Position numbers and translations under genes: made by a program. A DNA stretch of 32,932 nucleotides from Candidatus Methylumidiphilus alinenensis. Its GTDB lineage: Bacteria; Pseudomonadota; Gammaproteobacteria; Methylococcales; Methylococcaceae. The notes under the pieces were generated by a model. That model worked only from the letters and a program-made list of their open reading frames with translations, did not search any database and was not told where the DNA came from. Position 1 is the stretch's first letter, and each line of letters starts with the position of its first letter. Below, one piece after another: positions 1-32,932 of this stretch. The DNA lies in NCBI GenBank assembly GCA_003242955.1, contig QJPH01000472.1, positions 1-32,932 on the forward strand. The letters run 5' to 3'.

Positions 1-550
1 GGCATGTGCCGCTGGCGAGGGACAGGGTTTCGGCTGGCCGCTGGGTTCCCATCGCCTCGCGGGAGGCGTAAGTGAATTCGCTGCGTATCCCGTCGGTGAT
101 GTTGCGCAACATGTCGCGGGTGTGGATGACGCCGCGGGCGGGGAGAAACTGCTTCACCCAGTCACTCACAACGCTCTTATCGTCCGGGTACTGCAACGGC
201 AGGAAGGAGGCAAGGTCGATCCGGTCGTCGGCGCTGTACTCGAACGGGTAGTCCCGCGCTTCCGGGTCTACCGGAAGCTCCAAGTTGTGCTCGCCGAAGT
301 GTTCGATTATGAATCGTGCGTCAAAGCGCAATTTTTCCGCAGGCTCCAGCAACTCGACGACCGCCACGGAATTGGAGAAGACATCATGCACCCAGTGTTG
401 CCGCGAGAGGGGCGAGACCTCAAGGCCCGCCCGCAGCACACGGATGTCGTGGGCGGCACGCGGCCGGAACATGACCTTGTGCGGACAGAATTTGACCGGT
501 TTCGCATAACGGTAAGTAGTGAGGTGCTCGACTTCGATGAATATGGACAT
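1..550 (-). CDS. Transglutaminase family protein, N-terminal part (truncated by window edge)
   Basis: A reading frame on the minus strand stays open from an ATG (complement of 548-550) to the left edge, giving 183 residues. It begins MSIFIEVEHLTTYRYAKPV, the beta-rich N-terminal domain (roughly residues 1-90) that precedes the catalytic domain in bacterial transglutaminase-like enzymes. The last visible residues are LASGTC: the cysteine at about position 183 is where the family's catalytic Cys is expected, so His and Asp of the triad lie outside the window. Members are cytoplasmic cysteine protease- or amidase-like proteins, often of unknown substrate. A weak AGGG precedes the ATG. The plus-strand frame over the same bases (122-571) is its shadow. 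The identification rests on N-terminal domain style and the Cys context. Confidence 0.8.
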   Translation of the reverse strand, partial: MSIFIEVEHLTTYRYAKPVKFCPHKVMFRPRAAHDIRVLRAGLEVSPLSRQHWVHDVFSNSVAVVELLEPAEKLRFDARFIIEHFGEHNLELPVDPEARDYPFEYSADDRIDLASFLPLQYPDDKSVVSDWVKQFLPARGVIHTRDMLRNITDGIRSEFTYASREAMGTQRPAETLSLASGTC

Positions 551-709
551 GGCCCTAGCTGTTTTTTTTGAAAAGATGAAATGGCATGGAACATGGGTGG
601 GCATCCTTGATGGCTAATGCCAGAATTCAACCGAATGGATCGGTTATGCTTGACCCGTTGAGCTATTATGTTATACGGAAATGCCGGGTAACGATAGGAC
701 TCTTGCCCA

Positions 710-865
710 ACCTAAGCCTCACTGCCATTAAGTTAAGATGCATTAAGCGTGAAATCAGCCTTTGACGGAACGCCAAGCCCCAGCTTGGCGCGGTACACCC
801 TGATGCCAAGCTGGGGCTTGGCGTTCCGATTAAACGCTTAACTTAATGGCAGTGGACCTAAGCCT
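710..865. repeat. Nested inverted-repeat (MITE-like) element with 10-bp flanking direct repeats
   Basis: Outer arms CACTGCCATTAAGTTAAG (720-737) and its exact complement CTTAACTTAATGGCAGTG (837-854) enclose an inner inverted pair built on GGAACGCCAAGCCCCAGC, whose halves are themselves near-palindromes. The direct repeat ACCTAAGCCT occurs at 710-719 and 856-865, one base away from the right arm, and looks like a target duplication. No transposase is present, so the element would be non-autonomous. The inner core resembles the repeat at 32405-32455 in this window. This element accounts for much of the 551-1018 gap; the rest of the gap holds the symporter promoter and nothing else recognised. 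Confidence 0.8.
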
Positions 866-883
866 GCAATCCCACTTGGAGGG

Positions 884-912
884 TTGACAATTTTTCATCG
901 CGCTCCTAAGAT
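884..912 (+). promoter_or_regulatory. Sigma70-type promoter for the GltS-like gene
   Basis: TTGACA at 884-889, a 17-bp spacer and TAAGAT at 907-912 form a good sigma70 match. It lies about 105 bp before the symporter start and 19 bp after the right direct repeat of the upstream nested element. The element could therefore affect this promoter, but no operator is evident. Confidence 0.6.
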
Positions 913-1018
913 ATATTGCCGCAATGGGTGTGAATGCCTGTTGAATTCAATCCTTTTTTATTTTATCAACTGATGCTACTGCGGGTGCATCGCACGAGAA
1001 CTTTCAACAAGGGCTTTC

Positions 1019-2251
1019 ATGGACCTGCAAGACGGTACACTCCACATCCAATCATTTCTTGCTGTCACCATCGGCATCATCGTATTGTTTGTCGGCAAGC
1101 GACTCAATGAGCAGGTCGGCTTTCTGCGCGAATTTAGCATCCCGGAACCTGTCACCGGCGGGCTGCTGTTTTCCGTCCTGCTTAGCCTGCTGTACGCAGC
1201 ATCAGGCATCGCTGTTCAGTTTGAGCTTCAGGCGCGGGATGTGCTTCTGGTGTATTTCTTCACGACTATTGGCATCAACGCAAGTGCCCGCGATCTGTTG
1301 GCGGGAGGGCGGCCGCTGCTGATCCTCTTGAGCATTACCATCGCTTTCATGTTCGCCCAGAATTTGACCGGAATCGGCGTGGCTTCGCTCTTCAAGCTGC
1401 CGGCCTCGGTTGGCATCCTTGGGGGTAGCGTTTCCCTGATTGGTGGACATGGCACCACCATCGCTTGGGCTCCGTATTTCATTAACAGTCAAGGCATCGC
1501 CAACGCACAGGAGATCGGTATCGCTTGCGCGACCTTGGGACTTATCCTCGCCAGCCTGATGGGGGGGCCAATCGCGAAGTTGCTAATCAACCGTTACCAG
1601 CTTGCGCCCCCACCCGAGGCGGATGTGGAAGTGCGCGACATTGGCTTCACCGAGGTGCAAAAGAAAGCCGGCATCAACCACTTGGATTTTCTGGATGCTT
1701 TGTTGGCTATTCACATCTGCATTATTGTCGGCTACCTGTTGAATGGGATCATCGAGGACTTGGGGCTGCGCTTACCGCTGTTTGTCACCTGTTTGTTTTC
1801 CGGCATCCTGATCACCAACCTAGTACCCAAACAGCTTCCAACCCTTACCGGCACCCATTGGCCGACCCGCACACCGGCAATGGCGCTGATTGCGGACATT
1901 GCACTCGGTAGTTTCCTTGCCATGTCCCTGATGAGCATGCAACTCTGGACGCTAATCGATTTGGCTGGCCCGATCCTTGCCATCCTGACTGCCCAGTTTG
2001 CCCTCGCTGTGTTCGTTGCTTTGTTTGTCTTGTTCCCGCTGCTAGGCCGAAACTATGATGCGGCAGTGGTGGCGGCTGGATTTGGCGGCGTATCCCTAGG
2101 CTCGACCCCAACCGCCATGGCTAATATGGCTGCGGTCACTCAGCGTTTCGGGGCATCGCACCGAGCATTCATCATCGTACCTCTGGTTTCCGCCTTTTTT
2201 ATCGACCTTGCCAACGCCATGCTCATTCCGTTCTTTCTCCGACATTTCTAG
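1019..2251 (+). CDS. gltS: Sodium/glutamate symporter (GltS family)
   Basis: A 410-aa integral inner-membrane protein, close to the usual GltS length of about 400. It has the family's two-repeat design: hydrophobic segments with glycine/serine-rich re-entrant regions (LGGSVSLIGGHGTTIAW near residues 139-155 and AAGFGGVSLGSTPTAMANM near 351-369). The family imports glutamate with Na+. It starts at ATG 1019 and follows a good promoter. The next genes are an Mrp Na+/H+ antiporter operon beginning 54 bp downstream on the same strand, so Na+ coupling links the two: Mrp would maintain the sodium gradient this symporter uses. That link is an inference. Substrate specificity cannot be read from sequence. 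Confidence 0.9.
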   Translation: MDLQDGTLHIQSFLAVTIGIIVLFVGKRLNEQVGFLREFSIPEPVTGGLLFSVLLSLLYAASGIAVQFELQARDVLLVYFFTTIGINASARDLLAGGRPLLILLSITIAFMFAQNLTGIGVASLFKLPASVGILGGSVSLIGGHGTTIAWAPYFINSQGIANAQEIGIACATLGLILASLMGGPIAKLLINRYQLAPPPEADVEVRDIGFTEVQKKAGINHLDFLDALLAIHICIIVGYLLNGIIEDLGLRLPLFVTCLFSGILITNLVPKQLPTLTGTHWPTRTPAMALIADIALGSFLAMSLMSMQLWTLIDLAGPILAILTAQFALAVFVALFVLFPLLGRNYDAAVVAAGFGGVSLGSTPTAMANMAAVTQRFGASHRAFIIVPLVSAFFIDLANAMLIPFFLRHF

Positions 2252-2305
2252 TATTCGGCTATACCCAAAAAATGAAAAATTCAACTTCCGCTGGAGCAAA
2301 ATAGA

Positions 2306-2800
2306 GTGGGTAACATTCCCGTTCGGGCCGCGATGACCCGAGGGGCGATCTATCTCGGCTTCTGGCTGTTACTCGCCGGCACCGACCTGGCCGATCTTCC
2401 GACTGGACTGGCCGCAGCCGTGGCAGCAACTTGGACTAGCCTGCGCCTGTTGCCGCCTGGCAGTGGACGGTTCCGGTACGCTGCATTGGCTAGGCTCGCG
2501 TTGCGCTTTGGGCAGGAATCCATCATGGGAGGAGTGAATGTCGCCCGACTGGCACTGAATCCGCGGCTACCGTTACGGACAGGGTTCGTGGTCTATCCGG
2601 TATGCCTCCCCACTGGCATGCCCCGAAATATATTCGGCGCGATGACAAGTTCAATGCCGGGCACATTGACGGCTGGCACCGATGCCAACGGTGCGCTCAT
2701 CTATCACTGCCTCAATGTCGATGAGTCGGTGGCGGCGCAACTTAGCATTGACGAGGGATTGTTACTCCAGGGAATAGGTGAAACCGATGACGATGCCTGA
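2306..2800 (+). CDS. mrpE: Mrp Na+/H+ antiporter subunit E
   Basis: A 164-aa protein with an N-terminal pair of membrane segments (ATRGAIYLGFWLLLAG-like region to about residue 45) and a cytoplasmic tail containing the NPRLPLRTGFVVYP and TLTAGTD stretches typical of MrpE/MnhE. MrpE is a small subunit needed for assembly of the hetero-oligomeric Mrp antiporter in the inner membrane. The chosen start is GTG 2306, preceded by GGAG at suitable distance. An in-frame ATG at 2333 is possible but lacks a ribosome site. It is the first gene of the operon and overlaps the F gene. Confidence 0.85.
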   Translation: MGNIPVRAAMTRGAIYLGFWLLLAGTDLADLPTGLAAAVAATWTSLRLLPPGSGRFRYAALARLALRFGQESIMGGVNVARLALNPRLPLRTGFVVYPVCLPTGMPRNIFGAMTSSMPGTLTAGTDANGALIYHCLNVDESVAAQLSIDEGLLLQGIGETDDDA

Positions 2801-3080
2801 CTTCCTGCTTACTGCGTCCGCTTTTGTGCTGGTGATGGTGGCCCTAGGGTTGATCCGCATCCTGCGCGGACCAGAGGATGTGGATCGAATGATGGCGGCA
2901 CAATTGCTCGGCTCCGGCGGCATCGCGGCGTTGCTGCTACTAGGCGTTGCCACCGAGGCCAAGGCGGTGATCGATGTAGCGCTGACCTTGGCGCTACTCG
3001 CTGCCTTTGCCTCAGTCGCTTTCGTGCAGGGCATCTCACGACCGGACGGCGATGACTCTAAGGAGACCCGTGGAGAATGA
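2787..3080 (+). CDS. mrpF: Mrp Na+/H+ antiporter subunit F
   Basis: A 97-aa protein with three membrane helices and the family hallmark RILRGPEDVDRMMA near residues 24-37, matching MrpF/MnhF in length (about 90-100 aa). It is a small membrane subunit of the Mrp antiporter complex. The start is set at ATG 2787 because AGGTG lies 6-7 bases upstream; another ATG two codons later would give almost the same protein. It overlaps the end of the E gene and shares an ATGA-type overlap with the G gene, so translation is probably coupled. Confidence 0.9.
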   Translation: MTMPDFLLTASAFVLVMVALGLIRILRGPEDVDRMMAAQLLGSGGIAALLLLGVATEAKAVIDVALTLALLAAFASVAFVQGISRPDGDDSKETRGE

Positions 3081-3538
3081 AGATTGCCTTGGACATCTTC
3101 ACCATCGTTGCAGTCATGGCCGGTGCCTTCTTCTTCCTCGCCGGCACAGTCGGACTGCTGCGCTTCCCCGATCCGCTCACCCGCCTACACGCACTGACCA
3201 AGGCGGATAACCTAGGTCTCGGCTTGGTCGTGCTGGGTCTGTTGCCGCAGACTGATTGGCCACTGGACACGATTAAGCTGGTCACGATTTGGCTGTTTGC
3301 GCTGTTGGCCGGGGCGACGGTTGGCCAACTGATGGCGTGTGCAGCGCGGCGCGGCGGGTCCAATACTGTTGACACACTCCTTCCCCCGAACGGCAATACT
3401 GTTGAATTAAGCACACCCACGTACCAAATCGTAGGGCGGCAACCCTTTGCCGCCGAGACAAACCGTGTACCCAGTCGGCATAGGGATGCCGACCTACCCC
3501 TTAATTCAACAGCATTGCACAGGGGGCCACCCACATGA
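3077..3538 (+). CDS. mrpG: Mrp Na+/H+ antiporter subunit G with repeat-derived C-terminal tail
   Basis: Residues 1-92 are a normal MrpG/MnhG: three hydrophobic segments and the conserved GLLRFPDPLTRLHALTKADN at 26-45. Family members usually end at about 100-120 aa; this one has 153. From about residue 106 the reading frame runs through a palindromic element (3394-3517), so some 41 tail residues are encoded by repeat DNA. The tail is polar and has no recognisable domain. The stop overlaps the start of the next gene (ATGA), and the AGGGGG ribosome site for that gene lies just beyond the repeat, so operon continuity survived the insertion. Function as a G subunit is likely retained because the membrane core is intact. 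Confidence 0.88.
   Translation: MKIALDIFTIVAVMAGAFFFLAGTVGLLRFPDPLTRLHALTKADNLGLGLVVLGLLPQTDWPLDTIKLVTIWLFALLAGATVGQLMACAARRGGSNTVDTLLPPNGNTVELSTPTYQIVGRQPFAAETNRVPSRHRDADLPLNSTALHRGPPT
3394..3517. repeat. Nested inverted-repeat element inside the 3' end of mrpG
   Basis: Outer arms CAATACTGTTGAATTAAG (3394-3411) and CTTAATTCAACAGCATTG (3500-3517) pair with one mismatch. Inside are two separate hairpins, GGCGGCAA/TTGCCGCC and GTCGGCAT/ATGCCGAC, themselves bracketed by GTAGG/CCTAC. A partial extra copy of the left arm, CAATACTGTTGA, is at 3361-3372. No clear target duplication was found. The arm CTGTTGAATTAAG is similar in style to the arm of the element at 720-854 (CACTGCCATTAAG), suggesting related ends with different cores. 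Confidence 0.75.
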
Positions 3539-4482
3539 CCCTGGCCTTGGCGGTCGATATCGGCCTGACCCTGCTGATCTTGGCGATGGCCGCTTGGACC
3601 ATCGCTGTTCGCGACACCTTCGCCTCGGTGATCGGCTTTGTGACCTATGGACTGTTGCTGACGCTGGTATGGGTGCGGCTCGCCGCGCCGGATGTGGCGC
3701 TGACCGAGGCGGCGATGGGGGGCGGGCTAACCGGCGCACTGCTGATCGGCGCCGCGGCCCGTCTGCGGAGTACGGAGTCCGCGTCGCGCACCGAACGCCC
3801 TAGCGTCCTCACGCGGACGCTGGCTGCGGTCCTATCCGCCGCCGTCACGGCAGCCCTCGCCATCTGCGTCTTGAACCTGCCCGATCCCGCGCCAACGCTC
3901 GCGCCCGCCGCCGCCGCCCAGCTTGGCTCAACCGGGGTCGGCAATCCAGTCACTGCGGTGTTGCTCGCGTATCGCGCGATGGACACGCTGCTTGAGGCAA
4001 TCGTGGTGTTGCTCGCGCTGGTCGGCGTGTGGTCGCTTGCGCACGACCGCGCTTGGGGCGGTTATCCGCAACTGCGGTCCCATGCCGATCCCGACGGCAT
4101 CCTCGCCTATTTCGCACGGGTCATGGCACCGGTCGGGATCATCGTGGGCATTTACATCTTCTGGATCGGAGCGGACTTTCCCGGCGGCAAGTTCCAAGGT
4201 GCCACGATATTGGCGGCTATGTGGCTGCTAGTCATCGGGGCGGGTCTCGCCCACTTGCCGCCGGTTAGCCAGACTTGGTTGCGTGTCCTGCTAGTGGCTG
4301 GACCGTTGGTGTTCATTGTAATCGGCTTTGCGGGCTTAGTGACTGCAGAAGCGGTCTTCGCCTATCCGAATGGATATGCCAAGCCCTTGATCCTCGCCAT
4401 CGAGATAGCACTGATGCCCACCCTCGTGCTGGCGCTTGCCTTGCTGGTAGCCGGCGCGCCGCAACGGATGCCACCGCAATGA
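3535..4482 (+). CDS. mrpB: Mrp antiporter subunit: MrpA C-terminal (DUF4040/MbhD-like) fused to MrpB
   Basis: A 315-aa membrane protein carrying modules that are separate or belong to MrpA in classical operons. Residues 1-75 with PDVALTEAAMG (52-62) are DUF4040/MbhD-like. Residues about 95-165 with NPVTAVLLAYRAMDTLLEA resemble the next MrpA C-terminal segment (MbhE-like). Residues about 185-310 with DFPGGKFQGA (214-223) are the MrpB/MnhB domain. The large NuoL-like half of MrpA is absent from this protein. It starts in an ATGA overlap with mrpG and ends overlapping mrpC. The arrangement resembles the shortened type of Mrp operon that has two D-like subunits instead of a full MrpA. Confidence 0.85.
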   Translation: MTLALAVDIGLTLLILAMAAWTIAVRDTFASVIGFVTYGLLLTLVWVRLAAPDVALTEAAMGGGLTGALLIGAAARLRSTESASRTERPSVLTRTLAAVLSAAVTAALAICVLNLPDPAPTLAPAAAAQLGSTGVGNPVTAVLLAYRAMDTLLEAIVVLLALVGVWSLAHDRAWGGYPQLRSHADPDGILAYFARVMAPVGIIVGIYIFWIGADFPGGKFQGATILAAMWLLVIGAGLAHLPPVSQTWLRVLLVAGPLVFIVIGFAGLVTAEAVFAYPNGYAKPLILAIEIALMPTLVLALALLVAGAPQRMPPQ

Positions 4483-4823
4483 ACGGGCCGACGCTATTTG
4501 GACTTTGCGCTGCGGCCTTGGTGGGCTTTGGACTGTACGGTCTGATCGTGAACCCGCAACCATTGCGTAAGATCATTGGGTTCAACATAATCGGCAGCGG
4601 GGTATTCCTGCTCTTCGGCGCCATCGCCCGCCGGGGCGCGGCAGTGGGAATGGGGGGCGACCCTGTGCCCCAAGCGCTGCTGATCACCGGCATCGTCGTC
4701 GCCTTCTCCGCGACCGCCCTCGCCGTCGCACTGTTGCTGCGTTTGTTCGATGAGGGGGGCTTGGTCACGCTAGCCTCCGAGGCACCGCCGACTAAGACGA
4801 CGGCTGATCCACCAGACGCATAA
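4479..4823 (+). CDS. mrpC: Mrp Na+/H+ antiporter subunit C (NuoK-like)
   Basis: A 114-aa protein with three membrane helices and the MrpC signature IIGFNIIGSGVFLLFG and DPVPQALLITGIVVAFSATA, the NuoK-related subunit that bridges antiporter modules. Length matches the family (about 110-115 aa). The start ATG overlaps the stop of the preceding gene. An upstream in-frame extension to about 4275 lies wholly within mrpB and is rejected as a start. Confidence 0.9.
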   Translation: MNGPTLFGLCAAALVGFGLYGLIVNPQPLRKIIGFNIIGSGVFLLFGAIARRGAAVGMGGDPVPQALLITGIVVAFSATALAVALLLRLFDEGGLVTLASEAPPTKTTADPPDA

Positions 4824-4824
4824 G

Positions 4825-6357
4825 ATGTCACCTTCGCTTTCGGCCCAAAACTTAACGACCCTTGGCGGACTACTGCTCGTGTTGGCGATTCTGGTTCCGT
4901 TTGCAGGGATGTTGATCGGCTTCGTGTTTGGCGGAGGCAACGCCCAGAGAGTGGCGCTTGCGACCCTCGCGGCAGGGCTCGCCATCGCGATTGCAATCGC
5001 TAACGCCTTGGCACAATCGGGCAAAGCCGTAGTCTATATCCTTGGCGGCTGGATGCCACCGCTCGGTGTCGCATTACGTGCGGACGGTCTGTCCGTGGTC
5101 ATGCTGCTGACGGTGGCGGTGGTGATCTGCGGCATCGGTGTTTATGCACGAGCCGATTTCGGTACGCCATCAGGCGTTAAAGAGGCGCGCGCGCCACTCA
5201 TATTCTGGCTGCTGCTGCTTGCCGTGTGGGGTTCGCTAAACCTCGTGTTCGTAAGCGGTGACCTCTTTACCTTGTATGTCGCACTGGAACTCCTGACTTT
5301 CGCTGCCGTGCCGCTGGTCAGCCTCGACGGCCGCACGGAAACAGTGCGTTCGGCGCTCCGGTATCTGTTGTACGCCCTGCTCGGCTCGGTGCTTTATCTG
5401 CTGGGGGCTGTGTTGCTGTATGGAGCGTATGGCACACTGGACATTCCGCTGCTCGCCGCAAGGGTTCGCCCCGAGCCTGCGGCGTGGGCCGCGTTGGCAC
5501 TGATGATAGCGGGACTGCTCGCCAAAACCGCGCTTTTCCCTCTGCACCTGTGGTTGCCGCCGGCTCACGCGGGTGCGCCGGCCGCAGCGAGTGCGGTGTT
5601 ATCGGGCCTAGTGATCAAAGGTTCGTGGTTTCTTGCCATGCGGCTCTGGTTCGATGTATTTGCGGACGTGGTGACATTGCCTGCGGCGCAGACGCTGGCA
5701 GCGCTTGGCGCTGCGGCCATTCTGGTCGGCAACGTCGTCGCACTTAGGCAGACGCGGCTCAAGCTTCTGATCGCCTACTCGACGGTCGCGCAGATCGGCT
5801 ACCTGTTCCTGATGTTCCCGCTTGCCACCGGACTTGCCACTGCCGGCCTTGATAGCGCGATGGCTGTGAACGGCGGGATGCTACAGGCGATCTCGCACGC
5901 CACGGCGAAGGCGGCGATGTTTATGGCGGCGGGACTCGTCTACACGACGCTAGGACATGATCGCGTCGCCGACCTGCGCGGTGTGGCAAGTGCCCTGCCG
6001 ATGACCGTCCTCGCCTTCGCCCTGGCAGGCGCGTCGCTGATTGGGTTGCCACCCTCGGGTGGATTCCTCGCCAAGTGGCTACTGATATCGGTGGCCATCA
6101 CGACCGCCCAATGGTGGTGGGCGCTAGTGATGCTCGTGGGGGGCTTGCTCACCAGTGTATACGTGTTCATCGTCGTTGTTCGCACTCTGGCTCCAGCACA
6201 CGTTGGGTGGAACCCGAAAACGACGGTTCCGCGCTACCAGCAGGCCGCTGTGCTGGCGCTGGCCCTGTGTTCGTTCCTGCTTGGCGCGGCGGTATTGTGT
6301 CCAGTGGACGTGACACAGATCGGGAGAACGGTTTCGCGAAATACCGTATTGCCATGA
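4825..6357 (+). CDS. mrpD: Mrp Na+/H+ antiporter subunit D (proton-translocating NuoM/N-like)
   Basis: A 510-aa polytopic membrane protein of the proton antiporter family. It keeps the functional residues expected of an active subunit: Glu155 in the TM5 context ALELLTF, Lys234 in LLAKTALFPLHLWLPPAH, and Lys265 in SGLVIKGSW. A later helix has ISHATAKAAMFMAAG. Typical MrpD length is about 500. The gene starts one base after the mrpC stop, and its own stop overlaps the next start (ATGA), so it is translationally coupled within the operon. Confidence 0.92.
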   Translation: MSPSLSAQNLTTLGGLLLVLAILVPFAGMLIGFVFGGGNAQRVALATLAAGLAIAIAIANALAQSGKAVVYILGGWMPPLGVALRADGLSVVMLLTVAVVICGIGVYARADFGTPSGVKEARAPLIFWLLLLAVWGSLNLVFVSGDLFTLYVALELLTFAAVPLVSLDGRTETVRSALRYLLYALLGSVLYLLGAVLLYGAYGTLDIPLLAARVRPEPAAWAALALMIAGLLAKTALFPLHLWLPPAHAGAPAAASAVLSGLVIKGSWFLAMRLWFDVFADVVTLPAAQTLAALGAAAILVGNVVALRQTRLKLLIAYSTVAQIGYLFLMFPLATGLATAGLDSAMAVNGGMLQAISHATAKAAMFMAAGLVYTTLGHDRVADLRGVASALPMTVLAFALAGASLIGLPPSGGFLAKWLLISVAITTAQWWWALVMLVGGLLTSVYVFIVVVRTLAPAHVGWNPKTTVPRYQQAAVLALALCSFLLGAAVLCPVDVTQIGRTVSRNTVLP

Positions 6358-7985
6358 AGGCTTCCGACTTGTTGATTGCCACAGCCGTTGGCGCACCCCT
6401 CGCGATGCTGCTGGCCTGCCTCTCCCCGGCCATTCGCAAGCGCATGCCTACGCTACTTGGGTTTGCACCAATTCCCGCGCTCGCTGCCGCCTTGCTTGCC
6501 GACGGCACTCCGCTCATGTTCGGTAATGCGCAGTTCGAGTTTTCCTTCGCCATGGACAAGCCAGGCGCGATACTTCTCACCGTCGCCGCGATCCTTTGGA
6601 TTGCAGCGGGTGCCTACGCTACGACGTGGCTACGCAACACGGACAATGCAGGCGGCCTTGTCGTGTGCTGGCTGATGACGCTAACCGGTTGCGTTGGCGT
6701 GTTCCTCGCTGCCGATATTGTGGGCTTCTACTTCCTGCTCGCGGTGCTGTCTGTCGGCGCAAGCGGGCTGGTCTTGCAGGGCGGTACGTTGAAGGCGCTT
6801 CGCGCCAGCGCTGTTTACCTAGGGGTCGCGCTGCTCGCCGAAGCGTTCCTGCTCGCCGGCCTGGTGATGCTGGCATTGGTGATGCCGCATGGAAGCCTAT
6901 TAATTCGCGATGCCGCCGCCGCAATTTCCACATCGCCGTGGCGAGATCTCACGCTTGGGCTTCTCGTCGTCGGCCTCGGCATCAAAGCGGGGCTTGTGCC
7001 GCTGCATTTCTGGATGCCACTCGCCTACGACGCAGCGCCCATACCGGCCTCCGCCGTAATGAGCGGCGCCGTCGTCAAGGCGAGTGCGCTCGCGCTGATC
7101 CGCTTCCTGCCGTTCGATGCCGCACTGCCCGACTTTGGCCTGCCGCTGGCGGCAATCGGGTTCTTTGGTGCCTTCTATGGTGTGGCCATTGGGGTCACGC
7201 AATCGGAGCCAAAGGTCGTGCTCGCGTATTCGAGCGTGAGCCAGATGGGTTTCCTCGTCGCCGTGATCGGCATGGGTCTTGCAGTGGGCAATGCCGATGC
7301 CGCACTGGCGGCATCTTTTTACGCGGCGCATCACTTGTTGGCCAAGGGTGCTCTGTTCCTTGCCGTGGGCGTGGTCGCCACAACGGGCAGGCATCGGCTC
7401 TGGCTGGTGCTGCTGCCGGCGGCGGTCTTGGCGCTGGGGATCGGAGGCTTGCCTTTGACTGGCGGTGCGCTGGCGAAGCTGGCGGTGAAGCCAGTACTGG
7501 GGGACGGCCTTGCGGGTCTGTTGGCGGATCTGTCCGCGATAGGAACCACGATGCTGATGTTCCATTTCCTCAGCCGGCTGGCGGCAAGCACGGCATCGAT
7601 TCCGTCAACGTCCGCGCCCGTTGGCTTCGCATTACCTTGGTTGCTGATGTTTGTTGCCGCCATCGCGGTTCCTTGGAAGTCGTATCCGCTTACTGGAATC
7701 GGCATCGGGTCCTATGCGTTCCAGCCCGAGATTCTCTGGGCGGCATCATGGCCCATTTTGATTGGCATCGTGCCGATGTTAGTGCTTTGGCGCTGGGGGA
7801 GGCATCTGCCACAAATGCCGGAAGGCGACCTCATGACCGTGGGCGAACGCGCCATGCGAAAAGTCATCACTTGGGGATACGGACTGGAACGGGCGGAAGG
7901 TTTGCTGCGTCGGTGGCCAGTGGCTACCTTGATGCTCTTGGCGCTAGCAGTCTTCTTGGGGAGGATGTTGATTGACTGGCGTTGA
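6354..7985 (+). CDS. Second MrpD-like antiporter subunit lacking the TM5 glutamate
   Basis: A 543-aa protein of the same proton antiporter fold. Lys211 (KAGLVPLHFWMP) and Lys242 (SGAVVKAS) are present, as is the late SFYAAHHLLAKGALFL segment. At the position aligned by eye with Glu155 of the preceding subunit, the sequence reads FYFLLAVLSV, so the glutamate is replaced by Ala130. This may be the structural stand-in for the missing NuoL-like half of MrpA rather than a second copy of MrpD. The start is the ATG overlapping the previous stop; upstream in-frame codons lie inside mrpD. It is the last gene of the operon. Confidence 0.88.
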   Translation: MKASDLLIATAVGAPLAMLLACLSPAIRKRMPTLLGFAPIPALAAALLADGTPLMFGNAQFEFSFAMDKPGAILLTVAAILWIAAGAYATTWLRNTDNAGGLVVCWLMTLTGCVGVFLAADIVGFYFLLAVLSVGASGLVLQGGTLKALRASAVYLGVALLAEAFLLAGLVMLALVMPHGSLLIRDAAAAISTSPWRDLTLGLLVVGLGIKAGLVPLHFWMPLAYDAAPIPASAVMSGAVVKASALALIRFLPFDAALPDFGLPLAAIGFFGAFYGVAIGVTQSEPKVVLAYSSVSQMGFLVAVIGMGLAVGNADAALAASFYAAHHLLAKGALFLAVGVVATTGRHRLWLVLLPAAVLALGIGGLPLTGGALAKLAVKPVLGDGLAGLLADLSAIGTTMLMFHFLSRLAASTASIPSTSAPVGFALPWLLMFVAAIAVPWKSYPLTGIGIGSYAFQPEILWAASWPILIGIVPMLVLWRWGRHLPQMPEGDLMTVGERAMRKVITWGYGLERAEGLLRRWPVATLMLLALAVFLGRMLIDWR

Positions 7986-8157
7986 ATCTAGGCAACGGCT
8001 TAGTTTGTAGCATGTTGCTGTCAATGCCCGGACAGGGAATGCATCATTGGGATAGTGGAAGTAGTATGCCATTAATGCCTAAAATAAATGTCTGCCTGAA
8101 TACGGTGAAGCCCAACGGGGCGCATGGCGCGTCCGTTGGAGCGATTGGGCTAGTGAA

Positions 8158-8682
8158 CTACTGAATAACGCCACAAACCATGCGCGCACCGCCTCCACCG
8201 AGGGGATATGGAGAATCTGAATGGTTGTCACCTCCGGCATGAATCATCAAAGAGCGAGCTTTTACATCGGCAATTTTAAGCCTGGGTGCCAATACTGGAT
8301 TGTTTGCATTCCCCATGGCATCCACGAATAGCGCGGGCAAATCGCCGAGATGCCCGTCACCCCAGGGCAGTCCGTGGCGCTTGCTTGCAGCCGGGTCGTA
8401 ATGCCCTCCCGCTGCTAATGCCGGTATCTTCTTCCCGTCTTTTTCCTTAGGCCCGCAATCTGGGTTTTCATGTACATGAAAACCATGTAAGCCTTGCGGA
8501 AGCCCTGCCAGCGATGGACTGAATACAACGCCATAAGGTGTTTCGCCGATAACGACTTGCCCAACCAATTTCCCGATGCCGTTCTCGTCAACAATGTTCA
8601 TTTGAACGGTAAAATCGGCCTGAGCCGCACCGCAGAGAGATAGCGCAGCCACTGCTAACAACATTTTGGATCGCTTTTGCAT
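8158..8682 (-). CDS. sodC: Periplasmic Cu/Zn superoxide dismutase
   Basis: A 174-aa SodC with a signal peptide (residues 1-22, ending GAAQA). Copper ligands are visible at His69 and His71 (GFHVHE), His94 (GGHYDP) and His148 ([11 protein letters not shown]). Zinc-site residues fall in [14 protein letters not shown] (103-116). The structural disulfide is Cys76-Cys170. It converts superoxide to peroxide and oxygen in the periplasm. A strong purine-rich ribosome site (GAAGGGGGA) precedes the start. It lies 27 bp behind the GntP-type gene on the same strand and may be read with it. The gap on the other side (7986-8157) separates it from the convergent Mrp operon and holds only a weak hairpin. Confidence 0.96.
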
Positions 8683-8709
8683 AAATCCCCCTTCGTTGGT
8701 TAAACAAAC

Positions 8710-10161
8710 TTAGAACGAACCGAATAGCGAGCCAAGGACAATCACTGCCACCAAAGCAATCACCGCGCCGACGATGGCGACCATCACAATGTCAAGATAA
8801 CTTTTCCGGTGCGTGGAGCCACAAACAGCCAGCAACGTGACAACAGCGCCGTTGTGCGGCAGGCTGTCGAGGGTGCCGGCAGCGATCACCGCAACGCGAT
8901 GCAGCAGTGCGGGATCGATTCCCAACTCCACAGCTTGTTGCAAGTAGGTGGCGCCAAGGGCATCCAGGGCAATGGACATGCCGCCCGATGCCGAGCCGGT
9001 CAGTGCAGCGAGAATGTTGGTTGCCACGGCCAGCGAGACTAACAGCCCCCCCTCAATTGACAGCACCCAGTCGCGCACAGCCTCGAACGCCGGCATGGCG
9101 GCCACGACGGACCCAAAGCCCACGAGGCTCGCCACGCTCAAAACCGGCAGAACCGAGGCGTTGGCGCCGGCATCGACCGTGTCGCGCAACGCCGTCAACC
9201 GCCGGTGATTGAGCGCGATCAGGAGGGCGATGGCCGATGTCAGTGCCACGATGACCGACCAGATACCGCTGACCGCCGACAGCGGCTTCCCGCCCCATTG
9301 CGCTTCAGCCAGAAAGCTCGTGTCCAGACGCGGCAATATCAGCGTGGACATGGCGAGATTGACGAGGATCACCACAAGTAGGGGGAGTATGGCCACTAGG
9401 ATGCTGGAATCCTGTTCGCAACGGAGGCCGTGATGCATTTCGACCGGGTCGAACGAACTGGCGGTCGTCGCCCGTTCACGCACGAGCAGATCGTCGGCGG
9501 CAGCATCCGGGGCAACGAGGGTGTCGCCATAGCCCTCCCCTGCGCGGTGGGCTGCTGCCTCGGCGCGCCCCAGCCACCACAGGCCGAAGCTCAGCATGAT
9601 GACAGCCGCGATGATGCCTAATCCGGGTGCGGCAAAGGGGGTGGTGCCGAAGAATGGCATGGGGATCGCGTTCTGGATTGCGGGGGTGCCCGGCAATGCG
9701 GACATGGTGAAGGTCGAGGTGCCGAGGGCGATGGCGCCCGGCATCAGGCGATTCGGGATATTGGCCGCGCGAAACAAAGCCTGCGCCATGGGAACGATGA
9801 CGAAGAAGGCGACGAACAAACTCACGCCCCCATAAGTGACCAATGCGCCGGCCAGCACGACCGCCAGCAAGGCGCGGCGGGCCCCTAGCTTTTCGGTCAT
9901 GAAGCGGGCGATGGTCGAGACCGAGCCGCTGTCGTCCATGAGTTTTCCGAACACCGCGCCAAGGAGGAACAGCGGGAAGAATTGGGCGAGAAACGCACCC
10001 GCCGAATTCATGAAGGTTTGCGTCCAGTGCGCCAGTAGCGGTTCCCCCGACGCGAACGCGGCGACTAGTGCCGCCGCCGGCGCGAGTACAAGCACACTCC
10101 AGCCACGAAATGACAGCCAAACGAGAAGCCCGAGGCCAAGCAAAATGCCGAATAACCCCAT
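8710..10161 (-). CDS. GntP-family permease
   Basis: A 483-aa polytopic membrane protein with about 12 hydrophobic segments. GntP/CitM-type features include GALVTYGGVSLFVAFFVIVPMA near 104-125, TSTFTMSALPGTPAIQNA near 149-166, and LPHNGAVVTLLAVCG near the C-terminus. The family transports gluconate and other short hydroxy or keto acids with protons. The start follows the patatin stop by 3 bp, so the two are one transcription unit. GntP-type carriers next to patatin-like lipases suggest uptake of a short-chain acid such as hydroxybutyrate, but the substrate is not deducible here. Confidence 0.88.
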   Translation of the reverse strand: MGLFGILLGLGLLVWLSFRGWSVLVLAPAAALVAAFASGEPLLAHWTQTFMNSAGAFLAQFFPLFLLGAVFGKLMDDSGSVSTIARFMTEKLGARRALLAVVLAGALVTYGGVSLFVAFFVIVPMAQALFRAANIPNRLMPGAIALGTSTFTMSALPGTPAIQNAIPMPFFGTTPFAAPGLGIIAAVIMLSFGLWWLGRAEAAAHRAGEGYGDTLVAPDAAADDLLVRERATTASSFDPVEMHHGLRCEQDSSILVAILPLLVVILVNLAMSTLILPRLDTSFLAEAQWGGKPLSAVSGIWSVIVALTSAIALLIALNHRRLTALRDTVDAGANASVLPVLSVASLVGFGSVVAAMPAFEAVRDWVLSIEGGLLVSLAVATNILAALTGSASGGMSIALDALGATYLQQAVELGIDPALLHRVAVIAAGTLDSLPHNGAVVTLLAVCGSTHRKSYLDIVMVAIVGAVIALVAVIVLGSLFGSF

Positions 10162-10164
10162 GAG

Positions 10165-11217
10165 TTACACATCCTCCAGTAATAGTGAGTCAAGGTCGAA
10201 CGTTGATCGCACACCCAGATTCGCCCCGTGGGCTTCCATAAACGCTGCGGCCGTGCGGCGTCCCTCGTCGCGGAGCTTACAGAAAAACCCCCACTCTGCC
10301 AGAAGTTTAGACGAGGCGTTCAACTCGGTCATTGCTTCACTTTCGATTCGATGGATGCGCATACCCGCCCAGAGCGCCCCCTCAGAATGGCCAGGGTCGG
10401 CCACTTGCTGTAACAGGGCAATCATGCGCAACTCCTTCAGCAGGGGTGAGTTGAAGGCGATTTCGTTGAGCCGGTTGTGGATATCGCGCGCCGTGCGCGG
10501 CGTCCCAGGACGATTGACCGGGTTGATCTGCACTAAGAGGGTGTCGTGCGCGGCGGACTCCCGCACTAGTGGCGTGATCGTCGGGTTGCCCGAAAAGCCA
10601 CCATCCCAGTACGCCTCACCGTCAATTTCCACGGCTTGGAACATCGTGGGCAAACAGGCCGATGCCAACAAGGCGTCAGGGGTGAGGTCGGCGTTGCGGA
10701 AGATTCGACCGCGCCCCGTGCGCACGTTGGTGGCTGTCACGAACAGGCGTATCGGCGCAGTGGCGAGCCTGGTAAAGTTGATGCTCTCGAGCAGAATCTT
10801 AGTCAATGGATTCAAACCGCCGGGATTCAGGTCATAGGGCGAGAACACTCTGGCGCTGATGTCGAGGGTTAGGAATAGGGGCGAGTAATCGAGGGTCCAC
10901 AGGCCAGTCAGGATTTCGAATGGGCCTCGCCGCAAGGGGCTGAGCAGTGCGGCATCCGCAACGCGCTTCCAGAACCTTTCGAGTGCCGCCCGTGCGCCAT
11001 CCGATCCACCTTCCGCATAACCGTCGGCCATCACGGCTGCATTCATGGCACCGGCCGAGGTGCCGGAAATAGCGTCGAAACGCAGCCAAGGCACTTCAAG
11101 CAGGTAGTCGAGCACACCCCATGTGAATGCGCCGTGAGCACCACCGCCTTGCAGGGCTAGATCGATAGGGACAACATCGCGACGCGCATCGGCCTCCGCA
11201 AGGGTTTTGGTGGTCAT
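10165..11217 (-). CDS. Patatin-like phospholipase family protein
   Basis: A 350-aa cytoplasmic-type patatin. The oxyanion-hole motif GGGAHGAF is at 24-31, the nucleophile elbow SGTSAG has Ser54 as nucleophile, and the catalytic aspartate of YWDGGFSGNP is Asp205, completing the Ser-Asp dyad. It would hydrolyse acyl esters of lipids or polyesters. There is no signal peptide. It is followed at 3 bp by the GntP-type permease gene. Its 5' flank, including bases up to the ATG, is a near-copy of the 3' end of the SHOCT gene located 3 kb away, so the gene's start region was formed by a duplication junction. Confidence 0.92.
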   Translation of the reverse strand: MTTKTLAEADARRDVVPIDLALQGGGAHGAFTWGVLDYLLEVPWLRFDAISGTSAGAMNAAVMADGYAEGGSDGARAALERFWKRVADAALLSPLRRGPFEILTGLWTLDYSPLFLTLDISARVFSPYDLNPGGLNPLTKILLESINFTRLATAPIRLFVTATNVRTGRGRIFRNADLTPDALLASACLPTMFQAVEIDGEAYWDGGFSGNPTITPLVRESAAHDTLLVQINPVNRPGTPRTARDIHNRLNEIAFNSPLLKELRMIALLQQVADPGHSEGALWAGMRIHRIESEAMTELNASSKLLAEWGFFCKLRDEGRRTAAAFMEAHGANLGVRSTFDLDSLLLEDV

Positions 11218-11264
11218 ATGAATTCCTTAAGGGTTATGAAAGCGCTTTGGCTTTGAATTTGGCG
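11218..11264. repeat. 47-bp direct repeat, copy of the SHOCT gene 3' end
   Basis: This stretch matches 14141-14187 at 45 of 47 bases in the same orientation. On the minus strand it encodes the last residues of the SHOCT protein (AKxKAKALS, stop) followed by the short intergenic bases that here run straight into the patatin ATG. A residual 11-codon frame beginning MSAKFKAKALS (11269 down to 11234) remains. It looks like the scar of a duplicated SHOCT gene whose body has been lost. Confidence 0.8.
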
Positions 11265-11371
11265 GACATAGGCTATGGGTTGGCGCTGTCATGGCACATT
11301 TAGGCAATGTTGATAGCATACCATAGCCGCAGGGGGAAATCTTCACGTCCGCGTCCCTTGCTTGGGTTGCA

Positions 11372-14116
11372 TCAAACTGTCGCTGTCGCGCCACGCGATC
11401 GCCGCAGCGAGCGAATAATCAACTTTTCCATCTCGATAACGAGGAAAAACACGAAGCCGGCGAGGAAGAGCCATGGCCAGATCCGCAACGGTATGGCGGC
11501 CGTGTCGAACAGTGCCTGGAGCGGGGGCGCATAGGTGAACAGCAGTTGCAAAAGCACCACTACGCCGATGCCTAAGGGCAGGTACTTGTTGCCTGCGTGT
11601 GCCTTGAGCGACAGCGACGAGTCGAGCTTGAAGCGACTGTTGAGCAAATAGAATATTTGTCCGATGACCAGTGCATTCACCGCTGCGGCGCGGGCCAGCG
11701 GGTCGGGAGCGTTGATCGACTTCATCCAGAAAAAGGCCCACAGCGTCAGCGCGAGCAGCCCCAGGCCGACGAAGATGACGCGCCATACGCCGAAGCCATC
11801 CAAGATGCCACGCTCGGTTGCGCGTGGCGCTCGCTGCATGACATCCAGTTCGTGCGGTTCGAACGATATTACCAGCCCGAGCGCAACCGAGGTCACCATG
11901 TTGACCCAGAGAATCTGCGGCGCTGTGATCGGCGCAACAAAACCGACCACGATGGCCGTCAGGATGACGAGCGCCTGGGCGGCGTTGGTCGGCAACATGA
12001 ACAGCATCGCCTTTTCAATATTGTTGTAGACCGTGCGCCCTTCCTTGACGGCCGCCGTGATCGAGGCGAAGTTGTCGTCGGCGAGCACCATCTCCGCCGC
12101 TTCCTTGGTGACTTCGGTGCCCTTGATCCCCATGGCAACCCCGATGTCGGCTTTCTTCAGCGAGGGCGCATCGTTAACCCCGTCGCCCGTCATCGCCACA
12201 ATTTGCCCGTTCGCCTGGATTGCCTTCACCAGCCGCAGTTTGTGTTCGGGGCTGGCACGGGCAAAGACATCAACATCGCGGACACGTTCCTGCAAGCTGG
12301 CAGTGTCCATTTCCTCGATCTCGGCACCCGTGATCGCCGTCTTTCCGTCGCCGATGCCCAGCATCTTGGCGATTGCCGCTGCGGTGATGCGGTGATCGCC
12401 GGTAATCATCGTCACCCGGATGCCGCCTGCATGACACTCTTTGACGGCTTCGATTGCCTCTTTGCGTGGAGGGTCAAGCAGCCCGATCAGGCCGATGAGA
12501 ATGAGGTTTTTCGGCAAGTCTTCAGGGCGGAGCGTACCTGCGCTGACATCCGGGACTTCAAGCCAGGCCATTCCCAGAACGCGTTCGCCCTGTGACGCGA
12601 GCTTGTCTGCGGCTTGCAGAAAATAGTTGCGGTCCAGCGGCTCCGCTGCTTCTCCGTCAATCGCCTGCCGGTCGCAATGTTCGAGGATGACCTCCGGCGC
12701 GCCTTTGACGAAGATCACCTGCTTGCCGCTCGCATCCTGGTGCAACGTGGCCATGAACTTATGTTCCGACTCGAAGGGGATCGAGTCGATTCGGGGATAG
12801 GCATCTTGCTCGGCCTTGCGTTCGAGGCCGAGCTTGTTCCCATAAGGATAAAGCGCCCCTTCGGTAGGGTCGCCCTGCACCTTCCAAGTGCCTTCCTCCT
12901 CAAGTATTTCGGCATCGTTGCAGAGCATTGAAACGCGGCCCATGAGCTTGAGCACCGGGTCTTCGCCTGGCTTTACGGGCTTGCCGTCCTGCAGGACTTC
13001 GCCCTTGGGTGCGTAGCCATTGCCCGTCACTGTGTAATCCGATTGCGCGGTGACCGCCGACATCACCATCATTTCCATGAGCGTCAGAGTGCCGGTCTTG
13101 TCGGAGCAGATTCTTGACACCGAGCCTAGGGTTTCCACCGCCGGGAGCCGCCGGATGATGGCGTTGCGCGAGGCCATGCGCTGCACGCCGATTGCCAGTG
13201 TAACGGTGATGAGCGCAGGCAAACCTTCCGGGATGACGGATACCGCGATGCTGATGACGGCTTGGAAGATGTCTATGAATTCCATGCCCCGCAACCATCT
13301 GCCGTAGGCAAACAGCAGAACGCAGGTAACCCCGATCACGGCGGTAAGGGTATAGCCAAATTTCTTAATCTGACGCAACAACGGCGTTTCAAGGGGGCTG
13401 ACCGAGGCCATCATCTGGTTGATGCGACCCAATTCGGTATTCGCGCCGGTTGCAACCACGACCCCGGTACCGCGCCCGGACGAGACGAGTGTGCCGGAGA
13501 ATGCCATGCATTCCCGATCCCCTATCGTGGCTTTTCCGCTCACGGCGGCGGTGGTCTTGTCGATTGGCACCGACTCGCCCGTCAGCGGCGCTTCCTCGGT
13601 CCGCAGGTTCTTGACCTCGATGAGCCTAAGGTCGGCAGGAATCTTGTCACCCGACTCAAGCAGCACGATGTCGCCGGGCACTAACTCTTCAGCAGGGATC
13701 ACGCGGGTGATGCCGCCACGCACGGTTCTGGCCTCGGCGGAGAGCATGTTGCGGATCGAGTCGAGGGCTTTCTCGGCCTTGCCTTCCTGAAGGAACCCGA
13801 GCAGCGCGTTGATGACGACGACTCCCAGGATGATCCCGGCATCCAGCCACAGACCGACCATCATCTTGACGAAGCCGGCACCCAGCAAAACATAGACCAG
13901 TATGTTGTTGAACTGGAGCAGGAACCGCATCAATTGGCTTTGCTTCTTCCCTTCCGGTAGGCGATTAGGGCCGAACTCCTGCAAGCGCCGCGTGGCAGCT
14001 TCGGTCCCCAGGCCATCTTTGGGACTGGTCTCCAAGCGCTTCACCACCGCATCCGCAGCCAACGCGTACCAAACGACAGCATCGCCCCCCGTCTTTACGC
14101 CTACTGCCTTATTCAT
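11372..14116 (-). CDS. P-type (P2-like) cation-transporting ATPase
   Basis: A 914-aa pump with all P-type landmarks: N-terminal cation-ATPase domain (about 15-80), actuator motif LTGES at 178-182, PEGLP at 296-300 in TM4, phosphorylation site DKTGTLT with Asp339, and hinge TGDGVNDAPSLKKADIG. The C-terminal region has four or so further helices. PEGLP and the overall layout place it with Ca2+/Na+/K+-type pumps rather than heavy-metal or Kdp pumps; the ion cannot be assigned by eye. It begins 40 bp after the SHOCT gene on the same strand, with AGAGGT upstream of the ATG, suggesting a two-gene unit. Confidence 0.94.
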   Translation of the reverse strand: MNKAVGVKTGGDAVVWYALAADAVVKRLETSPKDGLGTEAATRRLQEFGPNRLPEGKKQSQLMRFLLQFNNILVYVLLGAGFVKMMVGLWLDAGIILGVVVINALLGFLQEGKAEKALDSIRNMLSAEARTVRGGITRVIPAEELVPGDIVLLESGDKIPADLRLIEVKNLRTEEAPLTGESVPIDKTTAAVSGKATIGDRECMAFSGTLVSSGRGTGVVVATGANTELGRINQMMASVSPLETPLLRQIKKFGYTLTAVIGVTCVLLFAYGRWLRGMEFIDIFQAVISIAVSVIPEGLPALITVTLAIGVQRMASRNAIIRRLPAVETLGSVSRICSDKTGTLTLMEMMVMSAVTAQSDYTVTGNGYAPKGEVLQDGKPVKPGEDPVLKLMGRVSMLCNDAEILEEEGTWKVQGDPTEGALYPYGNKLGLERKAEQDAYPRIDSIPFESEHKFMATLHQDASGKQVIFVKGAPEVILEHCDRQAIDGEAAEPLDRNYFLQAADKLASQGERVLGMAWLEVPDVSAGTLRPEDLPKNLILIGLIGLLDPPRKEAIEAVKECHAGGIRVTMITGDHRITAAAIAKMLGIGDGKTAITGAEIEEMDTASLQERVRDVDVFARASPEHKLRLVKAIQANGQIVAMTGDGVNDAPSLKKADIGVAMGIKGTEVTKEAAEMVLADDNFASITAAVKEGRTVYNNIEKAMLFMLPTNAAQALVILTAIVVGFVAPITAPQILWVNMVTSVALGLVISFEPHELDVMQRAPRATERGILDGFGVWRVIFVGLGLLALTLWAFFWMKSINAPDPLARAAAVNALVIGQIFYLLNSRFKLDSSLSLKAHAGNKYLPLGIGVVVLLQLLFTYAPPLQALFDTAAIPLRIWPWLFLAGFVFFLVIEMEKLIIRSLRRSRGATATV

Positions 14117-14140
14117 CTGAACAATACCTCTTTTGGTGAC

Positions 14141-14187
14141 ATGAATACCTTAAGGGTTATGAAAGCGCTTTGGCTTTGAGTTTGGCG
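14141..14187. repeat. 47-bp direct repeat, original copy at the SHOCT gene 3' end
   Basis: This is the partner of 11218-11264 (45 of 47 bases identical). It spans the final codons and stop of the SHOCT gene plus part of the spacer before the ATPase gene. The coding context shows this is the source copy and the one before the patatin gene is the derived copy. Confidence 0.8.
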
Positions 14188-14534
14188 AATTCTTCTTGGT
14201 TGATCGTGCCTGCGTCTAACAGCGCCTTGGCATCGGCAATCTGCTCCGCAGGAGATTTTCCCGCCACATGCCTGATGTAGGCATCGGTGTCGGACTTGGT
14301 ACGCTGAATTGATGCCCGCTGCCGTTCAGCCATGCCTCTCCCGCGGAAAAGGACATAGGCAAGTGCTGTCAAGAACGGTACGAAGAAGAGACCAACGAGC
14401 CAGAGGACTTTGCTGCCCCCGCCAAGATCGGCATCTCGAAAGAGGTCGATGACTACTTGAAACAGGACGATGAGATACGCCACAAACAAGAAGGACGAGG
14501 CGATCAAATAGATAATATCCCAGAAATTGCTCAT
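14157..14534 (-). CDS. Membrane protein with phospholipase D-N-like and SHOCT domains
   Basis: A 125-aa protein with two membrane helices (about 8-31 and 42-64) in the PLDc_N arrangement (KVLWLVGLFFVPFLTALAYVLFRGRGMAERQ). A C-terminal SHOCT module follows: SPAEQIADAKALLDAGTINQEEFAKLKAKAL (about 94-124). SHOCT is a short oligomerisation-type motif common at the ends of membrane or stress proteins; the specific role is unknown. It lies immediately upstream of the P-type ATPase and could be an accessory subunit, which is inference from position only. Confidence 0.85.
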   Translation of the reverse strand: MSNFWDIIYLIASSFLFVAYLIVLFQVVIDLFRDADLGGGSKVLWLVGLFFVPFLTALAYVLFRGRGMAERQRASIQRTKSDTDAYIRHVAGKSPAEQIADAKALLDAGTINQEEFAKLKAKALS

Positions 14535-14579
14535 TACATGTTTCCTTAAGTTAAACAGCGCCCAGAGACGCCGGTGTTG

Positions 14580-14695
14580 GTGGGATTGTAAGCGTTCACG
14601 CCCCCCTGCCTTTTCCTGGGAGCGCGACCATCTTGGCCGCCCTCAGCGGACGAGATGCCCACGCTCCCAGGGGGAGTGAACGCTTACGTGGGATT
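14580..14695. mobile_element. IS66-type MITE with perfect 8-bp target duplication
   Basis: Terminal inverted repeats GTAAGCGTTCAC (14588-14599) and GTGAACGCTTAC (14676-14687) bound a 100-bp element. It is flanked on both sides by GTGGGATT (14580-14587 and 14688-14695). IS66-family elements characteristically begin with GTAA and duplicate 8 bp, so a non-autonomous IS66 derivative is the best reading. Just inside, CTGGGAGCG and CGCTCCCAG form a second inverted pair around an unrelated core. No coding capacity was seen. It fills most of the recognisable content of the 14535-14845 gap. Confidence 0.85.
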
Positions 14696-14845
14696 CAATA
14701 TGATTGCTAATAAAAACCTTGGATCAATGTGGATTACAATGGTTTCACGGGGCATTATCGGGCAATCGGGATAATTTGCTAGCGATAAGTGTATTCGCTT
14801 CCTATGCCCCATTCAAGAGTTTCAGATCGACCCATGACATAACGG

Positions 14846-16303
14846 TCAAAAATCAAACTCGAAGCGGGTTTGAAAAATATTCAAATCCCCTGGTTGAGGC
14901 CCGCCGCTGGCATGGGCAAATACATAATTGAAGCGGATTTTTGAATTGGAATGTAAATACCAGTTCACGCCGACGGTCACCGACTGCAACACCCCTCCAT
15001 TGATCGGCTTGCTGTCCATGTTAAGGTAGGAAAACCTCACAGCAGTTTCCAATGCGCCCATGCCTTCTTCCGCGAAAGAAAAACTCCGTTTCGGTTGGAG
15101 TCGCCCGAATACCCCCCTGCTGGTGTCGTAGAAACGGCTTTCCCCCGTCCAAAAATAACTGCCGTACAGATAATAGCCATAAAAACTGTGATCCGTTTCA
15201 CCTGTTACGAAATTTCCGAGAAGCTCCCCCTGCGCGGACCACGGGCCATCCACCCAGGCCGCTTCAACGCCGAAACTCTCCATGTTCTGCGCATGAATGT
15301 CACCCGTGTCCGCCAGAAACGGCGCGGCATGGCTTTCAGGACGGCTGCGGTAGCGGATCGAGGCGTTTCCCGAATGCAGGTAGTTCAAATCCAACCCCAA
15401 GTGGAGCAGGTTCGTTGCACCTGAGTTTTCTGGCGCAGCCGTGTATATCGGCAGCCAGGTCAAACGACCGATGATCCGAGTGAAGTCTGGAGTGGCATCA
15501 CCGACATCGGTGCCGAGGCTCTGGGCGAATTGCCCCAATGACCAAGTGGCACGTTCATTGAAAATGGGTCGACGGAACTGCCAACCACTACTGATCCTGG
15601 GGGCCAGCCCCTGAATGGGTGTCGCCCATTCCATGAAGGTGGCATCCCGGCTACTTCCAGAGGCTTCAAGGCTCATGGCCGGTATGAATGAACCGACCCT
15701 GAGGTTGCCGACATAGGGAATGCGCCTGAATTCCAAGAAGACATCATCCAAGACGAAATGATAGTTGTCAACCGCCATCACGTTAATGCTGTACGAAAAA
15801 GGCACCAAGAAAATCGCATCGCCCGTGGTATAAAAACGCCAGCGGCGCAGTTCTACAATGTTGGCGGTCGGCTCCATGCCGTTGCCATTCACAAAAAACG
15901 CGGCATCGAGATCAACGCGGCCCCCGATTTTTCCCGACAGTTTAACTCGATCGGTAAATAGGGAGGGGAAAGAGGGCGTTTCCTCGTCGTCCGTAAACGC
16001 CCTCCCCCCCCTCGGACGGCTGCCGTAAAAGGTGTAGTGCAGTCCGTCCCACCCTTGCCATTCCAAGTTCCAGTGAGATGGCACTTTTTCCGGGGCAGGT
16101 GTCTTTGGTGCCACTGGTGTAATGACCGTCTTCTGCTTTAGTTTCGACGGCGTGAAGCTATCGGAGTGTCCGACGGGACGACTTGGAGCGGGTAAATCCG
16201 TTTCGTCAACAGGCATGGCGACCAGCCTTGCGGAAAACTGTAAACCCATGCCCCCAATGGCGATGAAGATCAATTTACGCAATATGACAGGGGCTATCGG
16301 CAT
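14846..16303 (-). CDS. Outer-membrane beta-barrel porin (phosphate-selective porin O/P-like)
   Basis: A 485-aa secreted protein when started at ATG 16303. That start gives a convincing signal peptide (MPIAPVILRKLIFIAIGGMG, cleavage near SARLVAM). An upstream TTG at 16375 would bury the signal sequence and is less likely. A short Pro-rich linker (about residues 35-75) precedes a domain of alternating aromatic/polar strands, ending in the barrel-closing RFEFDF with terminal Phe. The pattern LRVGSFIPAMSLEASGSSRDATFMEW is typical of the OprO/OprP family. It probably forms a channel for anions or small solutes; selectivity is not deducible. The small gene at 16412-16585 precedes it on the same strand. 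Confidence 0.82.
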   Translation of the reverse strand: MPIAPVILRKLIFIAIGGMGLQFSARLVAMPVDETDLPAPSRPVGHSDSFTPSKLKQKTVITPVAPKTPAPEKVPSHWNLEWQGWDGLHYTFYGSRPRGGRAFTDDEETPSFPSLFTDRVKLSGKIGGRVDLDAAFFVNGNGMEPTANIVELRRWRFYTTGDAIFLVPFSYSINVMAVDNYHFVLDDVFLEFRRIPYVGNLRVGSFIPAMSLEASGSSRDATFMEWATPIQGLAPRISSGWQFRRPIFNERATWSLGQFAQSLGTDVGDATPDFTRIIGRLTWLPIYTAAPENSGATNLLHLGLDLNYLHSGNASIRYRSRPESHAAPFLADTGDIHAQNMESFGVEAAWVDGPWSAQGELLGNFVTGETDHSFYGYYLYGSYFWTGESRFYDTSRGVFGRLQPKRSFSFAEEGMGALETAVRFSYLNMDSKPINGGVLQSVTVGVNWYLHSNSKIRFNYVFAHASGGPQPGDLNIFQTRFEFDF

Positions 16304-16411
16304 AATGTTCACAGTGTGTATCGAAGGGGCCCATGCACCCAAGCAGGACACGCCTCGATTCACCGACGATGTCAATGAATTTGCAACGGAATTAACTTAA
16401 TCCAAACTCCC

Positions 16412-16585
16412 TTATGGTTTTTCTTTTCCTGAAGTCCAATCGGACAAGCGGTTTGCCGCAGTCTCGGACCAGAAGTCCATGGCGTTCTGCACGTCGCCCC
16501 ACCCCCACTGGAAACCGGCGATGACCGACCCGGACCCCAAGCGCTTATCCACGATATTTACAATACGCATTGATGAGTGTTTCAT
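16412..16585 (-). CDS. Small hypothetical protein, 57 aa
   Basis: An ATG-started frame (complement of 16583-16585) preceded by AAGGA at a good distance encodes 57 residues: MKHSSMRIVNIVDKRLGSGS at the start, a Trp/Gly-rich middle (GFQWGWGDVQ), an acidic-amphipathic segment (NAMDFWSETAANRLSDW) and a Lys-rich end. There is no signal peptide or membrane helix. I do not recognise the family. It is the only coding candidate in the 16376-16895 gap and lies just upstream of the porin gene on the same strand, so it may be a leader or co-transcribed partner. Support is the ribosome site and protein-like composition only. Confidence 0.5.
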   Translation of the reverse strand: MKHSSMRIVNIVDKRLGSGSVIAGFQWGWGDVQNAMDFWSETAANRLSDWTSGKEKP

Positions 16586-16630
16586 GGTGATATCCTTGTT
16601 GAGGTTGATGAATATAGGTAACTTAGGTTA

Positions 16631-16820
16631 AGATTAACGGCTATCAGCTTAAGGCGGGACAGGCGCAAAGCTTAACCGTTCGCCCTGAGCTGCGAGCCTG
16701 TCGAGCAGTCGAAGGGTGGACGGTTAAGCCCGACCCTTCGACTGCTCGACAGGCTCGCAGCTCAGGACTCACCACGAACGGCCTTGAACTGTCCCGCCTT
16801 AAGTTGGTAGCCAGATTAAC
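16631..16820. mobile_element. Nested palindromic MITE-like element with 8-bp direct repeats
   Basis: Outer arms of 24 bases (16639-16662 and 16789-16812) pair with two mismatches around the core CTTAAGGCGGGACAG. They are flanked by AGATTAAC at 16631-16638 and 16813-16820 (9 bp if the next G is counted), a clear target-duplication signature. Inside is a long second palindrome (about 16676-16717 against 16732-16782) built on CCCTTCGACTGCTCGACAGG. No transposase is encoded. It lies about 75 bp upstream of the alkylsulfatase gene and would bring a very stable hairpin into its leader or promoter region. Confidence 0.82.
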
Positions 16821-16895
16821 GATTTAAACAACCCCTCCTCGGGACTGCCCTCATCTTTTCGCTAATCAATTATATTGCATTCTGAAGGATTTCGT

Positions 16896-19010
16896 ATGAG
16901 AATCAAAAAAACATTCGCCCCAGCCCTTGCCTTCGCGTTGTTGGGTGCGGCCGCCGGTACCGCCGTTGCTGCGGTTGGCGGCGGCGTCCTAACGGACCCT
17001 GGCGCACTGGAAGGCAAGCACTTCCACCCGCTGGGCAAGATGCCGTCGAAGTTCACCATTGACCTGCGCAACGGCATCAAGGCAACGCTGCCCTTCGAGG
17101 ACAAGCGGGACTTCGACGAGGCAGGGAAGGGCTTCATCGCCGCGCCGCCGTACAAACAGATCATGGCTGATGCCGGTCACGTCGCCTGGGACATGGCCAG
17201 CTATGAGTTCCTGTTGAAAGGCAAGGATTTCGAGAGCATTCATCCCTCGCTGCAACGGCAGGCCGTCCTTAACATGGCCTATGGTCTCTATGAAGTGCTG
17301 CCCGGCAAAATCTACCAAGTGCGAGGTTTCGACTTGGCTAACATCAGCTTCATCAAGGGCGACACCGGCTGGATCATTTTCGATCCGTTGACCACCAAGG
17401 AAACCGCCCGTGCGGCGCTGGCATTCATCAACGAAAAGCTTGGGCCACGTCCGGTCGTGGGCGTCGTCTACTCCCACTCCCATGTGGATCACTTCGGCGG
17501 TGTGCGCGGGGTGGTTGAGGAAGCCGACGTGCGTAGCGGCAAGGTCAAGGTGATCGCACCAGTAGGCTTTTTAGAGGCTGCGATATCCGAGAACGTGTTT
17601 ACCGGCAATGCCATGTCGCGGCGCACCCAATACCAGTACGCCGTGTTGCTGGCACGCAGCCCTTTCGGCCATGTGGACCAGTCGATTGGCAAGAACGTAG
17701 CGAACGGCAATGTCGGGCTGATTCCGCCGAACCTCATCATCACCAAGGATTTCGAGGAGCTGACGCTTGACGGCGTGAAGATGGTGTTCCAGAACACGCC
17801 GGACACCGAGGCACCGGTCGAGATGAACACCTACTTCCCGCAGTTCAAAGCCTTCTGGGCAGCGGAGAACATCACCGGCACGATTCACAACATCTACACG
17901 CTGCGCGGCGCCCCGGTGCGCAACGCCTTGAACTGGTCGAAGCAGATCAACAACGCGTTGTACAAGTTCGGTCAGGAAGCCGAAGTGATGTTCGCGTCGC
18001 ACAGTTGGCCGCGTTGGGGCAACGAACGTATCCAGGAAGTGATGCGCACACAGCGCGACACTTACGCCAACCTCAACAACCAGACCTTGCACTACGCCAA
18101 TCAGGGCGTAACCATCAACCAGATTCATAACGTCTATCAACTACCGCCAAGCCTGTGGAAGCAATGGCCCGCGCACAGCTACCACGGCTCCAGCGAACAC
18201 AACAGCCGGGGTGTCATCAACCGCTTCCTAGGCTACTGGGACGGCAACCCGGCCACGCTGATTCCGCTCTCGCCAGAAGATTCCGCGCCGCTGTACGTTG
18301 AGATGATGGGTGGCCCGGTCAAGATCATGGCCAAGGGCAAGAAGCTCTACGACCAGGGCAAGTACCTTGAGGCATCGGAGATTCTGAACCGGCTGGTCTA
18401 TGCCCAGCCCAAAAACCAGGCGGCCAAGAACCTGCTGGCGGATGTTTTCGAGCAGATCGGCTACCAGAAGGAAAGCCCGAGCCTGCGCAATAGCTTCCTC
18501 CAAGGGGCGTATGAACTGCGCACGGGTCTGCCGGGCGGCGTGCCGGTCAACTCGTCCGGGCCGGATGTGGTTAGGGCGATGTCGACTGAGAACTGGCTCG
18601 ACTTCCTCGGCATTAGCGTGGACCCCAAGAAGGCAGAGGGCATGGCGTTCGTCATCAACTTGGCGACCCCCGACAACGGCGAAAAGTATTTGGTGGAAAT
18701 GAGCAACGCGACGCTGACCAACATCAAGGGCGTACAGGCGAAGAAACCGGACCTCACGATTACACTTAACCGCACCGAACTCGATCAAGTGATGATGGGC
18801 GTGAGTACGTTCGACGACCTGATCAAGGCAGGCAAGGCGAAATTCGAAGGCGACCGCAAACCCTATGAACAGCTCAAGGGCATTCTAGTCACTTTCACAC
18901 CGAACTTCGAGATACTGCCGGGAACTGCGGCCGCGAAAACGGCGACCTCGCCGGATACGAACCCGCTCAAGGTGCCCGACTTGATGCCGGCGGACGCGGC
19001 TGGCGACTGA
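16896..19010 (+). CDS. Alkyl sulfatase / MBL-fold linear primary-alkylsulfatase (SdsA/BDS1-like), periplasmic
   Basis: A 704-aa precursor with a signal peptide (about 1-26, AAAGTAVAA). The metallo-beta-lactamase zinc motif HSHVDHFGG is at 194-202 (His194, His196, Asp198, His199). Further ligands are expected around AENITGTIHN and ASHSWPRWG. A helical dimerisation region and a C-terminal sterol-carrier-like domain (from about 590) complete the SdsA1 layout, and length agrees (about 650-700). Enzymes of this family hydrolyse primary alkyl sulfates such as dodecyl sulfate to alcohol and sulfate. GAAGGA precedes the chosen ATG. It is monocistronic: a nested repeat upstream and a hairpin downstream bound it. 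Confidence 0.93.
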   Translation: MRIKKTFAPALAFALLGAAAGTAVAAVGGGVLTDPGALEGKHFHPLGKMPSKFTIDLRNGIKATLPFEDKRDFDEAGKGFIAAPPYKQIMADAGHVAWDMASYEFLLKGKDFESIHPSLQRQAVLNMAYGLYEVLPGKIYQVRGFDLANISFIKGDTGWIIFDPLTTKETARAALAFINEKLGPRPVVGVVYSHSHVDHFGGVRGVVEEADVRSGKVKVIAPVGFLEAAISENVFTGNAMSRRTQYQYAVLLARSPFGHVDQSIGKNVANGNVGLIPPNLIITKDFEELTLDGVKMVFQNTPDTEAPVEMNTYFPQFKAFWAAENITGTIHNIYTLRGAPVRNALNWSKQINNALYKFGQEAEVMFASHSWPRWGNERIQEVMRTQRDTYANLNNQTLHYANQGVTINQIHNVYQLPPSLWKQWPAHSYHGSSEHNSRGVINRFLGYWDGNPATLIPLSPEDSAPLYVEMMGGPVKIMAKGKKLYDQGKYLEASEILNRLVYAQPKNQAAKNLLADVFEQIGYQKESPSLRNSFLQGAYELRTGLPGGVPVNSSGPDVVRAMSTENWLDFLGISVDPKKAEGMAFVINLATPDNGEKYLVEMSNATLTNIKGVQAKKPDLTITLNRTELDQVMMGVSTFDDLIKAGKAKFEGDRKPYEQLKGILVTFTPNFEILPGTAAAKTATSPDTNPLKVPDLMPADAAGD

Positions 19011-19038
19011 CGCGCAACAGCGGAACCGCCTTGGAATG

Positions 19039-19069
19039 TTCCGGTCGGGGTTGGCAACCCTGACCGGAA
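19039..19069 (+). terminator. Stem-loop after the alkylsulfatase gene
   Basis: TTCCGGTC pairs with GACCGGAA around an inner GGGTT/AACCC stem, giving a strong hairpin 28 bp after the stop codon, between two convergent genes. There is no T-tract on either side, so it may act as a bidirectional mRNA-stabilising or weak termination structure. Confidence 0.55.
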
Positions 19070-19121
19070 CCAGGACAACACTTCAATTTACAAAACGTGA
19101 GGGACAGGTATCGAGTACGGC

Positions 19122-21020
19122 TCAGTGAGCGTTTCCCACTGGTGCGGCGTAGGCATCAAGCACAAGTGTTTCAATATTGTCCCCGGTCAAAGCTTGCAAA
19201 AGCTCCACCAGCGCGTTGATCTCTGCTTCGCTTAAACCCAAGGGCTTGATGAGCGGGTCCAGATTCTCATTCGGCTCACCTCCCTTATTATAAAATTCCA
19301 GCACATCCTTTAAATTCGCAAGCACTCCGTTGTGCATGTAAGGCGCGGTGAGGGCGATATTGCGCAAGCTGGGTGTCTTGTATTTCCATCGGTCTGCCGG
19401 ATTCTGAGTAATTTCGTACAAACCGAGGTCGTTCTGTTTTTCCTCCCCCACCGTGCCAATGGTGGTCGCGTCCATGTCGAAGCTGATGCCGGGCGCGACT
19501 TGCACAGGCTGTTTGGCCGGTTGTTTCTTCATGCTCTCCCGATAACCCAAGCCAGTGTTGTGCAATTGATTGTCGGTGAACAGGGCTTGCCGATCATTGA
19601 TGACATGGCAGCGGGAGCAGCCGGCCTTCCCGGAGAACAACTCCAACCCATTTTTGGCTTGCTCACTCAAAACTCCCGGTTGTTTGCCGTAATGCCAACG
19701 ATCAAAAGGCGAATTGGCGGAGATTAGCGTCCGCTCGTAACTGGCGATGGCTTGCCCTACGGTTTCCATGGACGGGCCGCGATGGAAGGCTTTTTCAAAC
19801 AAGCCCCGGTAATCGGATAACGCTTTGAGCTTGTCGGTCACGAAGCCGATGGAAGGGTTAGCCATTTCGTTGTGCGCCAAAAACGGCCCCCACACTTGGT
19901 TCTCCAAGGTACTTTCCCGTCCATCATGAAACAGCCGCTCAGCATAGGCCACGTTGTATAGCGTTGGCGAATTGCGCCGCACCGTGCGGCCTTCCACACC
20001 CACCGCTGTCGCCTGTTCCTGGCTGGTGTAGCCCTGTTCCGGTATATGGCACATGGCGCAGGAAAAGGTATTATTCAAGGACAGTCGCCGGTCAAAGAAT
20101 AGCTTGCGGCCCAGTTCAATCTTCTCCCGACTTAAAGGATTGTCTTTGGGCGTAGGCACTTTTGGCAGTCCTAAAGGTGGGTTTTGGGCGAGTTTGAGCA
20201 AATCGGCAGGCTTGCCTTTGCGCTGTGCCAAGGCCACAGAATGGGTTTGGTATTGCTTGGATTCATAGCCGGACTTGTCATCACCGGGGCGCAGCAAATT
20301 CGCTTTTGTGACATCGCTGGGTTGCGTGGGTTTTTTAGCCGTTTCGCCTGTTTCCTTGAGCAAGGTTTCGATATCCGCAACCACCGTATCAGGATGCAGC
20401 ACAGATACCGTGTAAGTATTGCGGATTTGCTTGTGCTGGTCGATTAAAAAGACCCGTAGCAAATGGGAGTATTTACCCGTGGGCTGGCCCTTTTCGTCGA
20501 ATTCCTTCTCCACTGACTGGCCGTAAGCCTTGAGGATGGGCTGGATGTCCGCCTCCGAGGCGGTGGTGAGAAAAAGCCATTCCACCCCGGCATCTTGGAA
20601 AGCCTGGCCGTAATGGGCCATGGCCTGCGGCGTGTCATGCTCGGGGTTGAAGCTCAAGGTTATCAAACGAAGCTTCCCGGCCAGTTCTGGCGAGGTTTTC
20701 AGCTTGGCTTTGATTTTTTGCAAAACCGAGGTTGCTAGCGGACAACCATTGGCATCGTCGCAAGTGGCATAAATGAAACTCAGCAAAACCAGCTTGTCAC
20801 CATACAGGTCATGTAATTTTCTCGTTTTTCCATCCACATCCAATACTTTGCCATCGGCGGCGGAACCCATTTCTGGTAGTTGATAACTGCCGGGCTTGGG
20901 GGCGGGGAAAGGCAGGGGGGAATAGCCCGGAGCCAAATCCCTTGGCTGTGGGGCCGCTTCTTCTGCATTGACTGATACCCAGACGAGAAAGCTGATTAGA
21001 AAAAAAGTTACAAGGTTCAT
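19122..21020 (-). CDS. SCO1/SenC-di-heme cytochrome c peroxidase (MauG-like) fusion, periplasmic
   Basis: A 632-aa protein with a signal peptide (1-19, ending VNA). Residues about 45-225 are a SCO1/SenC thioredoxin-like domain with YATCDDANGCPLA and His186 in KYSHLLRVFLID. The paired cysteines are Cys87 and Cys93, five residues apart instead of the usual three. Residues about 285-620 are a MauG/CcpA-type di-heme peroxidase with haem sites CAMCH (321-325) and CSRCH (468-472) and the TPSLRNIALTAPYMHNG segment. SCO proteins carry copper to cytochrome oxidase or act as thiol reductases; MauG-like proteins reduce peroxide or oxidise protein residues. The fusion suggests copper- or redox-linked peroxide handling in the periplasm. 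Confidence 0.9.
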   Translation of the reverse strand: MNLVTFFLISFLVWVSVNAEEAAPQPRDLAPGYSPLPFPAPKPGSYQLPEMGSAADGKVLDVDGKTRKLHDLYGDKLVLLSFIYATCDDANGCPLATSVLQKIKAKLKTSPELAGKLRLITLSFNPEHDTPQAMAHYGQAFQDAGVEWLFLTTASEADIQPILKAYGQSVEKEFDEKGQPTGKYSHLLRVFLIDQHKQIRNTYTVSVLHPDTVVADIETLLKETGETAKKPTQPSDVTKANLLRPGDDKSGYESKQYQTHSVALAQRKGKPADLLKLAQNPPLGLPKVPTPKDNPLSREKIELGRKLFFDRRLSLNNTFSCAMCHIPEQGYTSQEQATAVGVEGRTVRRNSPTLYNVAYAERLFHDGRESTLENQVWGPFLAHNEMANPSIGFVTDKLKALSDYRGLFEKAFHRGPSMETVGQAIASYERTLISANSPFDRWHYGKQPGVLSEQAKNGLELFSGKAGCSRCHVINDRQALFTDNQLHNTGLGYRESMKKQPAKQPVQVAPGISFDMDATTIGTVGEEKQNDLGLYEITQNPADRWKYKTPSLRNIALTAPYMHNGVLANLKDVLEFYNKGGEPNENLDPLIKPLGLSEAEINALVELLQALTGDNIETLVLDAYAAPVGNAH

Positions 21021-21225
21021 GGGTTTTTAATTCTTTTACGTTGAGCCTTTGCGTGAGGCAGTTTTTGGTAATAGTTCACAGAATATATATGCGGTTTATA
21101 TTAACCTGCTTTTCAAACCGCTTAAGTTTTTATGTCGTTTTAGTCAAAAGCAGTTAAAAAAAGAGGTTTGTGTCCAACCGCCAAGGTTGGCAGCTTCGCA
21201 ACTTTCTTTAAAATGGGGAATCATC

Positions 21226-21708
21226 ATGAACATCAAGATTAAAAATTCAGTCGTTGCATTCGGAGGGTTGGCGGTGGTGTTGTTGAGCGGCAATGTGTTG
21301 GCAGGCACCAACACAATGACGGGCTATTACGCTGATACGTCAAGCCAGCCCGCCACTATCCAGCCGGGGTCATCGGGTGATCCAGGGGCAGAGGTCGCAA
21401 TCATCGAGAAGACGGTCAATGCCGGCTCTTACTTGATCACTGCACAGGTCTTTGGCTATTCCTACGCGCCCAACAGCGGGGCCGTTTGTTATTTCACGGA
21501 AAACGGGGCCGAGTCTGGTTGGCGGACTCTGAACACCTCTTCCGACTGGAGCGCCCTTAAAACCGCGAATATATTGATGCTCGGTAAGTACACCTCAACT
21601 CAAGATGGCACCAAAGTCACTGTCTCCTGCATCAGAGGGTACTCCTTTACCGGAGGGGCGCAAATTTACGGAACAATGACGCTCGTCCCGGTCCAAAATC
21701 TGGAGTAG
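21226..21708 (+). CDS. Secreted protein of unknown function, 160 aa
   Basis: MNIKIKNSVVAFGGLAVVLL opens a clear signal peptide with cleavage after NVLAG or nearby. The mature part is about 135 residues, rich in Ser/Thr/Gly/Tyr and beta-like, with two cysteines (CYFTENG and VSCIRGYS) that could form a disulfide. The start ATG has GGGGAA upstream; an earlier in-frame start is rejected because it would precede the signal peptide by 59 residues. I do not recognise the family. It is divergent from the SCO-MauG gene and followed directly by an inverted repeat that could end the transcript. Confidence 0.75.
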   Translation: MNIKIKNSVVAFGGLAVVLLSGNVLAGTNTMTGYYADTSSQPATIQPGSSGDPGAEVAIIEKTVNAGSYLITAQVFGYSYAPNSGAVCYFTENGAESGWRTLNTSSDWSALKTANILMLGKYTSTQDGTKVTVSCIRGYSFTGGAQIYGTMTLVPVQNLE

Positions 21709-21709
21709 G

Positions 21710-21788
21710 GCGCAATAGCGTACTCGCGTATTGTGCCGTATGTGGATGATCTGCCCATTCGGCGCAATACGTTTTACACCTATTGCGC
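21710..21788. repeat. Inverted-repeat element with GCGCAATAG ends
   Basis: GCGCAATAG (21710-21718) and CTATTGCGC (21780-21788) are exact inverted arms. Internal motifs TATTGTGC and GGCGCAATACG let each half fold alone. It starts two bases after the stop of the secreted-protein gene and may serve as its terminator. No target duplication was found. Confidence 0.65.
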
Positions 21789-21889
21789 TCGTATCTACCT
21801 CTATAAATCGTTTCTTTAATTCCAACCTTTACTTTCAAGAATCCGTACAAAGTGTTTTCCATGATTGGCACAGACACGGCGTCCTTCCC

Positions 21890-22867
21890 TCAAGCCAGCG
21901 CCTGGACGGCGGCAAGGTCGATTTCCTCGCAACGCACCAAATGCTCCAACGCATCTTCCAGCAACACCCGTGCTTTTGCCGTCTCGCGGTGCAAGTGGGC
22001 GTGCAAGGCAGCGTCGGCCTCGTTGCGGTTTTCGCAGTCCGCGCTATAGGCTTCAAAGGCATTGAGGCGGAATAGCAAATCGGCGAGGTGTTGCGGGCAT
22101 TCGCAGCGTATGCTGGTGGGCAACCGGGTCACGGCAGAGAGGGTCGCGTCATCGAAGCGGCGCGGCGGGAGGGCTTCCCCGGCTGTCGGCAGGGCCAGTG
22201 GCCGGGGGAGGGTAGCCCGGCCGTCAATGCGGCAAGCCTGGGCCAAGGCTTCGGCGGTGACCGGTGACCTCAGGGTGGGGATGCCGTCTTGGCGCAAGCG
22301 CTCCAGCAAGGCGCTCATGCCGAAGCTGTAAACCACCACCGTGCGTTTGGCCCCTGATTGCATGGCTAGCCCTTGAAGTTGGGCAACCCGGTCGGCTTGC
22401 AGTGCGGGCATTTCCAAGACCAACACATCGGGCTTTAGACCGATGGCGTCTTTTTCGAAATCGGCATAGGACACATGGCTGCCGGTGATTTCGATATCGT
22501 CCCATTCGTTCTTCCAATACCCCACCAAAAACGGCAGGGCGTTGCCTTGCACCAAAACGCGCAGGCGGCGGCCATCAGCCGACACAGGCTGTGGCCTGTC
22601 CTGATGGACTTGCAGCCGCTCCCGCAAAGCTTCCTCGCTCAGAGCGGCGACGGCACTGATGGCGTGCCCTAGGTCCACCAACTGCTTGATCAGGCTTAGC
22701 CGGGTCAGGTCCGAGCGTGAATACTGGCGCTTTTTGTCTTCCGTGCGCATGGGCGTCACCATGTGGTAGCGGCGCTCCCATATGCGCAAGGTGTCCAGCG
22801 GTATCCCGGTCAAGCGGGAGACGGCACCGATGCCGAAGCTGAGTTCTGGTTCTGGGATGGCAGTCAT
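21890..22867 (-). CDS. MerR-family regulator, class II LitR-like (no visible cobalamin-binding motif)
   Basis: A 325-aa regulator. Residues 11-75 are a MerR DNA-binding domain: FGIGAVSRLTGIPLDTLRIWERRY (helix-turn-helix plus first wing), then RQYSRSDLTRLSLIKQLVDLG. Residues about 101-212 look like a Rossmann-type effector domain (RRLRVLVQG, KPDVLVLEMP, RTVVVYSFGM) resembling B12-binding domains of CarH/LitR proteins, but I find no cobalamin-binding DxHxxG. That matches the class II LitR type, which depends on a partner photoreceptor. The C-terminal 100 residues are helical with two Cys (IRCECPQH). It is divergent from an operon containing a short LOV receptor. Function as repressor or activator of that operon is inferred. 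Confidence 0.85.
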   Translation of the reverse strand: MTAIPEPELSFGIGAVSRLTGIPLDTLRIWERRYHMVTPMRTEDKKRQYSRSDLTRLSLIKQLVDLGHAISAVAALSEEALRERLQVHQDRPQPVSADGRRLRVLVQGNALPFLVGYWKNEWDDIEITGSHVSYADFEKDAIGLKPDVLVLEMPALQADRVAQLQGLAMQSGAKRTVVVYSFGMSALLERLRQDGIPTLRSPVTAEALAQACRIDGRATLPRPLALPTAGEALPPRRFDDATLSAVTRLPTSIRCECPQHLADLLFRLNAFEAYSADCENRNEADAALHAHLHRETAKARVLLEDALEHLVRCEEIDLAAVQALA

Positions 22868-22904
22868 GGTTGAAATCTTCCATTAAAATATTGAACTTTT
22901 GTAC

Positions 22905-22954
22905 ATTATATGACCTAAACAAATAGTTGACAAACATTTTTTTAGGTCTACAAT
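22905..22954. promoter_or_regulatory. Divergent overlapping promoters with a shared operator
   Basis: Plus strand: TTGACA (22927-22932), 16-bp spacer, TACAAT (22949-22954), firing the five-gene operon. Minus strand: TTGTCA (complement of 22928-22933), 17-bp spacer, TATAAT (complement of 22905-22910), firing the regulator gene. The two -35 boxes overlap by five bases. GACCTAAA (22912-22919) and TTTAGGTC (22941-22948) form an 8-bp inverted repeat centred on the shared -35 region. Each arm reaches its -10 box: directly on the plus side, one base away on the minus side. This geometry suits a single MerR-type dimer controlling both directions. The operator role is inferred. Confidence 0.7.
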
Positions 22955-23030
22955 TTTAATCAAGCAAAGTCTGGGCATAGAGTCTGGGCTTGGTAACTTT
23001 CCGAAAACACATCAAATGGAGGATAGGGCA

Positions 23031-23903
23031 ATGTTGAATCTCGACGCGGACATCTTTCTTGTGGCCGACCATCTGGGTCAATTGGCTATGCGGCCGTCAG
23101 CGACCTCCGGCACCGGCGACCTGCTGGCCTTGGTCTTCCTGGCTTTCCTGGGGCTATGCCTGGTGCTTGAACGGCGCAGCCCGTTCCTGCGCCCAAGTCT
23201 CAAGCTCTTGAAAAATTCTTATTTCACGAACTTCTGCACGTTCCTGTTCAACGATGTCAACCTGTCGCTGCTGTCCATCCCCTCGCTGTATTTCATCGCC
23301 CAGCAGTTTTCCGGCAAGGGCTTGTTAAGCAGCTTGGAAGACGGCCCGGCCAAATACCTCCTCAGCTTCCTCCTGCTGGACCTTGCCTTGTACGCCTGGC
23401 ATTACGCCACCCACCATGTTGACGCACTTTGGGCCGTCCACAAGGTGCACCACAGCGACAAGGCATTTAATGTCTCCACCGGCCTGCGCTTCCACTTGGG
23501 CGAGCTGATCCTGGAGGCACTGGTGAGGGTGGCCTTCATCGGCGTGGTGGGCGTGGATGCCGAGGCCGTGCTGGTGAACCAGGCGGTCATCAGCTTGTTC
23601 GTGTTATTCCACCACACCAATGTCAGCTTTTCTGGTGAACGGCTTTTGTCCATGGTGTTCATTGTACCCCGTCTGCATCGCTTGCATCATTCCGTGCTAC
23701 GGGAGGAACATGACAGCAATTACGGCGCGGTGTTTTCCATCTGGGACCGCCTGTTCGCGACCTTGAAGCAACAAGAACCCAAAGCCATAGGCTTGCAGGG
23801 TGTGGACGAGCAAGGCCTGCTAGACTTGGTGAAATACGGTTTCACCACCCGCATCCAATTCAAGCGAAACCCGCAGCTTGCCGCAGCCCGCAAGCGCGCC
23901 TAA
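23031..23903 (+). CDS. Sterol desaturase / fatty acid hydroxylase superfamily protein
   Basis: A 290-aa membrane protein with at least four hydrophobic segments (30-47, 75-92, 108-123, 160-200). The full set of metal-binding histidine clusters is present: WHYATHH (123-129), HKVHHSD (137-143), FHHTN (193-197) and HRLHHS (216-221), plus EHDSNYG. These di-iron enzymes hydroxylate or desaturate lipid chains or isoprenoids in the membrane. The ATG at 23031 is chosen over 23016 because GGAGGA lies 7 bases ahead of it. It is the first gene after the divergent promoter and is followed at 34 bp by the flavoprotein gene. The substrate is unknown. Confidence 0.9.
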   Translation: MLNLDADIFLVADHLGQLAMRPSATSGTGDLLALVFLAFLGLCLVLERRSPFLRPSLKLLKNSYFTNFCTFLFNDVNLSLLSIPSLYFIAQQFSGKGLLSSLEDGPAKYLLSFLLLDLALYAWHYATHHVDALWAVHKVHHSDKAFNVSTGLRFHLGELILEALVRVAFIGVVGVDAEAVLVNQAVISLFVLFHHTNVSFSGERLLSMVFIVPRLHRLHHSVLREEHDSNYGAVFSIWDRLFATLKQQEPKAIGLQGVDEQGLLDLVKYGFTTRIQFKRNPQLAAARKRA

Positions 23904-23937
23904 TTTTAGTTTGACCCACATTATTCAAGGATACGCC

Positions 23938-25092
23938 ATGGCTTACCTACCTTTTTATTTTCCGGCTACAACACCCCCCAAAGTGGTCATAGTGGGGGGC
24001 GGTTATGCAGGTATGGCGGCTCTGGTCACTTTTTTTCGGCACTGCCCTTCCGCCGAAGTGACCCTCATAGACCCCCGCAGCGACCACTTTAAAATTACCC
24101 ATTTGCACGAGCGGTTCCGGGATCCAACGACAAGGATCAAGATACCCTTCGAGGTCCTCGCGAGGCGCTTTGGATTCAGGCACGTGTGCGCGACGGTGGA
24201 TTTTGATGGGGAAACCTTGCGCCAGTGGCAAATTGACCGGCATCTGACGATTGATGGGCAACGATTGCCATTTGACTATCTTCTACTGGCGACGGGCAAC
24301 AAAATCGACAAGATTTCGTCCTCTGACAGGGTCGTCGATCTTGACCTATTGTCCGGTGAGGCTTTCCATACGGTAATTGGGCGTTTATCGGCATTGGAAG
24401 ACGGGCGGGTTCCGATAACCGTGGTGGGGGGTGGTCCGACCGGCATTCAATTCCTGTTCGAGATCGCCCACTGGCTAGCTGTGGGGAAAAAACCTAACCC
24501 CCTCCGCCTGATTGAGGCGTCAGACAATGTGTTGACGCAATTCAGACCTGGGCTGGGTAAATATGTCCGGTCGAACATGGCCAGTCTTGGGGTTGAGTTT
24601 TTGCCCAACACCCTCTTTCAGGGGCAAGAAGGCGAAGACCTGCGGGTCGAAACTAAGCAGTCCGGCGGACAAACACGACTTACCTCCGGCCTGACGTTTT
24701 GCTTTGTGGGCAAACAGTCATCACTGGCCTTGGGAACCAACCCCCTTGGCCAGGTGGTGGTGGGACGGACCCTTTTGTCACATATCTTTGCTGCGGGCGA
24801 TTGTTCAAGCTACCGCTCGTTTGGATCGAACTCCAAAACGGCACAGTCCGCTGTCCGCAAGGGTAAGCTGTGTGCCCGGAATATTTTGCGCCACTCAAGC
24901 AGGCTGAAGCTCCTGGAACCTTACCTGCATCAGGATTTGGGCTATGTCCTCAGCCTAGGTCCCCGTGATGCCATTGGCTGGATAGGATTGCAGGCCAACG
25001 TAGTCGGTGGCGCACCCGCCGTGGCGGTGAAGGAGCTGGTCGAAGCGCAGCATGAATTGCTTCTGGCCGGAATCGACACCTATTTAATTTGA
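23938..25092 (+). CDS. NDH-2-like FAD/NAD(P)H-dependent oxidoreductase
   Basis: A 384-aa two-dinucleotide-binding flavoprotein. The FAD motif VIVGGGYAGMAA is at 17-28, the NAD(P)H motif ITVVGGGPTGIQ at 160-171, and the FAD-closing AAGDCS at 285-290. A C-terminal region with LGPRDAIGWIG could lie on the membrane surface, as in type II NADH dehydrogenases. It starts at ATG 23938 behind CAAGG; an upstream start would extend into the previous gene. Likely reaction: transfer of electrons from NAD(P)H to a quinone or similar acceptor. In this operon it could feed electrons to the neighbouring di-iron hydroxylase or to the quinone pool. Confidence 0.88.
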   Translation: MAYLPFYFPATTPPKVVIVGGGYAGMAALVTFFRHCPSAEVTLIDPRSDHFKITHLHERFRDPTTRIKIPFEVLARRFGFRHVCATVDFDGETLRQWQIDRHLTIDGQRLPFDYLLLATGNKIDKISSSDRVVDLDLLSGEAFHTVIGRLSALEDGRVPITVVGGGPTGIQFLFEIAHWLAVGKKPNPLRLIEASDNVLTQFRPGLGKYVRSNMASLGVEFLPNTLFQGQEGEDLRVETKQSGGQTRLTSGLTFCFVGKQSSLALGTNPLGQVVVGRTLLSHIFAAGDCSSYRSFGSNSKTAQSAVRKGKLCARNILRHSSRLKLLEPYLHQDLGYVLSLGPRDAIGWIGLQANVVGGAPAVAVKELVEAQHELLLAGIDTYLI

Positions 25093-25125
25093 CCATCCTG
25101 CACGTTGGAAACCGGAGGCTGCAAC

Positions 25126-25623
25126 ATGTTTAATTTAGGATCAAAAGATCCTGTCGCGGGCAAGGCAAGCATCATGATCGACTGTCCCAGCGAAGAGGTG
25201 TTCAAGTATATTGCTGTGGATTTTTTTCAAAACTACCCCAAATGGTCGCCGGAAGTGATCAAGCTTGAAGCGCTTACCGAGGGCTCCGTGCAACTGGGAA
25301 CCTTGGCCAGGCAAGTCCGTATGGACCAAGGCCATCGCTCGGAATCAAAGTTTCGCGTGACCATTTACGAATCCAACAAACGCTTATGCTTTTCCGGCGT
25401 TTCCAATCCTTATCGATGCACTTACGAATTACAAGAACTAAACAATGGAAAAAAGGCTATGTTGAATTTTACTTTCGAACTTCTCGAACTCCAAATGTTC
25501 ATGCGCCCCTTCGAGAAGCTGATACGCATTGTGGTTCAGGATGGAGCCGAGCGCACGGTGCGAAACCTGAAGCGTCTGACTGAAGCCAATATCGCCGCAA
25601 AAGCCCAACTACTTCAACAATAA
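25126..25623 (+). CDS. START-like (SRPBCC) domain protein
   Basis: A 165-aa protein with the SRPBCC helix-grip pattern: an early CPSEEVFKYIAVDFFQNYPKWSPEV segment, a run of beta strands, and a long C-terminal helix (FEKLIRIVVQDGAERTVRNLKRLTEA). Such domains hold hydrophobic ligands such as lipids, quinones or polyketides. There is no signal peptide. GGAGG lies 7 bases before the chosen ATG. It sits between the flavoprotein and LOV genes with 33- and 21-bp gaps, so it is part of the same operon. A ligand related to the hydroxylated lipid or a quinone is a guess from context. Confidence 0.8.
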   Translation: MFNLGSKDPVAGKASIMIDCPSEEVFKYIAVDFFQNYPKWSPEVIKLEALTEGSVQLGTLARQVRMDQGHRSESKFRVTIYESNKRLCFSGVSNPYRCTYELQELNNGKKAMLNFTFELLELQMFMRPFEKLIRIVVQDGAERTVRNLKRLTEANIAAKAQLLQQ

Positions 25624-25644
25624 ATCGTCAACAGGAGAAAACAG

Positions 25645-26112
25645 ATGACTTTCGTGGTGGAAAAAGACCCTGGGTTAATCCCGCAAATACTTTCCAAAAT
25701 ATTGGATTCCTCGGTGAATGGAATCACCTTAGCCGATCCCGACCAAGAAGACATGCCCATTGTGTATGCGAACAAGTCTTTCGAAACTATGACCGGGTAT
25801 TCCCAAGAAGATATCATCGGCCATAACTGCCGCTTCCTTCAAGGCAAAGATCGGGAGCAGGAGGGCCGCTTCCAATTACGGAAGGCCATTGACAGTTGCC
25901 AGCCAATTGAGGTGACCTTGCGTAACTACAAAAAAAACGGGGAGCCTTTCTACAATCATCTGGCGCTCACACCGCTTTTCGACGGCAATGGCAACCTCAT
26001 GTATTACCTGGGCGTACAGTATGATGTGACCCGGCAGGTCAAGGCGGAAGAGGAAATCAAGCGCCTCAGTGAAGCTTTGGAAGAAATGACCGTCAGGGCG
26101 GCAAAGCCTTAA
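25645..26112 (+). CDS. Short LOV blue-light photoreceptor
   Basis: A 155-aa single-domain protein of the short LOV type. The photoactive cysteine is Cys62 in the canonical GHNCRFLQG (59-67). Flavin contacts are visible at Asn94 and Asn104 (RNYKKNG, FYNHLALTP) and Gln125 (LGVQYDVT). The N-terminal cap and C-terminal J-alpha-type helix (about 131-150, VKAEEEIKRLSEALEEM) are the only additions and probably mediate dimerisation or partner binding. No output domain is attached, so signalling must go through another protein. The MerR-type regulator encoded at the head of this locus is the obvious candidate, by analogy with P. putida short LOV and class II LitR proteins. Confidence 0.95.
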   Translation: MTFVVEKDPGLIPQILSKILDSSVNGITLADPDQEDMPIVYANKSFETMTGYSQEDIIGHNCRFLQGKDREQEGRFQLRKAIDSCQPIEVTLRNYKKNGEPFYNHLALTPLFDGNGNLMYYLGVQYDVTRQVKAEEEIKRLSEALEEMTVRAAKP

Positions 26113-26146
26113 CCACTGCATCGCCCCCCCAACAGGAATCATTCGA

Positions 26147-26620
26147 ATGACTCAAATCAACACGGGCGCCTGTGTGGCCTACACGCCGAAACAAATGTAT
26201 GACCTGGTCAATGATGCGGCTGCCTATCCGCGCTATTTGCCCCTATGCAGCGAGGTGGCAATTTGTTCACAGGGCGAAGACCGCTTGACGGCGAAGATTA
26301 CCTTGGCCAAAGGCAAGATCAAGCTTGATTTCACGACTGCCAACGTGATGGAGGATGGCAAGCGCATCGACATGGATTTGGTGGATGGCCCCTTCAAATA
26401 TCTGCATGCCACTTGGTTGTTTAGTCCAACAAGTGATGGGGGCGCCGAGGTATCCTTCAAGCTGGATTTTGAGTTTTCCAATCCCCTGTTGCGCGTGGCG
26501 TTCGGCAGCTTCTTCAAAGGAATAGTGGAGTCGATGGTGGGGGCCTTTTGCGAACAGGCAGCACTTCGATATGGGGACCCACATGGATCAGGAGTCGCCG
26601 CACACAAAGCTAACACTTAA
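26147..26620 (+). CDS. RatA/Coq10-like SRPBCC protein
   Basis: A 157-aa protein of the RatA/Coq10 group: AYTPKQMYDLVNDAAAYPRYLPLCSEV near the N-terminus, VDGPFKYLHATWLFSP in the middle, and the C-terminal helix FGSFFKGIVESMVGAFCEQAALRYG. Length matches the family (about 145-160). Coq10 proteins bind ubiquinone; E. coli RatA was reported as a ribosome-association toxin, but many family members are quinone-binding. As last gene of the LOV operon, 34 bp after the receptor gene, a quinone or lipid role is more plausible than a toxin role. No RatB-like neighbour is present. Confidence 0.85.
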   Translation: MTQINTGACVAYTPKQMYDLVNDAAAYPRYLPLCSEVAICSQGEDRLTAKITLAKGKIKLDFTTANVMEDGKRIDMDLVDGPFKYLHATWLFSPTSDGGAEVSFKLDFEFSNPLLRVAFGSFFKGIVESMVGAFCEQAALRYGDPHGSGVAAHKANT

Positions 26621-26630
26621 GATTTGCCGG

Positions 26631-26653
26631 GGGCAGACATTTTTGTCTAACCC
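26631..26653. terminator. Weak stem-loop between convergent genes
   Basis: AGACA and TGTCT pair around a TTTT loop, extended by outer GGG/CCC, 10 bp after the last gene of the LOV operon. The stem is short and there is no downstream T-run, so this is only a possible end of transcription. Confidence 0.35.
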
Positions 26654-26750
26654 TCGTTTGAACCACGCCTAAATTAGCCGCATTTTTTAGGGAAATGCGC
26701 GAAAAAGAATTCAGACGCAGTCGCAGAAGGGGCAATGCGCCCCCGCATGG

Positions 26751-27092
26751 CTAGGGAATGCGAATAGGGAAGACTAAGTTAATACCCGGCGACGGAACCG
26801 GGGGATAGTAAACCTGCGGTGGCGGATATCCATATGCGTTATGGGGCGGGGGCCGGCCATTATAATAAGGCTGTTGATAGCCGTGCCATTCACCGTGATG
26901 GCCATGCCCGTTACCGTTGTAATATCCACCGTTGCCCCTGCCATTGTTCCAGTTCCCTTGGTGATTATCGTGGTTATCGGCAAGGGCCGGCACCATTGCC
27001 ATGGCAATGATCACCGAGGCGAAGGCGAGCGCCAGCATGGGACGGCTGATTATCGGCTTGTAATACCTAGTCTGTGTTGTTAGAGTTTTCAT
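26751..27092 (-). CDS. Small secreted His/Asn/Gly-rich protein
   Basis: A 113-aa protein beginning MKTLTTQTRYYKPIISRP, with a signal peptide whose hydrophobic core (LALAFASVIIAMAMVPALA) is cut near ALADN. The mature part is low complexity: NHDNHQGNWNNGRGNGGYY, then GHGHHGEWHGY, then a Pro/Tyr-rich end. The histidine clusters suggest divalent metal binding. GGCAAG lies upstream of the chosen ATG; an in-frame start 51 bases earlier would overlap the previous gene and spoil the signal peptide. It follows the Spy-like gene by 47 bp on the same strand, so the two are probably co-expressed. Confidence 0.7.
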   Translation of the reverse strand: MKTLTTQTRYYKPIISRPMLALAFASVIIAMAMVPALADNHDNHQGNWNNGRGNGGYYNGNGHGHHGEWHGYQQPYYNGRPPPHNAYGYPPPQVYYPPVPSPGINLVFPIRIP

Positions 27093-27139
27093 TGTTACTT
27101 GCCTTTCTTGGAATACGTGAAGCCATCGCCTGCCGCAAA

Positions 27140-27601
27140 TCAATGGTTGCTGTTTTTGCCGTGGTGGTGGTGGCGGTGGCCAAAGCGGAATGCTTCATCC
27201 GCTTCCTTCTTCTGCGCATCCGACATGCTATCGTAGAGAACCTCAAAGACGGGGATTAATTTGTTGATGCCGTCCACATGGGCCGCGGCGATCTCGCCAT
27301 AGGATTTCATGTCTTCGACCGCCGTCATGGTTTTTGTATGTTCCGAGCGCATCTTGCTGAGTGCGTCTAGCGTCTTGGTATTGTCGCGCATTACCTCGGC
27401 GACCTTACCCCATTGGCTTTCCTGGGTCGGCGTTATGTCGATTAGGGTGTGCAATTGAGTGATGCGCGCCTCGACGCGATCCTCGGCGGAAGGTTTGGCC
27501 GCAACTGCCTGGGCTGAAGCGAACGTGAGGGTGGCGAGGAGCGCCGTCGCTGCTACCGTGCGAAGTGCCGCATCAGCGAATAAATGGCTATTTTTTTTCA
27601 T
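27140..27601 (-). CDS. Spy/CpxP-like periplasmic protein with His-rich tail
   Basis: A 153-aa protein with a signal peptide (about 1-35, SAQAVAAKP). The mature part is highly helical, with an LTxxQ-like sequence (DITPTQESQWGKVAEVMRDN) near 55-74. The pattern of four long helices and the second region FEVLYDSMSDAQKKEADEAF match the Spy/CpxP family of periplasmic chaperones and stress sensors. The last residues, FGHRHHHHGKN, can bind metal. Spy-type proteins are usually induced by envelope stress. The gene is divergent from the SDR gene and leads a two-gene unit with the His/Asn-rich protein gene. Confidence 0.8.
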   Translation of the reverse strand: MKKNSHLFADAALRTVAATALLATLTFASAQAVAAKPSAEDRVEARITQLHTLIDITPTQESQWGKVAEVMRDNTKTLDALSKMRSEHTKTMTAVEDMKSYGEIAAAHVDGINKLIPVFEVLYDSMSDAQKKEADEAFRFGHRHHHHGKNSNH

Positions 27602-27890
27602 ATTTGGTCTCCACAGAATTCAATCTTACGCACCCGACCCATCGTCGGACGCATTGATTGTTGTGGCTATAACCTACTTGATTCTCCCCTGTGCGTCTGT
27701 TCGACAACGCACATAAGGTAAGTAAAGGGACAAAATCCCTCAATCGACGGCCAATTGATCTATATGGGGCTTATGGGGGCTGCCAGTATTTAACTCAGGT
27801 TTAAACCGATATAATGAATACAGTAGGCGGTTCTATGCCAAGTTGGGGTCTCACAAAATTGGCGAAGGTATGTAAATAAGGGGAAGCATA
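27602..27890. other. Divergent intergenic region between the Spy-like and SDR genes
   Basis: 289 bp without a gene. A TATAAT box at 27810-27815 could serve the SDR gene, but no good -35 stands at the right distance. A GGGGAAG ribosome site lies just before the SDR start. No repeat or operator stands out. Confidence 0.4.
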
Positions 27891-28673
27891 ATGACCGATG
27901 AAACAACAAACCCGTCAACCGGCTATTCGCGCATCGCCATCGTGACAGGCGCATCTTCCGGCATTGGAGAAGCGACCGCAAGAAAATTCATTGCCAATGG
28001 CTTTGGCGTAGTTGGCAACGCCCGCAACGCTGAAAAACTGAGTACGCTTGAAAAAGAGTTGGGGCAGGCATTTTGCGGTCTGCCGGGTGATGCATCCGAT
28101 TGCGCGATATTGGATCAACTGTTTGCTGCGGCTATCGAACGCTTCGGGAAGCCAGCCGACATCGTGGTGGCGAATGCGGGCCGGGGGCTGGGCGGGTCAG
28201 TAAAGGATGCCGACTTGTCCAAGTTTGAAGAGATACTCAAGCTCAATGTGACAGGCACTTTGGACTTGCTGCAAAAAGCCGCCCGGAACATGGCGGACGG
28301 ACAGCAACTCAATTTTCCAAAACGGGCGGCGGATATCGTAATCGTCGGGTCGGTGGTGGGCAGGCACATCTCGCCGTTCAGCGCGGTTTACGGCGCAACC
28401 AAGTTCGCCGTCCACGCGCTGGCCGAAGGATTGCGCCGCGAACTGGGTCCGAAGGGCATTCGCGTGTCGCTGGTCGAACCTGGGCTTGTGGTCAGCGGGT
28501 TTCAGGAAGCGGCGGGCTACAGTGATGACCTGGTGCAGAACTTCCACGATAAATTCGGCCCTTTGCTGCACGGGGATGATGTGGCCAATGCCATCCACTT
28601 CATCGTTGCGCAACCGCCGCATGTCCATATCAGCGACATCGTGGTTCGCCCAACGCGGCAAGACTATCCATGA
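27891..28673 (+). CDS. Short-chain dehydrogenase/reductase (SDR family)
   Basis: A 260-aa classical SDR. The cofactor motif TGASSGIG is at 19-26, NAG at 95-97, and the catalytic triad is Ser154 (IVGSVVG), Tyr167 and Lys171 (YGATK). [12 protein letters not shown] after beta-2 carries an Arg where NADPH-preferring enzymes often have one, so NADP(H) is possible. It reduces or oxidises a carbonyl/alcohol of unknown identity. GGGGAAG precedes the ATG. It is separated by 85 bp from the restriction-modification chimera and is not obviously part of that unit. Confidence 0.9.
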
Positions 28674-28758
28674 AATGCGCATTGGCAAAGCAAGTCAAAG
28701 CAGTCATTTGACTCAAGCGAATACACTGGGGGCTAGAAAATCAATCGGGAAACGAAGA

Positions 28759-31071
28759 ATGGCACGGAAACGGGCGGAATTGAAGGAAAACAGCAAGAAA
28801 AACGGCAATGGCGCGAACATTGGCTTCGAGGCGCAGCTTTTCCTTGCCGCCGACAAATTGCGGGGCAACTTGGAACCCTCCGACTACAAGCATGTGGTCC
28901 TGGGTTTAATCTTCCTGAAATACATTTCCGATGCTTTTGAAGCCAAACACGCAGCCTTGTTGGCCGAAGACCCGCTGGTTGCGGAGGATGCAGACGAATA
29001 CCTTGCCGAGAATGTTTTCTGGGTTCCGAAGGAAGCCCGCTGGTCACACCTGCAAGCCAACGCCAAACAACCCACCATCGACAAACTCATCGACGATGCG
29101 ATGATTGCCATTGAGGCGAACAACACCAGTCTAAAAGGTGTACTGCCCAAAGACTATAACCGGCCTGCCTTGAATAAGGTCATGCTGGGCGAGTTGATTG
29201 ACTTGGCAAGCGGCATCGCCATGCATGAACAGAGAAGCAAGGCGAGGGATATTCTCGGGCGCGTCTATGAATATTTCCTAGGCGGCTTTGCCGGGTCCGA
29301 AGGCAAGCGCGGTGGTGAGTTCTATACTCCCCGTTCGGTTGTGCGCGTGTTGGTCGAAATGTTGGAGCCTTACCAAGGCCGCGTTTATGACCCGTGTTGT
29401 GGTTCCGGCGGTATGTTCGTGCAGTCGGAAAAATTTGTCGAAGAACACGGCGGACGCATCGGCGACATTGCCATTTACGGGCAGGAAAGCAATTACACGA
29501 CTTGGCGGCTGGCCAAGATGAACTTGGCCGTGCGCGGCATCGACGCGGAAATCCGCTGGAACAACGACGGCAGCTTCCATAAGGACAAACTTAAAGACCT
29601 ACGTTTTGATTACATCCTTGCCAATCCGCCGTTTAATATTTCCGATTGGGGCGGCGACCGCTTGCGCGAAGATGCCCGCTGGAAATACGGTGTCCCGCCG
29701 GTCGGCAATGCCAACTATGCTTGGCTGCAACATATCCTTTGGCATTTGTCCCAAAACGGAACGGCGGGCGTGGTACTTGCCAACGGTTCCATGTCTTCTT
29801 CTATTGCAATCGGCCCTTTTGGTTCACGGATGAAAGCCGATACTTATGTAAATACTGGCATTCCAGTAATACGTGGAACTAATATATCTGATAGCATAGC
29901 TTGGAAGGGCGAATGGGTTTATATATCAGAGGAAATGGCAGATTCAATGCCTAACTGTATCGTTAAATACGGTGATCTTGTTTTTCCTCATCGTGGTTCA
30001 ATTGGAGAGGTTGCAATTATTCCAGATGATGCTTTGAGATATATGATCTCTACAAGTTTAATGAAAATTACGGTTGATGCAAAAAAAGCAAACTCTTTAT
30101 TTTTGTATTACTATTTTCGTTCTTCATTAGGTCGCCAGGAAATATTGAAATATTCATCACAGGTTGGAACGCCAGGAATAGGACAACCGCTATCATCACT
30201 CAAACAGTTTCGTGTTCCATTGCCTCCGCTTCATGTACAAAAGGGGATTGCTGACATCATCGGGGTACTTGACGATCTATTTGACCGAAACAAAAAGACG
30301 AACGAGACACTCGAAGCCATGGCCCGGTTGTTCTTCAAGGATTGGTTTTTGGATTTTGGCCCCACCCGCGCCAAAGCCGAAGGCCGACTTGCCTATCTTG
30401 CACCTGATCTTTGGTCACTGTTTCCTGATGCGCTTGATGATGACGATAAGCCAATAGCATGGGAAACATCGACTATTGGACAAGAGGTTCGAGTTGTTGG
30501 AGGTACGACACCTAGCACCAAAGAACCCACTTATTGGAATGGTGAATTTTGCTGGGCTACCCCGAAAGACCTTTCTTCACTAAAAACCCCTGTCCTCCTT
30601 AGTACTGAAAGGCGAATAACGCAAGCCGGTATTTCACAAATCGGTTCAGGTTTATTGCCGATTGGAACAGTGCTTCTCTCATCCCGTGCCCCAATCGGTT
30701 ATCTGGTAATCTCTCAGGTAGAAACGGCTGTCAATCAAGGCTTCATAGCTATGGTTTGTGAGGGAAGATTATCAAATGTTCTAGTCTGGCTTTGGACGCA
30801 AGCCAATATGGAAGTAATACTTCAGAAAGCGAATGGTTCTACATTTCAGGAGATCAGTAAAGCGAATTTCCGTCCTATCCCAGTGACCGTAGCTGATTCG
30901 CCGATCCACCGAGCATTTGATGAAATTGCTCAACCGATCTATAAGCAGATCGTCGCTAATGAACAGGAGTCGCGCACTCTTGCCCAAGCCCGCGACCTGC
31001 TCTTAGCAAAACTGCTATCCGGCGAAATCCGCTTACAAGAGGCTGAGAAGATAGTGGAGCAAGCCCTATGA
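28759..31071 (+). CDS. HsdM-HsdS chimera: type I methyltransferase N-terminal part fused in frame to a specificity subunit
   Basis: A 770-aa frame with two unlike halves. Residues 1-347 are HsdM: N-terminal helical domain ([15 protein letters not shown]), SAM motif [10 protein letters not shown] (211-219) and catalytic NPPF (289-292), running to [12 protein letters not shown] normal HsdM would continue about 150-200 residues. Instead the frame switches to [15 protein letters not shown], the start of an HsdS target-recognition domain, missing only its first residues. TRD1 (about 350-490), a conserved spacer ([15 protein letters not shown] to [21 protein letters not shown]), TRD2 and the terminal repeat [13 protein letters not shown] follow. 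The TRDs are visibly AT-richer than the HsdM half. No hsdR is present. The start is ATG 28759; upstream in-frame codons belong to the SDR region. Confidence 0.88.
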
Positions 31072-31553
31072 AACCAAAAGTCTATGTGGAAACCTCGGTC
31101 ATCAGTTATTTAGCCGCTCGTATAAGCCGTGATTTGATCGTTGCTGGACACCAGCAAATCACTCAAGAATGGTGGGATTCGCGCCATGAGTGGGAGTTAT
31201 CCATTTCTGCCTTGGTGGTTTCGGAAGCCCGCACTGGCGATACCGATGCTGCCGCACGACGATTAGCGCTCATGGATGGCTTGCCATTGCTGAGTCTGAA
31301 CGAAGCAGCAATAACCCTAGCCGAACGATTGCTTGCGGAGGCCGCACTTCCACAAAAAGCACGGGAAGATGCCTTGCATATCGCAATGGCCACCGTTCAT
31401 GGAATTGATTACTTGCTGACGTGGAACTGTAAACATATTGCCAATGCGGTCAAACGCCCATTGATTGAAACCATTTGCGAGACATCCGGCTACCGCTCAC
31501 CGATTATTTGTACACCCGAAGAACTGACAGGAGAAAGCACTCATGTGGACTGA
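31068..31553 (+). CDS. PIN-domain toxin (VapC-like)
   Basis: A 161-aa PIN-domain protein beginning [20 protein letters not shown]; Glu8 replaces the usual first Asp, as in a known subgroup. Other acidic active-site candidates are Glu53 (VVSEART), Asp101 (REDALHIA) and Asp114 (GIDYLLTWN). PIN toxins are Mg2+-dependent RNases that stop translation until bound by an antitoxin. It begins in an ATGA overlap with the end of the HsdM-HsdS frame and overlaps the next small gene by 11 bases, so it is translationally coupled to both. This placement makes it an addiction module within the remains of an R-M operon. Confidence 0.87.
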
Positions 31554-31740
31554 CCCCATTGTCGAAGAACTGCACCGTATCCGCGAAGCACACGCTGCCC
31601 GCTTCAATGACGATCTTTGGAAGATTGCCGAAGATTTGAGACAAATCGAAAAAAACTGGTCGGGGCCAAAAATCGCTGCACCGCCTAAACCACCTGTTGC
31701 TAAAACCTCCCGCGTTTCCAGCGATACAATTGGTGCTTGA
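31543..31740 (+). CDS. Small antitoxin-like partner of the PIN toxin
   Basis: A 65-aa protein, [20 protein letters not shown], with an amphipathic helix (RIREAHAARFNDDLWKIAEDLRQIEK) and a Pro/Lys-rich flexible tail. Small proteins with this MWTDPIVEE opening are commonly encoded directly after PIN proteins of this subgroup, so it is probably the cognate antitoxin. It has no recognisable DNA-binding domain. The start overlaps the toxin gene. Confidence 0.7.
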   Translation: MWTDPIVEELHRIREAHAARFNDDLWKIAEDLRQIEKNWSGPKIAAPPKPPVAKTSRVSSDTIGA

Positions 31741-31760
31741 AGAAAATCGAGGATTTTATT

Positions 31761-32224
31761 ATGCAAGTGCAGCGTCAATTTATTGACTGATGTTACGCAA
31801 ACGCGAAGGTCGTAGCCCGGATGGAGCCGCTTGCGGCGCAATCCGGGTTTGTGGGCTGGTTTCCCGGATTGCGCCGCAAGCGGCTCCATCCGGGCTACAA
31901 TGCTGAGATTCAATGGTACGATGCATAACATCAGTTATTGAGGTCAAAAGCCGTCAACTGGTCATCGAATTGCCGGAGTCGTTCGTCAACCATCAAGTTG
32001 AAGTAATAACCTTAACCGTGGATGAAGAACCGCCCTTGTCCACCCCCCGCCGCCGCCGTCCCCATCCAGATAGTGCTGGAAAAGGCAAAACAATAGGCGA
32101 TATAGTAAGCCCCATCGTGGACGAGAAGGACTGGGAATGTCCGACCCGGCGGAATATCAATACCAGCTATTCGGCTATTTCCTGCTGCTCGACAATACAT
32201 GGGAAGCGCATCGGCAGGCGATAG
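31761..32224 (+). pseudogene. Antitoxin-like gene split by a nested palindromic insertion
   Basis: The frame opens with MQVQRQFI at 31761 behind GAGGA and is stopped at 31788 by inserted DNA. Removing the insertion and one target duplicate (31787-31941) restores MQVQRQFIEVKSRQLVIELP and a continuous frame: a beta-strand start, PESFVNHQVEVITLTVDEE, an Arg/Pro-rich middle and SPIVDEKDWEC near the end. This shape resembles small antitoxins with C-terminal toxin-wrapping tails. The element also supplies a new in-frame ATG at 31913 that would make MVRCITSVIEVKSRQL, replacing only the first seven residues. After DWEC the frame runs on about 25 unlikely residues to 32224, so the true C-terminus is uncertain. 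No cognate toxin follows. Confidence 0.65.
31780..31941. mobile_element. Nested palindromic element with 7-bp target duplications
   Basis: TTATTGA occurs at 31780-31786 and 31935-31941. Between them, arms CTGATGTTACGCA (31787-31799) and TGCATAACATCAG (31922-31934) pair with one mismatch. Inside is a perfect 36-bp inverted pair (31812-31847 and 31863-31898) beginning GTAGCCCGGATGGAGCCGC. The element is 148 bp and non-coding. A lone copy of the arm recurs at 32253-32265. Confidence 0.88.
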
Positions 32225-32244
32225 GCTTTGACATCAATGTTTGA
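32137..32244 (+). CDS. Possible 35-aa small protein
   Basis: An ATG inside the end of the antitoxin-like frame opens MSDPAEYQYQLFGYFLLLDN and ends FDINV. The composition is protein-like and it ends 8 bases before a single repeat arm. GGGA precedes the start. I do not recognise it. It may be a real small gene, or a remnant of a longer gene cut by the repeat. Confidence 0.35.
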   Translation: MSDPAEYQYQLFGYFLLLDNTWEAHRQAIGFDINV

Positions 32245-32252
32245 ACTACTCA

Positions 32253-32265
32253 CTGATGTTACGCA
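32253..32265 (+). repeat. Solitary copy of the CTGATGTTACGCA arm
   Basis: Identical to the left arm of the element at 31787-31934. No complementary arm was found downstream in the window, so this is a broken or half element. The region from here to about 32400 contains no recognisable gene. Confidence 0.6.
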
Positions 32266-32404
32266 GTGCCGTTTGTTGGCTTGCAAACTGTTGTAGGGTG
32301 GCCTCAATGGGGCTTTCCACTTAGGTGATTTCCAATAATGAATCCACCAAAACCGAAATGAATTGTCCACGAAAATCACCAACAATTCCTCCACAAATCA
32401 CCTT

Positions 32405-32455
32405 GCCAAGCTGGAGCTTGGCGTTCCTTCTGGGAGCGCCAAGCCCCAGCTTGGC
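32405..32455. repeat. Palindromic repeat pair of the GCCAAGCT type
   Basis: GCCAAGCTGGAGCTTGGC (32405-32422) and GCCAAGCCCCAGCTTGGC (32438-32455) are near-palindromes separated by GTTCC-containing sequence. They match the core of the element at 720-854, without its outer arms, so the core module can occur in a different setting. Confidence 0.7.
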
Positions 32456-32488
32456 CTTTGGATGGGATGTTCTTTATTGGATATCACC

Positions 32489-32740
32489 TTAAGCCAGGAC
32501 AGACTTCAATTTCAATGGGTTACGCACGACCCGTTGGTGGGCTTTCCTAGGCATGGGAAGTTCCCCCATCGGTCCGACCAACCAGCCAAAAAGATCAGGG
32601 AACTATGTGCCAAACAGTCGCTCGGCAGCGGTCGTGCCGTCCTCGCGTCTTAACCCATGGTTGTGGATGACCGTCAAAGCCTTCAGGCGGCTTTCCGTAA
32701 GCGTCCAGCCCTCCCACCTGTCAAATTGCTGAACAAACCG
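32489..32740 (-). pseudogene. Transposase-like C-terminal remnant with an in-frame amber codon
   Basis: On the minus strand the frame reads FDRWEGWTLTESRLKALTVI, then DGTTAAERLFGT, an amber stop (complement of 32603-32605), then in the same frame FPDLFGWLVGPMGELPMP and NPLKLKSVLA to a TAA at 32489. The two parts fit one protein tail whose Gln codon became TAG. The style (ADGTTAAERFFG-like) recalls transposase C-termini, but I cannot name the family. The upstream part is missing. Confidence 0.5.
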
Positions 32741-32794
32741 GCATGGCCGAATAGCCTGGAACGGGCAGGTTTGGTCAGATTCGGCTTTCACGGA

Positions 32795-32823
32795 TTGACG
32801 GATGGTCAATCTATTGATATATT
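32795..32823 (+). promoter_or_regulatory. Sigma70-type promoter with small inverted repeat for the right-edge gene
   Basis: TTGACG (32795-32800), 17-bp spacer and TATATT (32818-32823), 29 bp before the ATG at 32853. TTGAC and GTCAA form a 5-bp inverted repeat over the -35 box, a possible operator. Confidence 0.5.
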
Positions 32824-32852
32824 TTTTATATCCATAACCGGGAAATTGCATC

Positions 32853-32932
32853 ATGACCACCGCCGCCAAACCTGACCAACTGCTGTTCCGTTTCAGGCCC
32901 GCCGATTCGAGCAACGGCATTAGCCGTGCGAC
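32853..32932 (+). CDS. N-terminus of an unidentified protein (truncated by window edge)
   Basis: From the ATG, 26 codons remain open to the edge, beginning MTTAAKPDQLLFRFRPADSS. A good promoter lies just upstream, and GGGAAA could act as a weak ribosome site. Too little is visible to assign a function. The minus-strand frame over the same bases is probably its shadow. Confidence 0.5.
   Translation, partial: MTTAAKPDQLLFRFRPADSSNGISRA

Follow-up and report, generated by a model that had tools for sequence, protein, structure and literature searches.

Six intact open reading frames lie at positions 21890–26620 of the window, i.e., the stretch of 32,932 nucleotides from Candidatus Methylumidiphilus alinenensis that was analyzed. 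A MerR-family regulator of 325 aa is encoded on the minus strand (21890..22867), and an unstranded intergenic control region of 148 bp (22868..23015) separates it from five divergently oriented genes on the plus strand. These encode, in this order, a membrane protein of the fatty-acid-hydroxylase/sterol-desaturase type (PF04116; 23016..23903), an NDH-like Pyr_redox_2 flavoprotein of 384 aa (23938..25092), a START/SRPBCC (helix-grip) protein of 165 aa (25126..25623), a short LOV photoreceptor of 155 aa without output domain (25645..26112) and a RatA/Coq10-like SRPBCC protein (26147..26620). The flavoprotein and START genes are taken to start at the internal ATGs at 23938 and 25126, the mechanical ORF of the former beginning at 23878. 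With these starts, the successive gaps within the operon measure 34, 33, 21 and 34 bp. The MerR and LOV genes were assigned from ORF, Pfam and NCBIfam results together with alignments, for MerR of its relatives; the hydroxylase and the flavoprotein from ORF, Pfam and NCBIfam; the last gene from Pfam and NCBIfam; the START gene from Pfam, a fold model and its linkage to LOV; and the control region from promoter and element analysis. The intact ORFs, the operon gaps of 21–34 bp and the Pfam matches bear out the first-pass annotation, which described a tightly spaced six-gene set of these families with lipid/quinone-type cargo. It did not recognize the set as a described system, and literature searches, including one for an operon of LOV, MerR and hydroxylase, gave none either; nor did they yield a description of a START–LOV pair. 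Within the window, no Rfam model matched and no tRNA genes were present.

Products of the operon

The hydroxylase matches FA_hydroxylase (PF04116) at residues 115–249 (2.6e-25, 89.8 bits vs. a cut-off of 31), alongside which a four-His cluster was read by eye. With the model for the ornithine lipid hydroxylase OlsE it reaches 73.2 of 475 bits, below the NCBIfam equivalog cut-off. The second protein had been proposed to be NDH-2-like. Its Pyr_redox_2 match (1.8e-22) agrees with this and makes it a candidate NDH-like protein: above the Pfam cut-off only Pyr_redox_2 and Pyr_redox are found, and the best NCBIfam model, TIGR03169, falls well short of the score required (53.8 of 310 bits). The product of the last gene matches Polyketide_cyc (1.1e-28; RatA/Coq10 type) and the NCBIfam RatA model (7e-38, 130 bits, below the equivalog cut-off of 258 bits). 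It is one of two copies in the genome, the other (34% identical) being next to a RatB-like gene on contig C19.

The START protein matches Polyketide_cyc2, a model of the START/SRPBCC type (4.7e-11, 43.6 bits vs. a cut-off of 27.4). Its predicted model (pLDDT 94.7) has the helix-grip fold that RatA/Coq10 and other ligand-binding proteins of the SRPBCC/Bet v 1 fold have in common with it. The fold matches of the model are ligand-binding proteins of this kind, with TTHA0849 on top and several ligand-bound plant receptors, at 12–20% identity. By sequence, solved relatives match at chance level (best E 0.088).

In the LOV protein only PAS models score above the Pfam cut-off (PAS_9, 2.5e-22). The match to the YtvA blue-light family (6.1e-48) reaches 163.5 bits, with a cut-off of 250 bits that is set for a longer protein, and LOV proteins of the PDB match at up to 9.7e-40. 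The motif GHNCRFLQG is present, and the 14 LOVs that were aligned all have N61-C62-R63-F64-L65-Q66-G67 and the flavin contacts N94, N104 and Q125. Judged by its sequence, the protein is a canonical short blue-light receptor, as had been noted before.

Neighbors of short LOV genes

The LOV query yielded 72 non-identical short LOVs, on which raw counts, uncorrected for relatedness, are based. Two identical duplicates (L057 and L064), a truncated sequence (L106, 158 bits) and two sequences from the START query (L194/L195) were left out; from alignment A3, L033 and L182 were excluded. In Gamma-, Beta- and Alphaproteobacteria, a START gene lies directly upstream of the LOV gene on the same strand in 70 of the 72 cases, at a distance, by ORF or HMM, of at most 265 bp in 69 loci and of 422 bp in one. 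The two short LOVs without START are those of Thiocapsa (L087) and Lamprocystis (L097), and START was never found beside multidomain LOVs (0/38). MerR, in contrast, is present beside LOV in 4/72, i.e., in the window and three congeners. The START–LOV adjacency is thus beyond chance, and the conserved neighbor of LOV is START, not MerR, so that the view of MerR and LOV as the sensing pair, held earlier for this locus, finds no general support. Conserved linkage of the LOV gene in relatives, also expected earlier, is seen for the fatty-acid-hydroxylase-type gene, which lies near START–LOV in 31/72 cases (upstream, downstream or divergent, in several gene orders), but for MerR only in the three congeners.

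Among 61 related genomes, 25 have a short LOV and 27 have START, including all 25 with LOV. In a sample of Gammaproteobacteria START is rare (5/274 genomes), and no plasmid-borne START was found. Two genomes (G018 and G022) have kept NDH–START–RatA with LOV absent, which argues against a strict dependence on LOV. START copies without LOV also occur in G007, G008, G016, G024 and G029 and, within flanks of 1.5 kb, at L191–L193. START therefore works without LOV. Its adjacency to LOV could stem from co-regulation instead of contact. A START–RatA fusion in G022, suggested by a 362-aa ORF matching RatA, was rejected because START sits in another frame. Separately, a partial second LOV match is located at a contig edge in G014.

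The NDH-like flavoprotein is found near START–LOV in 23/72 cases and is absent at L032–L034; its orthologs (at least 47% identity) occur in 15/61 genomes, all START-positive. Homologs of the hydroxylase (E ≤ 1e-30) are present in 48/61 genomes, many without LOV, so the hydroxylase is not dedicated to LOV loci. MsrP and MsrQ are encoded in 11/72 and 14/72 short-LOV loci, respectively; in Methylomonas sp. LW13 (L075) the set reads START–LOV–hydroxylase–MsrP–MsrQ. A lipid/quinone enzyme, i.e., the NDH-like protein or the hydroxylase, lies nearby in 20 of 24 loci of named methane/ammonia oxidizers, compared to 0/13 others. The host genome has a PF02461 gene; in G001, G003, G214 and G324 none was found, though START–LOV is present there. 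In the Methylocystis loci of this set, START lies upstream and the hydroxylase is divergent. Cloned short LOVs of that genus (McLOV) show LOV photocycles (PMC4416707), the likeness to the present set being one of genus, not matched sequence by sequence. The available text of that paper deals with photochemistry and mentions no operon, START, polyketide or hydroxylase.

The MerR regulator and its control region

The regulator matches MerR_1 (1.2e-14) and consists of an N-terminal HTH (11–80), a middle domain without Pfam match and a helical C-terminal domain in which a CECPxH...C...H set is invariant. Neither of the B12-binding Pfam models matches at E ≤ 0.1, consistent with the earlier remark that no DxHxxG is visible. 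In contrast, B12-binding_2 (PF02607) does match the controls L155, L157, L158 and L075, as well as PmlR1 and PmlR2 (1.1e-5 and 3.5e-7, according to the text available of PMC9758184). Because the PF02607 match of class II LitR is missing, the protein is LitR-like but, by the test applied, not class II as had been assumed, an identity rejected on this ground and on that of the missing operator described below; its end-to-end relatives are of a different MerR type. These include a Burkholderia MerR that is similar over its full length (36% over 93% of the query). Burkholderia-type relatives give the same Pfam picture, HTH only, and have the CECPxH motif in common. The relative in Burkholderia anthina is encoded near a photolyase and GTP cyclohydrolase I, and photolyase-type genes lie beside MerR relatives in 4/16 regions. 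Among solved structures, similarity to the MerR profile is confined to the HTH of CarH and other MerR proteins; viral contigs hold one full-length and two HTH-only relatives.

In the control region, two divergent promoter-like sites, TTGACA-N16-TACAAT for the operon and TTGTCA-N17-TATAAT for merR, overlap at the −35 hexamer. This overlap is found in 4/4 congeners holding the locus; in G004–G006, of the same genus, the locus is absent. The element ATATGANCTAWACAAA (22908–22923) largely coincides with the merR −10 and spacer. A genus-wide regulon for it was rejected: exact copies are confined to this promoter, one per genome in four genomes, and if one mismatch is allowed the element is no commoner than the backward control. 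A sequence scan of the intergenic region for the PplR operator, T(G/A)TACA-N12-TGTA(C/T)A, gave no site within two mismatches; the lone match in the window lies at 19559, a number equal to chance expectation. TGTACA occurs once in the intergenic region of the window, at 22900 (0.047 by shuffle), is absent from those of three congeners, and is found twice in each MerR–MsrQ/hydroxylase intergenic region of G007 and G021 (0/2000 first-order shuffles). In these two genomes, of a sister genus, MerR–MsrQ/hydroxylase is a separate module. LOV is located elsewhere in the genome of G007, away from MerR/hydroxylase, and in G021 (89% complete) neither a short LOV nor START was found. In the window, MerR/hydroxylase is joined to NDH–START–LOV–RatA behind the overlapping promoters.

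The Pseudomonas precedent for a LOV protein working with a MerR protein, invoked in the first-pass annotation, is sound as far as the available text of PMC9758184 goes. In PmlR2/PmSB-LOV of Pseudomonas mendocina and PplR/PpSB-LOV of P. putida, a short LOV without output domain is encoded near a MerR protein, as here, and the light-regulated cargo includes the fatty-acid-modifying ufaM. Illuminated PmSB-LOV was shown in vitro to lift repression by the MerR protein PmlR2 through binding of its HTH (PMC9758184); PME15565 lies between the two genes. A second short-LOV antirepressor is LdaP of Dinoroseobacter shibae, described in the accessible part of PMC10890935 as acting on PpsR in its dark state, although the repressor family differs and the cargo there is photosynthesis. 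By analogy, the main route could be that illuminated LOV binds the HTH of MerR and lifts repression, START being merely cargo, and the divergent, overlapping promoters of all congeners with the locus would fit. However, MerR lies beside LOV far less often than START does, MerR/hydroxylase exists without START–LOV in G007 and G021, and the PF02607 match and the operator consensus are missing, which makes this route rather unlikely. The operon also differs from the Pseudomonas systems in its cargo (hydroxylase, NDH-like, START and RatA) and in having START, not MerR, as the constant neighbor.

Less probable still is that MerR itself senses light or redox through its C-terminal Cys/His set, as has been proposed for class III LitR, with LOV handling START separately. 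C255, C257, H260, C278 and H289 are invariant in 18 aligned relatives, MerR/hydroxylase is present without LOV in G021, and, according to the available text of PMC9758184, class III LitR is known mainly from Burkholderia and shows a spectrum that depends on light. The Burkholderia-type protein adjoining the photolyase, without B12 Pfam domains, is a candidate class III LitR with a different cargo. In the MerR of the window the metal/cluster site is putative, and the single-sequence structure model was poor (pLDDT 44) and discarded.

A possible blue-light module on a START-type carrier

For most short LOV proteins of bacteria, no effector is known. PmlR2 is called the first identified partner of a short LOV in the available text of PMC9758184. 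START, being directly upstream in nearly all short-LOV loci, is a concrete candidate effector. The preferred reading, with a probability of roughly one half, is a blue-light module that acts on a carrier of the START type together with quinone/lipid enzymes, and to which LitR-like transcription control was added in this genus. The operon would be a fusion, in a methanotroph, of two older modules. In the first, NDH–START–LOV–RatA, LOV would sense blue light via a flavin–cysteine adduct and signal mainly to START, a presumed carrier of a hydrophobic ligand, quinone or lipid, which would work at the membrane alongside the NDH-like flavoprotein and the RatA/Coq10-like protein. In the second, MerR(–MsrQ)/hydroxylase, a LitR-like MerR, encoded divergently to a membrane lipid hydroxylase, would act as repressor, and its repression may be lifted by illuminated LOV, as in PmlR2/PmSB-LOV. 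Since the two modules share a control region whose divergent promoters overlap, MerR would regulate its own gene and the entire operon at once. More tentatively, LOV may act on START directly and post-translationally, blue light opening or closing the carrier and so gating delivery of a membrane lipid or quinone to the flavoprotein, the hydroxylase or the RatA-like protein. That LOV is instead a redox/flavin sensor in an operon for quinone/lipid maintenance, with no physiological role for light, is improbable: its neighbors are redox proteins (the Pyr_redox_2 flavoprotein, MsrP/MsrQ) and named members seem, from their names, to come largely from dark habitats, but neither the adduct cysteine nor the residues contacting the flavin vary among the 14 aligned members, and the Methylocystis short LOVs undergo photocycles.

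We infer that the operon is under light control and photoprotective, its output being repair or adjustment of membrane quinone and lipid when blue light causes photo-oxidative stress, in cells with abundant membranes that carry light-sensitive methane or ammonia monooxygenase. If LOV does act directly on START, it would be a photoreceptor, widespread in methane/ammonia oxidizers, with a lipid/quinone carrier as its output in place of transcription or a kinase. The organisms concerned control methane and nitrification, and ammonia oxidizers are inhibited by light; the association with methane/ammonia oxidizers would tie blue light to the handling of membrane quinones and lipids.

The START–LOV pair

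The six genes at 21890-26620, i.e., merR on the reverse strand and the divergent operon of hydroxylase, NDH-like flavoprotein, START, LOV and RatA genes, are all intact and belong to the families proposed in the first-pass annotation, as determined by an ORF and family-model search. The gaps within the operon are 34, 33, 21 and 34 bp, and the LOV protein has the full set of flavin-contact and adduct residues.

The conserved core of this operon is START–LOV. A short LOV protein (at least 57% identity) is encoded in 25 of 61 related genomes; START is present in 27, including all 25 LOV-positive ones. For the other 26 short LOVs, 25 loci were retrieved; to these were added the best 80 named loci from an alignment query and four loci from 398 sampled genomes of the phylum. 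Leaving out two identical duplicates, one truncated weak match and fused proteins yielded 72 short LOVs, among which near-identical sequences may persist; counts on them are raw and uncorrected for relatedness. Among the matches listed, START lies directly upstream of LOV in 70 of these 72, the exceptions being Thiocapsa (locus L087) and Lamprocystis (L097), and beside none of 38 multidomain LOV proteins, four of which carry a DJ-1/AraC-type regulator fusion or have the length of such a fusion (L088 alone being domain-scanned). Among the named members of the set are Methylococcaceae, Methylomonas, Methylobacter, Methylocystis, Nitrosomonas, Nitrosospira, Thiorhodococcus, Thioalkalivibrio, Halomonas and Accumulibacter.

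Variant arrangements were also encountered. Two loci (L051, L074) carry START–LOV twice in tandem, followed by the hydroxylase, and in L074 a RatA-like gene separates the copies. In Methylocystis L088 (847-2310), a domain scan identified a close LOV relative fused to a DJ-1/PfpI-AraC regulator; ORFs of the same length occur in L093, L098 and L202.

The pair is not a strict unit: LOV goes with START, but START can do without LOV, because it is found without LOV in genomes G018 and G022, which keep NDH-START-RatA, in five further regions and at loci L191-L193. LOV-less START adjoins a DJ-1/AraC-type regulator once (L215) and a scanned di-haem peroxidase-type gene once (L217). The LOV-less copies of L217-L219, from one genus, share a neighbour family, to which this peroxidase-type gene belongs. 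The asymmetry is consistent with LOV regulating START or its operon. A confident structure model of START (pLDDT 94.7) gives low-identity matches to ligand-binding helix-grip proteins. The genome encodes two RatA-like proteins, the one in the window being 34% identical to the other, whose gene is followed by a gene named RatB-like by eye from its sequence.

Gene order around the pair

Linkage of LOV to both the hydroxylase and MerR had been proposed earlier. Among the matches listed, the former association recurs, with a hydroxylase near 31 of 72 short LOVs; the latter is not supported as a general one, as only 4 of 72 have a full-length MerR of the same type as the window's nearby. Likewise among the matches listed, an NDH-like flavoprotein is near 23, hydroxylase or NDH near 52, a RatA-like gene near 18, MsrP near 11 and MsrQ near 14 of the 72. 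Depending on the lineage, the hydroxylase lies upstream of, downstream of or divergent from START–LOV.

In G007 and G021, two genomes of one genus, MerR-MsrQ is divergent from a hydroxylase with 66-70% identity to that of the window, without START–LOV there, and in G007 NDH-START-LOV-RatA is present at a separate site (L039). In L032-L034, MerR and then MsrQ face hydroxylase-START-LOV without NDH; RatA follows LOV in L032 and L034, and the L033 sequence ends within RatA. L038 has all five operon genes and lacks MerR. Among the matches listed, all six genes are together in the window only. From this gene order we infer that the window locus is a fusion of two functionally related modules.

Sorting the loci by their record titles shows, among the matches listed, a hydroxylase or NDH gene in 20 of the 24 assigned to methane or ammonia oxidisers (of the four without, two are cut off by the end of a contig), in 3 of 4 from unplaced MAGs and in 0 of 13 from other organisms, some with short flanks. 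The PF02461 (PmoA/AmoA family) marker test is less clean than the record titles: of 12 START–LOV genomes searched, eight gave a match and G001, G003, G214 and G324 did not.

The MerR regulator and its promoter

The identification of MerR as a class II LitR could not be maintained. Class II PmlR proteins match PF02607 (PMC9758184); the window MerR matches HTH models only, while other MerR proteins match PF02607 when scanned likewise. Residues C255, C257, H260, C278 and H289 are common to 18 aligned MerR relatives. Of 16 regions around MerR relatives, four have an adjoining photolyase-type gene (photolyase at L168, a DPRP-type cluster at L170, L173 and L179), the remaining scanned neighbours being mixed, and in Burkholderia anthina a relative lies near photolyase and GTP cyclohydrolase I. 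These neighbours suggest a light- or photodamage-linked regulator. It is perhaps a class III LitR. The protein is 52.7% identical to a MerR on a Methylomagnum ishizawai plasmid. At L206, on a plasmid of that species, MerR has no annotated hydroxylase, START or LOV nearby; a viral contig from IMG/VR (L203) encodes a full-length relative with 33% identity.

In this region, the two promoter-like sites that rank best are those of the operon and merR; these predicted promoters point apart and have a -35 hexamer in common. The overlapping divergent layout is kept in all four congeners with the locus, three of which have a weak operon -10 (TAAGCT). TGTACA occurs in the MerR/hydroxylase gap twice in G007, twice in G021 and once in the window, and is absent from that gap in L032-L034.

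Host and meaning of the partnership

The host genome (6.57 Mb, 597 contigs, the window being contig 51) contains a PF02461 gene, and the host is therefore very probably a methanotroph. Elsewhere in the window, domain searches identified an alkyl sulfatase-type protein (Lactamase_B, Alkyl_sulf_dimr, Alkyl_sulf_C; 16875-19010, forward strand), a 632-aa ORF joining an SCO1/SenC domain to a di-haem cytochrome c peroxidase (MauG) domain (19122-21020, reverse strand) and, in one frame, HsdM_N, N6_Mtase and two Methylase_S stretches (28792-31068, forward strand). By its domains, the latter ORF is a predicted type I restriction methylase plus specificity subunit, with a seemingly short methylase part.

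In listings of open-licence papers, no description was found of the START–LOV pair (including methanotroph, Nitrosomonas and SRPBCC/polyketide-cyclase/lipid topics), of a short LOV with SRPBCC, or of an operon of LOV, MerR and fatty acid hydroxylase. As far as these searches reach, the gene partnership around the blue-light receptor is undescribed; it is real and conserved. The signal may pass straight to START, through MerR or by both routes, and the favoured interpretation, about as likely as not, is that the partnership links light to a membrane lipid or quinone.
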